Assembly: GCA_018267955.1 (NCBI GenBank)
Contig: JAFDXL010000002.1
Span: 1-64,000, forward strand
Source of the DNA: Bacteroidota bacterium
GTDB taxonomy: Bacteria; Bacteroidota; Bacteroidia; Chitinophagales; Chitinophagaceae
DNA: 64,000 bases
Reading direction: 5' to 3'
Shown: in pieces, positions 1-64,000 of the stretch
How the letters are laid out: the number at the start of each line of letters is the position of its first letter
How positions within the stretch are numbered: position 1 is the first letter of the stretch
Notes under the pieces: generated by a model
Database searches by the model: none
Told to the model about the DNA's origin: nothing
The model's input: only the letters and a program-made list of their open reading frames with translations
Program-made: the position numbers and the translations under genes

Positions 1-116
1 TTTTTAAACACAGTTCATTGCGAGGGAGTATCTCGAATGCAGATATGTAAGAAGCAATCTAGTCCAACTGCCGGGTAGGTAACTCATTCGTGCATACATA
101 ACACACCCCTACACCC

Positions 117-150
117 CTCTGAAGGGTAACTATATACGTGTTGGGACAAG
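117..150. repeat. Left target duplication and terminal inverted repeat
   Basis: Positions 117-124 read CTCTGAAG and are repeated exactly at the other end of the element. Positions 125-150 form the left terminal inverted repeat, starting GGTAACTATATAC. It matches the reverse complement of 3822-3847 at 25 of 26 positions; the mismatch is at 138. Confidence 0.93.
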
Positions 151-157
151 GGGTTTC

Positions 158-390
158 CTAATCCTTTAATTCTTGTATTTTTAAAGGTATGCTAAGGCCT
201 TGCATCGCGTCAAGAATGCTTTTAGGGGTTTCCCAAACAACTAATGTTGCCCGCTTTTCAGATAAACTTTGGTAGATGTGTAACTTTTCCCGTCTTCAAT
301 CAATTCCACAAATTCTTCAAAGGCTGCAATTTCATCGCAGTTAATGTATGATTCTAAAATGTTTGCCTTACGGCATACAATGAGGTTCAT
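158..390 (-). pseudogene. Frameshifted small cargo gene
   Basis: An ATG overlapping the stop of the upstream 51-residue gene (TAATG) opens a 49-codon frame ending at 241. A second frame, offset by -1, opens just downstream of a stop near 296, has no start codon of its own and runs protein-like to a TAG at 158. Joining the two at the run of three G and four A (minus strand, 285-291) gives a continuous protein of about 76 residues that ends 8 bp inside the transposon end. I read this as one gene broken by a single-base indel, either a mutation or a sequencing error. The alternative is that the 49-residue product is complete and the second frame is chance. The function is not recognised. Confidence 0.5.
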
Positions 391-545
391 TAGCTATTTT
401 TATCTTCCTTCTTAGCCTTTACTTTCTTATCCGCATCTTTCACGGATATAGCAATCATTTGCTCAAAAGTGCCGTCAAACTTCACTTTATCCTCGTATTC
501 CGATGCACGGAGCTTAGATGCTTTCTTCTTTGCTGCTTTTGCCAT
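390..545 (-). CDS. Small lysine-rich cargo protein, 51 aa
   Basis: The start is 16 bp after the stop of the RelA/SpoT-domain gene and the stop overlaps the next ATG by one base, so this is the middle gene of a three-gene leftward operon. The product opens with a strongly basic stretch (MAKAAKKKASK), has an acidic-hydrophobic middle containing FEQMIAISV, and ends with another Lys/Asp-rich stretch. Short proteins of this layout recur in Bacteroidota accessory DNA, but I know no experimentally assigned function. In this position it could be a partner or antidote of the RelA-like enzyme; that is inference only. Confidence 0.7.
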   Translation of the reverse strand: MAKAAKKKASKLRASEYEDKVKFDGTFEQMIAISVKDADKKVKAKKEDKNS

Positions 546-561
546 GTTATATCAAATTTAC

Positions 562-1629
562 CTAAAAAAGAGAAAGTTGCCCTGTTCTTGTAAATCTTTT
601 TAAATGTTGCAGAAATAAATCAGTATCAAGATAATAGTTGGGGTATGCAAGCTTTAGGGCATCTATTGAATCGGCAGAAACTAATACCGCATCCCTATTG
701 TCATTTGCTATGCGTTTTTCAATCGCTATATAGTCTGCTGAAGCTGTTGCTAATTGCGTTTGGCTATAAGCCTTGATATACACTCTTCCTGCTGAAGCAT
801 CAAGCTCAAGAAGATAGTAATGCGATCTTGATGCGCGCCTATCGCCACCCCCAAGAACCTCGATGGAATTTCTAAATGTTGTTAAGTGTCCTTCAACATC
901 TAATTTTTTTGACAAAAGTGTTATCTCTGAACGCAAGGCATCTATATCTAATGGAGTATTAGGCACAGTCGGCTTGCCTTCAGTTATTGCCATTGCAGAA
1001 CTCATTAGAGCAAAAAATCTAAGCCAATCTTCTTCTCCTTGACTTGATTTAAGTGATTGCCTTATAAATGTTCCTACCGTTTCTACGGCTGTGGCCCAAG
1101 CATGCTGCATTAGCGTCCTTATCTGTATTTCTATTTTTAGATTGTCGTATATAGTTGATTTATCACTTTTATATTTATAGACTAGATGCACACCTCTATA
1201 CCCAGTTATTTTTGGCCTTAGTATGTAATCATCTTCTACATGAAGCTTATGCTTCATGCCTCTGCTTTCATGTTTGTATTTATTTACTAAGGCGTCTACT
1301 TCAACTATATCTTTCATTATTGCCCTACATCCACCAATATCTTGAATTTGTGCCATATTCATACTTGGGAATCTCTCAAGTTTAAATTTAATGGAGGCGA
1401 GACGTTTTATTCTTTGCGCAACTAAGCTTTCTGGATTTATTTTTTTAGCCAATTTGCGCAATCTCATTTGAAAAGTATTTAATGGGAAATTGTGCGATGC
1501 ACGCCAGTTGTTGATAACCAAAAGTGCATAATCTTTTTCGGTATCGGTTGTTGATGTACTTATAAGAATATCGCCTGCTTTATTTACTTGATTTTTAGCA
1601 AACTCAGGCTTTGGGTAATATTTTGGCAT
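562..1629 (-). CDS. RelA/SpoT-domain (p)ppGpp synthetase-like cargo protein
   Basis: The 355-residue protein carries a stand-alone nucleotide pyrophosphokinase domain at about residues 60-195 and no HD hydrolase, TGS or ACT domain. Family motifs are intact: RIKRLASIKFK (R73, K75, S79, K81), DIGGCR (97-102), YRGVH (144-148) and EIQIRT (167-172) with the catalytic-type Glu, followed by HAWA. The C-terminal 150 residues have no domain I can name. Known relatives transfer pyrophosphate from ATP to GDP/GTP, while toxic small alarmone synthetases make ppApp or modify the tRNA CCA end; the sequence alone does not say which applies here. It is cargo in an IS1595-type transposon and heads an operon with two small genes. 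The ATG lies 15 bp after a TATTTTTG -7 element. Confidence 0.85.
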   Translation of the reverse strand: MPKYYPKPEFAKNQVNKAGDILISTSTTDTEKDYALLVINNWRASHNFPLNTFQMRLRKLAKKINPESLVAQRIKRLASIKFKLERFPSMNMAQIQDIGGCRAIMKDIVEVDALVNKYKHESRGMKHKLHVEDDYILRPKITGYRGVHLVYKYKSDKSTIYDNLKIEIQIRTLMQHAWATAVETVGTFIRQSLKSSQGEEDWLRFFALMSSAMAITEGKPTVPNTPLDIDALRSEITLLSKKLDVEGHLTTFRNSIEVLGGGDRRASRSHYYLLELDASAGRVYIKAYSQTQLATASADYIAIEKRIANDNRDAVLVSADSIDALKLAYPNYYLDTDLFLQHLKRFTRTGQLSLF

Positions 1630-1644
1630 TGAATATATTTTTTA

Positions 1645-1652
1645 CAAAAATA
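1645..1652 (-). promoter_or_regulatory. Bacteroidota -7 element for the RelA-like operon
   Basis: The minus strand reads TATTTTTG, matching TAnnTTTG, 15 bp before the ATG of the RelA/SpoT-domain gene. No convincing -33 TTG was seen at the usual distance. Confidence 0.5.
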
Positions 1653-1675
1653 ATGCGTGTCGCGCATGCGAAAAT

Positions 1676-1702
1676 CATGCGCTTTGCATGCGCTTTGCAT
1701 GC
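1676..1702. repeat. 11-bp tandem repeat upstream of the RelA-like gene
   Basis: The unit CATGCGCTTTG occurs twice in tandem and is followed by a partial copy, CATGC. A related GCGCATGCG lies at 1662-1670. Each CATGC/GCATG core is palindromic. The block lies 24-50 bp upstream of the -7 element, between the divergent cargo operon and the transposase gene, a natural place for an operator; binding is not shown. Confidence 0.6.
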
Positions 1703-1793
1703 TTTTTTATAATTAAATGATTGTCAACGTTTTATTTAGAATTAAAACTAGATTAAATTAGTGTGATAATTAGGTATTATGTGGGACAATAAT

Positions 1794-1801
1794 TATCTTT
1801 G
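1794..1801 (+). promoter_or_regulatory. -7 element of the transposase gene
   Basis: TATCTTTG matches TAnnTTTG. An upstream ATG at 1799 lies inside this element, so transcription should begin after it. That favours the ATG at 1820 as the real transposase start. Confidence 0.5.
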
Positions 1802-1819
1802 TATCACAAAGCCGCTAAA

Positions 1820-2755
1820 ATGCAAACCAAGTTCAAAACACTACAATCACTTTTAGATTTCTTCAAAGATGAAGAAACGTGCAAAGCTTATTATGAGCAA
1901 CAGCGTTGGGGTGGCAACGTAGCATGTCCGCATTGTGGTAGCCTGAAAGTATATCGCACTAACAGAGGCTTCAAATGTGGCGAAAAGGAATGCTATAAGA
2001 AGTTCAGCCTGACAGTAGGAACAATCTTTGAAAACAGCAAAATACCCCTGCGTACTTGGTTTGCCGCTATGTATTTATGCACTACTTCAAAGAAAGGTAT
2101 CAGTAGCGTACAATTATCAGAGCAATTAGGCATCACACAAAAAACGGCTTGGTTTGTGTTATCCCGCATTCGCACTATGCTCGCTGATAACACAACAGAA
2201 CCCCTGACAGGCGAAGTAGAGATTGACGAAACGTACATAGGCGGTAAAGAGCGTAATAAACACGCTTCTAAGCGTAATGCTAAAGGTACAACCGGAACAG
2301 TAGGTAAAGTTCCTATGGTAGGTTTATTGCAACGTAATGGCAAAATAAGGTTGCATGTATTAAATCAAGGTAGCGGTTATGCTACTGGTGCTGTAATCAA
2401 ACCGATCGTTAGAACTGTAGTTAGTAAAGACGCAGTTATTATAACAGATGGTCATGGTGCATACAAAGATTTACATCTTGAATTTGCAGGGCATGAAATC
2501 GTTGCGCACGACAAAGGAGAATATGTAAAGGGTAAGTTTCACACAAATAGCATTGAGGGCTTTTGGAGCATCATGAAGCGTGGTATCTATGGCATTTACC
2601 ATACCGTATCACCTAAGCACTTACATCGCTATTGTAATGAATTTGGCTATAGGTATAATACTCGTGAACTCACTGGTATTGAAAGGTTTGAAGAGTCTGT
2701 AATTAAGACATCAGGCACAAGAATAACTTACAGGGTGTTGATAGGTAAAAGATGA
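1820..2755 (+). CDS. IS1595-family transposase
   Basis: The 311-residue protein begins with a zinc ribbon (C36, C39, C53, C58 in CPHCG...C...C) and a short helix-turn-helix-like stretch (SSVQLSEQLGITQKTAWFVL). The catalytic domain has IDETYIGG (D136), ITDGHGAY (D210) and HTNSIEGFWSIMKR (N243, E246, K253), the DDN(E)K arrangement of this family. It would cut and join the element ends and make 8-bp target duplications, which are present. The ATG at 1820 is chosen over one 21 bp upstream because the upstream codon overlaps the -7 promoter element and family members begin at this point. The frame is intact, so the element may be active. Confidence 0.93.
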   Translation: MQTKFKTLQSLLDFFKDEETCKAYYEQQRWGGNVACPHCGSLKVYRTNRGFKCGEKECYKKFSLTVGTIFENSKIPLRTWFAAMYLCTTSKKGISSVQLSEQLGITQKTAWFVLSRIRTMLADNTTEPLTGEVEIDETYIGGKERNKHASKRNAKGTTGTVGKVPMVGLLQRNGKIRLHVLNQGSGYATGAVIKPIVRTVVSKDAVIITDGHGAYKDLHLEFAGHEIVAHDKGEYVKGKFHTNSIEGFWSIMKRGIYGIYHTVSPKHLHRYCNEFGYRYNTRELTGIERFEESVIKTSGTRITYRVLIGKR

Positions 2756-2831
2756 TTATTAGCCCAATTGTCATTTTTTTGTTAATATAGTGAAAGTAGT
2801 TGCATATATGTTATATTTATAACAAATTCGT

Positions 2832-2839
2832 TACCTTTG
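2832..2839 (+). promoter_or_regulatory. -7 element of the rightward cargo pair
   Basis: TACCTTTG followed by CCGCC matches the TAnnTTTG element. It lies 47 bp upstream of the first rightward cargo gene, in an AT-rich 130-bp gap after the transposase. Confidence 0.45.
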
Positions 2840-2886
2840 CCGCCCCAAAGGCACAGTATTTGTACCTTTACAATGGAATCTAAGCT

Positions 2887-3123
2887 ATGCTGCACCAAGA
2901 ATCGCAATACTTCACCGATCACAAAAAGGAGTTGATCGCTAAATATAACGGTAAATACATCGTTATTGTTGGCAGTCAGGTTGTCGGCGTATACAGCACA
3001 GAAAATGAAGCTTATGTTGAAAGTATCAAAAAGCATCAATTAGGGACTTTTTTGATACAACATTGTGATACGAAAGGGGAGTCAAATACCCAAACCTTTC
3101 ATTCACGAGTTTCATTCGCTTAA
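2887..3123 (+). CDS. DUF5678-like small cargo protein, 78 aa
   Basis: The product contains the pattern [19 protein letters not shown] followed by a helix ([12 protein letters not shown]) and GTFLIQHC. This resembles the DUF5678 fold, in which a short segment is read as nucleic-acid or partner binding but has no established role. The stop overlaps the ATG of the next gene by one base (TAATG), so translation is probably coupled. Its partner is a retropepsin-like protease. I infer a functional pair; a regulator or substrate of the protease is possible but unsupported. Confidence 0.75.
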
Positions 3124-3746
3124 TGTTAAAGACGACTAAAAACAGCCAAGGGCATTCAGCCTTCACAATTCATGAAGATTCAATCCTTAGGGAAATTATT
3201 ACATCGTGCCAAGTTAGCATACCATGGCATCCAACTGTTAATCCGGGAACACAACCTCCGCCATTAACCAACGCAAAAGCTTTATGGGACACAGGTGCAT
3301 CTAATTGCGTTATAACAAAACGTTTAATTGATGCGTTAGGTATTCAGCCTTTTACTAAAGCTACAGTGCATCATGGGGGCGGTACAACACAATGTGGTGT
3401 TTATAAAATAAATATCGTTCTGCCAAACAATGTGATTATCCCATATGTGAATGCTACAGAAGGGCAAGCTACTACGGGAGGATTTGACATGATCATTGGA
3501 ATGGATTTGATTACCATGGGTGATTTTGCCATTACCAACCTTGGCGGTAAAACAATGGTTTCTTTTAGAACTCCATCAAACGTTAGTATTGATTTTAATG
3601 ACGGAGAAACGATAATTACGCCTGGCAGAAAGCAAGAAAAAGATGGTGAGAGAATAGTTATCAATCCATACAGTGGCGTATCAAGAAACGCATTATGTCC
3701 GTGCAATAGTGGTAAAAAATTTAAGCATTGCCACGGAGCAAGCTAA
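3123..3746 (+). CDS. Retropepsin-like aspartic protease with SEC-C motif
   Basis: The 207-residue protein has the single aspartic-protease signature [11 protein letters not shown] with D56-T57-G58-A59, a glycine-rich flap-like GGGTTQ, and a downstream hydrophobic-hydrophobic-Gly element (MIIGMD). These are features of retropepsin-type enzymes that work as dimers. The C-terminus carries a SEC-C zinc-binding motif ([14 protein letters not shown]192, C194, C203, H204), found in SecA and many accessory proteins as a docking tag. Translation is coupled to the DUF5678-like gene. It is cargo of the IS1595-type transposon and is followed by a terminator just inside the right end. The substrate is unknown. 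Confidence 0.85.
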
Positions 3747-3782
3747 ATGAACACAAATACGGCGAGCTGAAAATCATATTAA

Positions 3783-3810
3783 AAAACCTTGCAATTATGC
3801 AAGGTTTTTA
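3783..3810 (+). terminator. Terminator after the retropepsin gene
   Basis: An 11-bp perfect stem (AAAACCTTGCA / TGCAAGGTTTT) with an ATTA loop is followed by TTTAT. Because the stem begins with an A-run, it could also work leftward. Confidence 0.8.
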
Positions 3811-3821
3811 TTTACCACCTT

Positions 3822-3855
3822 CTTGTCCCAACATGTATATAGTTACCCTCTGAAG
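3822..3855. repeat. Right terminal inverted repeat and target duplication
   Basis: Positions 3822-3847 are the right terminal inverted repeat, ending GTTACC. Positions 3848-3855 are the second copy of the target octamer CTCTGAAG. Removing the element leaves CCCCTCTGAAGAGGGG, a perfect hairpin with a TGAA loop, so the insertion went into a palindrome. Confidence 0.93.
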
Positions 3856-3859
3856 AGGG

Positions 3860-3905
3860 GAAGTGTTATCGCACACCCGGTGGAAGTGTTATCGCACACC
3901 CGGTG
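3860..3905. repeat. Two tandem copies of a 23-bp repeat
   Basis: The 23-bp unit beginning GAAGTGTTATCGCACACC occurs twice, head to tail and identical, immediately to the right of the target duplication. There are no spacers, so it is not a CRISPR. Confidence 0.85.
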
Positions 3906-3916
3906 TTTGGATCAGG

Positions 3917-4058
3917 TTGCTTTGTCGCTATCGCTTCTCGCAATGACTTTTAAAATCCCAAACTCTAATTTCTAAATCCTAAAAGCACTCCTATCGTGAG
4001 ATTGCTTCGTTCCTCGCAATGACTTTTAAAATCCTAAGCTCTAATTTCTAAATCCTAA
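3917..4058. repeat. Dispersed intergenic repeat, two copies
   Basis: Two diverged direct copies, 3917-3982 and 4001-4058, share TTGCTT...CTCGCAATGAC and then TTTTAAAATCC and CTCTAATTTCTAAATCCTAA. A related sequence in opposite orientation (ATTGCGAGG...GAAGCAATCT) lies at 18-60, left of the transposon. The 378 bp between the retropepsin gene and the next small gene otherwise holds only the terminator, the transposon end and these repeats. Confidence 0.7.
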
Positions 4059-4124
4059 TACACCAATTCCTAATCCCTAATTACCTTATTGACCAATTAA
4101 GCAGTCAAGGAATCAACCAGTCAA

Positions 4125-4280
4125 CTAAACCTTCTCTCCTTCGTCTTTGGGATGCGGGTAGTCTTCATTGAGCTCTTCTTCCAGTTCTTTCCGGTCTTTT
4201 TTGTTGCGGGTGAGGATGAAGTAAAATAAGGCTACGATTACTATAGCTACCAGGGCGAGTATTTTCCAGTTGATCTCCAT
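4125..4280 (-). CDS. Small single-pass membrane protein, 51 aa
   Basis: The frame encodes a short N-terminus (MEINWK), one hydrophobic segment at about residues 7-25 (ILALVAIVIVALFYFIL), a basic stop-transfer stretch (TRNKKDRK) and an acidic tail. The layout predicts an inner-membrane anchor with a cytoplasmic acidic tail. Nothing in the sequence assigns a function. It stands alone between repeat-rich stretches. A start at ATG 4280 is the only in-frame choice. Confidence 0.6.
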   Translation of the reverse strand: MEINWKILALVAIVIVALFYFILTRNKKDRKELEEELNEDYPHPKDEGEKV

Positions 4281-4312
4281 AGCTTGTTTTGTTTTGCTGC
4301 AAGGTACTTTTT

Positions 4313-4480
4313 AATTCAAAAGTAAAAAGTCAAAAATCAAAAGGTGAAGATTAATTAAAACAGGGGGTAATTCAAAAGTAAAAAGTCAAAATTCAAAAAA
4401 GTGTTTTTAAAACCCTAAACCATTGTCGCATTGCCATATTGCCGCATTGCCGCATTATCCTATTGCCGAATTGCCGCTTT
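4313..4480. repeat. Low-complexity intergenic repeats
   Basis: Two copies of a 30-bp A-rich unit starting AATTCAAAAGTAAAAAGTC lie at 4313-4342 and 4369-4398. They are followed at about 4422-4480 by an irregular tandem array of ATTGCCG/ATTGCCA units. Similar AACTTTTGAC-type text appears before the decarboxylase gene near 35970-36000. Confidence 0.7.
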
Positions 4481-4484
4481 TCCG

Positions 4485-4492
4485 TAAACTTG
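4485..4492 (+). promoter_or_regulatory. -7-like element of the lipoprotein gene
   Basis: TAAACTTG, seven of eight matches to TAnnTTTG, followed by CACCC, sits 8 bp before the ATG at 4501. It supports that start over the upstream in-frame ATG at 4423, which would translate the ATTGCCG repeat. Confidence 0.4.
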
Positions 4493-4500
4493 CACCCATT

Positions 4501-5070
4501 ATGAAACAAGCCCTTGCAATCATCGGTTGCCTCTTATTCCTTAATAGCTGCATCAGCATCAGTATATCCGGTTTCAATAGCGGGTATAAGAAACTACCTG
4601 CTGAGCAACAAGCCCGCGTAGTATTTGTAAAGGATGGAGAACCCATCTGCAACATTCCTAATGATAAGCGCATCTATGCCATCCATGCATCGCAGCTACT
4701 GCAATGCCTGAAGGATAATGATACTTCGGTAGTGTATCGCTGGGCACCTGAGTGTCACGGCAAAGCTTGTATATCGCTGCCTATGGCGCAGCACTATTGC
4801 GATGTGCACCATTACAAGCTATACGTGGTGCAGGAGTATTACGATTTTGCCCGTGCCGATGCGCAGAATACCAACCCTACTCCGCTGTTTGCCACCAATC
4901 ATAAATACTACAAAACAGATTACTGCAATAAATACGAACGCCTGTTTGCCAACGAACTTGCAGGGCATAAGCTATCTAAGGAAGATCGCTTTCACCGCTT
5001 CCTGTTCTTCAAAGGAGATAAGCTGGTATTTACAAGAGAAAGCCTGGTGACAGTTTCCGGTTTGCAGTAG
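4501..5070 (+). CDS. Putative lipoprotein, unknown function
   Basis: The 189-residue product begins with a lipoprotein signal: MKQ, a hydrophobic core (ALAIIGCLLFL) and lipobox LNSC with the acceptor C17. The mature part has four more cysteines, including ECHGKACISLP, and ends in a segment rich in aromatic and basic residues. I do not recognise a family. It should be anchored to the envelope by a lipid. An in-frame ATG 78 bp upstream is rejected because it would add a peptide encoded by low-complexity repeat DNA ahead of a clean signal peptide. Downstream lies more repeat-like intergenic DNA (5071-5182, with CAGT-rich and AACTGTAAA-type units). Confidence 0.75.
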   Translation: MKQALAIIGCLLFLNSCISISISGFNSGYKKLPAEQQARVVFVKDGEPICNIPNDKRIYAIHASQLLQCLKDNDTSVVYRWAPECHGKACISLPMAQHYCDVHHYKLYVVQEYYDFARADAQNTNPTPLFATNHKYYKTDYCNKYERLFANELAGHKLSKEDRFHRFLFFKGDKLVFTRESLVTVSGLQ

Positions 5071-5182
5071 CCAGTGGGCAGTTCCCAGTTGACGGTGGAC
5101 AGTCGCGATTATCAATCCTCAGTAGGGAAACTATAAATTACACACTGCAAACTGTGAACTCTAAACTGTAAATTGCATCCCG

Positions 5183-6316
5183 TTGGATAATTGCACGATC
5201 ATAAGCCTGGTACCTTACCGCATACTGCCTGCCACCAGTGGCGGCCATTTGGGTATTGCAGACCTGCACCATCATCTTGGCCTGCAGTGTACCGACCATA
5301 TGATAGGCACCGAAAGCAATGGCGATGCATCTAAGTATTCCTTTACACTACACAAAGTATTTACAGCAGGCAAGCAACGCTATATGCCGCGCTATAAGCT
5401 GGCAGAGGTTGTAGCACTGGCAAAACAATACAACGCCCGCTATATCTACTGCGATCATCCTTATATGGCTTTTACGGCCATAGCAGCGTCGCGCAAATTG
5501 GGTATCCCCTGGTTTATGCGCAGTCATAATATAGAGTCGGAACGCTTCCATACCATGGGCAAACCGTGGTGGCGCCTCATGTTTGCATTTGAGCGCTATG
5601 CCATGCAGCAGGCCGACGGGGTATTTTTTGTAGCCCCGGAAGATAAACAATGGGCAGAGCAACACTATAAGCTGGAACCCGCCCGCTGCCACATCATCCC
5701 CTATGGCACCAACCTGGCACAACGCCCTGCATCTATGCCCGGCGCTAAGGCAGAGGTTGCAGCTGATACGAATATCAACCCAAACGTACCCTGGATATAC
5801 TTTCTCGGCGCGCTCGACTATGCACCGAACACACAGGCTATAGAACATATACTCACCGACATAGCCCCACGTTTGGAAAAGAGTGGCAAGCAATACGAGA
5901 TACTCATTGCCGGTAAGAACCTGTCTGAGGCATTGCAGCAGCGCATCAAAGACACACCACATGCACATTATATGGGCTTTATACCCGTATTAGATACCTT
6001 CCTGAAGGCTTGCGATATTATGCTGAACCCTGTAATGACAGGCGGTGGCATCAAAACCAAAGCCGTAGAAGCGCTGGGCTATAACAAGATGGTGGTAAGC
6101 AGCCGTATAGGCGCCGCAGGGTTGATACCGGAAGCATGCAACCCCAACCTGTTAGTGACTACAGACTACGATTGGGATGCCTTTACCCAACAAATAATAG
6201 CGGCAATGGATATGCAACCAGCTATTACAGATAGGTTTTATGACACTTATAATTGGGATAAAATTGCTACGAAAATATTATCGGTAATGAAGGCTACTGT
6301 ACCCCGGAGCCGTTAA
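5183..6316 (+). CDS. Glycosyltransferase, GT-B fold (GT1/GT4-like)
   Basis: The 377-residue protein shows the two-domain layout of GT-B transferases. The N-terminal Rossmann half has a glycine loop (PATSGGHLGI) and an acceptor-side HNIESERF. The C-terminal half has IYFLGALDYAPN, then the donor-site stretch MTGGGIKTKAVEALG and the conserved Glu of EALG. It would transfer a sugar from a nucleotide donor to an unknown envelope acceptor. The start is a TTG: the first beta-strand (CTIISLVPYRI) begins three codons later and no ATG precedes it, so a later ATG would cut off the nucleotide fold. The 3' end overlaps the convergent DUF4159 gene by 23 bp. Confidence 0.85.
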   Translation: MDNCTIISLVPYRILPATSGGHLGIADLHHHLGLQCTDHMIGTESNGDASKYSFTLHKVFTAGKQRYMPRYKLAEVVALAKQYNARYIYCDHPYMAFTAIAASRKLGIPWFMRSHNIESERFHTMGKPWWRLMFAFERYAMQQADGVFFVAPEDKQWAEQHYKLEPARCHIIPYGTNLAQRPASMPGAKAEVAADTNINPNVPWIYFLGALDYAPNTQAIEHILTDIAPRLEKSGKQYEILIAGKNLSEALQQRIKDTPHAHYMGFIPVLDTFLKACDIMLNPVMTGGGIKTKAVEALGYNKMVVSSRIGAAGLIPEACNPNLLVTTDYDWDAFTQQIIAAMDMQPAITDRFYDTYNWDKIATKILSVMKATVPRSR

Positions 6317-6959
6317 ATACATACTGCACCAGGTTGGCACCCATCTGCAATGCCTGCAGGCGTTTTTCGGGTTTATCATTATGCACTTCAGGGTCTTCCC
6401 AGCCATCACCAAGATCGGTCTCATGACTATAGAAGCATACTAAACGGCCCTTGTATATCAGCCCATAACCTTTAGGTGGCTTGTTATCGTGCTCGTGTAT
6501 CTTGGGCAGCCCGTTGGGGAAGTTAAATGCCTGGTGGTATATAGGATGCGAGAAAGGAAGCTCTACCAGCTCCAGCTCGGGGAACACCTGCTTCAATGCA
6601 GGGCGCACATACGGATCCAACCCGTAGTTATCATCTATATGCAGGAAACCGCCTGCCTCTAAATATTGCCTCAGGTTCTTTGCCTCTGCATCTGTCAGCG
6701 CCCAGCGTCCGTGCCCTGTCATGTGCACAAAAGGATAGTTAAACAGATCGGGGCTGCCTACCTCTACCTGCGCTTCCTGTGGTACAAAGCTGGTGTGCAG
6801 GTTTTGATTACAGAATATAGCCAGGTTCTTCAGCGATGTAGGATTGGCATACCAGTCGCCACCGCCGCCATATACCAGCAATGCCAGCTTCATCTGTGCA
6901 TGTGCCAGCGTGGTGAGTGTTATAAATAATATGGTGAGTGCAGATCTAAGCGATTTCAT
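6294..6959 (-). CDS. DUF4159-domain secreted protein
   Basis: The 221-residue product has a signal peptide (MKSLRSALTILFITLTTLAHAQ) and then a single DUF4159 domain with GGGGDWYANP, VHMTGHGRW and GGFLHIDDNYG. This domain has a class I glutamine amidotransferase-like fold but no proven reaction. The start at 6959 is chosen because the signal peptide begins there; an ATG 30 bp earlier adds residues with no signal character. The start lies inside the end of rsmE (14-bp overlap), so the two genes are co-transcribed. Confidence 0.85.
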   Translation of the reverse strand: MKSLRSALTILFITLTTLAHAQMKLALLVYGGGGDWYANPTSLKNLAIFCNQNLHTSFVPQEAQVEVGSPDLFNYPFVHMTGHGRWALTDAEAKNLRQYLEAGGFLHIDDNYGLDPYVRPALKQVFPELELVELPFSHPIYHQAFNFPNGLPKIHEHDNKPPKGYGLIYKGRLVCFYSHETDLGDGWEDPEVHNDKPEKRLQALQMGANLVQYVFNGSGVQ

Positions 6960-7674
6960 AATTGATCGTATTAAAATAGGCGCATACATTCATGGCAGCA
7001 GTTTCGGTACGCAGCCGTTGTGATGCCATAGCTATCCCTGTGCAGCCATTATCCATACATAGCTTTATTTCTTCGGGGGCAAAATCTCCTTCGGGTCCTA
7101 TCAGTACCAATGTATCCTTACCCGGTTGCATGGCTTCGTGCAATGCCTTACGCGATATGCCGGCTTCGCAATGTCCTATTAGTTTTTGATGAGTGGCAGC
7201 ATGGGCATCGAGCAGTTCCTTTAGCCCTGTTGCCGGTGCCAGTACAGGCAGGTAATACTGTTGTGATTGCAGCATGGCAGATACCAGTATATTATGCCAG
7301 CGTTCATACTTGCCACGTTCCTTCTCGGTGCGTGCGGTGCTTAATGGTATGATGGAGCTAACACCCAGCTCGGTAGCTTTTTCCAGCAGCCACTCGTTGC
7401 GGCTTGCATTCTTGGTAAAACCTACTGCCAGGTGCAGCGATACAGCAGGGCGTGGGTGCAACACTATATGCCGCACCTGCACACTGCATTTCTTCCTGTT
7501 ATCTGATGTTATATGTGTGATGGCTTGATGGCCCTTGCCGTCTGCCAGCGCCAGCTCTTCACCCGGTTGCATCCGCAATACCTGTATCACGTGTTTAGAG
7601 GTGGGCTCGTCCAGCAGCACTTCGCTGCCCTGCTGCAGCAGACCGTCATAAAAAAATAATGGTAATGACGCCAT
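6946..7674 (-). CDS. rsmE: 16S rRNA m3U1498 methyltransferase RsmE
   Basis: The 242-residue protein matches RsmE in length and in the knotted SPOUT-domain signatures: KATELGVSSIIPL, LIGPEGDFAPEE and the C-terminal LRTETAA motif that forms the S-adenosylmethionine pocket. The N-terminal 70 residues form the PUA-like RNA-binding domain. It methylates N3 of U1498 in helix 44 of 16S rRNA in the assembled 30S subunit. It is followed by, and overlaps, the DUF4159 gene; that pairing is a conserved convenience in this lineage with no obvious functional logic. Confidence 0.95.
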   Translation of the reverse strand: MASLPLFFYDGLLQQGSEVLLDEPTSKHVIQVLRMQPGEELALADGKGHQAITHITSDNRKKCSVQVRHIVLHPRPAVSLHLAVGFTKNASRNEWLLEKATELGVSSIIPLSTARTEKERGKYERWHNILVSAMLQSQQYYLPVLAPATGLKELLDAHAATHQKLIGHCEAGISRKALHEAMQPGKDTLVLIGPEGDFAPEEIKLCMDNGCTGIAMASQRLRTETAAMNVCAYFNTINYEIA

Positions 7675-7698
7675 GCAGGCAAGATAACCAAAATGGTG

Positions 7699-8283
7699 TT
7701 AACGCAATACCAATTGTTTATCCTCTATCATCCGGCGCAGGTTGATGAGGGCATAGCGCATACGGCCAAGGGCTGTATTGATGCTTACAGAGGTAATGTC
7801 TGATATCTCTTTAAAGCTCAGATCGCCGTACATACGCATCACGATCACTTCGCGCTGCTCTTCGGGCAGTTTCTCTATCAGCTGGCGTACGCTTTCATTC
7901 ACCTGGCGGGTTTCCATCTTTTGGGATGCCCCGGGTTCCATCATGCCCAGCAGGGAGGTAATATCCTGCCCATCGGGTAGCGTTACGGGTGTTTGCTGCC
8001 TTATTTTACGGAAATGATCCATGCATAGGTTGTGAGCTACCCGCATAGCCCAGGGTAAGAACTTGCCCTGCTCAGAGTACCGCCCCTCTCGTATGGTGCG
8101 TATCATCTTCAGGAAGGCATCCTGGAAGAGGTCTTCTGCCATATACTTGTCTTTCACAAGCATATAAATAGAAGTGTATATCTTGTCTTTATAACGATAT
8201 ACAATGGCTTCCAATGCCTTCTCATCGCCTTTTATAAAGGCCTGTATCAGCTCTGAATCAGAACGTAGTTGGGTTGTTTGCAT
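7699..8283 (-). CDS. ECF-type RNA polymerase sigma factor
   Basis: The 194-residue protein has sigma region 2 (YKDKIYTSIYMLVKDKYMAEDLFQDAFLKM, with the DLFQDAF core-binding helix) and region 4 (LPEEQREVIVMRMYGDLSFKEIS, with helix-turn-helix SVSINTALGRMR). Regions 1 and 3 are missing, as in extracytoplasmic-function sigma factors. There is no anti-sigma gene next to it; it ends 24 bp before rsmE and could be co-transcribed with it. The regulon is unknown. A cytoplasmic regulator of envelope or stress genes is the usual role in the family. Confidence 0.92.
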   Translation of the reverse strand: MQTTQLRSDSELIQAFIKGDEKALEAIVYRYKDKIYTSIYMLVKDKYMAEDLFQDAFLKMIRTIREGRYSEQGKFLPWAMRVAHNLCMDHFRKIRQQTPVTLPDGQDITSLLGMMEPGASQKMETRQVNESVRQLIEKLPEEQREVIVMRMYGDLSFKEISDITSVSINTALGRMRYALINLRRMIEDKQLVLR

Positions 8284-8580
8284 ATACTTCTACCTGTTGA
8301 ACGTATAGATCACGTCATGAAGCGGTAATAATTTTTAGGTAGAGTTTCTGCTATAGACTGTTAAGTTTAAAGTTATATTAACGTTTGCCCCTTATTATTA
8401 GTATGCAATGTTGCAAAAAAGTTAAAACAAATATCAAGCCAAATAATATTTACAATAATCCGGCGGCCTGATCGTTGCTCTGCTTTATAACCGGGGGTTC
8501 AAATATAGACCGAATCTTTTAAAAAAAGGTTGGGAAAAAATTTTGGAGCATTAAAATATAATTAATTGGGTATCAACACG
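8284..8580. other. Gene-free stretch upstream of the sigma factor
   Basis: This AT-rich stretch holds the presumed promoter region of the leftward sigma factor gene. I see a near match to the -7 element (minus-strand GATATTTG near 8428) but no clean TAnnTTTG, no open frame with protein-like composition and no strong hairpin. Confidence 0.5.
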
Positions 8581-8606
8581 AAAAAAGCCGGGAAGAACTC
8601 CCGGCT
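8581..8606 (-). terminator. Terminator of the small secreted-protein gene
   Basis: The stem AGCCGGGA / TCCCGGCT with a 5-nt loop is followed, reading leftward, by six T. It lies about 31 bp beyond the stop of the gene to its right. Confidence 0.88.
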
Positions 8607-8637
8607 AACATATTAAACCAAACCCAACTATTATCCC

Positions 8638-8952
8638 TTAGAAACGATTTCGTCCATTATGCTTCATCCTGTATATAGAACGGTTGGCATGTCTCTGCTC
8701 GTGGTTAATGATGGCACGTTCACGAGGGCTCATGTGGCCATCTGCCAAAGCCATCCTTTTATCGCGGCGTATAAAGGTTTGCTGCATCCTCAGGCGATGT
8801 GCCTCGCCACGGGTAACGGTACCATTATGCACGCCATTAGCTATACGCTGATGCTGGTTATATTGACGATGGTTGATACGAGGTTGTGCCTGTGATACCT
8901 GGCTTACGGTTAAGGCGCCTATCATCGCTGCAATAAAAACTATCTTTTTCAT
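8638..8952 (-). CDS. Small secreted basic protein, 104 aa
   Basis: A signal peptide (MKKIVFIAAMIGALTVSQVSQAQ) leads a short, highly basic mature protein rich in Arg, His and Gln. It has an internally repetitive pattern (RIANGVHNGTVTRGEAHRL and later MSPRERAIINHEQ). Proteins of this pattern are common in Bacteroidota and are annotated only as hypothetical. The two halves resemble EF-hand-like or Spy-like helical repeats, but I see no metal-binding loop and do not assign a function. It is a single gene with its own terminator. Confidence 0.8.
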   Translation of the reverse strand: MKKIVFIAAMIGALTVSQVSQAQPRINHRQYNQHQRIANGVHNGTVTRGEAHRLRMQQTFIRRDKRMALADGHMSPRERAIINHEQRHANRSIYRMKHNGRNRF

Positions 8953-9048
8953 AACGCTCTTTTTTGTTTTAGTGTTACTATATAGACGGCGGGTGATGAT
9001 ATTGGTTTAAGCCTGCAGTGTTAAAGAATAGCAAAAGGGAAATGGCAT

Positions 9049-9082
9049 AAAAAAAGAAAGCTCCCGTTAGAAAACGGGAGCT
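9049..9082 (-). terminator. Terminator of the dcw cluster after ftsZ
   Basis: The 10-bp stem AGCTCCCGTT / AACGGGAGCT with an AGAA loop is followed leftward by T-rich sequence (TTTCTTTTTTT). It lies 37 bp beyond the ftsZ stop and closes the 16-kb operon. Confidence 0.9.
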
Positions 9083-9118
9083 GTTACGCAATATGAAATA
9101 TAACAAAAGAGACGGTTA

Positions 9119-10840
9119 TTAGTCAGGCTTCTTCCCATTCAGGAAAGTATTCAGCGTTTGTATGCTCGCCTGGTTCTTGTTTTGCTGTTGATCATTCATA
9201 CCTACACTATAACCACTGTAGTAGTTATCAGCAGATGCTACACCTTTATCATCTACATTCATGTTACGGCGTACATACGCAGGTACATTTTCCATATCAT
9301 CACTGCTTTCAGTGCCTTTGATGTTGAAGCTCATGTTGCGCAGGCGCTGTGCACGCTCTTCCAATGAGCGCTTTTGTGCTTCAAAGCGTTCGCGCTCTTC
9401 TATCTCCATAGCTGTGAGCACACGGTCGCCTATCTTCACTACATTGCTTGCTTCCGGAGTAGGTGCAGGCACTTCATTTTTAATGATCAGCTGGATGTTG
9501 CTCTCTTCAACAACCGGTTGCTGTGGTGTAGCTGGTTTTTGTTCCTCTTTATTTGTAACAGAAGCCTCGTTGCTTGTTGTTTCAGGAAACATATTCAGTG
9601 TAAATGTTTCCTTCTTCTCTTCCTGTACCGGGAATGATGGTTTTGCATCTATCACTATACCACCTATGGTTGCCTTTACTTCGGGCATCTCTACCAGTGT
9701 TGGCGACATAGGATCTGCCTGTGCTGTTGGTTCTTCTTTAGCAGGTGTTGCCTCAGCAGCAGGTGTAGTTTCTGCGGCTTCATTCGCTACAGGTGTTGCA
9801 GTATTATTACCACCAAGTGTTACGAATACTTTTTCAGGTTCGTTCTTCCTTGCAGGCATTTCTATATTCAGTTCTTTATGGTTGAAGCCGGTAGCGATGA
9901 TGGTAACCGCTATCTTATCACCCAGGTTCGGGTCATGGCCCATACCAAGTATCACATCGCAATTATCGCCTGCCTGCTCCTGTACATAAGCCTGTATTGC
10001 TTCTGCTTCATCCATAGTATGTTCAAACTCGCCTGCTGCAGATGTAATATTCAGCAGTATCCATTTAGCACCACGGATATCGCTATCATTCAGCAACGGA
10101 GAGTTCAGCGCCTGCTCCACGGCATGGTTAGCACGGTTTTCGCCGGCAATAGCTGCGCTACCAAGGATAGCCACACCACCGTTTTTCATTACCGTACAAA
10201 CGTCTGCAAAGTCAACGTTGATCTGGCCGGTAGTAGTGATCACATCTGTGATACATTTTGCAGCAGTAGCCAGTACATCATCTGCCTTTGCAAATGCCTG
10301 TGTGAATGGCAGGTTGCCAAATTGCTGGCGCAGCTTGTCGTTAGATATAATAAGGATAGTATCTACATATTCGCGCATACGGTCTATACCTTCCTGCGCC
10401 TGCTTCATACGTTTGCGGCCTTCGTAGGTAAATGGTGTGGTTACAATACCTACTGTAAGGATGCCCAGGTCGCGGCAGATTTTTGCCAACACAGGGGCAC
10501 CACCTGTACCGGTACCACCGCCCATACCCGCAGTGATGAAGGCCATGCGTGTATTCAGCTTCAGTATTTTAGAGATGTCTTCAAAGCTCTCTTCACTAGC
10601 CTGTTTACCGATCTCGGGGTTAGCACCTGCACCCAGTCCTTGTGTAAGGTGTGGCCCAAGCTGGATCTTGTTTACAATGGGGCTAAGTGTCAGTGCCTGC
10701 GAATCTGTATTGCAAACAACAAAGTCTACACCTTCGATGCCCAGGCTGTGCATGTAGTTAACAGCATTGCTGCCACCGCCACCTACGCCGATCACTTTAA
10801 TGATAGATGATTGATTTTTGGGGATTTCAAAATGTATCAT
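9119..10840 (-). CDS. ftsZ: Cell division GTPase FtsZ
   Basis: FtsZ is the tubulin homologue that polymerises into the division ring. The GTP-binding signature GMGGGTGTGGAP is at residues 105-116 and the synergy-loop NVDFADV is near residue 210. The globular core ends near residue 330. A long variable linker rich in Pro, Ala, Glu and Thr follows, then the conserved tail VPAYVRR that binds FtsA in this group, and then about 45 further residues ending LNTFLNGKKPD. At 573 residues it is much longer than the 380-400 typical of E. coli or Bacillus, but long linkers and tails are normal in Chitinophagaceae. It is the last gene of the cluster, 65 bp after ftsA. Confidence 0.98.
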   Translation of the reverse strand: MIHFEIPKNQSSIIKVIGVGGGGSNAVNYMHSLGIEGVDFVVCNTDSQALTLSPIVNKIQLGPHLTQGLGAGANPEIGKQASEESFEDISKILKLNTRMAFITAGMGGGTGTGGAPVLAKICRDLGILTVGIVTTPFTYEGRKRMKQAQEGIDRMREYVDTILIISNDKLRQQFGNLPFTQAFAKADDVLATAAKCITDVITTTGQINVDFADVCTVMKNGGVAILGSAAIAGENRANHAVEQALNSPLLNDSDIRGAKWILLNITSAAGEFEHTMDEAEAIQAYVQEQAGDNCDVILGMGHDPNLGDKIAVTIIATGFNHKELNIEMPARKNEPEKVFVTLGGNNTATPVANEAAETTPAAEATPAKEEPTAQADPMSPTLVEMPEVKATIGGIVIDAKPSFPVQEEKKETFTLNMFPETTSNEASVTNKEEQKPATPQQPVVEESNIQLIIKNEVPAPTPEASNVVKIGDRVLTAMEIEERERFEAQKRSLEERAQRLRNMSFNIKGTESSDDMENVPAYVRRNMNVDDKGVASADNYYSGYSVGMNDQQQNKNQASIQTLNTFLNGKKPD

Positions 10841-10905
10841 ACGATTTATATTTCTGGGTTAGCAATTATTATTGATTGATTAGTAAGTAAGTTTTGTGTG
10901 TTGTT

Positions 10906-12318
10906 TTATATTTCTTCGTCTTCTACTTCTTCAAAGAATTTCATGAACTTTCCTTTCAGTCCGTCGAAAAGCTTTTTAAAATTCTCTGAGCGCTTAGCAG
11001 TCTTATGATTAGCAATGGCCTGTTGTTCTTCTGTCGATTCCTCAGCTATAGCTTTAGTATCAGTTTCCTGCTCGTCCATTGCATCTTCCATTTCCTTCTT
11101 AGAGATGTGGATGACGTTGCCGCCCTCACCTACAAAACGCAGGCGTCCGTTCTCAAAGTCGTGGTAACCGCGTAGTATCAAACCGATACAGGTAGCATAC
11201 ATCGGGTTCTTCATCACCTCTGCATGGTTTGTACCTGCCAGGTGTTCGTTAGGATAACCGATGCGTGCACCTAAGCCGGTAACATATTCTGTAAGCTGTA
11301 TGATGTGCTTCAGTTGTGCACCACCACCTGTAAGGATGATGCCACCATACAATCTTTTATCAAGATCTATTTGCTTCAGGTGATACACTACATAATCAAG
11401 GATCTCCTGTGTACGTGCCTGTATAATGTTTGCCAGGTTCTTTACAGATATCTCCTTAGGAGGCAAGCCTCGCAGGCCAGGTATAGTAATGTATGCATTT
11501 GCATTGGCCTCATCGGCAAGTGCCATACCAAACTGAACTTTCATTTGTTCTGCCTGTGCACGTAATACGCCCAGTCCATTGCGTATATCGTTGGTAATAT
11601 TTACACCTGCATAAGGTATTACTGCTGTATGTTTCAGTATGCCATCATAGAACACGGCCATATCTGTAGTACCACCACCAATATCCACGATGGCTACACC
11701 TGCTTCGAGGTCTTCTTCGTTCATAACCGCGGCTGCAGATGCCAATGGCTGCAATACCAGGTCGCGCGTCATCAGCTCTGCCCTGTCTACACAACGCTTG
11801 ATGTTACGAATAGCATTACGGTCGCCCGTGATGATGTGGAAGTTGGCTCCGATCTTTACACCGCTCATGCCCACCGGGTCTATCACATTCGGTGTGCTGT
11901 CTACGGTAAATTCCTGTGGTACAATGTCGATGATCTGGTCGCCGGCAGGGATGTACGTCCTGTACTGATCGCGTACCAGCAGGTCTATGTCTTCCTTGCT
12001 GATCTCTTCGTCTGTATGGGTGCGTACCCTGTCGCCACGGGTCTGCAGGCTCTTGATGTGCTGACCGGCAATACCTACGTAAACTTCCTTGATCTCAAGG
12101 TCTTTGTTTGACTGCAGGCATTTCTCGATCGCCATTTCGATGGAACGAATACATTGCTCGATATTCATTACCACGCCATGGCTCACACCTTGTGATTCTG
12201 CCTTTCCAAAACCGAGTATTTCCAACTTACCGTACTCGTTTTTGCGCCCGGCTATAGCTACCACCTTGGTAGTACCTATGTCCAGTCCGACAATGATAGG
12301 TTGTTCTTTTTTACTCAT
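10906..12318 (-). CDS. ftsA: Cell division protein FtsA
   Basis: FtsA is the actin-like protein that tethers FtsZ to the membrane. Actin-fold motifs are present: VGLDIGTTKVVAIAG (phosphate 1), VDIGGGTTDMAVF (phosphate 2) and ILTGGGAQLKH (adenosine). The SHS2 insert follows the first motif. The 470-residue length includes an acidic linker and a C-terminal amphipathic segment (FKKLFDGLKGKFMKFFEE) that fits the usual membrane-targeting helix. It lies between ftsQ (30 bp) and ftsZ (65 bp), the usual order. Confidence 0.97.
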   Translation of the reverse strand: MSKKEQPIIVGLDIGTTKVVAIAGRKNEYGKLEILGFGKAESQGVSHGVVMNIEQCIRSIEMAIEKCLQSNKDLEIKEVYVGIAGQHIKSLQTRGDRVRTHTDEEISKEDIDLLVRDQYRTYIPAGDQIIDIVPQEFTVDSTPNVIDPVGMSGVKIGANFHIITGDRNAIRNIKRCVDRAELMTRDLVLQPLASAAAVMNEEDLEAGVAIVDIGGGTTDMAVFYDGILKHTAVIPYAGVNITNDIRNGLGVLRAQAEQMKVQFGMALADEANANAYITIPGLRGLPPKEISVKNLANIIQARTQEILDYVVYHLKQIDLDKRLYGGIILTGGGAQLKHIIQLTEYVTGLGARIGYPNEHLAGTNHAEVMKNPMYATCIGLILRGYHDFENGRLRFVGEGGNVIHISKKEMEDAMDEQETDTKAIAEESTEEQQAIANHKTAKRSENFKKLFDGLKGKFMKFFEEVEDEEI

Positions 12319-12348
12319 ACTGCGTATATTTAATTGTTATATCTCTTT

Positions 12349-13578
12349 TTAATGTCCCTGGTATAGATATTTTGGTTTAGGTTCTTCCTCTTTGTTCGTT
12401 TGCTTTGCTGTTGTTCTCTTCTTATCTGTTATATTATCTTTCTTCTTTGGTATTTCTTTTTTTGCCGGTTTTGCAGCGGGTTTTATTTTATCCTGCTTTA
12501 CCACAGGCTTCTCTACCTTCTTCACTACTACCGGTTGTGGTTTATGCGCTGCTGGTTTTGTTGCCGGCTTGGTTGCCACAGGTTTGGATGCCACTACAGG
12601 CTTTTGCACAGCAGGCTTGGCAACTACAGGCTGTGGAGCAGGCGTTACCGGTTTTGGCGCTGGAGTAACAGTTACAGGTGTACCTAATGGTTTCACAGGT
12701 GTGGTAGGATTCATATCTCCCAATACATCGGGTTGATCGTTACCTATGATGCTCTTTACCCAGTTCATATTGCTCACCGCTTTATCTACGGGTACCTTCC
12801 ATGCTATAGCAGGTGATGCCACTATTTGCCCTGCATAACGTGCATCCAGTATATCATATTTATCCCAGCCAATGCGGTTCAATACTTTTTTATAGAAGGC
12901 AAACAGGTTGCTGAATTTATCATCGAGGTTTGCTGTATCACCAAGGATGATCCTTTGATTACCTAATACCGGTACCAGCTCAAAAGTGCGGTCATCGGTA
13001 ACCATTACCTGCGATACCTGTGCTGCCCAGAAGGTATCTCTTTCTATCTTCCTTACCACAGCAGCTATCTGTGCTTTCATGGAATTGCCAAGGCTATCAT
13101 CATTCAATACAGGCACATTCGTTACCACCATTGTGTACTGTGTGTATTTATCTGATAACGGCAATGACTTCAGAGTGCCATCGAGGTAATAGCTATTGCC
13201 AGACTGATCGAACAAACGGGCGATAGGTATGCGTTGTACTACGTTTATGTGTACTACATTGTCGTTACCTACATATACCTGCGATCCTGCTACCCAAGGG
13301 TTAGCATTCACCACCTCTTCCATCTTATGTGCATTCAGCTTGCCAATGCTCATCTGGTCTACAGATGCATTGCTGCTTGCTGCCAGCAACTCTTTTACTT
13401 CTTCCTTATCTACAAATCCGTATTTGTCATTCTTAATAACGATACTGTAACCACGCAGCTTTTTTACATCCTGCATGCGGGCAGCGCTCAACAACGCCGT
13501 AGCACATGCACCTGTTACCAGTAGTGTTACCAGTACCTGCAGTATTTTACGTGTTGATATTTTACGCTTTCCTTCCAT
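12349..13578 (-). CDS. ftsQ: Cell division protein FtsQ with long Lys/Pro/Ala tail
   Basis: A short basic N-terminus and one membrane segment (about residues 12-32) are followed by a POTRA-like region (YGFVDKEEVKELLAAS...) and a FtsQ beta-domain (NPWVAGSQVYVGNDNVVHINVVQRIPIARLF). FtsQ is the bitopic scaffold of the divisome. The last ~125 residues are unusual: low-complexity Pro, Lys, Ala and Val repeats (KPVVASKPVATKPATK), becoming strongly basic. The family is normally 250-300 residues, so the tail explains the 409-residue length. It would lie in the periplasm and could contact peptidoglycan or lipopolysaccharide; that is inference. The start overlaps the murC stop by one base. Confidence 0.9.
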   Translation of the reverse strand: MEGKRKISTRKILQVLVTLLVTGACATALLSAARMQDVKKLRGYSIVIKNDKYGFVDKEEVKELLAASSNASVDQMSIGKLNAHKMEEVVNANPWVAGSQVYVGNDNVVHINVVQRIPIARLFDQSGNSYYLDGTLKSLPLSDKYTQYTMVVTNVPVLNDDSLGNSMKAQIAAVVRKIERDTFWAAQVSQVMVTDDRTFELVPVLGNQRIILGDTANLDDKFSNLFAFYKKVLNRIGWDKYDILDARYAGQIVASPAIAWKVPVDKAVSNMNWVKSIIGNDQPDVLGDMNPTTPVKPLGTPVTVTPAPKPVTPAPQPVVAKPAVQKPVVASKPVATKPATKPAAHKPQPVVVKKVEKPVVKQDKIKPAAKPAKKEIPKKKDNITDKKRTTAKQTNKEEEPKPKYLYQGH

Positions 13579-14936
13579 TATTTATTTTCCAGTATCTCTT
13601 TTATAGGGTTCACTAACTTATCTATATCTCCTGCTCCTGCTGTGATGAATAAACTAAGCGGTGCAGCTTTTACATACTGCAGCAAGCCCTCTTTTGATAA
13701 GATGGTATGCGCAGGGTTACCCATCCTGTCCGCTATCATCTGCGAGCTAACACCTTCCATTGGCAATTCACGCGCAGGATATATATCCAGCAGTATCACT
13801 TCATCAGCCATATCCAGGCTGTGTGCAAAGCCATCTGCAAGGTCGCGTGTACGGCTATACAAGTGCGGCTGAAATGCTACTACACATTTACGATCAGGGA
13901 ACAGTGTTTTAGCACTACCTATCAATGCCGCCAACTCTTCAGGATGGTGTGCATAATCATCTATATACACCATTTTATCTGTCTTCACTACATATTCAAA
14001 ACGGCGTTTTACACCCTTAAAATTGCTCAGCGCAGCTTTCACCTTTGCCGGATCTATCTTTAGCAACTGCGTTACCGTAATGGCCACAATGGCATTCTCT
14101 ACATTGTGCATACCGCCTATCGGCAGGTGTATGCCGGTCATGCTCCAGCCTTTGGCTACTATATCGAATGTATAAGTGCCGTTATGTAGCACTATATTAT
14201 TTCCATACACATCTGCAGCATCATTCTGCAGGCTGTAGGTAATGGTATGCGATGCCTTAAGATCTGCAGCGCGATGCAATCCATGTTTTGCTACCAGTGT
14301 ACCGCCATTCTTAATATTAGCTGTGTACTGGATAAATGCTTTCTCCATTTCTTCGGCAGTACCATATATATCCAGGTGGTCTGCATCCATTGCAGTAAGC
14401 ACTGCTATATCCGGAGACAGTTTCAAAAAGCTCCTGTCATACTCATCTGCTTCTATCACTGCCGTATCATTGGTGCTGCTCCAATAGTTGCTATTGTAGT
14501 TCACAGCTATGCCACCAAGGAATGCATTACAACCATAACCTGTTTCGCGCAGCAGGTAAGCTATCATGGTAGATATAGTGGTCTTGCCATGTGTGCCCGC
14601 CACTGTTACTGCAAACATGGCTTCTGTGATCCATTGCAGCACATCGCTGCGTTTGTACACAGAATAGTTATTATCGCGCAGCCAGTTCAGCTCCTGGTGA
14701 TCTTTAGGGATAGCAGGTGTATATACGACCAACTCAGCATCCTTATCTATCAATGTTACATCATCTGTATAATGGATGGCAATACCTTCTGATACCAGTT
14801 GTTTGGTAAGATCTGTTTCGGTACGGTCGTAACCGCTAACGGTAACACCCTGGCTACGGAAGAAGCGTGCAAGGGCACTCATACCGATACCACCGATACC
14901 TACGAAATAAACCCGTTTCAGACCTTTTATATTCAT
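13578..14936 (-). CDS. murC: UDP-N-acetylmuramate--L-alanine ligase
   Basis: MurC adds the first amino acid, L-Ala, to UDP-MurNAc in the cytoplasm, using ATP. An N-terminal Rossmann domain (VYFVGIGGIGMSALARF) is followed by the Mur-ligase P-loop GTHGKTTISTM, the central VIEADEYDRSFL motif, and a C-terminal domain with DDYAHHPEE. The 452 residues match the family. It overlaps murG by 4 bp and ftsQ by 1 bp, implying coupled translation. Confidence 0.97.
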   Translation of the reverse strand: MNIKGLKRVYFVGIGGIGMSALARFFRSQGVTVSGYDRTETDLTKQLVSEGIAIHYTDDVTLIDKDAELVVYTPAIPKDHQELNWLRDNNYSVYKRSDVLQWITEAMFAVTVAGTHGKTTISTMIAYLLRETGYGCNAFLGGIAVNYNSNYWSSTNDTAVIEADEYDRSFLKLSPDIAVLTAMDADHLDIYGTAEEMEKAFIQYTANIKNGGTLVAKHGLHRAADLKASHTITYSLQNDAADVYGNNIVLHNGTYTFDIVAKGWSMTGIHLPIGGMHNVENAIVAITVTQLLKIDPAKVKAALSNFKGVKRRFEYVVKTDKMVYIDDYAHHPEELAALIGSAKTLFPDRKCVVAFQPHLYSRTRDLADGFAHSLDMADEVILLDIYPARELPMEGVSSQMIADRMGNPAHTILSKEGLLQYVKAAPLSLFITAGAGDIDKLVNPIKEILENK

Positions 14937-16036
14937 TTGTTCGCTATCTCTATTACTTTTTCTGCTATTCTTTCATCCGCATCTTTGATAGCCAGGTTCT
15001 TCAGGCTGGCCATCATTATATCCTGCATGGCGGTATCATGCAGTAATGTTTTTAATTTCTTTACCAGTTCGGTTGCGGCATCGCTATCCTTTACCATCAT
15101 CGCTGCGTTATGCTCTACCAATGCCATTGCATTGCTGGTTTGGTGATCTTCTGCTGCATAAGGGAATGGTACAAATATTACCGGCTTACCTATGATGCAG
15201 AGTTCTGCTATTGCCAGCGCACCTGCACGCGATATCACCATATCTGCTGCTGCATAGGCATAGTCCATCTCGCGGATGAATTCAAATACCTTTACCTTTC
15301 CTTCAAATGCTTTCGCGCGCTCTGCTGCCGTTTGATAATAAGGTTTACCTGTTTGCCAGATCACCTGTACATCTTCCGCCAATATCTCTTCCAGGCTCTT
15401 ATCTATCGCTTCGTTGACAGATTTAGCACCGAGGCTGCCACCCACTACCAATACTGTCCTCTTAGCAGGTGCCATACCCAACCATGACTGGCCCTCTTCA
15501 CGACTGATAGTAGAGTGTGCTATCTTTTCCCTCACAGGATTACCGGTAAGTATCAGTTTGTCCTTAGGGAAGAATTTATCCATATTCTCATAAGCCACAC
15601 ATATAGCCTTAGCCCTTCTGCCTAATATCTTATTACTCTTACCCGCGTAAGAATTCTGTTCCTGTATCAGTGTAGGTATGCCTGCACTTTGGGCAGCGTT
15701 CAGTACCGGGAAGCTTGCATAACCACCAACGCCTACTACCGCATTCGGTTTAAAATCCTTCAGCACTGCCTTGGCCTGCATATTGGCTTTCCATATCTTA
15801 AATGGCAGCGTAAGGTTCTTCAGCATATTGCTCCTGTTGAAGCCTGCGATGTCTAACCCAACAATTTTAAAACCTTCCTGTGGCACCTTCTCCATCTCCA
15901 TTCTGCCGGTAGCGCCTACGAACAACAATTGTGTGCCCGGCCTTAACCGTTGCAGCGCATGGGCAATAGCCACAGCCGGGAAGATATGCCCCCCTGTGCC
16001 GCCGCCTGCTATTATTACACGCATGTTGTTATCCAT
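14933..16036 (-). CDS. murG: Lipid II synthase MurG
   Basis: MurG is the membrane-associated GT-B glycosyltransferase that adds GlcNAc to lipid I on the cytoplasmic face. The N-terminal glycine loop GGGTGGHIFPAVAIA, the second loop (VGVGGYASFP), VVGGSLGAKSVNE and the donor-site ISRAGALAIAEL with FPYAAEDHQTSNA are all intact. At 367 residues it has the family length. A second in-frame ATG four codons in is an alternative start and would put the glycine loop closer to the N-terminus. Confidence 0.97.
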   Translation of the reverse strand: MDNNMRVIIAGGGTGGHIFPAVAIAHALQRLRPGTQLLFVGATGRMEMEKVPQEGFKIVGLDIAGFNRSNMLKNLTLPFKIWKANMQAKAVLKDFKPNAVVGVGGYASFPVLNAAQSAGIPTLIQEQNSYAGKSNKILGRRAKAICVAYENMDKFFPKDKLILTGNPVREKIAHSTISREEGQSWLGMAPAKRTVLVVGGSLGAKSVNEAIDKSLEEILAEDVQVIWQTGKPYYQTAAERAKAFEGKVKVFEFIREMDYAYAAADMVISRAGALAIAELCIIGKPVIFVPFPYAAEDHQTSNAMALVEHNAAMMVKDSDAATELVKKLKTLLHDTAMQDIMMASLKNLAIKDADERIAEKVIEIANK

Positions 16037-16040
16037 ATTC

Positions 16041-17252
16041 TTATGCAGCTGTTGCCGCGAGTTTCTTTTTAGTTTCTGTTGTTGTGTTTACTTCTTTTGT
16101 TTCTTTAGCCTTTCCTTCCATTTCATCTACATAACGGCTTACACTCAGTATCACACCTATCGCCACGCTGGTAAACCATATAGAAGAACCTCCCATACTT
16201 ACCAATGGCAGCGTCAATCCTGTAACCGGCACCAGGTGTACGTTTACAGCCATGTTCAGCATTGCCTGGAATACCAGCGTAATGCTCAACCCAACTGCAA
16301 GGAACGCACCAAATGCATACGGGCACCTTCTGAATATGAGGATACTGCGCCACAGGAACAGCAGGTATAGCATTATCAGTACGCCACCACCTACTAATCC
16401 ATACTCTTCTATGATGATGGAATAGATAAAGTCTGAATAAGGATGCGGCAGGAAATTTCTCTGTTGGCTCTTACCCGGGCCGCGACCTGTAATACCACCA
16501 TTTGCAATAGCTATCTTAGCCTGCTGCACCTGGTACACATCTTCTTTCTTTTTACCATTTTCGCCATCCTTGCCTGCAAAGTCCTGTATGCGCTGTTCCC
16601 ATGTAGCTGCACGGCCAAAGCCTGTGAGTTTAGAAACAGTAAACAATACAATTACCCCAATGATACCTGCTACTGCCAGCAGCATAATGTGCTTCACTTG
16701 TACCCTGCCTATAAAGAACAGGATACAACATGTAAAGCCCAGCATCAATGCTGTAGAAAGGTTAGCCGGAGCGATCAAAGCACAGGTAATTAATACAGGC
16801 ACCAATACCGGCATGAAACCTTTTTTCCAATCCTTGATAACGGATTGCTTTACACTCATCACACGCGCCAGGAACATGAACAATGCCAGCTTGGCAAGGT
16901 CTGATGTCTGGAATGTGATGTTAATAACCGGGAGCCTGATCCAGCGGGAACCCTCGTTGAGGGTAGTACCGAAGAAGAGGGTATATATTAATAACGGCAA
17001 ACTTATTAGGTATAGCAGGATGGCTACGCGGGCAAACTTGGTGTAATTAACCCTATGCACCAGGTAAATGATCACCAGGCCCAACCCAAGCACCATCAAC
17101 TGCTTGATAAGATAGTAGCTGGAATTCTTATCCATACGGTATGCCAACGACCCCGTAGAGCTATATACGGCAAGTAAGCTGATGAAGGACAGTACGAGTA
17201 CCACCCCCCATATTACCTGGTCGCCCTTGGTTTTTGTCAGCAATTGTTTCAT
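16041..17252 (-). CDS. ftsW: Lipid II polymerase FtsW (SEDS family)
   Basis: The 403-residue polytopic membrane protein has about ten hydrophobic segments and SEDS-family motifs: NEGSRWIRLP, LSTALMLG, GRGPGKSQQRNFLPHPYSDFIYSIIIEE and the C-terminal VTGLTLPLVSMGGSS. It polymerises septal glycan from lipid II together with the transpeptidase FtsI. Placement between murD and murG in the cluster marks it as FtsW rather than RodA. The C-terminus ends in a short Lys/Thr/Ala-rich cytoplasmic tail. Confidence 0.96.
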   Translation of the reverse strand: MKQLLTKTKGDQVIWGVVLVLSFISLLAVYSSTGSLAYRMDKNSSYYLIKQLMVLGLGLVIIYLVHRVNYTKFARVAILLYLISLPLLIYTLFFGTTLNEGSRWIRLPVINITFQTSDLAKLALFMFLARVMSVKQSVIKDWKKGFMPVLVPVLITCALIAPANLSTALMLGFTCCILFFIGRVQVKHIMLLAVAGIIGVIVLFTVSKLTGFGRAATWEQRIQDFAGKDGENGKKKEDVYQVQQAKIAIANGGITGRGPGKSQQRNFLPHPYSDFIYSIIIEEYGLVGGGVLIMLYLLFLWRSILIFRRCPYAFGAFLAVGLSITLVFQAMLNMAVNVHLVPVTGLTLPLVSMGGSSIWFTSVAIGVILSVSRYVDEMEGKAKETKEVNTTTETKKKLAATAA

Positions 17253-17273
17253 AAGAATATCCTTACTTATCTA

Positions 17274-18632
17274 TTATAATTCGTGAACGGCATCTTTAAA
17301 CTGGCGGCCGCGATCTTCGTAATTCTTAAACAGATCGAAGCTGGCACAAGCTGGTGATAACAATACTGCATCCCCTTTTTCTGCCATTGCATAAGCTGCA
17401 CGTACAGCATCTTTAGCGCTTGCAGTATCGATCACATCTTCTATTGCACTATCAAAAGCATCATGTATAGGTTTATTGTCGATACCCATGCACACAATGG
17501 CTTTTACTTTTTCTTTTACCAGGTCCATTATTTCGTTGTAGTCGTTGCCTTTATCCTGTCCACCCAGTATCAGGATGGTTGGTTGCTTCATGCTTTCCAG
17601 CGCAAACCACACAGAGTTTACATTGGTAGCCTTGCTGTCATTGATAAAGTCAACACCACGAACGGTAGCAACAAACTCTAACCTGTGTTCCAGGCCTTCG
17701 AATGTGCTAAAGCTTTCGCGGATCTTTTCCTTACGAATACCTGCGATACGAGCTGAAATTCCTGCTGCCATGCTGTTGTATTGGTTATGCCTGCCTTTAA
17801 TAGTAAGATCATGAATCGACATGTTCAGATCTTCGTTGTCAACGCGAATGTGCATATTCTCGTCGTTGACAAATCCGCCTTCTCCTGGTTGTTGTTGATC
17901 GCTCATCGTGAAAAAAATTGTTTGTGAATTAATGGAATGGTTAGTAAGATGATCCATTATGACCTTGTCGTCATAATTTGTTATAAAGAAGTCCGCATGG
18001 GTTTGGTTTTCTACTATGCGGAATTTAGAACGTACATAATTTTCAAACTTATAGTCATATCTATCCAGGTGATCCGGAGTGATATTTAACAGTACTGCTA
18101 TATCAGGGTGGAAGTAATGAATATCATCGAGCTGAAAACTGCTGATCTCCATCACATACCACTCGCAAGGTTTCTCTGCCACCTGGCGTGCAAAGCTGTA
18201 GCCGATATTGCCCACCATAGCTACATCATAACCTGCATCCTTCAGCAGGTGATAGGTAAGCTTAGTGGTAGTGCTTTTACCATTGCTGCCTGTTATAGCT
18301 ATGATCTTGCTATCGCCTTTGTAGCGGTAACCGAATTCTATTTCGCTGCACACCTCTATACCTGCGCCACGGATACTCTTCATTACCGGTACCTTTTCAC
18401 TGATGCCCGGGCTTTTCACTACACAATCTGCATTCAGGATGCTTTCCATGGTATGTCCACCTTCTTCGTATACAATGCCTGCTTCTGTCAGCGTGGTTTT
18501 GTATATGTCTTTCAGCGTGCCTCCATCGGTAACAAAAACATCCCAACCCTGTTGTTTTCCCAACAGAGCTGCACCTACACCGCTTTCGCCGGCGCCCAGT
18601 ACCACCAATCGTTTTTGTTCCTGTTTGCTCAC
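17274..18632 (-). CDS. murD: UDP-MurNAc-L-alanine--D-glutamate ligase
   Basis: MurD adds D-Glu to UDP-MurNAc-L-Ala. The Rossmann N-domain (VVLGAGESGVGAALLG), P-loop TGSNGKSTTTKL, the central HPDIAVLLNITPDHLDRY and C-domain DSKATNVNS / LSPACASFD are intact over 452 residues. The start overlaps the mraY stop by one base. A glutamine/glycine-rich insertion (MSDQQQPGEGGF) in the middle domain is lineage-specific. Confidence 0.97.
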   Translation of the reverse strand: MSKQEQKRLVVLGAGESGVGAALLGKQQGWDVFVTDGGTLKDIYKTTLTEAGIVYEEGGHTMESILNADCVVKSPGISEKVPVMKSIRGAGIEVCSEIEFGYRYKGDSKIIAITGSNGKSTTTKLTYHLLKDAGYDVAMVGNIGYSFARQVAEKPCEWYVMEISSFQLDDIHYFHPDIAVLLNITPDHLDRYDYKFENYVRSKFRIVENQTHADFFITNYDDKVIMDHLTNHSINSQTIFFTMSDQQQPGEGGFVNDENMHIRVDNEDLNMSIHDLTIKGRHNQYNSMAAGISARIAGIRKEKIRESFSTFEGLEHRLEFVATVRGVDFINDSKATNVNSVWFALESMKQPTILILGGQDKGNDYNEIMDLVKEKVKAIVCMGIDNKPIHDAFDSAIEDVIDTASAKDAVRAAYAMAEKGDAVLLSPACASFDLFKNYEDRGRQFKDAVHEL

Positions 18633-19903
18633 TATCTCATTTTTAATGTTACGATGCTTAATACCGCCAGCACGATGCCGACGATCCAGAACCTGGTAAC
18701 TATTTTACTTTCGTGATAACCTAATTTTTGATAATGGTGATGCAATGGTGACATCAGGAAGATGCGACGGCCTTCACCATATTTCTTTTTTGTACGCTTG
18801 AAGTAAGACACCTGTATCATCACCGACAGCAGCTCTACAAAGAAGATACCGCAGATGATAGGTATCAGCAGTTCTTTACGAACGATGATAGCCAGGGAAG
18901 CAATAATGCCACCCAACGCAAGGCTTCCGGTATCACCCATGAATACTTGCGCCGGGTATGCATTGTACCACAAGAAACCAATGCATGCACCAACAAACGC
19001 ACCGATGAATATCGAGAGCTCCCCAAGATTGGGAATGTGCATGATATTAAGATAGTCTGCAAATACATAGTTGCCGGACACATACGCAAACACGCCAAGG
19101 CATACGCCTATAATAGCCGATACACCTGTCGCTAACCCATCTACGCCGTCCGTAATGTTGGCACCGTTAGATACCGCCGTTATAATGAAAATAACGAAGG
19201 CTATATATAATAAAGGTGTTGCCCAGTCAATAGCTCCTTCACCAAATACCTTAGCCACATGCGCAAAACTGAATTCGTGCGTTTTTACGAATGGAATGGT
19301 AGAGGTGGTAGATTTCACATTAATATAAGTGTGTTCTATACCAGTCAGGTCTTTACGCATATATGGCGCGCCTACCAGTTTTTCGCCCAGGTGCAGGCTT
19401 ACATGCTGTGCATCAGGTATCTCACGCGACAAAACCACATGTTGATTGTAATACATGGTAAGCCCTACAATAATACCAAGGCCTACCTGGCCCATGATCT
19501 TGAACCTGCCTGCAAGCCCTTCCTTATTTTTCTTAAATACTTTAATATAGTCATCGATAAAGCCAACCAATCCCAGCCAAACGGTAGATACCAGCATTAG
19601 TATGATGTACACATTCTCAATACGCGCAAACAATAAAGTAGGTATCAGTATCGCAGCGATGATGATAACACCACCCATGGTAGGCGTTCCCCTTTTCAGG
19701 TTCTCGCCCTGCAGGCCCAGGTCGCGTACTGTTTCGCCTATCTGCTTGCGTTGCAGGTATTTTATCAACCCTTTACCCATCACCGTAGTAATAACCAGTG
19801 AAAGGATAATAGCCATAGACGCACGGAAGGTGATGTAGTAAAACACCCCTGCACCAAACAGTTTGGAATGCTCCCGTAGATATGTAAACAAATAGTACAA
19901 CAT
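18632..19903 (-). CDS. mraY: Phospho-MurNAc-pentapeptide transferase MraY
   Basis: MraY is the integral membrane enzyme that moves phospho-MurNAc-pentapeptide to undecaprenyl phosphate to form lipid I. About ten membrane segments are seen, with the active-site motifs [32 protein letters not shown] and a C-terminal [12 protein letters not shown] histidine triad. The 423 residues exceed the 360 of E. coli because of a ~60-residue insertion around residues 170-230 ([13 protein letters not shown]...), which is common in Bacteroidota. Confidence 0.97.
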
Positions 19904-19915
19904 GCGTGCTACAGC

Positions 19916-21382
19916 TTATTTATTTAGTGTTTTAAATGCTTCTATTAATATTTCTTTATCATCAAAAGGATATTTCACACCCTTTATCTCCTGGTAGGTT
20001 TCATGGCCTTTGCCTGCTACCAGTATTATATCTTCAGGTTGTGCTAGCGCACAGGCCGTTTTGATAGCTTCCCTGCGATCTGTGATTCGCAGCACTTTTC
20101 TTTTTTGTGTGGCAGATAGCTCAGATTCCATTTCATTCAATATTACTTCCGGATCTTCGCTACGCGGATTATCTGCGGTGAGTATCGCACGATCGCTATG
20201 TTCGCAGGCTACTTCTGCCATAATAGGCCTTTTTGCTTTATCCCTGTCTCCACCACAACCTATAACCGTAATCACCTGTTGTTGCTTATCACGCATCTGG
20301 TTGATGGTTGCCAGTACATTGATCAATGCATCAGGCGTATGTGCATAATCTATTATACCCAGCACTTTATCGTTGTGTGACACGATCGCTTCAAACCTTC
20401 CGGGGGCACCCTGCAGATCACTCAGTATAGAAAGCACTCTCAGTTTGTCTTCGCCAAGTAACACAGCTATACCATATACTGCCAGCAGGTTGTAGGCATT
20501 GAATGTACCTATCATACGGAAGTGCGCTTCATGATGATCGATAGTCATCACCAGGCCCGACAGGTTATTTTCCAGCACTTTACCTTTAAAATCGGCAGGC
20601 GCCTTCAGGCTATATGTATGCCTTTCTGCTTTTGTGTTTTGCAGCATCACCATACCACGCTTATCGTCGATGTTGGTAAGCGCAAATGCACCGGCAGGCA
20701 GATCGTCAAAGAACTTTTTCTTTACCCTGATGTATTCATCAAAGGTCTTGTGATAGTCCAGGTGATCATGTGTAATATTGGAGAATGCCGCACCTGCAAA
20801 CCTGATACCAGCAATACGATGTTGATGTACTGCGTGCGAACTCACTTCCATAAATACATATTCACAACCTGCATCTGCCATCTTATGCAACAAACGTTGC
20901 ACAGCTATTGCGTTAGGTGTTGTGTGGGTAGATGGTTCTACTGTATCATTGATGTAATTCTGCACAGTAGATATCAACCCTACTTTATAGCCCAGCTCTT
21001 TAAACAGTTTGTATAAAAGTGTTACTGTAGTTGTCTTTCCATTGGTACCTGTGATACCTACTACTTTCATAGAAGATGAAGGCGCACCATAGAATGCATC
21101 TGCCAGTAAGCCAACAACTGCTGCACTATCCTTTACTTGTACATAAGCTATTCCTGCTTCTGTATTTGCAGGGAGCACTTCGCATACAATGGTCATAGCA
21201 CCATCCGCAATTGCTTTCTCTATATAGTTATGGCCATCTACAACCGTTCCTTTCACTGCTATAAATACAGAACCTTTCACCACTTCGCGGGAGTCAATAC
21301 AAAGCCCTGTTATTTCTACAGAGGTATCTCCCACCACTTGCAATGGTGTTATCACGGTCAATATGTCTTTTAGCAGCAGCAT
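19916..21382 (-). CDS. murE: UDP-MurNAc-tripeptide synthetase, meso-DAP type
   Basis: MurE adds the third residue to the stem peptide. The P-loop is GITGTNGKTTTV and the central motif is NITHDHLDYHKT. The amino-acid selectivity loop reads TADNPRSEDPEVI; the DNPR tetrad marks meso-diaminopimelate specificity rather than lysine. The 488 residues are normal for the family. It overlaps the ftsI stop by one base and lies 12 bp before mraY. Together with lysC elsewhere in the window, this ties wall synthesis to the aspartate pathway. Confidence 0.97.
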   Translation of the reverse strand: MLLLKDILTVITPLQVVGDTSVEITGLCIDSREVVKGSVFIAVKGTVVDGHNYIEKAIADGAMTIVCEVLPANTEAGIAYVQVKDSAAVVGLLADAFYGAPSSSMKVVGITGTNGKTTTVTLLYKLFKELGYKVGLISTVQNYINDTVEPSTHTTPNAIAVQRLLHKMADAGCEYVFMEVSSHAVHQHRIAGIRFAGAAFSNITHDHLDYHKTFDEYIRVKKKFFDDLPAGAFALTNIDDKRGMVMLQNTKAERHTYSLKAPADFKGKVLENNLSGLVMTIDHHEAHFRMIGTFNAYNLLAVYGIAVLLGEDKLRVLSILSDLQGAPGRFEAIVSHNDKVLGIIDYAHTPDALINVLATINQMRDKQQQVITVIGCGGDRDKAKRPIMAEVACEHSDRAILTADNPRSEDPEVILNEMESELSATQKRKVLRITDRREAIKTACALAQPEDIILVAGKGHETYQEIKGVKYPFDDKEILIEAFKTLNK

Positions 21383-23478
21383 TAGCTTAGTTGCAGTATT
21401 ATAGATTGTCCTTTTACTATTTTAGTTCCCGGTGTTACCGATTGCGATACCACTTTCCCCCTTCCTTTTATTGTCACGTGCATTCCGCCTTTTTCCAGCA
21501 GGTACACTGCATCTTTCAATCCCAGGCCGCTTACATCAGGCACCACGCCTGCATATACCGGTGTTGGTTTTACTTCGCCCCTACGGTTTGAATCTGCTAC
21601 CAGCTTCTTGATCCTGTTATCAAGATCATCACCGATAGCATATGGTTTTTGCAGTGCATTGAATAACACCTTATAACTACTTACAGGTGCTGCCTGCGCA
21701 GTAACATTATTTCCGCTTGCCTTAGCAACGCTATCCAGCGGGCCATCCCATCCTTTGGAATCTGCAAACACTTTGTCTGCTATCATCCGGAACACAGGCG
21801 CGGCGATCGTACCACCATAATAGGCGCTTGAATGCGGACTTGTACGCACTACAACTGCAATGGTATACTTAGGTTTCTCAGCAGGGAAGTAACCAACGAA
21901 TGAACCCTGGTATACACCATCGGAATATTTAATTCCCTTATCAGCAACTTGCGCAGTACCCGTTTTGCCGGCTATATTATAGAACGGACTCTTGATATGC
22001 TTTGCAGTACCCACGTTCACCACAGCTTCCATACAGGAACGCAGCTGCGCGATCGTTGAAGAATCACCAACTGATTCGATCACGGCTTTAGGTTCGTGCT
22101 TTTCTACGGTTTTGCCGTATTCCCGTATCTCGCTTACTAAGTAAGGGCGCATCATCCTGCCACCGTTCGCCACTGCATTATATACCATACAGGTATGCAG
22201 CGGGGTTATCTGTATCTCATAACCATAAGCCATCCATGGCAGTGTTGTTGCGCTCCATGATTTGCTTTTAGGATTTTTCACTACAGGACGGCCTTCACCG
22301 GCAATATCTATATGCGTACGCTCATTCAGATGCAATGCCACCAGGTGATCTACGTACTTCTGCGGGTTGCTGTTATAATATTGATATCCGAGCTTTGCCA
22401 TTGCCACATTCGATGAATGTGCGAATGCGTCCCTGATGGTAAGCATTCCTAAACCAAGGTGCGAATCGTGCAGGGTACGGTTTCCGAACTGCGCTACACC
22501 ACCTTGTGCATTTACCATCTGGTTTACATTGATATATTTGTCATTCAACAGCGCAAGCAGAGTAACCAGCTTAAAGGTTGAACCCGGTTCTGTTGGCTGC
22601 AATGCATAATTATAATCTTCCCAGTAACTGCCATTTTTCTGACGGCCCAGATTTACCAGCGCACGTATCTTACCGGTTTGCACTTCCATTACAACGCAGG
22701 TTCCATACAGGCATTGATATTGCTCCAACACACTTAATAAGGCATGCTCTGCAACATCTTGTATACCTACATCCAGCGTTGTTACTACATCCCTGCCGTT
22801 CTGCGGATCTACTTCAGAGCCTTCGATAGGCATCCATACACCACCTGTTTCCTTTTGCTCTACACGTGTACCTTCCGTACCTACCAACACTGAATCGTAT
22901 GTGTGTTCCAACCCTACAGTCTGGCTATTCTCCCTCCATAATCCTATAGTACGATAAGCCAGCATACCATAAGGGTTGATGCGCTTAATCTTTGGATCTT
23001 CTATAAAGCCGCCCACTCTTTTACCTTTATTAAATACAGGCAGACTGCGTAATGCCTGGTATTGATAATAAGGCAGGTTTCTTTGCAGCAACCAGTAGCG
23101 CGACTTTTTCCTGTAGCAGGCTAACAGCTCTCTTTTATATTTTTCCTGTGTGCCATTACCTAATATTTCGCTGATACCCTGCGCCATTGTATCAACGTAT
23201 TTCTTAAATGTATCCGGCTTGATCACAGAGAAATCTATATGTACATCAAACTGCGGAATGGTAGAGCAAAGCAGCTGGCCTTGTTCTGTATATATATTAC
23301 CACGCTCTGCAGGTAGTGTTACCGAGCGTGTGTGCATTCCTTTTGCCATCTGGCGCAGCTCGGGACCTTCCTTCACCTGTATCACGGCGGCCTTTATTAA
23401 TATAGCAGCGCCCAGCATACATATGCAGGTAAAGGCGATATACACCCTGAACCGTATGTCCTTCTTTACTTTAGCCAC
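21382..23478 (-). CDS. ftsI: Septal transpeptidase FtsI/PBP3-like with PASTA domain
   Basis: FtsI is the class B penicillin-binding protein of the divisome. An N-terminal membrane anchor (about residues 11-30) leads a pedestal domain, then the transpeptidase with SxxK (PGSTFKLV), SxN (HSSNVAMA) and KTGTAQ. The last ~60 residues form one PASTA domain (VPDVSGLGLKDAVYLLEKGG...), often linked to sensing peptidoglycan or lipid II and not present in E. coli FtsI. At 698 residues it has the length usual in Bacteroidota. It overlaps ftsL and murE by one base each. Confidence 0.96.
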   Translation of the reverse strand: MAKVKKDIRFRVYIAFTCICMLGAAILIKAAVIQVKEGPELRQMAKGMHTRSVTLPAERGNIYTEQGQLLCSTIPQFDVHIDFSVIKPDTFKKYVDTMAQGISEILGNGTQEKYKRELLACYRKKSRYWLLQRNLPYYQYQALRSLPVFNKGKRVGGFIEDPKIKRINPYGMLAYRTIGLWRENSQTVGLEHTYDSVLVGTEGTRVEQKETGGVWMPIEGSEVDPQNGRDVVTTLDVGIQDVAEHALLSVLEQYQCLYGTCVVMEVQTGKIRALVNLGRQKNGSYWEDYNYALQPTEPGSTFKLVTLLALLNDKYINVNQMVNAQGGVAQFGNRTLHDSHLGLGMLTIRDAFAHSSNVAMAKLGYQYYNSNPQKYVDHLVALHLNERTHIDIAGEGRPVVKNPKSKSWSATTLPWMAYGYEIQITPLHTCMVYNAVANGGRMMRPYLVSEIREYGKTVEKHEPKAVIESVGDSSTIAQLRSCMEAVVNVGTAKHIKSPFYNIAGKTGTAQVADKGIKYSDGVYQGSFVGYFPAEKPKYTIAVVVRTSPHSSAYYGGTIAAPVFRMIADKVFADSKGWDGPLDSVAKASGNNVTAQAAPVSSYKVLFNALQKPYAIGDDLDNRIKKLVADSNRRGEVKPTPVYAGVVPDVSGLGLKDAVYLLEKGGMHVTIKGRGKVVSQSVTPGTKIVKGQSIILQLS

Positions 23479-23858
23479 TATTTTTGGGTTGTGCTGATAC
23501 TATCTTCCTGTATGGTATACGCCGGCAATGACATAGGCTTTAAACCAATCACCATTGACCGCTTGATCACTTCCGTCTCCATCCTCGCGTTCATCAATTG
23601 GCTTTTTATGTCCATGTATTTCCAACGTAATTCTTTCAGTATCTTATTTTGCCTGTTGATCTCTCTTTGGATCGCAACAGATTGCTGGGTATTGTTGATG
23701 TACAATACACAAAGCATTGCTATAAAAGCAAGAAAAGGGATATTATTGACGATAGCTTTATAAGACACCTTCTCCACCAGGGTCCTCCAGTCATTTCTTA
23801 CGCGCTGTGCAGGGGTTACATCCTGCTCCTGCACTATGTGTGTGTCTGCTGCGCTCAT
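23478..23858 (-). CDS. FtsL-like divisome protein
   Basis: The 126-residue bitopic protein has a cytoplasmic N-terminus, one membrane segment (about residues 36-55, NNIPFLAFIAMLCVLYINNT) and a periplasmic coiled coil (INRQNKILKELRWKYMDIKSQLM). This topology, and the position between rsmH and ftsI, identify it as the FtsL-like partner of the FtsQ-FtsB-FtsL complex, although sequence similarity across phyla is low. It overlaps rsmH by 4 bp and ftsI by 1 bp. Confidence 0.85.
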   Translation of the reverse strand: MSAADTHIVQEQDVTPAQRVRNDWRTLVEKVSYKAIVNNIPFLAFIAMLCVLYINNTQQSVAIQREINRQNKILKELRWKYMDIKSQLMNARMETEVIKRSMVIGLKPMSLPAYTIQEDSISTTQK

Positions 23859-24769
23859 GCTATCTTCTCTGCTATTCTTAACCGGGCACTACGTGCACGG
23901 GGATTATTTTTTATTTCTTCTTCTGTTGGTTCAACAGGTTTATTACTTACCGGTTTCATCACCGCTTCCACCGACGACCTGCCAAATACATCCACCTCAT
24001 CTTCCTGCCAGGTTCCTTTTTTCATAAACTGCTTCACCAGCCTGTCTTCCAATGAATGGAAGGTGATCACACTCAACCTGCCACCTGGCTTCAGACTCTG
24101 GGCTGCCTGCTCCAGGAAATCCTTCAGCGCACCCATCTCATCATTCACCTCTATCCTCAGCGCCTGGAACACCTGTGCCAGGTATTTATTCGACAAGCCT
24201 TTTATCACCGGGGCTATCATCGCCTTGAACGTATCAATCGTACTCAATCCACCCCTGCTCCTGTTTGTCGCGATATGCTTTGCCAGCTGTTTCGAGTTCC
24301 GCACTTCGCCATATTGCTCAAACATCTTGTGCAGTTGCGCTTCTGAATAATTCATTAGCACATCCGCAGCTGTCATTTCTAGGCGCTTATCCATCCTCAT
24401 ATCCAGGGGGCCATCAAACCGTGTGGAAAATCCACGCTCTGCCGTATCAAACTGAAAAGAACTTACACCGAGGTCTGCCAGGATGCCATCCACCTGCGGA
24501 TAGCCATGCAACCTTAAAAAACGGCGCATGTACCTGAAATTCTCCTGCACCGGGATCAGACGGGCATCATCTGGTTTATTCCGCCATGCATCTGCATCGT
24601 GATCGAACGAAAGCAGCTTGCCCTCAGCACCCAGCCTGCTCAATATCTCCCTGCTATGCCCGCCGCCACCGAAAGTTGCATCCACATACACACCATCCGC
24701 TTTCACACCCAACCCATCCACTGCTTCTTTTAAAAGAACCGTAGTATGATAAAAATCCGCCGTGCTCAT
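23855..24769 (-). CDS. rsmH: 16S rRNA m4C1402 methyltransferase RsmH
   Basis: RsmH (formerly MraW) methylates N4 of C1402 in the decoding centre of 16S rRNA. The S-adenosylmethionine-binding loop DATFGGGGHSREIL, the ILADLGVSSFQFD motif, FSTRFDGPLDMRMD and the C-terminal ITFHSLEDRLVKQF are all present in 304 residues. It starts 2 bp after mraZ, the standard beginning of the cluster. Confidence 0.97.
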   Translation of the reverse strand: MSTADFYHTTVLLKEAVDGLGVKADGVYVDATFGGGGHSREILSRLGAEGKLLSFDHDADAWRNKPDDARLIPVQENFRYMRRFLRLHGYPQVDGILADLGVSSFQFDTAERGFSTRFDGPLDMRMDKRLEMTAADVLMNYSEAQLHKMFEQYGEVRNSKQLAKHIATNRSRGGLSTIDTFKAMIAPVIKGLSNKYLAQVFQALRIEVNDEMGALKDFLEQAAQSLKPGGRLSVITFHSLEDRLVKQFMKKGTWQEDEVDVFGRSSVEAVMKPVSNKPVEPTEEEIKNNPRARSARLRIAEKIA

Positions 24770-24771
24770 AC

Positions 24772-25242
24772 TTACAAGCTTTCAAACGGATTAATAAAAC
24801 CACCACCCGCCACTTCTGCAGCCAGGTCGCTAAAGCCTGCCGCATGCTGGCGTATATAATCGTAATACGTATCTTTATCCCACAACTCAATTTTATTACC
24901 CTGAGCAGATAGTATCATGTCTTTTTTAATGCCTGCATATTCCTGCAAGGGTTTCGGCAACAGTATGCGACCCGCAGTATCCAGTTCCACTTTTGTGGCG
25001 CCGTTCATGAACAGCCTTTTGAATTCCCTCACCTTAGGATTGAAGTCATTGAGCTTATTTACCTTTTCAGCCAGCTCATTCCAACTTTCCTCAGTGTTCA
25101 TGGTAAGACAGTTCTCAAATCCCCTGTTTATTACAAAACGGTCAGCCATTCCTTCCGGCAATTGCTTGCGCAGGCCGGCAGGCAGCAAAAAGCGGCCTTT
25201 GGCATCTATCGCAACTTCATATTCACCGATGAAACTGAGCAT
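24772..25242 (-). CDS. mraZ: Transcriptional regulator MraZ
   Basis: MraZ is a ring-forming DNA-binding protein of the AbrB/SpoVT fold that represses its own dcw operon in studied bacteria. Two swapped-hairpin repeats are visible: MLSFIGEYEVAIDAKGRFLLP and, later, KVELDTAGRILLPKPL, giving the paired DxxGR motifs. The start is placed at the ATG whose product begins MLSFIGEYE, as in the family. An upstream in-frame start would add 15 basic residues encoded by the operator region. The 156-residue length fits. Four GTGGTA/GTGGGA-type half-sites with 10-bp spacing lie just upstream. Confidence 0.95.
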   Translation of the reverse strand: MLSFIGEYEVAIDAKGRFLLPAGLRKQLPEGMADRFVINRGFENCLTMNTEESWNELAEKVNKLNDFNPKVREFKRLFMNGATKVELDTAGRILLPKPLQEYAGIKKDMILSAQGNKIELWDKDTYYDYIRQHAAGFSDLAAEVAGGGFINPFESL

Positions 25243-25261
25243 CCTAAAAAACGGGGGATTT

Positions 25262-25297
25262 TTACCTTTTCTCCCACAAAATAACACTTTCTACCAC
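25262..25297 (-). promoter_or_regulatory. MraZ-type operator, 10-bp periodic boxes
   Basis: On the minus strand the sequence reads GTGGTA, GTGTTA, GTGGGA and a weaker AGGTAA. Each is separated by exactly four bases (GAAA, TTTT, GAAA), so the boxes recur every 10 bp. They start at 25297, 25287, 25277 and 25267, ending 20 bp before the mraZ ATG. Direct repeats of TGGGN every 10 bp are the known MraZ operator in other bacteria. Binding here is inferred. Confidence 0.7.
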
Positions 25298-25299
25298 TA

Positions 25300-25436
25300 T
25301 TATCCATGAATTAAAGGAATCATATTTTTCCACAGATATATATGAGCCTGAAAACCTTACCAGGTAAGGATTTCAGAACGTTATTCGCATGATGTTGAAA
25401 AATGCATGTTGAAAACCTGTGAAACCATGTGGATAT
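25300..25436. other. Cluster of DnaA-box-like 9-mers
   Basis: The divergent gap between mraZ and bamD holds TTTTCCACA at 25326-25334 and TGTGGATAT at 25428-25436. Each is one base from the consensus TTATCCACA or its complement. A weaker TTATCCATG lies at 25300-25308, with several TGTTGAAAA/TGTGAAA words between. The stretch is AT-rich and has no gene. It could be a minor DnaA-binding locus or chance. Confidence 0.3.
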
Positions 25437-25510
25437 CTTGTGAAATAGCTGCAAAACGGGGTTTTAACAGAGTTTTACATTGACCCGATATGAAAGATTA
25501 ATAGATTCGC

Positions 25511-25518
25511 TATTTTTG
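25511..25518 (+). promoter_or_regulatory. -7 element of bamD
   Basis: TATTTTTG followed by CG matches TAnnTTTG and lies 8 bp before the bamD ATG, so the transcript should be nearly leaderless. Confidence 0.55.
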
Positions 25519-25526
25519 CGCACCTT

Positions 25527-26342
25527 ATGCTTGCCAATTTTAGAAATTCATTCATAGTATTACTTGCTTTCACCCTTCTAAGCGCCTGTTCGGGCTACGA
25601 AAAGGCTATGAAAAGCAAGGACGTAAACTACAGGCTGGCCAAAGCCAATGAGTTTTACGAAAAAAAGCAGTGGCAGCACGCCAACTCTCTATATGAAACA
25701 CTGGCACCGGTAATGAAAAACACCCGGAATTATGAGCCAATGTATTACAGATATGCTTATACCTTCTATAATATGAAGGATTATCTATCAGCATCTTACC
25801 ACTTTAAAAATTTTGCTGAAAGCTTCCCTAACAGTAAGGACGCCGACGAAGTAGAATTTTTGTATTGCTATTGCCTGTACAAGCTATCCCCTAAGCCATC
25901 CCTGGATCCTACCAATACTGAAAGGGCCATGGAAGCGCTGCAGAACTATATTAATACCCATCCTGACTCTAAAAGAACTGTGGATGCTAATAAATATATA
26001 GATGAATGCCGGGCTAAGCTGGAAACCAAGGATGCCAATGCTGCTAAGCTATATTTTAATATAGGACAATATAAAGCCGCTAGTGTAGCGTTCAAGCAGG
26101 TGCAGCGAAACTATCCGGAATCTACAAATTCAGATTTTTATCAATACATGATCGTGAAATCCTTTTACAAGTACGCAGAGGAAAGTATTAAGGACAAACA
26201 GGAGGAGCGTTATGCCAATGCCGTGAACGCTTACCAGGAACTAGTTGATGGTTATCCAAATTCTAAGTATCTTCGCGACGCGGAAAAGTATTATACTTTG
26301 TCTGACAACAACATTAAAAAACTGAGAAATGAGCACAAATAA
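25527..26342 (+). CDS. bamD: Outer membrane assembly lipoprotein BamD
   Basis: A lipoprotein signal with lipobox LSAC (C21) leads five tetratricopeptide-like repeats, visible as recurring A..YY....Y..A...F......P.S....A patterns (for example YRYAYTFYNMKDYLSASYHFKNF and VNAYQELVDGYPNSKYLRDA). BamD is the essential lipoprotein of the BAM complex, which inserts beta-barrels into the outer membrane. At 271 residues it is near the family length. Its end overlaps the start of rpoZ by 14 bp, the usual Bacteroidota arrangement. A -7 element sits 8 bp upstream. Confidence 0.93.
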   Translation: MLANFRNSFIVLLAFTLLSACSGYEKAMKSKDVNYRLAKANEFYEKKQWQHANSLYETLAPVMKNTRNYEPMYYRYAYTFYNMKDYLSASYHFKNFAESFPNSKDADEVEFLYCYCLYKLSPKPSLDPTNTERAMEALQNYINTHPDSKRTVDANKYIDECRAKLETKDANAAKLYFNIGQYKAASVAFKQVQRNYPESTNSDFYQYMIVKSFYKYAEESIKDKQEERYANAVNAYQELVDGYPNSKYLRDAEKYYTLSDNNIKKLRNEHK

Positions 26343-26649
26343 AAGAGCTATGGCCGCTGTAAACCCGCTTGTGGAAACACGCGACGTAATAGCGATCAAG
26401 AACAAAACAGGCAATCTGTACGAATCTATCGTGGTGATGGCCAGGCGTGCAAACCAGATTTCTGTTACTATGAAGGAGGAACTGCACCGCAAACTGGATG
26501 AGTTCTCCAGCCATGCAGATACCCTGGAAGAGATCCACGAAAATAAAGAGCAAATAGAAATCTCCCGTATATACGAGCGTATGGCTAACCCTGCATTACA
26601 GGCTGCCAACGAATTCTTCGACGATAAGATCTATTACAGGAAGAAATAA
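26329..26649 (+). CDS. rpoZ: RNA polymerase omega subunit (Rpb6-type)
   Basis: The 106-residue protein matches the Bacteroidota omega/Rpb6 family: TRDVIAIKNKTGNLYESIVVMARRANQI is the hallmark region (VVMARRANQI fits the core-polymerase contact), with NPALQAANEFFDDKIYYRK at the end. It stabilises the beta-prime subunit in RNA polymerase. The first 14 bases lie within bamD in another frame, so expression depends on bamD translation. The omega subunit is one site of ppGpp action in Proteobacteria; whether that holds here is unknown. Confidence 0.88.
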   Translation: MSTNKRAMAAVNPLVETRDVIAIKNKTGNLYESIVVMARRANQISVTMKEELHRKLDEFSSHADTLEEIHENKEQIEISRIYERMANPALQAANEFFDDKIYYRKK

Positions 26650-26672
26650 GTATTTACTGCGTAAGCAGATAG

Positions 26673-26705
26673 AAAGCCGTTCCTGCAAAGGGTCGGCTTT
26701 TTTAT
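26673..26705 (+). terminator. Terminator of the bamD-rpoZ operon
   Basis: A stem AAAGCCG / CGGCTTT with a loop of about 14 nt is followed by TTTTT. It lies 24 bp after the rpoZ stop and ahead of the next gene. Confidence 0.75.
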
Positions 26706-26722
26706 ATTTATAATCAGTAACA

Positions 26723-27421
26723 ATGAGCAAAACGTATAAGCATCTATTCTTTGACCTGGATCATACACTTTGGGATTTTGAGGCTAACTCTAATTATACC
26801 CTGCAAAAAGTGTTTGAAGAATATGATCTGCCATCCGTTGGTATCCCCTCTTTTGCAGATTTTGCAGAAGTTTACAATGTACATAACGAAAAGTTATGGG
26901 CGCGCTTCAGAAACGGGTATATCAAAAGAGAAGAACTGCGCTGGAAACGTTTTTGGCTCACCCTGCTCGATTTTAAAATAGGTGATACCGCTCTCGCGCA
27001 TGAGCTGAGCGAAGCTTACCTGGAGATACTCCCTAACCAAAACCGCCTAACGCCTAATGCCAAGGATGTATTGGAATACTGTAAAGGCAAGTATGAATTG
27101 CACTTAATTACAAACGGATTTGAAGCCACACAATGGCAGAAATTGCATTATTCCGGCATTGCAGGATATTTCAAAGAAGTAATCACATCAGAAAAAAGTA
27201 TGAGTATGAAGCCGCAGGCCGGCATATTCAACTTTGCATTAAATGCTACCGGTGCTGCTATAGAAGATAGTATCATGATTGGCGATGCACTGGATATTGA
27301 TATCCTCGGTGCTTTCTACGCAGGTTGGGACCAGGTGTTTTATAACCCGGGCGGCGTGGTCCATACACATAAACCTACTTACGAAATCAAAGACCTGAAA
27401 GAGCTGATCGGGATTTTCTGA
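26723..27421 (+). CDS. HAD phosphatase, YjjG-like nucleotidase
   Basis: The 232-residue protein has HAD motif I (FFDLDHTLWDF, nucleophile Asp), motif II (LITNGF), motif III Lys (SMKPQAGIF) and motif IV (MIGDALDIDILGA). The cap insert (residues ~20-100) is helical, as in the YjjG subfamily that removes phosphate from non-canonical pyrimidine nucleoside monophosphates. The subfamily call is by overall layout; the exact substrate is not shown. It directly abuts the convergent DciA-like gene, with no bases between the stop codons. Confidence 0.85.
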   Translation: MSKTYKHLFFDLDHTLWDFEANSNYTLQKVFEEYDLPSVGIPSFADFAEVYNVHNEKLWARFRNGYIKREELRWKRFWLTLLDFKIGDTALAHELSEAYLEILPNQNRLTPNAKDVLEYCKGKYELHLITNGFEATQWQKLHYSGIAGYFKEVITSEKSMSMKPQAGIFNFALNATGAAIEDSIMIGDALDIDILGAFYAGWDQVFYNPGGVVHTHKPTYEIKDLKELIGIF

Positions 27422-27703
27422 TCAGCGTACATGAATGTCGGAAACTACATGTTCTCCAAAATATTCGTTGATAGTAGCTTTGAGTTGCTCTTTGGCAAGC
27501 AGTAATTCCTGCTTTAGCGGTGCTACATCGGTATATATAATAAGGGTGCCGCCATCCAGTATCAGGTTACGGGTGTATTTAGATACAGCTTTGCCGGATA
27601 TCTGTTCCCATTCATCACGCAAACGCACTTCGGTAACTTTAGATTTCCAGCCCGACTGCTTCATCAACAGATTCAAAGCTTCCCCTATACTATAGCTGCT
27701 CAT
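27422..27703 (-). CDS. DciA/DUF721-family protein
   Basis: The 93-residue protein matches DUF721, now linked to DciA, the ancestral loader or operator of the replicative helicase DnaB. It has an N-terminal helix (IGEALNLLMKQSGW), the conserved VRDEWEQI-like segment (LRDEWEQISGKAVSKYTRNL) and a KH-like beta stretch (GGTLIIYTDVAPLKQELLL). The start at MSSYSIGEAL is chosen because the family begins there; an upstream in-frame ATG would add 19 residues. DciA function in Bacteroidota has not been demonstrated here. Confidence 0.85.
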   Translation of the reverse strand: MSSYSIGEALNLLMKQSGWKSKVTEVRLRDEWEQISGKAVSKYTRNLILDGGTLIIYTDVAPLKQELLLAKEQLKATINEYFGEHVVSDIHVR

Positions 27704-27807
27704 ATCATTTTCAAATACTGACTGCAAATTACGAATAAAAACATGTACGTGGATTGTCAACCATATATCATAAAATCTATTGGTAAGTAAACTTATCTGT
27801 AAAGCCC

Positions 27808-27815
27808 TATCTTTG
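27808..27815 (+). promoter_or_regulatory. -7 element of the lipoprotein gene
   Basis: TATCTTTG matches TAnnTTTG and lies 16 bp before the ATG at 27832. An upstream TTG at 27780-27782 is spaced 25 bp away, longer than usual. Confidence 0.5.
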
Positions 27816-27831
27816 TCACCTTAGTTCCATA

Positions 27832-28920
27832 ATGATATCTATGAGAAAAATGCTGATTGCTATGGGCCTGCTGAGCGCCGTAGCGATAACATCCTGTAAA
27901 GACGACTTTAAGGTTGACGCTCCCTATAAAAACATCACTTTCGTGTATGCCATATTCAATATGAATGACACGGCACATTATGTACGCATTCAAAAAGCCT
28001 TCCTGGATGAGAATAAGAGCGCTATCACAATGGCGCAAAATCCTGATTCCAGTTTTTATCCTACCCTCGACGTTACTTTGCAGGAGTTAGATAATTCTGG
28101 TAACATCAGGGCGACTTATCCACTTAACAAAGTAGACATGAACCTGGAGGGTTTTCAAAAAGACCCGGCAGGCAACCAGGGATTCTTTACCTCTCCTAAC
28201 AATGGTTATAAGCTGAAGTTCCCAGTTGGCAAAACATTCGATCCTGCATACCAATACCGCCTTGTTATCAATAACCCTGTAACAGGTGAAAAAGACTCTT
28301 CGGACGTTATCGGTGTGGTAAATGCTAACCTTGAAAAAAATACTGCCAATGGTAATTTCTACGTCCCGGATTTTATGAGGGCAGGCTATACTATCGATTT
28401 TTCAAAAACGCAGTATAAGCAATCTTATAACATTATTGGCACTACACCTAAATACGGACAATGGTTAGAAGGTGTTATCCGTTTCCACGTGGTCGAAAAA
28501 AATGAAGCTGCCAATACCACTAAGGATATATATGTAGATTATGATTTTGCCTCACAGATTACTGAACCTTTCAAACCTTTTAGCCTCAGCACTTACAACA
28601 GCAATTTTTACACATTCCTGAAAAATGAACTTGGTGCAGCACCGGCAAACACTTTGCGCTATATGGATAGCGCACGGGTAATGATTTATTGCGGCAGTAC
28701 AGAATTATATAACTATCAGCAGGTAAACGCGGCACAAAATGGCGGCCTGCTCGGAGACCAGATAAAACCTATATACACCAACCTGAAGGGGCCGAATGTG
28801 TATGGTATGGTGGGTTCTCGCGCTATTGCTATTTACGAAAATGCCTGGGTTAATAACCAAAGCATTGATTCTATGAGGGTTAATCCTATCACGGCAGACA
28901 TGGGCTTCCAGCCGAGATAA
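27832..28920 (+). CDS. Putative lipoprotein, unknown function
   Basis: The 362-residue product starts with a lipoprotein signal (RKMLIAMGLLSAVAITSCKDD; lipobox ITSC). The mature part is mostly predicted beta structure with recurring patterns such as YQYRLVINNPVTGEKDSSDVI. The overall style resembles DUF4249-type surface lipoproteins of Bacteroidota, but I cannot assign it firmly. The second ATG, nine bases in, is an equally good start. It stands alone between its own -7 element and a terminator. Cell-surface location is likely; CKDDF after the acceptor cysteine may act as the Bacteroidota lipoprotein export signal. Confidence 0.8.
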   Translation: MISMRKMLIAMGLLSAVAITSCKDDFKVDAPYKNITFVYAIFNMNDTAHYVRIQKAFLDENKSAITMAQNPDSSFYPTLDVTLQELDNSGNIRATYPLNKVDMNLEGFQKDPAGNQGFFTSPNNGYKLKFPVGKTFDPAYQYRLVINNPVTGEKDSSDVIGVVNANLEKNTANGNFYVPDFMRAGYTIDFSKTQYKQSYNIIGTTPKYGQWLEGVIRFHVVEKNEAANTTKDIYVDYDFASQITEPFKPFSLSTYNSNFYTFLKNELGAAPANTLRYMDSARVMIYCGSTELYNYQQVNAAQNGGLLGDQIKPIYTNLKGPNVYGMVGSRAIAIYENAWVNNQSIDSMRVNPITADMGFQPR

Positions 28921-28956
28921 CACCTTGCCAAATTATCATAAATAATATATTTATTA

Positions 28957-28991
28957 TGCCTTAATGTTAGCTCATTAAGGCATTCTTATTT
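28957..28991 (+). terminator. Terminator after the lipoprotein gene
   Basis: A perfect 10-bp stem TGCCTTAATG / CATTAAGGCA with a TTAGCT loop is followed by TTCTTATTT, 36 bp after the stop. Confidence 0.75.
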
Positions 28992-29087
28992 CAGTTTGAC
29001 AGGCTTTCTGACATTATTACCGATTTATAGGTCGTGGCATATCTATTGTCAATAATTCTTTAACAACTGAATTAACAACGTAATTAA

Positions 29088-30995
<1,908 letters not shown>

Positions 30996-31017
30996 GATGA
31001 CTATTTAGTCGACAAAT

Positions 31018-31048
31018 AAAATGGCTGACCTTTGGGTTGGCCATTTTT
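31018..31048 (+). terminator. Terminator of dnaK
   Basis: A long hairpin AAAATGGC...GCCATTTT has an inner TGACC/GGTTG extension and a TTTG loop, and ends in a T-run. It lies 22 bp after the dnaK stop. Confidence 0.8.
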
Positions 31049-31091
31049 CATTGGTGTAAAATAAATGCCTGTAAAATCCGTTTAACAGCAG

Positions 31092-31793
31092 ATGAAATTG
31101 AAGGCCGCATTGTCATTCATACTACTTTGCAGTATATCCATAAAGAGTCATAGCCAGGTATTAGCAGGATATATTGGTGCTGGTATCGGCGCAGATAATT
31201 TCATTAGAAACAGGGCAATAACAAAAGATATAACAACCTCTCTCTTATCATCAAGCCCGCAGTTTGTTGCAGGTATACGCTTCAGGCCACACACCAGTTT
31301 TGCCGTAATGGCTGACGCATCCCTGGGTATGAGCAAAATTGGCCTGCATACTGCAAACACAAGTTATAGGATACAATACCAGCAGGTAAGATCAATGCTT
31401 ACTCTTGGGAGCGGGTTGTACCTGCCATTAGAGGAAGAGCACTATGTTATGCCTTTCATTCAGCTAGGAGCAGCATTTTATGATTTTAATGATCTTGTAG
31501 CGAAAGACAATCTTGGCTCCTACAGCATCCAAAACGACTATAATTCCAAACACTGGGTGGTTGTTTGTGGCGCAGGTGTAGAATATAAACTGCGGCTTAT
31601 TGTTCCGGCTACGATAAATTTCAGGTGCTTATACACGCCAACGAATATATTTCCTGAGCCTTTTAAATACACTGTAGAAAGCGGCTCCGCTACAAAGGAT
31701 TATATGTTGCAAGGCAAGTTGCTGCAGTTTCTGTTTACGATACAAATACCCTTTAATATACATAAGGGCGAGGAAGACTATTATTACAGGTAA
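31092..31793 (+). CDS. Outer-membrane beta-barrel-like protein
   Basis: A signal peptide (MKLKAALSFILLCSISIKSHSQ) precedes about 210 residues with alternating hydrophobic and polar stretches, for example SMLTLGSGLYLPL and YVMPFIQLGAAFYDF. These fit eight or so amphipathic strands of a small porin-like barrel. No specific family is recognised and no ligand can be named. It is monocistronic: dnaK has its own terminator just upstream, and the next small gene starts 50 bp downstream. Confidence 0.75.
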   Translation: MKLKAALSFILLCSISIKSHSQVLAGYIGAGIGADNFIRNRAITKDITTSLLSSSPQFVAGIRFRPHTSFAVMADASLGMSKIGLHTANTSYRIQYQQVRSMLTLGSGLYLPLEEEHYVMPFIQLGAAFYDFNDLVAKDNLGSYSIQNDYNSKHWVVVCGAGVEYKLRLIVPATINFRCLYTPTNIFPEPFKYTVESGSATKDYMLQGKLLQFLFTIQIPFNIHKGEEDYYYR

Positions 31794-31843
31794 TATACCG
31801 TGGGTACAATATTTTACGCTTCCTAACTGTAAAACTATAAGTT

Positions 31844-32023
31844 ATGAAAGGGTCAAGAAACGAAAACAATTCGCAAAGCAAGCAAGGCCATGTAAATACA
31901 CCCAAACCCGAAATTCGGGATAACCTGGACAGCCGTAAGGAGAAAGAATCAGGTTACCAGGATCATAATAACAAGCAGGGCATTAAAGCGAATTCTAAAA
32001 GCAAAAATGACCAGGGCAATTAA
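31844..32023 (+). CDS. Small hydrophilic protein, 59 aa
   Basis: An ATG-started frame encodes a very polar product rich in Asn, Lys, Gln, Ser and Asp (for example SRNENNSQSKQGHV and YQDHNNKQGIKAN), without hydrophobic residues enough to fold. It resembles short disordered or stress-associated proteins, but no family is recognised. The frame ends 12 bp before the stem of a strong bidirectional terminator, which supports a real transcription unit. Confidence 0.55.
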   Translation: MKGSRNENNSQSKQGHVNTPKPEIRDNLDSRKEKESGYQDHNNKQGIKANSKSKNDQGN

Positions 32024-32034
32024 ACATGCCACAT

Positions 32035-32073
32035 AAACAAACAGAGGCTATTCAAAGGCCTCTGTTTGTTTTA
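32035..32073. terminator. Bidirectional terminator between the 59-aa gene and phhA
   Basis: A perfect 14-bp stem AAACAAACAGAGGC / GCCTCTGTTTGTTT has a 9-nt loop. T-rich sequence lies at both 3' ends, so it can serve the rightward small gene and the leftward phhA gene, whose stop lies in its right edge. Confidence 0.9.
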
Positions 32074-32817
32074 TATACCGACATATTCTGTAGCAGCGTA
32101 TAATGCTTTTTCTATGCCTGAAAGGCTTTTATACAATTGTTCCGTGCTTTCCATAATAAAATATTTATCCTGCAAAATATCCGTACGATATTCTGTTTGC
32201 ATCATTTTATCCAGATCGAAATCTTCTTTTGTAACTAACGCACTCTTACTATTTAGTGTTTCGCTGAGTGAAGACACAATACCTGCGCCGAATATCCTGG
32301 GATCTCCCCTCTCCTTTATGAGTCCGAATTCGATCGTGAACCAGTAGATACGGCCCAATAAAGCTATCGCATGTGGCATATTTAGCCATTGAAGTGCAAG
32401 CTTACCTATACCTTCCATAAATCCTGCATACGCATCATCCATCAACAAGGGCACATGTCCGAACACATCATGAAACATATCCGGTTCTTCCAGGTAATCC
32501 AGTTCTTCCATGGTTCGTAGCCAGCATGTTGCAGGAAATATCCGTTGTGACAGCAGTGTAAAGAAATCATCCTGTGGCACCAGCTCGGGTACTACTGTTA
32601 ACTGCCAGCCCGTTGCCCTGTACAACCGTTCTGTGGTTTTTCCGAAGTCAGGTATTGCAGCAGCATTGAATCCAATACGGCGAACAGCATCGAGATACAA
32701 TGCTGCGCCGTACTGATGCAGGTATCGCATTTGCCTGTTAAACAAGGCATCCCATACCTTGAAATCTTCCGGTGTATACAGTTCATACACCTGTTGCAGT
32801 GGTTTGTTCCTTTTCAT
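32071..32817 (-). CDS. phhA: Phenylalanine 4-monooxygenase (phenylalanine hydroxylase)
   Basis: The 248-residue bacterial-type aromatic amino acid hydroxylase converts phenylalanine to tyrosine with tetrahydrobiopterin and O2. The non-heme iron ligands are visible: HDVFGH gives H116 and H121, and YWFTIEFG gives E163. The pterin-site stretch VPLLMDDAYAGFMEGIG follows the second His. It lacks the N-terminal regulatory ACT domain of animal enzymes, as expected for bacteria. It is preceded by a leader peptide with four consecutive Tyr codons and a terminator/antiterminator pair, which predicts induction under tyrosine shortage. That implies an anabolic tyrosine-making role rather than only catabolism. 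Confidence 0.95.
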   Translation of the reverse strand: MKRNKPLQQVYELYTPEDFKVWDALFNRQMRYLHQYGAALYLDAVRRIGFNAAAIPDFGKTTERLYRATGWQLTVVPELVPQDDFFTLLSQRIFPATCWLRTMEELDYLEEPDMFHDVFGHVPLLMDDAYAGFMEGIGKLALQWLNMPHAIALLGRIYWFTIEFGLIKERGDPRIFGAGIVSSLSETLNSKSALVTKEDFDLDKMMQTEYRTDILQDKYFIMESTEQLYKSLSGIEKALYAATEYVGI

Positions 32818-32838
32818 AAAATGGAATTTGTGAGAAAT

Positions 32839-32928
32839 AAAAAAGCCCGGTTCCTTTTCGGAACCGGGCCAGTTAGAATATGGTTATATACACGTAGCTG
32901 CTATTCCGAACAATATCGTTTGGAATAG
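32839..32928 (-). promoter_or_regulatory. Tyrosine-type transcription attenuator upstream of phhA
   Basis: Four segments on the minus strand give the classic alternatives. Segment 1, CTATTCC (32922-32928, within the Tyr-Tyr-Ser codons), pairs with segment 2, GGAATAG (32901-32907). TTCGGAA in segment 2 (32904-32910) pairs perfectly with TTCCGAA in segment 3 (32857-32863). Segment 3, GCCCGGTTCC (32860-32869), pairs with segment 4, GGAACCGGGC (32845-32854), followed by six T, forming an intrinsic terminator 22 bp before the phhA ATG. A ribosome stalled at the Tyr codons would cover segment 1, free segment 2 to pair with 3, and prevent termination. The pairings are read directly; the mechanism is by analogy with trp, phe and his attenuators. 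Confidence 0.88.
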
Positions 32929-32987
32929 TAATAGTATACGTTAGACAGTATTTGCGTGCGAGGACTCACTGATGCAATAATAGGCAT
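32901..32987 (-). CDS. Tyr-rich attenuator leader peptide of phhA
   Basis: A 28-codon frame (ATG to TAG) starts 16 bp after the stop of the DinB-like gene. Residues 18-21 are four Tyr in a row (codons TAC TAT TAC TAT), with a fifth Tyr at residue 25, near the end of the frame, exactly where control codons sit in amino-acid attenuators. The Tyr-Tyr-Ser codons overlap segment 1 of the downstream RNA switch, and the stop codon lies in segment 2. The ordinary background of Tyr makes four in a row improbable by chance. No separate TAnnTTTG is seen before it, so it may be read through from the DinB-like gene. Confidence 0.85.
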   Translation of the reverse strand: MPIIASVSPRTQILSNVYYYYSKRYCSE

Positions 32988-33002
32988 TTTTTGTAAATGA
33001 GG

Positions 33003-33494
33003 TTATTTTTCGCAGTATGCACTAAAATCCATAGAAGGCAGCTTAGTTTCGCCCAGTTGGCGAAGCATCGTTATCAGCTGGCCCCGATGATAGGTGTTGT
33101 GATTGCACATATGCTGTATCACCTGCCATACAGCCAGTTTATGGGGTCTTTTCTGGCGATCGTAAAACTGCATAATATGCGTGAATGCACTATCGTCATA
33201 TTGTTTCTCAATAAAATTGATCAGTTCCTCTCCACACTCCTGCCACAATTTGCAGGCATGGGGATAGGGCATTCCCAGGTCGTCTCCTATCCATACAGGG
33301 CTTTCAACCAGCGATAAGCGTTGTAACCAGATATTTTCCGCACCCAAACAGTGATATACCGTCCTTTTTATAGAGGAAAAGCTGCTTACTACCTCTCTAT
33401 CCAGGTGTTCTGTCACCATTCCCAGCGTCAGGTCTATCATCTTTTTATTGGCCCATAAATTATATCTGGCATATTGTAATAATATCTCTTTCAT
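33003..33494 (-). CDS. DinB-family four-helix protein
   Basis: The 163-residue protein has the DinB fold: four helices with a metal-binding triad, visible as TVYHCLGAENIWLQRL in helix 2 and IQHMCNHNTYHRGQL in helix 4 (the HxxxH and downstream His). Members bind a divalent metal, and some are thiol-dependent S-transferases; the substrate here is unknown. It is divergent from the trans-sulfuration gene across 43 bp, and the phhA leader begins just behind its stop, so it may share transcription with phhA. Confidence 0.85.
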   Translation of the reverse strand: MKEILLQYARYNLWANKKMIDLTLGMVTEHLDREVVSSFSSIKRTVYHCLGAENIWLQRLSLVESPVWIGDDLGMPYPHACKLWQECGEELINFIEKQYDDSAFTHIMQFYDRQKRPHKLAVWQVIQHMCNHNTYHRGQLITMLRQLGETKLPSMDFSAYCEK

Positions 33495-33504
33495 TCTATA
33501 AGCT

Positions 33505-33512
33505 TAACTTTG
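33505..33512 (+). promoter_or_regulatory. -7 element of the trans-sulfuration enzyme gene
   Basis: TAACTTTG followed by CG matches TAnnTTTG and lies 25 bp before the ATG at 33538. Confidence 0.5.
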
Positions 33513-33537
33513 CGAAGCTAAATTAACGATCATTCTA

Positions 33538-34761
33538 ATGAGTGAAGCAAACAATTCAAAGGGATTTGAAACCCTTTGTATCCACGGCGGGCATGTAGCC
33601 GAAAGCAACAGGGCACATCTTACGCCTATTTATGCTACCAGCACTTACACTTTCGACACGGCAGAACAGGGGATTGCGGTCTTTAAGAACGAAGAAAAAG
33701 GCTATATCTACGGACGCTTCGGTAACCCAACCATTAACGAAGTAGAAGATAAAATAGCAATGCTGGAGGCCTACGGTTTGAAAAATGAGGATGGCAGTCC
33801 TTTACAACTAAAAGCGATCCTGCATGCATCGGGCATGGCTGCGATCACTACAATGCTGCTGGGTAACCTGAAAGCCGGAGATATGATCATTACCCATAAA
33901 TCACTTTACGGTGGCACCCAAGAGATGATCGATAAGATATTACCCAACCTGGATATTGAAACGGTAATTGTAGATTTCCATGACCTAAACCTGGTAGCTG
34001 AAACCATAAAGGCAAATGCTTCTATACGCATGATGTATATAGAAACACCTGCAAACCCTACATTGCAATGTGTGGATATGGAACAACTGGCGGCATTGGG
34101 CAAACAACATGACCTGATCGTATGCGCAGACAATACATTTGCAACGCCTTACCTGCAACAACCTTTTAAATACGCTGTAGATTTTGTGATGCACTCTACC
34201 ACCAAGTTCCTGAACGGACATGGAACTGCAGTAGGTGGTATTCTTATAGGTCGCGACCAGGAGAAAATGAATACTACTGTTACCAAGGCACATAGATTAC
34301 TTGGAGGGAATAGTAATGCATTCGAAGCGTTTCTGCTGAATAACGGACTACGCACTTTTAGCCTGCGCATGGAACGCCATTGCAGTAATGCTGAAAAGGT
34401 AGCCAATTTCCTGGCACAACACCCGGCGATAAAAACAGTAAATTATCTTGGTTTAAGCTCACATCCCGATCATGCCATATGTAAAAAGCAGATGAAGCAC
34501 GCAGGTGCTGTATTAAGCTTTGAGCTGAAGGGCGGATTTGAAGCAGGTGTTGCCTTCATGAATAAACTCAAACTTTGCATCAATGCAGTATCGCTCGGCA
34601 CATGCGATACCTTGTTATCTCACCCGGCATCAACAACACACGTGGGTGTACCAAGAGATAAGCGCATTGAATTTGGCATCACAGACGGCTTGATACGCAT
34701 GAGCGTGGGTATTGAGACTGTGGACGATATTATTAACGACTTAACACAAGCATTACAATAA
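33538..34761 (+). CDS. Cys/Met-metabolism PLP enzyme (methionine gamma-lyase-like)
   Basis: The 407-residue protein is a cystathionine gamma-synthase/lyase-family PLP enzyme. It has IYATSTYTF and [11 protein letters not shown] near the N-terminus, SLYGGTQEM (Tyr stacks on the ring), [13 protein letters not shown] and the PLP lysine in [11 protein letters not shown] (K223). Family members catalyse beta- or gamma-elimination or replacement on sulfur amino acids. [17 protein letters not shown] near the C-terminus is typical of lyases and O-succinylhomoserine/methionine gamma-lyases. Which substrate applies is not resolvable here. The thiolase gene starts 1 bp after its stop, so the two form an operon, consistent with degrading methionine to 2-oxobutyrate. 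Confidence 0.88.
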
Positions 34762-34762
34762 G

Positions 34763-35962
34763 ATGAAAGAAGTATATATAGTAGACGCAATAAGAACTCC
34801 AGTTGGTAAATATGGCGGTACATTAGCAACCGTACGTCCGGATGATCTGCTGGCACATGTCATCAAATCGATCGTAGAACGCAACCCGTCTATCGACGTT
34901 AATGAAATAGAAGACGTGATTGCAGGAGCTGCTAACCAGGCAGGTGAAGATAACCGGAATGTGGCTCGTATGGCTGTTCTATTATCGGGGTTACCGGTAA
35001 CTGTTGGCGGCAACACGGTAAATCGCCTTTGCGCATCAGGCCTGCAGGCTATTATGGATGCATCGCGCGCTATCATGTGTGGTGACGGTGATCTGTACAT
35101 AGCAGGTGGTGTAGAAAGCATGACGCGTGCACCGTTTGTAACAGGTAAAGCAGAAACACCTTATAGCCGTAATGCCCAGATGTTTGACACAACGATGGGA
35201 TGGCGTTTTATCAATAAAAAGTTCAACAAGGACAATTATTACCCATATACTATGGGCGAAACCGCTGAGAATGTAGCCGACCGCTACAACGTAAGCCGCG
35301 AAGCCCAGGATGCCTTCGGACTGAAAAGTCAGCAGAAATATTTTGCAGCAAAAGCCGCAGGTAAATTCGAGGATGAGATCGTACCGGTAACGATAGACCT
35401 TGGCAAAGGCAAAACGACCGTCTTCGATACGGACGAACATCCCCGTGAAACTTCATTAGAAAAAATGGCAGCATTGAAGCCGGCCTTCAAAAAAGATGGC
35501 ACGGTAACAGCCGGTAACTCCAGTGGCATCAATGATGGTGCGGCTGCTTTACTACTGGCCAGCGCAGATGCCGTAAAGAAATACAACCTGAAGCCTATCG
35601 CTAAGATAAAAAGCATGGCGGTAGCCGGTGTAGATCCCGCTGTAATGGGCATTGGCCCGATACCTGCTTCACAGAAAGCATTGAAACGTGCAGGACTGGA
35701 AGCTAAAGACCTGGACCTGGTAGAACTGAATGAAGCTTTTGCAGCACAAAGCATTCCTTGCATGCAGGAACTGGGCCTTGACGAAGAAAAAGTAAACGTA
35801 AACGGTGGCGCTATCGCAATAGGGCACCCATTGGGTTGCAGTGGCGCTCGCATATCCACTACCCTGCTGCACGAATTAAAACGCCGCGGTGGCAAATATG
35901 GCCTTGCTACTATGTGTATTGGTGTAGGACAAGGCGCCGCGATTATTTACGAAGCAGTATAA
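34763..35962 (+). CDS. Thiolase (acetyl-CoA acyltransferase, PcaF/FadA-like)
   Basis: The 399-residue thiolase has the nucleophile Cys in [11 protein letters not shown] (C90), the general-base HPLGCSGAR (H355) and the second Cys in [12 protein letters not shown] (C385). The N-terminal stretch [18 protein letters not shown] resembles beta-ketoadipyl-CoA thiolases (PcaF/PaaJ), whereas FadA-like and acetoacetyl-CoA thiolases share the rest. It cleaves a 3-oxoacyl-CoA with CoA or condenses two acyl-CoAs. Neighbours (sulfur-amino-acid lyase, ACMSD-like decarboxylase, phenylalanine hydroxylase) suggest a role in amino-acid carbon flow; a pca operon is not present. Confidence 0.92.
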
Positions 35963-35999
35963 GAGTTGTTTTTTGAATTTTGGCTTTTAACTTTTGACT

Positions 36000-37010
36000 T
36001 TGAGAAAGATAGACATACACACGCATATAATGCCCGAAAACATACCCAACTGGTTTGAGAAGTTTGGGTATGGAGAGTTCATAAGGCTGGAACATCACAA
36101 GCCTTGCTGTGCCAAGATGATCAAGGGCGACAAAGTGTTTCGGGAAATAGAGGAAAACTGCTGGGATCCTCATGCCAGGATGAAGGAAATGGATATGACA
36201 GAGGTATCTGTACAAGTGCTGTCAACCATCCCCGTTCTGTTCAATTATTTTGCCAAGCCTGAGCATGGTTACGAAACGTCGCGTTTCTTCAACGATCATA
36301 TCGCGCAGTGCGTAGCTGATAATCCTAACCGATTCATAGGCTTAGGCACTGTTCCCATGCAGGATATCTACCTGTCCATTCGCGAAATGGAGCGTTGCGT
36401 TACAGAACTAAAAATGCCTGGGGTCGAGATAGGTTCCAACATCAATGGCAAAAACCTGAGTGATCCGTATTTCGATCCATTTTGGAAAGCTGCAGAAGAA
36501 TTAGGATGCTGTCTTTTCATCCACCCTTGGGAAATGATGGGCGAAAAAGATATGTCCAAATACTGGCTTCCATGGTTGGTGGGCATGCCGGCAGAAACAG
36601 CCCGCGCCATCAGCTCTATGATATTTGGCGGTGTATTTGAACGCTTCCCTAATCTGCGTGTCTCCTTTGCACATGGCGGCGGTAGCTTCCCGTTCACTAT
36701 CGGCCGTATAGAGCATGGCTTTAATGTTCGCCCCGATCTTGTTGCTATCGACAATAATGTAAATCCGCGCAATTACCTGGGTAAATTCTGGATAGATGCC
36801 CTGGTGCACGACCCGAAGGCACTGAAGTATATTGTTGACGTGATGGGCGATACAAAAGTATGTATGGGTAGCGACTACCCATTCCCTCTTGGTGAGCATC
36901 ATCCTGGCAAACTGATAGAAAGCATGGAGGATTTTTCGGCCACGGTTACCGAGCAACTGCTGTACAAGAATGCAATGGACTGGATGAACCTGCGGTACGA
37001 TAAATTTTAA
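36000..37010 (+). CDS. 2-amino-3-carboxymuconate-6-semialdehyde decarboxylase-like amidohydrolase
   Basis: The 336-residue metal-dependent amidohydrolase closely resembles ACMSD of the kynurenine pathway. It begins KIDIHTH (first metal His pair) and carries CWDPHARMKEMD, QVLSTIPVLF, FIGLGTVPMQ, CLFIHPWEMMG, KYWLPWLVGMPAETARAI, VSFAHGGGSFPFT and GSDYPFPLGEHHPGKLI, the metal ligands and substrate stretches of that family. ACMSD removes CO2 from the tryptophan-derived semialdehyde and diverts it from NAD synthesis. No kynureninase or 3-hydroxyanthranilate dioxygenase is nearby. No ATG precedes KIDIHTH; TTG at 36000 is used, and TTG at 35994 is an alternative. Confidence 0.88.
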   Translation: MRKIDIHTHIMPENIPNWFEKFGYGEFIRLEHHKPCCAKMIKGDKVFREIEENCWDPHARMKEMDMTEVSVQVLSTIPVLFNYFAKPEHGYETSRFFNDHIAQCVADNPNRFIGLGTVPMQDIYLSIREMERCVTELKMPGVEIGSNINGKNLSDPYFDPFWKAAEELGCCLFIHPWEMMGEKDMSKYWLPWLVGMPAETARAISSMIFGGVFERFPNLRVSFAHGGGSFPFTIGRIEHGFNVRPDLVAIDNNVNPRNYLGKFWIDALVHDPKALKYIVDVMGDTKVCMGSDYPFPLGEHHPGKLIESMEDFSATVTEQLLYKNAMDWMNLRYDKF

Positions 37011-37058
37011 AAAAATAGCTCCCCGTCATTTGGTTGCAGGATAATGATACGGGGAGCT
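37010..37058 (-). terminator. Terminator between the decarboxylase and the barrel protein
   Basis: The stem AGCTCCCCGT / ACGGGGAGCT (37017-37026 with 37049-37058) encloses a 22-nt loop with extra pairing CATT/AATG. Reading leftward it runs into ATTTTTTTA, so it mainly serves the leftward gene; the rightward decarboxylase ends just before it. Confidence 0.8.
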
Positions 37059-37110
37059 TCGCTTCAACTTATATGCTGTGGAAACAGCTATACTTAAACG
37101 TATGAAAAGG

Positions 37111-39555
37111 CTACGCACTGCCTGAGGATGCCCGTCTCTTAAGGTCTTCGGCACCACCACTATGCCTGCGTACCGGAGATACACTTTTGCTGCCGAAACG
37201 ATAGACAAACGATAAAGTGACTTGCCGGGTATCTCTTTGCGCCACGAACGACTCTGTGTAATTGTTATATACAGATGTAGCTCTTGGATAACTCCTCCAG
37301 AAAATATCCGTGGCATTTAGTTTTATGGTTGCACGCTTATCAAAAAGATTCTTTTGAATACCGGCATTAAGATTCCATGTAGGCAGCAAGTTCATATAAC
37401 CATATATCTGCCTTGACTGATAATTGAACCCAAGTTCTGCAGACCAGTCTTTACCAAGTATCAGGCTGTTACTGGTATTTATATCAACCGTTACCGTTCC
37501 TGCGTTCAGCACAGTATTAGCAATATCGCCATGAAACTCGCTGTAGTAGCAGTTAAACTGTGTAACGTTTGTCCACCATTTACAAATTGCAAATTGATAC
37601 GTTCCGCTGAGGTCAAAGAACACCTGGCTGGTAAGATTCTTATCTGTTTGTACCGTAACTCGCTTCTGGTTGGTGTCGTCACTGGGTTGTATCACTTCTG
37701 TTATCGGATTGGTCAGATAACTATATAGGAAGGTAGTAACGAAACGCTGCTTGTAGGTATGCGATAGTTCAATGTTGTATATCAACTCCGGCAATAAGAA
37801 TGGATATCCTGTTCTATAAGTGCTTGGGTCTAGATAATATTTAAAAGGATTGAGCTGTTCATAATTCGGCCTGTTGATACGCCTGCTTAGTGTCAGGCCC
37901 AGGTCATTGCTGGCATTGATATGGCGTTGTACCGCGAAGCTTGGGAACAGTTGCGTATAGTTACGATCAAAGGATTGGTTGTTTATCTTTTGTTCTCCTT
38001 TTGCAATGGTCTGCTCTACTCTCACGCCTATTTGCGTGCTCCATTTTGTCCAGTCTTTGTGCATATTAAGGTAAACTGCATTGATATTCTCCTTATACAC
38101 AAAATGGTTACTCTTCGTAATATCAAACAGGTTCCCTCCCATGCTACGATCAAAGAACTGCACATCATTATCCTGCGTTACATAGCTAAGCTTAACACCT
38201 CCGTCTAGCTGTAAGCTATTTTTAAGTGGATGTGTATAATCTGCTTTGAACGAACGTATCGTAGTTAATCCCGCCAGGTCTCCATGCAAAAGATACTGTG
38301 GCAAATAATCTTGCCCGGACACATCCAGATACCTGGTTGTGAAATCCTGCAAACGCTTTGCATTAAAGGCACCATAGTCCACATCTACAGACAGTTCTTT
38401 ACCGGTGCTATCAAATTTGTGGCGCATATTCAGATTCAGGCCATAGTTGGTGCTATGGTTATCAGAATTGTTAAGCGTAGTGAAGTAAGATTGTATCTCT
38501 TTGTCAGACCCCAATACTTTTGAAAAATTATCACCATCCACTTTATACCAGTTTACATCAGTATTAGCAGCAATGCCAATCGTCGTATTAGACGAGAGGC
38601 TATAATCTACACTCATATTTCCTGAAGCGAGATTATACCCAAACACACCGTTATTGTCCTGGTCATAGGCATTCTGCAATTTATCTCCATTATAAAAGCT
38701 CCTGTAAAGTGTAAGATGATTAAATCCATATCTGTCTGCATAGTTGACACCTACATTTACAGTCCATTTTTTATTGCGATAATTGATGCTAGTTCCACCA
38801 CCAAATTTCGGATAGATGCCTTGTGTATAAAAGCAACTAAGCGACCCATTGAAGCCATAGCGTTTATCCTTCTTCGTTTTTATATTGATGATACCGGCAG
38901 TGCCTGCAGCATCATATTTTGCGGATGGGTTAGTAATGATCTCTATTTGTTCTATGGAAGAAGAAGACATGCTTTTAAGCAGGCTGGCAAGGTCTGTCCC
39001 CTGCATAACGGTCTTTTTGCCGTCTATCATTACAAATACCCCCTGCTTACCTTTCAGGCTTATGTTATCGTTTTGATCTACATGCACTCCAGGAGATCGT
39101 GATAAAACATCCATTACAGACGACCCGGCATTAACAATACTGTTCTCCACATTCACCACGAGCTTGTCGGCCTTAATTTCTATAAGTGGCTTTTGCGCTC
39201 TTACCGATACTTCCTTTAAAGCATTGGATTTATCTTTTAGGCTAATGGTCTTTACCTTTACCTCGTTATTGTTTAATGTTATCGCTTCAGACGTATACCC
39301 TTCGTATATCGTAGAATTTACTTTAACCAGATAATTTCCGTTTGGTATTTCATCTATCGAAAACTTGCCACTATCGTTAGTGATGTCTGCCTTTATAAGT
39401 TTATTATCAGTCGCATCCAGAATAAGAACGTTTACGCCAGCCAATGGTTCGTTTTGTACATCGGTTACTTTACCTGATATTTTACCATCACGTGCATATA
39501 AATGAACACTGACTACAAAGAGCAAAATCATCGATAAAAACGCAGATCGGATCAT
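37111..39555 (-). CDS. TonB-dependent-receptor-like outer-membrane barrel protein
   Basis: The 814-residue protein has a signal peptide (MIRSAFLSMILLFVVSVHLYA), then a carboxypeptidase-regulatory beta-sandwich (GKISGKVTDVQNEPLAGVNVLIL, residues ~25-110). A short plug domain follows (SSVMDVLSRSPGVHVDQND, SIEQIEIITNPSAKYDAAG) and then a 22-strand-type barrel ending in VTLSFVYRF and a ~30-residue basic tail. It belongs to the outer-membrane barrel family related to SusC/TonB receptors, for import of an unknown substrate. The N-terminal 24 codons of the longer reading frame are excluded because the signal peptide starts at 39555. A paralogue lies 6 kb away. Confidence 0.88.
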   Translation of the reverse strand: MIRSAFLSMILLFVVSVHLYARDGKISGKVTDVQNEPLAGVNVLILDATDNKLIKADITNDSGKFSIDEIPNGNYLVKVNSTIYEGYTSEAITLNNNEVKVKTISLKDKSNALKEVSVRAQKPLIEIKADKLVVNVENSIVNAGSSVMDVLSRSPGVHVDQNDNISLKGKQGVFVMIDGKKTVMQGTDLASLLKSMSSSSIEQIEIITNPSAKYDAAGTAGIINIKTKKDKRYGFNGSLSCFYTQGIYPKFGGGTSINYRNKKWTVNVGVNYADRYGFNHLTLYRSFYNGDKLQNAYDQDNNGVFGYNLASGNMSVDYSLSSNTTIGIAANTDVNWYKVDGDNFSKVLGSDKEIQSYFTTLNNSDNHSTNYGLNLNMRHKFDSTGKELSVDVDYGAFNAKRLQDFTTRYLDVSGQDYLPQYLLHGDLAGLTTIRSFKADYTHPLKNSLQLDGGVKLSYVTQDNDVQFFDRSMGGNLFDITKSNHFVYKENINAVYLNMHKDWTKWSTQIGVRVEQTIAKGEQKINNQSFDRNYTQLFPSFAVQRHINASNDLGLTLSRRINRPNYEQLNPFKYYLDPSTYRTGYPFLLPELIYNIELSHTYKQRFVTTFLYSYLTNPITEVIQPSDDTNQKRVTVQTDKNLTSQVFFDLSGTYQFAICKWWTNVTQFNCYYSEFHGDIANTVLNAGTVTVDINTSNSLILGKDWSAELGFNYQSRQIYGYMNLLPTWNLNAGIQKNLFDKRATIKLNATDIFWRSYPRATSVYNNYTESFVAQRDTRQVTLSFVYRFGSKSVSPVRRHSGGAEDLKRRASSGSA

Positions 39556-39603
39556 TAGGTTGAATTTATGTGTCAAATGTATTTGCGCTAGTAATCTATA
39601 CCT

Positions 39604-39654
39604 ACCCCCACAACGGGGGAAATGCATGTTTTACCCCTCACCCGCAATGGGGGA
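39604..39654. promoter_or_regulatory. Paired G/C-rich repeats between the barrel and kinase genes
   Basis: Two copies of a palindrome-like word, CCCCACAACGGGGGA and ACCCGCAATGGGGGA, lie 34 bp apart in the 169-bp divergent gap. Each has C-run/CAA/G-run symmetry. The spacing, close to three helix turns, and the position between a receptor gene and a two-component pair suggest a response-regulator operator; binding is not shown. Confidence 0.4.
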
Positions 39655-39724
39655 TTTATTTGGAATACACATGCATAGCATGTCGTAACAGCTCGTTGAA
39701 TTGAAAAAATGTAACTTCACGTTA

Positions 39725-42709
39725 ATGTCGAAATTCTATTTCTATTGCTTGTTATTCTTGTTGTTAGCAGTTTGCACATTCCATATAAGTAATGCGCAAC
39801 GCTACCCATTCTACAATCTGAATGTGGAGAATGGGTTGATACAATCTCAGGCTAAAAGTATTGTGCAGGACAGGTTTGGCCATCTCTGGATTGGAACCAT
39901 CGGTGGACTCTCACGCTATGATGGTAAGACATTTGTCAACTATACTGTTAGAGACGGTATGACAGATAATACCGTTGATGCACTTGCAGTTGATGATAAG
40001 GGCAGTATATGGATAGGAACACCCAAAGGCATCACACAATATGATGGCCGCTCATTCAGGCATTTTGTTTTCCAGTCACCGGAGAATCCTAACGCAAATG
40101 CAGTAAGCAGTATTAAAAGTGATGCGGGTAAAATTTGGTGTATCGCCGGTAACCGCCTCTTCACTATTGCAAACGGCAAAAGCAATGCGTTTAAAATACC
40201 CGGCAGCACTGATTCTGTTACAACCTTATTGCCGGAAAGAAATGGCTTATGGATAGCCAATACGCGTGGTACGATCTATCATTACACGGGCAAAAAATGG
40301 GACAGCCTTACATTCAACGAACCTCAGCTAAAAGGCACACCTTATATATCTGCAATATTCAGAGACAGCAGGCAAAGGATATGGCTGGCAACCAGCCGTG
40401 GGCTATACAATATTGATAGCAACCGCATACATGTAGCACATGTTAGAGATATGCCATTATACGGCTTGCCACCTATTCTATCTGTTGCAGAAGACAAGAA
40501 CAAAAATATATGGTTAGGTACCGTAAGCGGGGCATTTCGCCTTAAGGACAGCTCCCTGGCATACTGTAATAAAAAAAATGGCCTTACAGATAACGCGATA
40601 AACCAATTATTAACCGATGCGGAAGGTAATATATGGATGGCGACAGACGGACTGGGAGTATACCGTTTTTCAGGAGCACAATTTTCTGTCGTGGATGAAT
40701 CTACAGGTTTGCCGAGTGCCCAGGTGATGAGTATTGCCGCGCAAGGTAACCGCTTGTTTTTAGGTACTTATGATGCAGGCCTTTATCTTTTCGAAAACGG
40801 CACCGTTAGCAAGGTAGCAATACCGTTACCCGGCTCTCCCGCCATCACTGCCATCAATACTAATGGAGGAGATGTGTGGATAGGCACCCGTGGTGCGGGA
40901 CTATGGCGTTACAGGGGTACCAGCTTCAGGCAATATACAGAACCTGCAATGCCATCAAATCTCGTAAGTTGTTTATACACAGATGAGGAAAGAAGAATGT
41001 GGGTAGGATTCTGGCGTGGAGCAGGCTATTTTCAGCGGGATACTTTTCACAGGGTTTCTGTACCCCCTGCTACTGTAGAATGTATCATCAGCATTGGCCG
41101 CGATAGCGTATTGATTGGTATGTCAGGAAGTAACGGGCTAAGGATGTATAACGACGGAACTGTAACGCAATTCATTACTAATTCAGCCCCCGATAGCGCA
41201 TCACCCCAATGCTTTACCAAACGTGGCGATGAATTATGGATAGGCACTAGCGACAATGGCCTTATCTGCTATAATCTACGCACCAAAACAAGCTTCGTAC
41301 TCAATAAAGGTAACGGCCTTCAGTCCGACTTCATCTACAATATTACTACAGACAAGGATGGCCATATATGGGCGGGCACGGGTTATGGCATCCATCGCAT
41401 ATCTATGGTTGGTGGCAAACCTATTATTCAGTTCTATGGTAGAGGGCAAGGCATCAAAGGCATGGAAAGCAACCATAATGCTGTGTATAATATGCCTGAT
41501 GGCAGCATTTGGTTTGGCACTACAAATGGCGCAGTGCATTACAATCCGCAGTCGCAGATGGTATCTGCAGAACCTATCAGCGTAGTGATGCAGTCGGTAA
41601 AAGTGTTCGGAGAAAACATCTCCGATACCACATATTTCGACAGTACGGATGCATGGAATAAAGTACCCGAACGCCTTCATTTACCATATAAGAAAAACAA
41701 TCTCACATTCACTTTCCAGGGCATTTGTCTTTCGGGGGCAGAGCAGCTCCGTTATCGCTACAAAATCGATGGATTGGAAAATCAATGGTCCGATTGGTCA
41801 AATGTAAATACAGTCACCTATTCAGCCCTACCTCCAGGTAAGTATACATTGCTGGTAGAATGTACCAGTGGAGATAGTACAGGCATTAAAGAACTCAAAT
41901 ATCCTTTTGAGATCGTTACACCTTTTCAAAAAACAGGATGGTTCCGCCTTGCGGTTCTTGGAGCCTGTATTTTATTAGGAGTAACAATACAATACATCGT
42001 CAATAAGCGAAAACAAAACAGGCAGGCGTTACTGGATAGATTGCGTCGCGAAGAACAAAACAAAGTAAGGGAACGTACTGCCGAAGATTTTCATGATGAA
42101 GTCGGCAATAAGCTTACACGCATCAATGTATTAACCAATGTACTGAAAAATAAAATCGGCCCTATGTCGCCCGATACCAAACGCATCATCGACCAGATAC
42201 AGGATAATACCGGACAGCTCTATAGCGGCACCAAAGATATTCTTTGGTCGTTAAAACCAACCAATGACAGCCTGTACGAGATACTGCACCGGATACGCGA
42301 TTTTGGCGGTGAGCTTTTCCAGGATACGGAAATAGATTTCATATTTACCGGCACCGATGAGAAATGGAAAAATTACAGGCTTCCTATGGATATCAGCCGT
42401 AACCTTATAATGATCTTCAAGGAAGCATTGAACAATTGCCTGAAGTACTCCGGTGCCACCCGTGTAGAATTGATAGCGGAGCTAAGGCCATTAGATGTAT
42501 TACACATGGAACTAAAAGACAATGGTAAAGGCTTTGATATTGATACGGTGAAAAGAGGGCATGGAATCGATAATATGAATATTCGCGCACGCAGGCTGGC
42601 AGGTAAGTTATATATAGACCCGATGCCGGGTAAGGGTACTTATATCAGTCTCACCTTTAGGCTGCCGGAAAGTAATAAAAGCCATAGAATTGTTAATAAT
42701 TCAAATTAA
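39725..42709 (+). CDS. Propeller-type sensor histidine kinase
   Basis: The 994-residue protein has a signal-anchor (FYFYCLLFLLLAVCTFHISNAQ) and about 14 two-component-regulator propeller repeats forming two periplasmic beta-propellers (recurring IWIGTPKGITQYDG-type units, residues ~25-640). A Y_Y_Y domain (~650-735) and one membrane segment (~740-760) follow. The kinase core is of the HisKA_3/NarL class, with the phosphate-accepting H790 in EDFHDEVGNKLTR and a C-terminal ATPase (N-box KEALNNCLKYS; GKGFDI; GHGIDNMNIRARRL). It should sense an envelope ligand and phosphorylate the adjacent regulator. An in-frame TTG 24 bp upstream is rejected because the signal segment starts at this ATG. Confidence 0.93.
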   Translation: MSKFYFYCLLFLLLAVCTFHISNAQRYPFYNLNVENGLIQSQAKSIVQDRFGHLWIGTIGGLSRYDGKTFVNYTVRDGMTDNTVDALAVDDKGSIWIGTPKGITQYDGRSFRHFVFQSPENPNANAVSSIKSDAGKIWCIAGNRLFTIANGKSNAFKIPGSTDSVTTLLPERNGLWIANTRGTIYHYTGKKWDSLTFNEPQLKGTPYISAIFRDSRQRIWLATSRGLYNIDSNRIHVAHVRDMPLYGLPPILSVAEDKNKNIWLGTVSGAFRLKDSSLAYCNKKNGLTDNAINQLLTDAEGNIWMATDGLGVYRFSGAQFSVVDESTGLPSAQVMSIAAQGNRLFLGTYDAGLYLFENGTVSKVAIPLPGSPAITAINTNGGDVWIGTRGAGLWRYRGTSFRQYTEPAMPSNLVSCLYTDEERRMWVGFWRGAGYFQRDTFHRVSVPPATVECIISIGRDSVLIGMSGSNGLRMYNDGTVTQFITNSAPDSASPQCFTKRGDELWIGTSDNGLICYNLRTKTSFVLNKGNGLQSDFIYNITTDKDGHIWAGTGYGIHRISMVGGKPIIQFYGRGQGIKGMESNHNAVYNMPDGSIWFGTTNGAVHYNPQSQMVSAEPISVVMQSVKVFGENISDTTYFDSTDAWNKVPERLHLPYKKNNLTFTFQGICLSGAEQLRYRYKIDGLENQWSDWSNVNTVTYSALPPGKYTLLVECTSGDSTGIKELKYPFEIVTPFQKTGWFRLAVLGACILLGVTIQYIVNKRKQNRQALLDRLRREEQNKVRERTAEDFHDEVGNKLTRINVLTNVLKNKIGPMSPDTKRIIDQIQDNTGQLYSGTKDILWSLKPTNDSLYEILHRIRDFGGELFQDTEIDFIFTGTDEKWKNYRLPMDISRNLIMIFKEALNNCLKYSGATRVELIAELRPLDVLHMELKDNGKGFDIDTVKRGHGIDNMNIRARRLAGKLYIDPMPGKGTYISLTFRLPESNKSHRIVNNSN

Positions 42710-42770
42710 CTTCTATTGGGAGATACAGATTTGCTTACATATTTAGAACTTTATATAAACGCCCCAACTT

Positions 42771-43403
42771 ATGACACGCAACCTCGACATCCGGGTTTGT
42801 ATTATTGAAGATGATGCCACCATTCGCGATGGGTACGTCTATCTCATTGATAATACAGAAGGCTTTCATGTTGTAAGCAGCTATCCGTCTTTTGAAGACG
42901 CTGTAAAGAAACTGGCTGCAGACGACCCCGATGTAATACTGCTGGATGTAGAATTACCGGGCATATCGGGCATTGACGCCATCCCCAAAATAAAAAAACT
43001 GGTTCCCGAATCTTATATACTGATCTTAACGGTGTATGAACAGGACCTGCTTATATTCAGGGCCTTAGGCAATGGTGCTTCCGGTTACCTAACCAAAAAC
43101 ACGCCGCCTGAAAAGATCATCAGCGCTATTAAAGAAGTAATGGAAGGTGGTGGGCCCATGAGCGCCAATATCGCACGCATGGTAATATCCTCTTTCCAGC
43201 GAAATGAGGCTTCGCCACTTACGCGACGGGAAACAGAAATACTGGAGCAAATTGCAACCGGCAAAAGCCGCAAACGTATTGCACAGGAATTATTTATTGA
43301 TTTGGAAACCGTAAAGTCTCATATCAAGAATATATACCACAAGCTAAATGTCCATTCCAAAGCCGATGCTATTAAAACTGCTAAGGACAATAAGTTTATT
43401 TGA
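42771..43403 (+). CDS. NarL/LuxR-family response regulator
   Basis: The 210-residue protein has a receiver domain with the acidic pocket (EDD, residues 13-15), phospho-acceptor D59 (ILLDVELPG), Thr in ILTVYEQ and Lys in YLTKNTPP. It ends with a LuxR-type helix-turn-helix (LTRRETEILEQIATGKSRKRIAQELFIDLETVKSHIKNIYHKLNV). Position 61 bp after the sensor kinase marks it as the cognate regulator. Likely targets are the flanking barrel gene or the downstream permease; two repeated G/C-rich words in the barrel-kinase gap are candidate sites. Confidence 0.95.
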   Translation: MTRNLDIRVCIIEDDATIRDGYVYLIDNTEGFHVVSSYPSFEDAVKKLAADDPDVILLDVELPGISGIDAIPKIKKLVPESYILILTVYEQDLLIFRALGNGASGYLTKNTPPEKIISAIKEVMEGGGPMSANIARMVISSFQRNEASPLTRRETEILEQIATGKSRKRIAQELFIDLETVKSHIKNIYHKLNVHSKADAIKTAKDNKFI

Positions 43404-43436
43404 TATATCTCCTTTGTTTGAACGATTAAGAACTGC

Positions 43437-43460
43437 AAGCGCCTCACGGGGCGCTTTTTT
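43437..43460 (+). terminator. Terminator of the kinase-regulator operon
   Basis: The stem AAGCGCC / GGCGCTT with a TCACGG loop is followed by a T-run and lies 34 bp after the regulator stop. Confidence 0.85.
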
Positions 43461-43520
43461 GTTATAACAACAATACATAGCCCTATCAGCCATTACCATA
43501 GGAAACATGGCAGGCAATAT

Positions 43521-43528
43521 TATTTTTG
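43521..43528 (+). promoter_or_regulatory. -7 element of the permease gene
   Basis: TATTTTTG matches TAnnTTTG and lies 17 bp before the TTG start codon of the permease, supporting that unusual start. Confidence 0.5.
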
Positions 43529-43545
43529 TGCTATAAAGCCAACTA

Positions 43546-44883
43546 TTGCAACCAAACACAACAGAAAAGCCCGAACTGGAACGCGGCCTGTCCCTTGTAC
43601 AGGCAACAGCTATTAACATGATAGATATGGTAGGCATCGGTCCATTTGTAACCCTGCCACTGATTGTTGCTGCCATGCAAGGTTCCTTAAGTATGCTTGC
43701 ATGGATATTGGGCGCACTCCTTGCATACATGGATGGATTTGTGTGGGCAGAGATGGGCGCTAAATGGCCGGAAGCCGGTGGCAGTTATGTATTTCTGCAA
43801 AAGCTGTTTGGCGACAAATGGGGGCGGTTAATGGCCTTTCTGTTCATCTGGCAAACTACCATTCAGGCACCGTTAGTGGTTGCAAGTGGTGCTATTGGCT
43901 TTTCCCAATACCTGCATTATCTCGTTCCGCTTACAGATGTAGAAAAGAAAATGGTCAGTGGTGGTCTTGTATTATTGCTTACTGTATTGCTCTATCGCAA
44001 TATCAGGAATATAGGCAGGCTATCTGTTGTTTTCGGTATCATAACGGGTGGTACCATCTTGTGGCTGATCTTATCCGGTTTCGGGCATTATAATGCCAGC
44101 ATCGTGCCAAACGGAGGAACAGGTAACTGGGCGAGTATTCCATTTTTCATAGCCTTAGGACAATCATCTCAAAAGGCAGTCTACTCTTACCTTGGTTATT
44201 ACAACGTTTGCCATCTTGGCGGCGAGATCAAAAACCCATCTAAAAATATTCCCCGCGCCATCTTTATATCTATCACAGGTATAGCCATTTTATACCTGGG
44301 GATGCAGTTTACTGTATTGCATGTATTACCATGGAACCAGATCGCAGCATCAGATTTTATTGTAAGCCTGTATTTCGAGCATATATATAATCATACCGTG
44401 GCGCAAGTTGCCACTGTACTGGTGTTGTGTATTGCAATAGCATCTTTGTTCTCAGTGATACTAGGCTATTCCAGGGTTCCATATTCAGCGGCAAAGAATG
44501 GCGATTTTTTCCCCGCATTTGCCAAACTGCATCCCAAACATCACTTTCCGCACGTTTCGCTTCTGGCTCTATGCGGACTGGCATTCGTATTTAGCTTGTT
44601 GTTCAAAATGAAAGATGTGATCACTGCCATCATCGTTATGCGCATTTTGATACAATTCATATCGCAGGCTGTTGGTGTTATTGGCTGGCATATTCGTAAA
44701 CGTGCTGATGACAGGCCTTTTAAAATGCCGCTATTCCCTATACCGGCGATCATCTCCATCATTATATGGCTTTTTATATTCCTGAGCAGTGAATTGAGGT
44801 TTATTGGCTTTGCTTTGGGTATCATAGCAACAGGAATTATCTTATATTTCGTTAAAGAACAATTAGTTAAAAGACCTGTATAA
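43546..44883 (+). CDS. APC-family amino acid permease
   Basis: The 445-residue polytopic protein has about 12 hydrophobic segments and the amino acid-polyamine-organocation family start (QATAINMIDMVGIGPFVTLPLI, with the glycine-rich helix-break GIGPF). Further family segments include YLGYYNVCHLGGEIKNPSKNIPRAI and FSVILGYSRVPYSAAKNGDFF. It imports or exchanges an amino acid or amine across the inner membrane; the substrate is unknown. The start is TTG: no ATG occurs before the first membrane segment, and a -7 element sits 17 bp upstream. No transport-linked enzyme is adjacent. Confidence 0.9.
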   Translation: MQPNTTEKPELERGLSLVQATAINMIDMVGIGPFVTLPLIVAAMQGSLSMLAWILGALLAYMDGFVWAEMGAKWPEAGGSYVFLQKLFGDKWGRLMAFLFIWQTTIQAPLVVASGAIGFSQYLHYLVPLTDVEKKMVSGGLVLLLTVLLYRNIRNIGRLSVVFGIITGGTILWLILSGFGHYNASIVPNGGTGNWASIPFFIALGQSSQKAVYSYLGYYNVCHLGGEIKNPSKNIPRAIFISITGIAILYLGMQFTVLHVLPWNQIAASDFIVSLYFEHIYNHTVAQVATVLVLCIAIASLFSVILGYSRVPYSAAKNGDFFPAFAKLHPKHHFPHVSLLALCGLAFVFSLLFKMKDVITAIIVMRILIQFISQAVGVIGWHIRKRADDRPFKMPLFPIPAIISIIIWLFIFLSSELRFIGFALGIIATGIILYFVKEQLVKRPV

Positions 44884-44890
44884 TTTTTTG

Positions 44891-44921
44891 TTTGTAGTAT
44901 TTTTTAATGTTTTTACTTTTG
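44891..44921 (+). promoter_or_regulatory. Canonical Bacteroidota promoter with -33 and -7
   Basis: TTTG (44891-44894), a 19-bp spacer and TACTTTTG (44914-44921) match the -33/-7 consensus. The predicted start is near 44928, about 165 bp before the next ATG. Confidence 0.65.
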
Positions 44922-44927
44922 TAACTG

Positions 44928-45015
44928 AGAGCGAAGTGAGGATAATACCTCATAGATACATTAGAGGATAATTTTACCCGGGCACTTTCTGTTTATAAAG
45001 TGTTTCTGCTTTTTT
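44928..45015 (+). ncRNA. Candidate structured leader or small RNA
   Basis: Downstream of a canonical promoter and well before the next ATG the sequence folds into a TGAGG/CCTCA hairpin and then a CACTTT/AAAGTG hairpin followed by TTTCTGCTTTTTT, a weak terminator. GAGGATAAT occurs twice. There is no open frame. It may be a short RNA of ~85 nt or a structured 5' leader of the 116-residue membrane-protein gene. Evidence is promoter plus hairpins only. Confidence 0.3.
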
Positions 45016-45094
45016 ATACTCCGATGTAGTTTTTTTGTTTAACATTTTAGTATTTATCGCACTAAGATTATATATTAGGTTTTAATTAAAACAT

Positions 45095-45445
45095 ATGCTG
45101 CTTCGCTATATATTGTTAGTCATAGCCGGTTTACTGTCCATAGCTTTGTACAGGATGCTGAGCCGCGGTGGTAAAACCTATTCTTACAACCGCACCCAGG
45201 TGCTAACATTTCTTACAGATGGCTCCGAGCAAATGATCCATGAAGAAACAAATGGCAGCATTATCATTACCAGCAAAACAGTGCTGATTGATGGGCTGGA
45301 ATATATCTTCAAGCCATCAGACAACGAACCGGTTCAGGCGCTGCTCGATTTTGACGATAACGGACTACGGAGCGTACGCGTACTTTTGCAAGACGGCGAG
45401 AAACAATACTTCATTAATCGCAACCCTGCCATGCGCGCAGCATAA
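45095..45445 (+). CDS. Small membrane-anchored protein, unknown function
   Basis: The 116-residue product has an N-terminal membrane segment (residues 3-20, LRYILLVIAGLLSIALY), a short basic linker and a soluble domain of ~90 residues with strand-like stretches (GSIIITSKTVLIDGLEYIF, VRVLLQDGEKQYFI). I do not recognise a family. It lies alone, 6 bp before the end of a convergent barrel gene. The 211 bp upstream holds a promoter and a possible structured RNA. Confidence 0.7.
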   Translation: MLLRYILLVIAGLLSIALYRMLSRGGKTYSYNRTQVLTFLTDGSEQMIHEETNGSIIITSKTVLIDGLEYIFKPSDNEPVQALLDFDDNGLRSVRVLLQDGEKQYFINRNPAMRAA

Positions 45446-45451
45446 GCTCAC

Positions 45452-47851
45452 TTACATTCTTCCTGCTTCTTCTGTATTGTGCTCGTGTTGACGGGTTTCA
45501 AATTTTTTCCCAAAGTTGTAGGTAAACCCGAGGCTGATATTTTTAGTAGCATACCCCATAACAGAATGGCTATGTATCCCCTGCCAGTCCTTCGTCAATG
45601 TATATCGGTACATATCGAAGGGGTCTTCTGCAGATAATTTAATGGTAGCTGTATCTTTCATTATTTTTTTTGCTACACTAAAGCTTGTGTAAATATTCTT
45701 GCCATTACGCTCTGTAAGGTTTTGCAGCCCGCCGGTAGCAACATACACTGCTGTATCAATGGTCCATCCGTTGAATGTGAATTGATTCTGCATTGCCGCA
45801 TCTGCACTTACTGAATTAGCCAGCCTTGCATTGCCTTTATGAATGGTATATTGATTCACATACAGATCTATTGATGAAGACATCATCCACCAGGCAAATA
45901 ACTGTTTATTAAAATTGGTAGATAGCTGTAATACAAACCTGTCTGCATAATTTTCCTGCGTACCATATACAGCTTTCGTTACAGCATTATATACATTCAC
46001 GGGATTTACAGTATTACTGATCTTGCGAAAACCGGCAGATGAAAACAGCATGTTGTTATAATTATGGCTGAATTCGATATAGTTTCTGAATGCCGGCAAC
46101 AAGTTGGGATTGCCACCGGAATAACTGTATTGAGATATAAAGGTGATGAATGGATCTAACTCACGGTAAGACGGACGAATAATGCGCCGGCCGTAATTGA
46201 GTTGAAATTCATTTTTATCATCAGCTTTGTAACTTATATACCCTGTAGGAAACACGTTTGTGGTACTTCTTTCAAAAGACTGATCCTGTACGTATTGATG
46301 ACCGCTAATATTTGCATTCTCTACCCTTAAGCCCACCTGGGCCTGTACCTTCTCGCCAAACTTTTTATTAAGATTTGCATATGCGGCATTAATATTTTCT
46401 CTGTACACAAAATGGCTGCTATGCACCGTATCAAATACAGGAATGCCGGTCTGCATGTCATAAAAGCGGCTATTATCGTCCGTCGTAGTGAAACTTGTTT
46501 TCAGGCCAGCTTCCATCTGCACTGTTTTACTTAATGTTCCTGTATAATCAGCATTTGATACGAAGCTTTCAATATAAGAGGGTTGCTCACTATGCAGATT
46601 CACATCGCCCGGGATAGACGCGAATTGCCAATCATAATTTTGAGCAGTGACATCCTGGTAGTCATCAGATGTATGCAGCACGTAGTCTGCATTAATATCT
46701 ATCTGCTGGTCCTTTGCAGGTGCATATTTAACGAAGGCATTCCCTGCAATATTATGGCGAATAAAGCCTCGCTTATTGGTTGTGTTATTGTAGGTAACAA
46801 TATTATTAATCTTGTCAGTTATTACAGACCTTGTAACATCATTTTCGTGATTGGGATGATAAATACCATCTATACTTATACCTGCGCTTAGTTTATCATT
46901 AACCGTATAATCGCCACCTAGCTTCATGCTATAATCTTCAAAGGTTTCTTTCATAAAGCTTACCTGGTCATAGTGTGTTGTCAATACACCTGTTGATGGA
47001 TCTGTATAATCACGCCTGGTATCCTGGTTCATAAACCCGGTAGCATGCAGGTAACCGATGCTGGTGTAAAGATTTATTTTTTCTGTCTTGTAATTGAGAT
47101 TGGCGTTATTATGCGTATTAGGATATACACCTTGTCCGTAAGAAGATGCCAGGCTGCCGTTCAATCCACGTTTCTTTATCTTCTTTAATTTAATGTTGAT
47201 GATTCCCCCTGCCCCTTCTGCATCATATTTAGATGATGGTTGTGATATCAGCTCCAGCTGAGCTACTTGTTCTGCGGGCAGGCTTTTCAAATAATCAGCC
47301 AGTTGGTCCGTGCTCAGATGCGTTTGTTTATCATCCACAAGGATCAGTACGCCATTGCCCTTCAATGATACATTACCGTTACCGTCAACAATCACTCCCG
47401 GCGATTTTCTCAGAAGCTCTAATACATTACTCCCCGCCGACGTTGCTGCCTGGTCAACATTGATCGTTGTCTTGCCTAATCCTGTTTCTATGTATGGCTT
47501 TTTATCACTTACAGTTACTTCCTGCAAACGGTTGTCTTTTGCAACTGTAACAACCAGTGTGGATATACTACTGTTTACATCTATCTGCTGCTTTGTCTTA
47601 ACATAGCCTGCAGCCTGTATGGCAACTATATATTTACCTTGTTCTACATCCTTAAACTGGAACTTACCCTCATCGTCTGTTATTTCTGCTTGTACAAAGG
47701 AAGAATCCGTTGCATGGACTAATGCGATAGTTGCAACCGGAACAACAAGGCCGGCATCATCTTTAGCAACACCGGAGACATTAAATTTTTGTGCTTCCGC
47801 AATCAAAGAAAAGCAGCACAGCGCTACAAACAGGTAAATGGATCTCTGCAT
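45452..47851 (-). CDS. TonB-dependent-receptor-like outer-membrane barrel protein (paralogue)
   Basis: The 799-residue protein repeats the layout of the barrel at 37-39 kb: a signal peptide (MQRSIYLFVALCCFSLIAEAQ), a regulatory beta-sandwich (FNVSGVAKDDAGLVVPVATIALV), a plug (SNVLELLRKSPGVIVDGNGNVSLKG, QVAQLELISQPSSKYDAEG) and a barrel ending LGFTYNFG plus a short His/Glu-rich tail. The two proteins share many stretches (GIINIKLKK versus GIINIKTKK), so they are paralogues with probably different ligands. The start at 47851 is set by the signal peptide; an upstream extension of 35 codons is not signal-like. The ligand is unknown. Confidence 0.87.
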   Translation of the reverse strand: MQRSIYLFVALCCFSLIAEAQKFNVSGVAKDDAGLVVPVATIALVHATDSSFVQAEITDDEGKFQFKDVEQGKYIVAIQAAGYVKTKQQIDVNSSISTLVVTVAKDNRLQEVTVSDKKPYIETGLGKTTINVDQAATSAGSNVLELLRKSPGVIVDGNGNVSLKGNGVLILVDDKQTHLSTDQLADYLKSLPAEQVAQLELISQPSSKYDAEGAGGIINIKLKKIKKRGLNGSLASSYGQGVYPNTHNNANLNYKTEKINLYTSIGYLHATGFMNQDTRRDYTDPSTGVLTTHYDQVSFMKETFEDYSMKLGGDYTVNDKLSAGISIDGIYHPNHENDVTRSVITDKINNIVTYNNTTNKRGFIRHNIAGNAFVKYAPAKDQQIDINADYVLHTSDDYQDVTAQNYDWQFASIPGDVNLHSEQPSYIESFVSNADYTGTLSKTVQMEAGLKTSFTTTDDNSRFYDMQTGIPVFDTVHSSHFVYRENINAAYANLNKKFGEKVQAQVGLRVENANISGHQYVQDQSFERSTTNVFPTGYISYKADDKNEFQLNYGRRIIRPSYRELDPFITFISQYSYSGGNPNLLPAFRNYIEFSHNYNNMLFSSAGFRKISNTVNPVNVYNAVTKAVYGTQENYADRFVLQLSTNFNKQLFAWWMMSSSIDLYVNQYTIHKGNARLANSVSADAAMQNQFTFNGWTIDTAVYVATGGLQNLTERNGKNIYTSFSVAKKIMKDTATIKLSAEDPFDMYRYTLTKDWQGIHSHSVMGYATKNISLGFTYNFGKKFETRQHEHNTEEAGRM

Positions 47852-47970
47852 AAAAGATTTTTTATGGGGCTTATCTATACACAATTCATGCAGCACATCA
47901 ATAAAAATAAATGCTATGGCAACGCAACACATCAGCCATATATAAGATTTGCACAATATTAACTTTTAAA

Positions 47971-48000
47971 AGAAAAGCCGGAGTATGCATACTCCGGCTT
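47971..48000 (-). terminator. Terminator of smc
   Basis: A perfect 26-bp palindrome, AAGCCGGAGTA-TGCA-TACTCCGGCTT, is followed leftward by TTCTTTT, 23 bp after the smc stop. Confidence 0.9.
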
Positions 48001-48022
48001 CCTATATCGTAAGTTAAGGTTG

Positions 48023-51000
48023 TTAATTACTCAAACTTCTGAAATCTACAGGCACCAGTTTACTTACACCCGGCTCCTGCATTGTTACCCCGTATATGAC
48101 GTCCACAGCAGCCATTGTCTGCTTATTATGCGTTACAATGATGAACTGGGAGTTATCACTAAACTTGCGGATCATCTGGGTAAACTTACCAACGTTCGCA
48201 TCATCCAGCGGAGCATCCACCTCATCAAGGATACAGAACGGTGCCGGCTTGATCAGGTATATCGCAAACAGGAAGGCTGTTGATGTCAATGTTTTTTCAC
48301 CACCCGACAATTGTGTCAGCGTACTTGGCTTTTTACCTTTTGGTTGTGCGTATATTTCAATGTTACTGTCCGCAATATTATCAGGATCGGTAAGACGCAG
48401 ATCGCAACTATCTTCTGCTGTAAACAGTGCTTTAAATACCTCGATGAAGTTTTCACGAACCTTATCAAATGTTTCGCGGAACTTGGTATTTGCAGTCAGC
48501 TCTACTTCTTCAATAGTCGCCAGCAAAGATTCCTTCGCATTCACCAGGTCGGTCTTCTGCTCTACGATGAAGTCATGCCTTGCTTTCATTTCCGTAAATG
48601 CCTCGATAGCTGTAGGGTTGATCTCGCCCATATTTTCCAGGCGTTTTTTCATCCTTTCTGCTTCGGCAGTTAATTCGTCTACGGTTAGCTCACCGGTGCG
48701 TGCTTCATCCAGTATTTCATCCAGGTTCACCTTGAATTCTACACTCAGGCGCTCCTTCATACCGGCAAGTTTCAGCTTCATATCATTGAGCTGATCTTTG
48801 ATGCTGTTCAGCAATGTTTCGGCATGTTCTTTTTCGCGGCGCTTTTGGTTCAGTTGGCCTTCCTGTGCAGATATGGCATTACGCATTTCATAGTAAAGCC
48901 TGTCCTTTTCGTTCAGGGTCTTTTCTTCTGCTTCCTTACGCGATAGCAATTCATATAACTCATTATCGCCGCCATGCAATTGAGTTTCTGTCTCTGCCAG
49001 TTGACCGGATATCTGCTCGAGTTGTTCACTGTTGCTGGTGATCTGGCGTTTCAGATCATTCAGTTGGTTGCTTCGGAAATTCAACTCCTGCTTCAATCCC
49101 TCCAGCTTACTTTGCTGGCGGGTATATTGAATGTTATGATTATTGTACTGCTGCGTAGCCATATTGAATTCCTGCTCTACGCTTTGGAATTCACTTTCAG
49201 CTTGCTGTATGTTTTGCTGCAGTGATTGCAATTGTTCGTTGATAGCTTCCAGCTCACTGCGGGTATCTGCAGTGCTGCTATGTGTGTCTTCCAATTGCTC
49301 TTGCAAGTCTTGTAAACGATGCTCCCCTGTTTGGTTCAGGTGCTCAAAGTTCTCGATCCTGTTAGTAAGGTTTACTATATGGTTTTGCAACCTGTTGATC
49401 TCCTGCTTTGTTTGCTCAATAGCACGGTCATTCAACTCCTGGTTGAAACCTGTGATCAACGTTTGTGTGTCGCTGATATATTGTTTCAACTGGGCTGTAG
49501 TCGCAGTCAGTTCTTCAATTTCTTTAGCAAGGCGTTCCAGGTTTTTAGCACGTCCTATTTTGTTGCCTTCAAACAGGCCGATGGAACCACCACCTAAAGT
49601 GTATTTACCGCGCACCATCTTACCGCTCTTCTCTACTATCACATTGCCATTAAGCATAGCAGCATCAGTAACTGCATTTTCGTTTGTAGCAATGTACACA
49701 TGGCCCAGCAGATGCTCTGCCAATGGCATGTATTGATCATCTACATTAATAACGCTTAATGCTGGTATCAGGCCTTCAGGCACATTATGTTGGTCTGCTT
49801 TGTATTGCTGAAACTGGTTGAGGATAAAGAAGTTAGCCTTGCCTTTTTTATTAGTGTCCAGCAAGTGAACCGCCTGTGCTGCTTCGTTTATATCATTAAC
49901 GATATAATAGTTCAGGTAGTTATCCAGCAAATTCTCTAACGCAGTGCGATATTCATTCTGAACAACAAATACATCAGACAGCAATGGAGCATTACTATTC
50001 CATTCCTTATTCTTTTTCAGGAACTTAATGCTATCCGGGTATCCTTCCAGGCTTTCCACTAAAGACTTCAACAGGTCGTGCTCATTACGGCGTGCATCCA
50101 GTTTACGGTTTTCGTCAACAGATTGTCCACGTAAAGATTCCAGCTGTTCCTGGCTTTGTAATATTTTGGTCTTTACTTCTTCTTGTTTGGTTATCAGCCC
50201 CTGCAGATCATCGTTCTTCTGCTCCAGGTCGCCCTCTGCATCGCGCTTTTCATTGCTCAGTTGCGTTATCTGGCTACTGCGTTGCGCTTTCTCGTCTTGT
50301 ATTTGTTGTATACTGCGTTGCAGGTTCATTACAGAGGTGTCTGCAATGGCCACTTTCTTTTCTGCATCAAACTGGCTGCGCTGCTTGCCCTGGTATTCAG
50401 CACGTAGTTGTTCCAGTATTCTTTTCTTACTATCGAAGGCTTCACGTTTTTCGTCCACTATACCACGCAGGCTTTCCAGTTCATCACGCAGCTTTTCAAT
50501 GCCTTCTGTTTCTTGCTCTATCTGTTTTTCTGCAAATGTGATAGAATCTTCAAGGCTCTGCAATTGCATACCTGCACCGGCAAGGAATTCTGTCAAGTTC
50601 TTTTCACGGTCCTTCAGATGCTCCAGCCTTTGTGCAGCAAGGCGTTTATCACTTTCCAGCTGTCGTACACGGTTTATCAGTTCATTGAATTGCTTTTGCA
50701 AGCCATTCAGCTCCTGTTCTTTTTCTATGAGCTTTACTTTGTCCTGCTCTACAACTGCTTCTTCTGTTGCTACAATAGCTTCCAGTTGCGTACGCCTGTC
50801 TGTCTCAGCATCATGTTGCTCATTCAAGGTCTTGTACTGATCATTGAATTGCTCTAACGACGCCTTCACCAACTCAATGCTTACAGTTTTATATTCTCCT
50901 TTTATCTGGAAGTAACGCTCTGCTTTCTTTGCCTGGCTTTCCAGTGTACGGAGGTTGTTACCTATTTCAAAAAGTAAGTCTTCGATACGCGCAAGATCCT

Positions 51001-51556
51001 GCTCCGTTGCGTCCAGTTTTTGTTTTGCTTCTTTCTTACGTGTCTTGTAGATAGATATACCGGCAGCTTGCTCCAGCATACGCCTGCGCGAGCCATCCTT
51101 ATCCTTGATGATATCATCCACCATACCCAATTCAATGATTGCGTACGAATCATTACTAACACCGGTATCCAGGAAGAGGTTGTGTATATCTTTCAAACGG
51201 CAGGTAACATCATTCAGCCTGTATTCACTCTCACCATTCTTATAGAATTTACGGGTAATGGTTACCGTAGTAAATTCTGTAGGCAACAGGTTACGGGTAT
51301 TCTCAAACGTAAGGGATACCTCTGCCATACCGGATCCCGACCTTGTACGGGAGCCGTTAAAGATCAGATCTTCCAGGTTATCAGAACGGAGCGCTTTGAT
51401 CTTATGCTCACCAATAACCCAGCGGATGGCATCCACTATGTTCGACTTACCACAACCGTTAGGCCCCACAACACCTGTAATGGGATGGTCTAACAACACA
51501 TGAGTCTTATCTGCAAAGGACTTAAATCCTTTTATTTCCAACGATTTTAAACGCAA
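48023..51556 (-). CDS. smc: Chromosome condensation ATPase SMC
   Basis: The 1177-residue SMC protein has the Walker A head GPNGCGKSNIVDAIRWVIGE near the N-terminus. A long coiled coil is interrupted by a hinge (about residues 500-680; SIGLFEGNKIGRAKNLERL). The C-terminal head has signature LSGGEKTLTS and Walker B FCILDEVDAPLDDAN. It forms the chromosome-organising ring with ScpA/ScpB, neither of which is in this window. The start is TTG: the family sequence MRLKSLEIKGFKSFADKT starts exactly there and no upstream ATG fits. The 223 bp upstream (51557-51779) shows no gene, only AT-rich DNA. Confidence 0.97.
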   Translation of the reverse strand: MRLKSLEIKGFKSFADKTHVLLDHPITGVVGPNGCGKSNIVDAIRWVIGEHKIKALRSDNLEDLIFNGSRTRSGSGMAEVSLTFENTRNLLPTEFTTVTITRKFYKNGESEYRLNDVTCRLKDIHNLFLDTGVSNDSYAIIELGMVDDIIKDKDGSRRRMLEQAAGISIYKTRKKEAKQKLDATEQDLARIEDLLFEIGNNLRTLESQAKKAERYFQIKGEYKTVSIELVKASLEQFNDQYKTLNEQHDAETDRRTQLEAIVATEEAVVEQDKVKLIEKEQELNGLQKQFNELINRVRQLESDKRLAAQRLEHLKDREKNLTEFLAGAGMQLQSLEDSITFAEKQIEQETEGIEKLRDELESLRGIVDEKREAFDSKKRILEQLRAEYQGKQRSQFDAEKKVAIADTSVMNLQRSIQQIQDEKAQRSSQITQLSNEKRDAEGDLEQKNDDLQGLITKQEEVKTKILQSQEQLESLRGQSVDENRKLDARRNEHDLLKSLVESLEGYPDSIKFLKKNKEWNSNAPLLSDVFVVQNEYRTALENLLDNYLNYYIVNDINEAAQAVHLLDTNKKGKANFFILNQFQQYKADQHNVPEGLIPALSVINVDDQYMPLAEHLLGHVYIATNENAVTDAAMLNGNVIVEKSGKMVRGKYTLGGGSIGLFEGNKIGRAKNLERLAKEIEELTATTAQLKQYISDTQTLITGFNQELNDRAIEQTKQEINRLQNHIVNLTNRIENFEHLNQTGEHRLQDLQEQLEDTHSSTADTRSELEAINEQLQSLQQNIQQAESEFQSVEQEFNMATQQYNNHNIQYTRQQSKLEGLKQELNFRSNQLNDLKRQITSNSEQLEQISGQLAETETQLHGGDNELYELLSRKEAEEKTLNEKDRLYYEMRNAISAQEGQLNQKRREKEHAETLLNSIKDQLNDMKLKLAGMKERLSVEFKVNLDEILDEARTGELTVDELTAEAERMKKRLENMGEINPTAIEAFTEMKARHDFIVEQKTDLVNAKESLLATIEEVELTANTKFRETFDKVRENFIEVFKALFTAEDSCDLRLTDPDNIADSNIEIYAQPKGKKPSTLTQLSGGEKTLTSTAFLFAIYLIKPAPFCILDEVDAPLDDANVGKFTQMIRKFSDNSQFIIVTHNKQTMAAVDVIYGVTMQEPGVSKLVPVDFRSLSN

Positions 51557-51779
51557 AGCTTAAAGTTTTGAGGGGATAGCAAATTTAATTAATTCGCAGG
51601 TTTAGCAAGGGTATATTTATACTTTGCCGGCGAATGTGAGTAAACTGGGAATAAAATTTTTTAAATATGATAGCCAATATCTAAATCTCGGTCAAATACA
51701 TTCAATCTATTTGCTATACCAAGGTTAACCGCCTATATTTTTTACAGAATTACGCCGAAGTGCAAAGCTATCATATTAG

Positions 51780-52310
51780 CTATTTATCTATAGGCTTGGG
51801 GAAATCATTGTCGTCCGCGTATTTATCCCGCAGGTCATACACTTTTTTCAGCTTAGCTTCCTCTCCCTGCAATGTCTTGATAAGCGAAGTATACGTTTGC
51901 GTCAGCGTATTTTCATAAACTTCGTCATACCCCGCATTTTTAATATTAGGGTTGCTATTAAACGATTCAAACGAGCGGAATTTGGGTAAAACAGAATCCC
52001 TGTCAAAATAAAGGAGATTCAATTCCGCCTCTCTCAGATCTTTAGAACCACCCACGTCTTTCATCTGCTTTATTTCATTGACATTTCTATCAATAAAAGC
52101 TTCCATTTTACTCCTTATCATCGGCAGCTCAGAAAAATCTTTGCTGTTTACGGCTACTTTCAATTCATCACTCCATTGTTTTCCGTACCAGGTAAGCGAG
52201 TCATTTACAGCGCCTATTTGCATACTTAAGTGCATGGCCTCATCACTGTTATCTAAATTACAGGATGCAAATAACACTATGGATGCTGCTATTGCTAAAC
52301 CGGCACGCAT
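51780..52310 (-). CDS. Putative lipoprotein, unknown function
   Basis: A lipoprotein signal (MRAGLAIAASIVLFASC; lipobox FASC, acceptor C17) leads ~160 residues of predicted alpha-helix rich in charged residues (DELKVAVNSKDFSELPMIRSKMEAF, EEAKLKKVYDLRDKYADDNDF). No family is recognised. An in-frame TTG 36 bp upstream overlaps a TATTTTG promoter-like word, so the ATG is preferred. It is monocistronic. Confidence 0.75.
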   Translation of the reverse strand: MRAGLAIAASIVLFASCNLDNSDEAMHLSMQIGAVNDSLTWYGKQWSDELKVAVNSKDFSELPMIRSKMEAFIDRNVNEIKQMKDVGGSKDLREAELNLLYFDRDSVLPKFRSFESFNSNPNIKNAGYDEVYENTLTQTYTSLIKTLQGEEAKLKKVYDLRDKYADDNDFPKPIDK

Positions 52311-52404
52311 TGATTTGATGGTGAATTTTGATACAAAATAATTCAATTCTTATTACTGAATCGTTTAAGAAACGTGAAAGTTACAGCTGAAGGCAAAAAG
52401 AAAT

Positions 52405-52431
52405 AAAAAAAGAGCAGCCGTAAGCTGCTCT
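52405..52431 (-). terminator. Terminator of the aminotransferase-lysC operon
   Basis: The stem AGAGCAGC / GCTGCTCT with a CGTAA loop is followed leftward by seven T, 25 bp beyond the lysC stop. Confidence 0.88.
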
Positions 52432-52455
52432 TGTGGCCGTATAGCCTTTCTCTAA

Positions 52456-53721
52456 CTATTTCATGATCACCTGTACCGTATGCCTTGTTTTCTGTTCCAG
52501 CAATACGTACCGGCTCTTTGTAAGATCAAATAATATCTCCGGCGTATAATGGCGGATCGTAAGCAGGCTAACATCATAGTTGCTTAATACTGTATAATCC
52601 TTACTCAATGCCTCGATCAGCTTTTTTACATTGTCCTCTTTGTTATCTATACAAGCCACAAAACTGATGGCTGCATTCTGTATCAGGTTCACTTTTATAT
52701 TTAAGTCGTGGAGGATGCTGTAAAGATCACTAAGCTTATCCTGGGTAATAAACGAGAAATCTTTAGAGGTAACCTGCAGCAACACCTGGTTTTTCTTCAG
52801 CACTATCAAAGGCGGATAAAAAATACTATTTACCTCATTTTGGATAACCGTACCTTTTTGTTCCTTGTCAAGAAAGCATTTTACATAAAGCGGGATATTG
52901 TTATTCTGCAAAGGCTTAATGGTTTTAGGATGTATTACCTGCGCACCATAATAAGCCATTTCTATTACTTCGTGATAAGTGATGGCTTCGATCTTTACCG
53001 TATTAGGAAACTGTTTAGGATCCGCGTTCTGCAAGCCTTCTACGTCTTTCCATATCGTTACACCTTCTGCACCAAGCATGGCCGCAAGCATGGCCGCTGT
53101 ATAGTCCGATCCTTCTCGGCCTAAGGTTACAGAGGCATTGTCTTGCGTTGCGCCTATGAATCCCTGCGTTATTACACTGCTTGCTGGGGTAAGCAATGGC
53201 GCTATTATCTCCTGTGCTTTATTTTTAGAATATTCCCAATCAACGCGTGCATCACGATAAGTATCATCGGTACGTATCACATCGCGTGCATCTACCCAAT
53301 GGTAATTATAGCCTTGCTGCTGTAAATAAGCGGCAAAAATACGGGTAGATAGCAGCTCACCCATACATACTATCTGGTCATACGAGTAGTCATACTTCGT
53401 ATCAGATGCATCATCTATAGCCCATTGCAGCTCTGTATAAAAGACATTCAGTTCCTTTGTAACGGCATCAAAGTACTGCGCATCCAGCAATTCTTTAGCA
53501 TAGGCGGTATGCTCTGCTTCCAGTTTCTGTACCAAATCATGCGCTTCCTGCTTCTTACCCTTGCATGCGTTTGCTACTATTGCTTCCAGAGCATTCGTAG
53601 TTTTACCAATTGCCGATACCACCAATATCAATGGTTGTGTAGCGTCTTTAATAATAGACATCAATGCCTGCATGCGTTCGGGGCTGGCTATAGATGCCCC
53701 GCCAAATTTGTAAACCTGCAT
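52456..53721 (-). CDS. lysC: Aspartate kinase
   Basis: The 421-residue aspartokinase phosphorylates aspartate, the first step to lysine, threonine, methionine and meso-DAP. The family start KFGGASIAS (the kinase Lys and glycine loop) is present, with LVVSAIGKTTNALEAI and GREGSDYTAAMLAAMLGA in the catalytic domain. Two C-terminal ACT-type regulatory regions follow (VLLQVTSKDFSFI and INVNLIQNAAISFV-like stretches). It is monofunctional, with no fused homoserine dehydrogenase. It starts 28 bp after the aminotransferase gene in the same operon, whose 5' leader resembles an attenuator. Confidence 0.95.
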   Translation of the reverse strand: MQVYKFGGASIASPERMQALMSIIKDATQPLILVVSAIGKTTNALEAIVANACKGKKQEAHDLVQKLEAEHTAYAKELLDAQYFDAVTKELNVFYTELQWAIDDASDTKYDYSYDQIVCMGELLSTRIFAAYLQQQGYNYHWVDARDVIRTDDTYRDARVDWEYSKNKAQEIIAPLLTPASSVITQGFIGATQDNASVTLGREGSDYTAAMLAAMLGAEGVTIWKDVEGLQNADPKQFPNTVKIEAITYHEVIEMAYYGAQVIHPKTIKPLQNNNIPLYVKCFLDKEQKGTVIQNEVNSIFYPPLIVLKKNQVLLQVTSKDFSFITQDKLSDLYSILHDLNIKVNLIQNAAISFVACIDNKEDNVKKLIEALSKDYTVLSNYDVSLLTIRHYTPEILFDLTKSRYVLLEQKTRHTVQVIMK

Positions 53722-53749
53722 CTGTGTATGTGATTTGTATCTTAAACCG

Positions 53750-55015
53750 TTAACTCAATACCATAACTTTTTGCAATGCTTCTTCCAGCGTGCTCAGCAT
53801 TTCAGGCACTTCTTCCATCTTGCATGTTCCTACACTCAATCTATACCATGGAGATGTTTTATCTGCGCCAAAAGCATAGAATGGCACAATTGCCAGCCTG
53901 GCTTCTCCCAATAGATAATCTGTAACGTCCGACTGTGTATCAAGAATATTATCACCGCTTTGCAAGCCTTTAAGGTCTATCTTAATAGTAAGGTAGATAG
54001 CAGCCTGTGGGGCAACAGCATCTACGGGATACCCTTTTTCTTTTAGCGCAATGATACCGTTATAGATAGCCCATAATCTCTCTTCCAGTCTCTTTTTAAA
54101 CCCGGTAAGATAGGTATCTACAAGGTCGGTCTGTACTATGTACTTTGCTACGGCCTTCTGTTCCGCCATAGGTGCCCATGCCCCTATGTGGCTCAGTAAT
54201 GCCTTCATTTTAGCTATTACTTTTGCGGGGCCTAAAGACCAGCCAACACGAACGCCTGTTGCAGCAAATGCCTTGGATATACCATCAACAAAAATGGTAT
54301 ATTCTTTCATTTCCGGCCGTAGCGCTACAGGATTATGATGCTTTGTATTTCCGTAGGTAAGAATAAAATACATCTGGTCGAACATCACATAAAGTTTCTT
54401 CTCATTCTCCCCTCTTCTTTTGTTTTCTTCCAGGACAAGGTCACATATCTTTTCCAGTTCGGTTTTATTGAGCGTAGTGCCGGTAGGGTTCTGAGGGGTA
54501 CACAGGCACAGCAGTGAAGCACCTTTGATATGCGGCGCTATATCTGCAGCGGTAGGCATAAAATCATTTTCCAGCTTTGCTTCTATCATGCAATGCTCGC
54601 CGCCATTCATATGTGTATAGTGATTATTATTCCAGGATGGCACTGCGTAGATCACTTTATCTCCGGGGTTTACAATTGTCCTGAATAGTGAATAGATCAG
54701 CGGGCGGCCTCCGCTTGCTATCAACACTTCATTAGCAGCATATTCTATGCCTTCCCTTTCTTTTATGAATGAGCTCACTGCCTGCCTCAGCGCTAATACG
54801 CCATCTCCCGGAGGGTAGTTGGTGTATTTATGACGATAGGCATCAACGATGCCATCTTCCAGCTCTTGCGGTATCGGGAATATCTGCGGATCGAAATCGC
54901 CAATGGTATAATTATAGATTTTTTCACCACGGTTCACACGCACTGCGATCTCATTACCCAGGCGGACGATCTCGGAACCGATCAATGTTTCTGCAAGCTG
55001 GCTCAGTTGGCTCAT
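53750..55015 (-). CDS. Class I/II PLP aminotransferase
   Basis: The 421-residue fold-type I aminotransferase has PQNPTGTTL, VMFDQMYFILTYG and the PLP lysine in VDGISKAFAATGVRVGW, with the substrate Arg in YRLSVG near the C-terminus. These are hallmarks of aspartate/aromatic-type enzymes. It exchanges the amino group between an amino acid and 2-oxoglutarate or pyruvate; the exact amino acid is unknown. The link to lysC in one operon, behind an attenuator-like leader, suggests a step in aspartate-family synthesis. Confidence 0.9.
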   Translation of the reverse strand: MSQLSQLAETLIGSEIVRLGNEIAVRVNRGEKIYNYTIGDFDPQIFPIPQELEDGIVDAYRHKYTNYPPGDGVLALRQAVSSFIKEREGIEYAANEVLIASGGRPLIYSLFRTIVNPGDKVIYAVPSWNNNHYTHMNGGEHCMIEAKLENDFMPTAADIAPHIKGASLLCLCTPQNPTGTTLNKTELEKICDLVLEENKRRGENEKKLYVMFDQMYFILTYGNTKHHNPVALRPEMKEYTIFVDGISKAFAATGVRVGWSLGPAKVIAKMKALLSHIGAWAPMAEQKAVAKYIVQTDLVDTYLTGFKKRLEERLWAIYNGIIALKEKGYPVDAVAPQAAIYLTIKIDLKGLQSGDNILDTQSDVTDYLLGEARLAIVPFYAFGADKTSPWYRLSVGTCKMEEVPEMLSTLEEALQKVMVLS

Positions 55016-55041
55016 TGCTTTTATAATTTTTCTATGTACAC

Positions 55042-55124
55042 AAAAAAAGCTTACCGTTTTCCGGTAAGCTTCGAATATTATGTTTTGAGTGACTACACAA
55101 GATATTCCCGCCTACCGAGTGGTA
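55042..55124 (-). promoter_or_regulatory. Attenuator-like leader of the aminotransferase-lysC operon
   Basis: On the minus strand a small 1:2 hairpin (TACC at 55121-55124 with GGTA) overlaps the end of the leader peptide. Segment 2, CGGTAGGC (55110-55117), pairs with segment 3, GCTTACCG (55062-55069), at eight positions including one G-U. Segment 3 is also the 5' arm of an intrinsic terminator (AAGCTTACCG / CGGTAAGCTT, T-run to 55042) that ends 26 bp before the aminotransferase ATG. The alternatives match the antiterminator/terminator logic of attenuators. The same hairpin could instead simply end the upstream OstA-like gene. Confidence 0.6.
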
Positions 55125-55165
55125 TAGCATTTGGCCATCTTCTTATGCAGCTTATTTGTCATCAT
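55112..55165 (-). CDS. Candidate leader peptide of the aminotransferase-lysC operon
   Basis: A 17-codon frame begins 9 bp after a canonical promoter -7 element and ends inside segment 2 of the downstream RNA switch. Its product, MMTNKLHKKMAKCYTTR, has four Lys, three Met and three Thr, all end products of the aspartate pathway that lysC controls. The Thr-Thr codons sit over segment 1. Position and structure fit an attenuator leader, but no run of one control amino acid is as clear as in phhA, so the effector is open. Confidence 0.5.
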   Translation of the reverse strand: MMTNKLHKKMAKCYTTR

Positions 55166-55173
55166 TTCGGGCG

Positions 55174-55206
55174 CAAAACTAAAACATAAATTTTGAATCT
55201 TCAAAA
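55174..55206 (-). promoter_or_regulatory. Promoter of the aminotransferase-lysC operon
   Basis: Minus strand TTTTG (55206-55202), a 20-bp spacer and TAGTTTTG (55181-55174) match the Bacteroidota -33/-7 consensus. The leader peptide ATG follows 9 bp later. Confidence 0.7.
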
Positions 55207-55209
55207 TTG

Positions 55210-56886
55210 CTATTTAAATAAATCTTCTTTTTTACGCGGACGCTTGCTGATAAGCCATTTGAACCGGGGCAGTTTCATACCGGGTATATCTGCCTTACCC
55301 ATGGGTGTCAGCTTGGTTTTCACGTCCTGCTCCAGCAAAATATGATCCAGGTCTTCGTCCTTAAAATAAACCTTCATAATATTACTGGTGGCTTCTTCCA
55401 CTCCTATATATGCGCCAGACTCATCTTTGGGATAATAAATAGTTTGCGCATCCGGCTTAACGATCAGGAAGTCTATATTCCCGTTCTTGAAATAACCTGT
55501 AAGTGTGCGCCCCTGCACCTGGTCATACATACGGGCTTTTGCCGGCCCCGATTGCGATACCATAAAGGCATTATTAGGCACGTATATCTTTTTAATGCTG
55601 CTGCTATCCAGGTACATCAATATAGTGTCCCCTGTTATCTGGCTTTTTCTCGACCATACGATCGGGTCATACATCATCCGGATCGTAGAATCCTGCTGGG
55701 TATAGCTGATACTATCGCATTTGCCCTGCATAGAATCCGAGAATATCAGCACATGATGATAGCCTATAAAATTTCTAAACTTACTGGTGTCAGCTTCGGT
55801 TGAATCCGTTACTGCCACCGCTTTCTTTACCTTACCCTTGCCGGCCTTTGCCACGGGGGCAGAGGTCGACTTATAAAAAGCATCTTGTATGGATACATGG
55901 TGCCCTTTATGTGGCGCCGGGAAAGAAAATAATGTATCTGCCCTTATAAAAAGGCTGTCTTTATCGTTTATTTGTTTCAATACAGGTTTAATGGTCGCTA
56001 CGGTGGTTTTCTTTTTTTCGTTAAAGTCTACACGGCCGCAGTATAGTGTAGTGTGGTGCGATGTATCCAAGGCGTAAACATGGCCCGTTGCATGTCCAAA
56101 CCCGGTTTTACGGTTATGGTCCAGCGAGTCAGCCTCCACATACTGGTCTTCATTAACAACTGATGACCTGCATGGGAAATGGGCGATCTGGTCTATGGTA
56201 TTATAGGTTCCGCAGCTTGTGTGCAGTACAGAGCTATCACTTGTTACCACAGATGGTGCATAAAAGGTAACTATCTTGGTATCGGTGTTATATCCCAGGT
56301 CGTCCGAAACAATATTATACTTCGGGTCGGTAATGATCACCTCTCCGGTAAACCTTGAGTCCTTTGATTTCATGTCATATACTCCCGAGTTGCTGGATAA
56401 GGTAGTGCTGCTATCCTGCAGTGTGCCACCCTGTGTATACGTGCCGATCTTCGTTAGTGTATTATATTCTACTTCTTCCGACCATAGATGGCTTTTTCCA
56501 TCGGTAAGCATCACATTCGTACGCATGTACGCCAGCTTTTTATTACCCAGGTAACGCATATAATCGCTCTGGGCCTCGCTGCCGGGCTGTATAACATGCA
56601 CATTGCCAAATGCTTCTACCACATTCTTCGTCAGGTTGAAATAAGCGCTGTCGCAATACATGGTGGTTTCACCTTGTTTCAGTGCTACGTTGCCTATCAA
56701 CTTATCAATATCTCCTGAATCTGTTTGAATTACATACAGGTTCTGTATGCCCGGTAATAATTCTACCGGCACTCTACCGGATGTATCAGCTGCCTTTTTT
56801 TGGGCAAAAGCATCCTGCATGCCGCAAAATGCAACTATAAAGATGAGTAACCCCTGCCAGGTTTTATTAAATACGGGCACGCTCAA
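55210..56886 (-). CDS. OstA/LptA-like outer-membrane biogenesis protein
   Basis: A signal segment (LLIFIVAFCGMQDAFAQ) leads ~530 residues of repeating beta-strand pattern typical of the OstA/LptA/LptD N-terminal jellyroll (YCDSAYFNLTKNVVEAFGNVHV, DYMRYLGNKKLAYMRTNV, SNSGVYDMKSKDSRFTGEV). Bacteroidota encode such long OstA-like proteins, thought to shuttle lipopolysaccharide or related lipids across the periplasm. It is followed by the promoter of the next operon and preceded closely (11 bp) by the MCE-domain gene, a lipid transporter component, so both may act in envelope lipid traffic. Confidence 0.85.
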   Translation of the reverse strand: MSVPVFNKTWQGLLIFIVAFCGMQDAFAQKKAADTSGRVPVELLPGIQNLYVIQTDSGDIDKLIGNVALKQGETTMYCDSAYFNLTKNVVEAFGNVHVIQPGSEAQSDYMRYLGNKKLAYMRTNVMLTDGKSHLWSEEVEYNTLTKIGTYTQGGTLQDSSTTLSSNSGVYDMKSKDSRFTGEVIITDPKYNIVSDDLGYNTDTKIVTFYAPSVVTSDSSVLHTSCGTYNTIDQIAHFPCRSSVVNEDQYVEADSLDHNRKTGFGHATGHVYALDTSHHTTLYCGRVDFNEKKKTTVATIKPVLKQINDKDSLFIRADTLFSFPAPHKGHHVSIQDAFYKSTSAPVAKAGKGKVKKAVAVTDSTEADTSKFRNFIGYHHVLIFSDSMQGKCDSISYTQQDSTIRMMYDPIVWSRKSQITGDTILMYLDSSSIKKIYVPNNAFMVSQSGPAKARMYDQVQGRTLTGYFKNGNIDFLIVKPDAQTIYYPKDESGAYIGVEEATSNIMKVYFKDEDLDHILLEQDVKTKLTPMGKADIPGMKLPRFKWLISKRPRKKEDLFK

Positions 56887-56897
56887 TGGACGTTCAA

Positions 56898-57854
56898 TTA
56901 GTGTGTATCCTTGTTTTTCCTGCCAAAGATAGTCACATTGATATAACGGGAAGGATGGGCATTAATATCGCCGATCAATAAATTCAGTGTTTTCAGTGTC
57001 TCGCTTAGGTTATTGTACAGCTGCTTGTCGTTTACCATCATCCCCAGCGATCCCTGGTTACTGTTGATCTTATCCATTACACCCTGCAGTTGGGTAATGG
57101 TAGCATTCAGTTCCTTTACAGTTTCCTGTATGGGTGCGTTAGACAATTGGTTGCTGATGCCCTCTGCATTATGAATGATATTGGTGATCTGCTGATTATT
57201 GGCAGCCAGATTGCCTGTAATGCTATTAGCATTGCGTATTACAGAGGCCAGGTGGTCGCTTTCATTGTTTAGCTTGGCAGAAATACTCGAAAAATTATTC
57301 ATTGTCACCTCAAGCGATGCTACACTATTTGTAAGTCTTTGGCGGGTATCCTGGTTCAGCATACTGTTAACGCCAAGCAATACAGTGTCAAGGGTAGCTA
57401 CTACATGCCTTACATCATTAATGAGCGGCGATATTTCTCCTGACAGATTATCAAGGATGCCCCCTTCTATAGATGTTGGCAATACAGCGTCATCTTCCAG
57501 TTGGGTAGCGCCCGGAGCAATAGCCAGTTGTAATACTTTGGTACCTAAAAGATCTGCGGAAGCCAGGCTGATAGTAGATCCCGGTGTCACCAATATCTTT
57601 TTGCTTACCGATATTACTACCTTTACCCGCCCGTCCTTTTCAAGGGTGATTTTACTCACCTTACCCACATTCAGGCCCTTTACCTGCACAGAAGAGGAGG
57701 CCTGCAGCCCCTGCACATCATTAAAATAGGCGTTGTACTTGTGTTCCCCCGAAAATATATTGGAGCCCTTGAGGAAGTAGAATCCTGCAACAAATATCAA
57801 CAGTGACGATGCGACTAGTAATCCAATCCTTGCTTCCTTCGTGAAAAACTTCAT
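56898..57854 (-). CDS. MCE-domain (MlaD-like) lipid transport protein
   Basis: The 318-residue protein has a short cytoplasmic start, one membrane anchor (residues ~10-30, IGLLVASSLLIFVAGFYFL), and an MCE/MlaD domain (YNAYFNDVQGLQASSSVQVKGLNVGKVSKI, LLGTKVLQL). A long helical, coiled-coil-like tail follows (INDVRHVVATLDTVL...; SVASLEVTMNNFSSISAKLN). MlaD-type proteins form hexameric substrate-binding rings on an ABC permease that moves phospholipids. The ATPase and permease genes are not adjacent. The start is set at MKFFTKEARIG; a longer reading frame adds 13 unrelated residues. It probably forms an operon with the OstA-like gene. Confidence 0.88.
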   Translation of the reverse strand: MKFFTKEARIGLLVASSLLIFVAGFYFLKGSNIFSGEHKYNAYFNDVQGLQASSSVQVKGLNVGKVSKITLEKDGRVKVVISVSKKILVTPGSTISLASADLLGTKVLQLAIAPGATQLEDDAVLPTSIEGGILDNLSGEISPLINDVRHVVATLDTVLLGVNSMLNQDTRQRLTNSVASLEVTMNNFSSISAKLNNESDHLASVIRNANSITGNLAANNQQITNIIHNAEGISNQLSNAPIQETVKELNATITQLQGVMDKINSNQGSLGMMVNDKQLYNNLSETLKTLNLLIGDINAHPSRYINVTIFGRKNKDTH

Positions 57855-57957
57855 ACAGGTACGGTCTGTGGTTTTAAAAGGCAAAAGTACCAAAAAAGGT
57901 ACAATGCACTTTTTATTAAGCAGTTAGCCCCTTTTGGGGGCTAACTAACTTCATATA

Positions 57958-60900
57958 TTAAAAATCCGTGCCTAAAGCGAAATAATAGACCGGTTTCGTG
58001 GTTTCGATATTCCATGCAACATCAAACCTGAGGAAATAACCAAAAAGCATGGTACGGAGGCCGCCACCATAACCAACACATATACCCTTGCTTTGGTCTT
58101 CTATACGCAGCGTTACCTGCGTAGAGGTTGGATCATAACCATTAGGAAGATAATGGTCGTTATTCACCTTCTCTTTGCTTGGAATGAAACCTTCCCATGC
58201 CGAACCGGCATCAACAAAACCTACAGCCTGCAGGTTCTTTAGCATCGAAGATTGTATCGGGCGTTTTATGAAAGTCGTCAATATCGGCAACCTGAATTCG
58301 TTACTCACCAGGCCATAGGTATTACCATTACGCGCATTTTGATTATACCCTCTCATGCTGGTTGCCAATGTTTCAAAAGCGTAATTTTCACCGGGCCTCA
58401 TCGGTGTATTGTCGTCATATTTATGATTGATCCAGTTATCAACGCCACCCATGTGATACAACACTTTCATGTTACCATTAGAAGTAGCACCTGCAGCACG
58501 TATTGCCCAAATGAAGTTTTTATATATTTTTTTGTAAAAACGAATATCTGCACCCAGGTTATAGAATCCACCGGTTGTAACGCCATTTAGTTTATACATG
58601 TATTCTGCAAATACTTTATAGCGGGCACCATTGTATATATTGATAGCCGGCTTTATAGTATTATCAAACACATATTCTGCCCGGCTCATTATATAGCTTT
58701 GTTTTGTTTCATCCGGTGCATAGCTAAGGCTTAAGGTATCCTGCGCTTTAAAGGTCAGCGCGTCTGTCCTGAAACCTAAATGAAAACGAATACTGCGCAT
58801 ACGATCCAGCGGATAGCTGGCCGAACCTATGATCATATTTGTTACATTTTTACCTAGTTGGTCGTTTGACAATACTACACCCGCCTGGGTGTCTATATAA
58901 TTTACAGTATAGGTATTCAATGTCTGGTTGCGCAGATACAGGATGTCCCAATCTACCAGGTGTTTAGCATTTTCAAATTGCAGAAAATATGTTGACCCTG
59001 TAAAGTCTATTGGCAACCTTACTCCACCCGTCAGTCGGTAATCTTCCATAAGGTCATTGAGGCTTGCTGTAAGCATACCTCCCAATGGTGGGTTAATGTA
59101 TTTTCCACCTGTTAATGCCACAGGTTGATACCGGTTAAATAATACGGTATTATCTATCTTAACCGTAAAGAAATCAGGTTTCATTAACAGCCTGTATGGT
59201 TGTGCCTTCATCTTCAGGTATTCACTATCGGCAGCTTGTTTGGTGTTGATCTCCTCATCCATTGCAGCTGCGTCGGCATTTCTGCGCTGGCGGCGTGTTA
59301 ATACAGCATTTTCATTGTCCTTAAATTCAGATTTAAATGTATTGCCGGACTTTAGGGATGATTCATTTTCGCGCGATGCTTCCTGCCTTGTATTCACTTC
59401 TTCATTCCTCCGTTCTGTCTGTAAAAGGGCTGTTGGCTGCGGCTGCTTTTCTACAAGATTTTTACCCGGTATTTGTTGTGTTTTATAGTACACTTTATAT
59501 TGGCCACCATCCTGCACCACTTCGGTTATCAAAGAGCCGGCAGGGTTGTATTGATGGTTGATGACATTGCTGTTATAATTGGTAACGGGCACTCCATAAG
59601 CAGTATCGCCGTTGCGCGAATTACGTTTTATCAAAACCAGGTATTGGTTTACAATGCCGTTATTATCGTACAAATAAGCATAGTTATCACCACCGTATTG
59701 TATTGGCTGCGTCACGTGCCCCGTTGTTACGTGCGACATCTGCAGCAGTTCTTTACGCTTCGTCCTTGTGTTATAAAAGAAAACATTCATCGGGCCCGAT
59801 GGCAGCTCGTTTACTGCTGCAGGGGCATCAATATTTGCTTTGCTCCTGTTAGATAAAAACAGGATACCTCTCCTCGATCCGCCACTTACAAAACAAGGTT
59901 CCACATCATCCCATTGGTCATTCGTTATGTTCTTTAACCGGGATCCTCTTAAGGTGAATTCAAACAGGTCAGTCTGGCTCTTTTTTATAGCAGAGAGTAT
60001 CAGTTTGTCGTCATCTGTGTTATACGTCATGCTCAATACCCGGTCAAAACGATTGGGTGGTATTATATAGTTCTCCACTTTCGCCGTATACGAATTGAAT
60101 ACGCGCAGCATCGTGTTGCGGCCTTTGCGATAAAGCACAGCTAACTTATATCCGTTGTTAGACCATGTTAAGATCGGGTAATTCGGATCAGGCTGTTCAT
60201 TATAATCCAGCTTACCACCGTCAAGTATGGCAGAAGCTACCTGCTCCCCGTGTGTCTTTTGCAGCCATACTTTAAATTCACCATTCTTCCAGGTAACATA
60301 GGCCACATCAGTACCCTTAGGCGCTATCTTCATATCGCGAACCGTAGTACCATCAGTTGGCACTTTTATAGCAATCATTTCTTTTGTCGAATCCGGATGT
60401 TCCTGCGTCATTTCGTCCTTCGCATACATCTCTTTATAGTATGCTATGGCCGAGTCATACACCTTCTTTACATTCTTACCCAACGCAGTTTTTATGCCCA
60501 CGTTCAGATTGCTCTTCACTTCCATAGTGTACAGCAGGCTCTTCATCTGGTTATCGCCATACCTGTCTGCTATATATTTCCAGAATGCTTTTCCTGCCAG
60601 GTCAGGATATTTCTCTCCAAATTCAAAAAAACCGGCTTTGGGTTTTGCTTCCAGTAAGTTCTTCCACTCACTGTTGCTTTTGGCATCCCATCCATCTACC
60701 AGGTAAGATATAAAGCCATTCAGCGTCCAGTTCGGTAGATTCAATGCTATATAGTTACGCACTATTTCTCTTATATTATCTCCAAACAGTGCCCGTTCAA
60801 TGATCACACGAGACATCCCTTCGCGCGTTTGCCTGTGCAGGTCTGAGTGCTCACCGGTAAAATATACAACCAGCTTATCCCCTACCAGGTCTAGAGTACC

Positions 60901-61272
60901 TGTTGGCACATCTTGCAGTTGCGATTCAAACCTGCGTCCGATATTTGTCTGGCGGTATTCGTCATAGCTGTTATACAGGATGATCTTGAATTTGCGGGGA
61001 AACTGCCCGCCCATCCTTTTTTCTATTACTTTAATATCATTCTCAACCTGCTCTGCAACATAGCGTGCCAGCGTTCTGCCGGCCGCATCGTAGTGATAAA
61101 TCCTAAAATGTTTAGTGTCAAAATAACGCCAGTCAAACTTGCGATGCTGCAGGCGATTTTGGCCAAACACTTCAATGTTAGACTGTGCCATTGCAGATTG
61201 TGAACCACTACTTAATACAAACGTTGCAGCGATAGCCAACATCACTGCACGCCTAGGCAGGTGAATACTCAT
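57958..61272 (-). CDS. Large envelope protein: pseudo-peptidase, propeller and C-terminal barrel
   Basis: This 1104-residue secreted protein combines three parts. After a signal peptide, residues ~40-270 resemble the peptidase_MA (gluzincin) fold (RYFDTKHFRIYHYDAAG, ILYNSYDEYRQTNIG), but the HExxH zinc site is replaced by VIIERALFG, so it should be inactive. Residues ~290-510 form a TolB-like beta-propeller (DMKIAPKGTDVAYVTWKNGEF, ILFLSNR). After a Glu/Arg-rich linker, residues ~690-1104 are a BamA-like outer-membrane barrel ending VYYFALGTDF. Similar proteins in Bacteroidota are annotated as TolB-like or hypothetical. The function is unknown. Confidence 0.8.
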   Translation of the reverse strand: MSIHLPRRAVMLAIAATFVLSSGSQSAMAQSNIEVFGQNRLQHRKFDWRYFDTKHFRIYHYDAAGRTLARYVAEQVENDIKVIEKRMGGQFPRKFKIILYNSYDEYRQTNIGRRFESQLQDVPTGTLDLVGDKLVVYFTGEHSDLHRQTREGMSRVIIERALFGDNIREIVRNYIALNLPNWTLNGFISYLVDGWDAKSNSEWKNLLEAKPKAGFFEFGEKYPDLAGKAFWKYIADRYGDNQMKSLLYTMEVKSNLNVGIKTALGKNVKKVYDSAIAYYKEMYAKDEMTQEHPDSTKEMIAIKVPTDGTTVRDMKIAPKGTDVAYVTWKNGEFKVWLQKTHGEQVASAILDGGKLDYNEQPDPNYPILTWSNNGYKLAVLYRKGRNTMLRVFNSYTAKVENYIIPPNRFDRVLSMTYNTDDDKLILSAIKKSQTDLFEFTLRGSRLKNITNDQWDDVEPCFVSGGSRRGILFLSNRSKANIDAPAAVNELPSGPMNVFFYNTRTKRKELLQMSHVTTGHVTQPIQYGGDNYAYLYDNNGIVNQYLVLIKRNSRNGDTAYGVPVTNYNSNVINHQYNPAGSLITEVVQDGGQYKVYYKTQQIPGKNLVEKQPQPTALLQTERRNEEVNTRQEASRENESSLKSGNTFKSEFKDNENAVLTRRQRRNADAAAMDEEINTKQAADSEYLKMKAQPYRLLMKPDFFTVKIDNTVLFNRYQPVALTGGKYINPPLGGMLTASLNDLMEDYRLTGGVRLPIDFTGSTYFLQFENAKHLVDWDILYLRNQTLNTYTVNYIDTQAGVVLSNDQLGKNVTNMIIGSASYPLDRMRSIRFHLGFRTDALTFKAQDTLSLSYAPDETKQSYIMSRAEYVFDNTIKPAINIYNGARYKVFAEYMYKLNGVTTGGFYNLGADIRFYKKIYKNFIWAIRAAGATSNGNMKVLYHMGGVDNWINHKYDDNTPMRPGENYAFETLATSMRGYNQNARNGNTYGLVSNEFRLPILTTFIKRPIQSSMLKNLQAVGFVDAGSAWEGFIPSKEKVNNDHYLPNGYDPTSTQVTLRIEDQSKGICVGYGGGLRTMLFGYFLRFDVAWNIETTKPVYYFALGTDF

Positions 61273-61373
61273 ATATAAATTATATTGTGTATTTGTGCGT
61301 GTTAATATATACAGTACAATATACTGCTTTAATTCTTAGTTTGCATTCTAAATAACGAAAAAATAGGGAGACG

Positions 61374-62015
61374 ATGTTACAGGTTGAATGTTTTACTTTT
61401 AATCCATTCCAGGAAAATACTTACCTGATTATTGATGAAGAGAAAAATTGCTGGATAGTAGATCCGGGCATGTATCAGCAACAGGAAGTGGATGATATTG
61501 TAGGATACATTGAAAATAATGGACTTAAGCCAATTGCAATTATTAATACCCATGCCCATATCGATCATATCCTGGGTGTTAATGCACTCAAACAGAAGTA
61601 TAATATCCCTTTTGGCATACACATCTCTGAGCAGGCTATCTTAGATAACGCCATCGGTACGGCTATGCTTTTCGGCTTGCAGCTATCAACAGCACCAAAG
61701 GCAGATTTTTATATAGATCCCGAGCAGGGGTATAAACTAAATGACAGAACGCTGCAGGTATTCTTTACCCCCGGGCATTCTCCGGGCAGTATTTCTTTTT
61801 ATTCGGCGGATGACAATTGGGTGTTGAGCGGTGATGCTCTTTTTAACGGAAGTATTGGCAGAACAGACCTGCCGGGTGGCAGCTTTGAGGTCCTTATCAA
61901 TAGCATCAACACTCACCTGCTAACGCTGCCTGGAGATACATTAGTTTACAGCGGTCATGGCCCGTCTACAACAGTTGGCAGGGAAAAACAGTTTAACCCT
62001 TTCCTGCAACCTTAG
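61374..62015 (+). CDS. MBL-fold metallo-hydrolase
   Basis: The 213-residue protein has the metallo-beta-lactamase metal motif NTHAHIDHILG, then FTPGHSPGS, LSGDALFNGSIGRTDLPGG and SGHGPSTTVGREKQFNPFL. This is the layout of glyoxalase II-like hydrolases without the extra C-terminal domain. It would hydrolyse a thioester such as S-lactoylglutathione or a related acyl thiol, but the substrate is not known. A GGGAG purine stretch 5 bp before the ATG is one of the few Shine-Dalgarno-like sites in the window. It is divergent from the large barrel gene. Confidence 0.9.
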   Translation: MLQVECFTFNPFQENTYLIIDEEKNCWIVDPGMYQQQEVDDIVGYIENNGLKPIAIINTHAHIDHILGVNALKQKYNIPFGIHISEQAILDNAIGTAMLFGLQLSTAPKADFYIDPEQGYKLNDRTLQVFFTPGHSPGSISFYSADDNWVLSGDALFNGSIGRTDLPGGSFEVLINSINTHLLTLPGDTLVYSGHGPSTTVGREKQFNPFLQP

Positions 62016-62105
62016 TTTTAACAAGCATTACAACTTTTTTTAACTGTTTTTTGGCAGCGGGCGGTTTATTACAGCTATAAATTCGCTGTAAAATATTTTC
62101 GTTTT

Positions 62106-63089
62106 ATGAAGGCGATTATCATCCCATTAACTGCGGCAGTTCTTTGCCTTTCCATAACTAATGCAGATGCTCAAAACAAGAGCGTCACAAAAAAGAGCAA
62201 AACAACTTCTAATTCCAGGTCTGAAGAAACAATAGTAATAAAGCGTGATGGCCAGCACGACAAAACTACCGTAGAGATCAAAAACGGCCAGGTCTTTGTT
62301 AACGGCGAAAAAGTTGCAGATGTCCGTGCAGACAGTAAAACAAATCAGAAAATAATTATCGAAGACGGCGATATCTCAGCTGATGGTTTCGATAAAGCAT
62401 TCCCGCTCATTGACAAGGGCGAAAACCCACGTCGTGCAATGCTTGGGGTATATACTGAAAACAATAGCGATATCGCTGGCGCCGAAATTAAAGACGTTAT
62501 GCCGGGAACCGCTGCCGACGAAGCCGGTTTACAAAGCGGGGATGTTATTACCGGCCTCAACGGCAAAAAGGTTAGTGATGGTAAACAGCTTACGGAGATC
62601 ATTGCGAATCTGCAGCCCGGCGATAACGTTACTGTTACCTATCAGCGCAATGGCAAGGAAAAGCAAACAGAGGCAAAGCTCTCTCAAAATAATGCGATGC
62701 CTATGGCTCGCTCATTCAGGTTCAATCCCTACGGCGGCAATGGCTATGATCTTCCCAACCCTATGATGAAGCCCTTCAATATGGATATTGGCGATGGCTT
62801 CTGGGAACCATCCCCAAAAATGGGTGTTCGGGTAGAAGATCTTGCGGATGGCAATGGCGTGAGGGTACTGGATGTGCAGGAAAATTCCGCAGCTGCTAAA
62901 GCAGGCCTGGAAAAAGGTGATGTGATTAAGAAACTCGACGATGAAAAAATTGAGTCCGTAGATAATCTGCAGGCTGTAGTACGTACCGTACCTCGCAATG
63001 AACCAATAAAGCTGCAGTACGAACGTGATGGTGAACGCGCCACTACAGATATCTATTTCTCTAAACCGGTAAAAAAGAAGGATCTGTAA
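62106..63089 (+). CDS. Secreted protein with two PDZ domains
   Basis: A signal peptide (MKAIIIPLTAAVLCLSITNADAQ) and a polar, Lys/Asp-rich stretch precede PDZ domain 1 (about residues 115-195; MPGTAADEAGLQSGDVITGL) and PDZ domain 2 (about 235-320; NSAAAKAGLEKGDVIKKL). There is no serine-protease domain, so this is not DegP/HtrA itself but a PDZ-only partner or scaffold. PDZ domains bind C-terminal peptides, and the protein should lie in the periplasm. The start is the first ATG and directly gives the signal peptide. Confidence 0.9.
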   Translation: MKAIIIPLTAAVLCLSITNADAQNKSVTKKSKTTSNSRSEETIVIKRDGQHDKTTVEIKNGQVFVNGEKVADVRADSKTNQKIIIEDGDISADGFDKAFPLIDKGENPRRAMLGVYTENNSDIAGAEIKDVMPGTAADEAGLQSGDVITGLNGKKVSDGKQLTEIIANLQPGDNVTVTYQRNGKEKQTEAKLSQNNAMPMARSFRFNPYGGNGYDLPNPMMKPFNMDIGDGFWEPSPKMGVRVEDLADGNGVRVLDVQENSAAAKAGLEKGDVIKKLDDEKIESVDNLQAVVRTVPRNEPIKLQYERDGERATTDIYFSKPVKKKDL

Positions 63090-63118
63090 TTCTAATTAGA
63101 AGTTTCTCGAAAAATATT

Positions 63119-63172
63119 AGCAGTCTACTAGTATTTGCATATGCAATATCTGGTAGGCTGCTTCTCTATTTT
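63119..63172 (+). terminator. Possible terminator after the PDZ gene
   Basis: A long imperfect hairpin (AGCAG...CTGCT with inner TCTAC/GTAGG and the palindrome TTGCATATGCAA) is followed by TCTCTATTTT. It lies 30 bp after the stop. Confidence 0.5.
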
Positions 63173-63179
63173 AGTGATA

Positions 63180-63908
63180 TTATGGTTTGTGAACTTCAAG
63201 GTCGCGACCATTAAGAATAGGCACTACAGGGTGCACATCTTCCGTAGCGCAATATTCCATATCCTTTTGCAGCCCATAAGCAGATAGCCTTTTATAGTGC
63301 GAGCTATCTCTCAGGAAAGATATGGCATCGCCTTTAGCTGAATATTCATACAGGTAGTTAGCAGCTCTTGCGCTGTCGCAGTTGATCTCAAAATGATCTT
63401 TTACCCTGTTTACAACCGCACCTGCAAACAAGGTATCCTCCAGGTTAAACTTGTCTTTCCATGCAGCGCAACCCAGCAACACATTTTTCTTCTGGCTGAT
63501 AAGATAATCGCATACTGCAGTAAGATTTACAAACGATCCGGTAATAATGGCAGATGCATCCTTTACCATATGCAGTAGCCTGGTACCATTTGTTGTTGTC
63601 AGCACCAATGTTTTTCCCTTAATAAATTCGGCGGGATATTCAGAGGGCGAGTTGCCGTGTTTCAGCCCTTCAGCTATTTTACCATCCCTTTCACCCGCTG
63701 TGATGCTGTCTTCGATATCATTGCCAAGGGCTATACATTCTGCTACGCTTGCAACAGGGATCACACAGTTGGCTCCGTTGTGAAGCGCTGCTGCGATCGT
63801 AGAAGTCGCACGAAAAACATCTATAATTACAGCTATTGTATCTGTAGTATCATACAAGTGCAATAGCGCCGGCGATAGACAAACCTCTAGTTTAGGCAAA
63901 GCTTCCAT
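63180..63908 (-). CDS. comB: 2-phosphosulfolactate phosphatase
   Basis: The 242-residue protein matches the ComB family: AVIIDVFRATSTIAAAL, ITAGERDGKIAEGLKHGNSPSEY, LTTTNGTRLL and GCAAWKDKFNLEDTLFAGAV. ComB removes phosphate from phosphosulfolactate, in coenzyme M synthesis in archaea and in other sulfolactate metabolism in bacteria. Bacteroidota do not make coenzyme M, so a sulfonate or sulfonolipid pathway is the likely setting; that is inference, and no other pathway gene lies in the window. It is convergent with the PDZ gene. Confidence 0.92.
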   Translation of the reverse strand: MEALPKLEVCLSPALLHLYDTTDTIAVIIDVFRATSTIAAALHNGANCVIPVASVAECIALGNDIEDSITAGERDGKIAEGLKHGNSPSEYPAEFIKGKTLVLTTTNGTRLLHMVKDASAIITGSFVNLTAVCDYLISQKKNVLLGCAAWKDKFNLEDTLFAGAVVNRVKDHFEINCDSARAANYLYEYSAKGDAISFLRDSSHYKRLSAYGLQKDMEYCATEDVHPVVPILNGRDLEVHKP

Positions 63909-63970
63909 TGTAAATATTAAACTGGGCGCAAATTAGCACATAAATAGTAGCGTCCCTAACCATTCCTAAC

Positions 63971-63999
63971 AAAAAATGCTACCATGAGGTAGCATTTTT
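63971..63999. terminator. Bidirectional terminator at the window edge
   Basis: The stem AAAAATGCTACC / GGTAGCATTTTT with an ATGA loop has A- and T-runs on both sides. It probably ends a gene just outside the window; the leftward comB starts before it. Confidence 0.85.
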
Positions 64000-64000
64000 A

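Follow-up and report, generated by a model that had tools for sequence, protein, structure and literature searches.

What controls phhA, the gene for phenylalanine 4-monooxygenase, in a bacterium of the Chitinophagaceae (phylum Bacteroidota)? The window, by which we mean the whole 64,000-nt stretch analysed (positions 1 to 64,000 of contig JAFDXL010000002.1, GenBank assembly GCA_018267955.1), carries phhA on its minus strand, preceded by a short frame with a run of tyrosine codons and by a hairpin, which raises the question of whether tyrosine supply governs the gene. We conclude with high confidence that a ribosome-mediated transcription attenuator of the trp type, sensing charged tRNA-Tyr, controls phhA.

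A tyrosine-codon leader, three helices and a terminator precede phhA

All parts described here lie on the minus strand. The phhA product (32071-32817, 248 aa) matched NF008877, the NCBIfam model of phenylalanine 4-monooxygenase, at 249.3 bits, a narrow pass over the cut-off of 247, and scored above the cut-off of PF00351; with TIGR01267 it reached 244.5 bits, under the cut-off of 264.75. The leader peptide ORF (32901-32987), with homologous leaders in relatives, consists of 28 codons and the stop codon TAG and encodes MPIIASVSPRTQILSNVYYYYSKRYCSE. Its control codons Tyr18-Tyr21 (TAC TAT TAC TAT, 32925-32936) and the further tyrosine codon Tyr25 (32913-32915) were read from the sequence. Segment 1, CTATTCC (32922-32928), overlaps codons Tyr20-Ser22; segment 2, TTCGGAATAG (32901-32910), includes the leader stop codon; and segment 3, GTTCCGAA (32857-32864), the antiterminator partner of segment 2, sits in the 5′ arm and loop of a GC-rich intrinsic terminator (32839-32870, -22.7 kcal/mol). 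Helix 1:2 pairs CTATTCC with GGAATAG (32901-32907), inside which the stop codon lies, and helix 2:3 pairs TTCGGAAT (32903-32910) with segment 3. The terminator, helix 3:4, is formed by the arms GCCCGGTTCC (32860-32869) and GGAACCGGGC (32845-32854), followed by T6 (32839-32844) and, at a distance of 21 nt, by the phhA start. A first-pass annotation of this DNA had reported the 28-codon frame, Tyr18-Tyr21, Tyr25 and a terminator before phhA, all of which we confirmed base by base. The three helices that it called mutually exclusive are likewise present, but the exclusivity is looser than claimed, since 1:2 and 3:4 are compatible and 2:3 alone excludes both.

The leader folds at -43.8 kcal/mol, compared with a mean of -28.5 (sd 3.5) for shuffled sequences, none of which was as low in 200 trials. 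The terminator is the sole one detected in 32780-33560, where shuffles average 0.6. From the Tyr run to the start of segment 2 there are 14 nt, and the median for the 48 leaders described below is 11 nt (range 0-22); this spacing is the reach of a ribosome, and it would let a stalled ribosome mask segment 1 and not segment 2. Every defining feature of an attenuator that is testable here, the promoter excepted, is thus present: a codon-rich ORF, an intrinsic terminator, a complementary antiterminator, ribosome spacing, and a gene predicted to make the sensed amino acid.

The cycle that we infer, from transcription through the leader and its translation to stalling, induction and the substrate of the enzyme, would run as follows. 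When Tyr-tRNA is ample, the ribosome would pass YYYY and reach the TAG inside segment 2, where it would keep that segment unpaired, and the 3:4 terminator would halt transcription before phhA. When Tyr-tRNA is scarce, the ribosome would stall on codons 18-21 and cover segment 1; segment 2 would then pair with segment 3, the terminator could not form, phhA would be made and phenylalanine would be converted to tyrosine. In relatives with hisH and hisA/hisF behind phhA, the same device would operate with Tyr and His codons.

The Bacteroidota -7 promoter element has the consensus TAnnTTTG. A perfect copy was found before 20 of the 48 leaders, versus 4.4% of mononucleotide shuffles. The element often stands 4-10 nt ahead of the leader ATG (L005, L007, L050, L067, L107 and others). 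Judged by these sequences, transcription of many leaders may begin just short of the start codon, so that the leader peptide would be made from an mRNA that is itself nearly leaderless. The element is missing ahead of the leader in the window, the best site agreeing at 3 of 6 positions, and a sigma-70 scan upstream of this leader gave chance-level sites only; the promoter is the weakest link for the window's own attenuator.

Leaders at other phhA genes keep, on average, a matched antiterminator

Leaders were sought at 105 phhA loci, a set composed of the loci of the window's family and 80 named loci (the best 80 of 590 relatives), minus five duplicates. The family comprised 294 genomes, taking in Taibaiella sp. 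KBW10 (Chitinophagaceae according to NCBI); phhA was matched in 39 of them, in some cases weakly within longer proteins, and a Tyr-run leader with a terminator was present at 11 of the 30 family phhA loci read upstream. A detector blind to amino acids accepted any ATG-initiated ORF of 15-32 codons with its stop 0-110 nt before a terminator, which itself had to end at most 260 nt from phhA, and where a locus offered several ORFs the one densest in relevant residues was chosen. It returned an ORF at 49 of the 105 Bacteroidota loci, 48 of them rich in Tyr, His or both. The exception, L022, was taken as the end of an upstream gene; it is counted in the first His test below and was dropped afterwards. 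One Tyr leader with a GTG start (L013, genome G204), missed by this ATG-only detector and by the covariance model below, is counted among the 11 family leaders.

Stalled ribosomes might also act on phhA through translation or Rho and not through the intrinsic terminator, given that reinitiation after leader ORFs has been proposed for many bacteria (PMC4833913). We regard this as very unlikely, since all detected leaders have a hairpin followed by a T run (itself a condition of detection) and the 5′ arm of the terminator fits segment 2 specifically. In the 48 leaders, segment 2 fits its own segment 3 better than it fits those of other loci (0 of 5000 permutations), and in 21 cluster representatives the own 2:3 duplex came to -13.4 kcal/mol versus -10.4 when permuted (0 of 20000). 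This specificity is an average effect: 20% of unrelated partners suit the median leader at least as well as its own, and for six of the 48 this share rises to half or more. Against dinucleotide shuffles, the 2:3 duplex was superior (p<0.05) in 24 of 48 leaders, with p=0.027 for the window's own; it is broken in L009 and L010. The helix 1:2 region folded better than shuffles in just 8 of 48 (window p=0.065).

Among the 11 close-family leaders, all cells (100%) were paired in helix 1:2, a level that 20 of 500 shuffles reached, and 93.2% in helix 2:3 (210 of 500). Covariation in 2:3 among these relatives was not above that of shuffled columns (131 of 500), since there is little variation in this helix. 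In the alignment of orthologous phhA leaders that had been suggested as a check on the attenuation logic, Tyr runs are kept and complementarity between families is specific, but covariation within the family does not exceed shuffles. The logic itself is supported by Tyr runs together with complementary 2:3 and 3:4 helices in several Bacteroidota lineages. A covariance model built from the 11 leaders matched 10 of the 294 family genomes at 78-98 bits, all at phhA leaders and once per genome, with the next match at 40.5 bits. Inspection of 20 weaker matches revealed eight Val/Ile leaders, four Phe/Tyr leaders, four sequences before pnp-like genes and four unclear cases, the genes being named from sequence.

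The ORF could instead encode a conserved functional micropeptide, with the RNA structure incidental, a reading that we find even harder to accept. YYYYSxRYCxE is common to close relatives, and MNPTPRTFVHHS (or nearly so) to Algoriphagus-type leaders, but helix arms 1 and 2 lie where the common C-terminus is encoded, and across families the peptides diverge in sequence and length outside the Tyr/His block while segment 2/3 complementarity is kept.

The tyrosine run is specific to phhA among neighbouring genes

A separate rule of three Tyr in five codons, with non-ATG starts allowed, was passed by 35 of the 105 phhA genes and by 1 of the 597 other genes found at these loci; when upstreams with a terminator are counted alone, the figures were 35 of 53 for phhA and 1 of 31 for the others. 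In this set L082 and L095 had less than 400 nt upstream, and the upstream of L088 contains N. The lone non-phhA gene to pass (L049) is the first of an aminotransferase-tyrA-phhA operon, in which the aminotransferase and tyrA are presumed from our reading of the sequence, and PF02153 matches the L049 genome.

These counts bear on a simpler explanation, in which the hairpin does no more than end transcription of the upstream gene and the tyrosine ORF is a frame open by chance. That gene (163 aa) runs in the same direction and stops 15 nt short of the leader start; an NCBIfam search with it gave no match, and we take it to be DinB-like from its sequence. TAYTAYTAYTAY occurs once in the window, where 0.29 occurrences are expected, and 24 of 100 shuffles have at least one. 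The Tyr run by itself is not significant; the combination of elements and their conservation are. Leader and terminator recur at phhA with differing upstream genes, and the Tyr rule singles out phhA. Conservation of the leader at phhA led us to reject the chance frame with an ordinary terminator, which we rate as extremely improbable.

The leader extends beyond the family of the window. In a phylum sample, phhA was matched in 133 of 392 genomes, in many inside longer proteins, and 27 of the 29 loci fetched beyond the window's own were readable, seven with a leader (the L269 genome being the L138 genome). Leader-bearing loci L146 and L155 come from one more family of the same class. Such a switch is optional, and many phhA genes are without a leader of this kind. 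None was found at the six phhA loci adjoining HPPD or HGD (L019, L023, L024, L086, L100 and L111). The his, trp, aroG, HPPD and HGD genes near phhA are taken as such from reading cluster representatives; HPPD beside phhA in G122 (L023) was confirmed by a profile match. Four congeners of the window's organism (G094, G169, G221 and G265) gave no phhA match and no TyrA above cut-off; phhA may have entered the window's species together with its attenuator, or may have been lost from the congeners.

Leader codons follow the content of the operon

At 36 of the 105 loci, phhA is followed by his genes (hisH, hisA/hisF), often after trp genes and DAHP synthase. A leader was detected at 23 of the 36 and absent from the other 13, and all 23 leaders mix Tyr and His, as in HNHYYYYH, YHYHYYH, HHSYYH and, in Anditalea, SHHHHS with a single Tyr. 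The Anditalea leader (L068, MKKKIYLNISHHHHSVQG), with HHHH and one Tyr, gives the impression that Tyr sensing was lost; the Anditalea genome has TyrA. His occurred in the densest eight-codon window of 23 of 23 leaders with his genes versus 7 of 26 without (L022 counted; Fisher 3.5e-8). A second set comprised 20 new leaders from 196 genomes of another family, together with L146 and L155; 30 loci of that family were read, 25 had a leader, and two of the five leaderless loci had his genes. Here His was found in 13 of 13 leaders with his genes versus 2 of 9 without (Fisher 2.1e-4). Across 70 leaders, the control window carried two His codons or more in 34 of the 36 whose operon has his genes and in 0 of the other 34; one His codon or more was present in all 36 and in 8 of 34, respectively. 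L134-L137 were left out of the 70: L134 is L010 again, L135 repeats the leader of L048, and L136 and L137 are Algoriphagus-type leaders with his genes.

Shared ancestry partly inflates these counts. On the phhA tree, the his arrangement behind phhA changes six times, and supported branches offer three independent pairs, too few for significance in an independent-pairs test of his genes against His codons. With at least two His codons, an average of 2.7 of the 3 pairs went the same way, and with at least one, 1.4 of 3; none went the opposite way. Within the genus of Marivirga, leaders read HYYYYH or HYYYYYH with his genes and TYYYYYQ or TYYYYYL without. From its codons, the Tyr+His leader of phhA-his operons probably responds to shortage of either amino acid.

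Leaders of like architecture precede other amino-acid genes. Phe+Tyr leaders (e.g. FYFFFFYF) stand before pheA at 18 of 19 loci of the window's family (L193-L211), and Val/Ile-rich leaders with terminators stand at eight family loci (L174, L176, L178, L180, L184 and L187-L189) before what we take, by naming from sequence, to be ilvD-like and ilvE-like genes. A further Phe+Tyr leader (L191) precedes a DAHP synthase-like gene. His leaders before hisG were present in all seven family genomes having hisG, of eight searched, including the window's genome, where the His leader MLFNQLHHHHFHTSHRRA and a terminator precede hisG (L261, G000 contig C1, hisG 36880-37344); none was found in the 20 genomes behind named loci (Algoriphagus, Echinicola, Marivirga, Roseivirga and kin). 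Leader codons thus track operon content, as Tyr, Tyr+His, Phe+Tyr or His, a dependence that goes beyond anything in the first-pass annotation.

Sensing of queuosine or pterin, for which one may cite the Tyr/His mixing of many leaders (both being NAY codons read by queuosine-modified tRNAs) and the facts that PhhA is a pterin enzyme and that queuosine synthesis shares GTP cyclohydrolase, is scarcely credible and was set aside, because His codons, when at least two are counted, follow his genes and because Phe, which is non-NAY, is mixed with Tyr before pheA.

Genomes with the tyrosine leader and no his genes behind phhA mostly lack the usual route to tyrosine

The 11 family genomes with the leader, among them the window's, gave no prephenate dehydrogenase (TyrA; PF02153 above cut-off), nor did 14 of the 15 named genomes in which a leader is present and phhA is not followed by his genes. 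TyrA was therefore absent from 25 of 26 genomes of this kind overall. Of the 33 phhA genomes without a leader that were tested, 13 had no TyrA (family, 9 of 19; chosen named genomes, 4 of 14); Fisher's test gave 4.7e-6, ignoring relatedness, and 0.004 for the family alone. The named-genome test covered all 15 genomes with a leader and no his genes, that of L049 too, 20 of 23 with his genes (L048, L056 and L079 left out, and L063 likewise outside the test) and 14 of the 37 leaderless named loci, chosen by us. Prephenate dehydratase (PheA; PF00800) was absent from 11 of 11 family and 12 of 15 named leader genomes (23 of 26), found in all 12 of the phhA-his leader genomes tested, and absent from all six leaderless family genomes without TyrA that were tested, of nine such genomes. 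All 30 family genomes with phhA have chorismate synthase.

With TyrA and mostly PheA missing, PhhA therefore looks like the tyrosine-synthesis enzyme of genomes with a Tyr leader and no his genes behind phhA. The same gene content suggests that the organism of the window cannot make phenylalanine with the usual enzyme and derives its tyrosine from phenylalanine; a non-homologous dehydratase is possible. HPPD scored above cut-off in 26 of the 30 family phhA genomes, and because these include all 11 with the leader, PhhA may additionally feed catabolism. The window's genome (G000) has two HPPD copies (contig C10, 267233-268297 and 295432-296496), on a contig other than that of phhA.

Fitness data for Echinicola vietnamensis indicate that its phenylalanine hydroxylase (PAH) matters in some defined media, and the authors propose a role in tyrosine synthesis (PMC7311316). 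The prediction that phhA is a tyrosine-biosynthesis gene, made at first reading of the window, fits these data as well as the absence of TyrA and PheA, with HPPD also present. In two other Echinicola species (L065 and L072), the leader stands ahead of phhA and his genes, and because phhA precedes his genes there, part of the Echinicola fitness effect could be polar on the downstream his genes. For many Bacteroidota, the leader adds an independent argument that phenylalanine hydroxylase serves to make tyrosine and not only to degrade phenylalanine.

On balance, we favour the view that Bacteroidota possess a modular attenuator whose codons are re-written to match the operon: Tyr for phhA, Tyr+His (a two-input OR) for phhA-his, Phe+Tyr for pheA-tyrA, His for hisG and Val/Ile for ilvD, with the lineage of the window being animal-like in importing phenylalanine and making tyrosine on demand. 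The match between codons and operon could allow a gene's role to be deduced from its leader and offers natural experiments on sensor evolution, for example within Marivirga, and the mixed Tyr/His leader is a testable two-amino-acid input.

Relation to known attenuators

Proteobacterial ribosome-mediated attenuators comprise the trp, his, pheA, ilv and thr leaders. The phhA leader resembles them in its short control-codon ORF, its 1:2, 2:3 and 3:4 logic and its T-run terminator before the first gene, and differs in its Tyr control codon, its phenylalanine hydroxylase target and its phylum. An Rfam scan of the window, T-box included, yielded no family at gathering score, all low-threshold matches lying below; among these, Trp_leader (RF00513) aligns over exactly 32837-32936 at 22.9 bits, below its gathering score of 41. 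Leaders of 12 phhA loci gave none at gathering score, with only rRNA matches, in L055, and seven other leader loci gave none at the gathering threshold. A known Rfam element or T-box was rejected because no score reached that threshold. The model of the Bacteroid-trp RNA (RF01692), which we presume from its name to have a trp target, did not match the window's leader. That RNA is likewise a cis-regulatory RNA of Bacteroidetes (PMC2864571).

According to a 2010 paper, leader-peptide systems were, to the knowledge of its authors, unshown outside Proteobacteria and Actinobacteria, bar ermC and their own Firmicutes case (PMC2965389). A Flavobacterium transcriptome study reports strong clues for leader-peptide attenuation before amino-acid operons, phenylalanine and histidine going unmentioned in the available main text (PMC9723704). 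The biosynthetic PAH of Dyella, Legionella and Echinicola (GapMind, PMC7311316) is likewise a tyrosine-synthesis route, and the available text of that account mentions no attenuator. The first-pass annotation had known of no Tyr-codon attenuator on phenylalanine hydroxylase, and the available text of the literature searched contained no Tyr-codon or phhA attenuator either; Lopatovskaya et al. 2010 and Table S7 of PMC9723704 may hold related predictions. Tyr as the sensed amino acid and phhA as the target would be new for leader-peptide attenuators, as would the Tyr/His form.

The Phe+Tyr pheA leaders of the family share the architecture of the phhA leader but carry Phe and Tyr codons together, and pheA and tyrA were not found in the 11 family genomes with the phhA leader. 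Genome G064, whose leaderless phhA is the most like the window's within the family, has pheA, tyrA and a Phe+Tyr leader before pheA.
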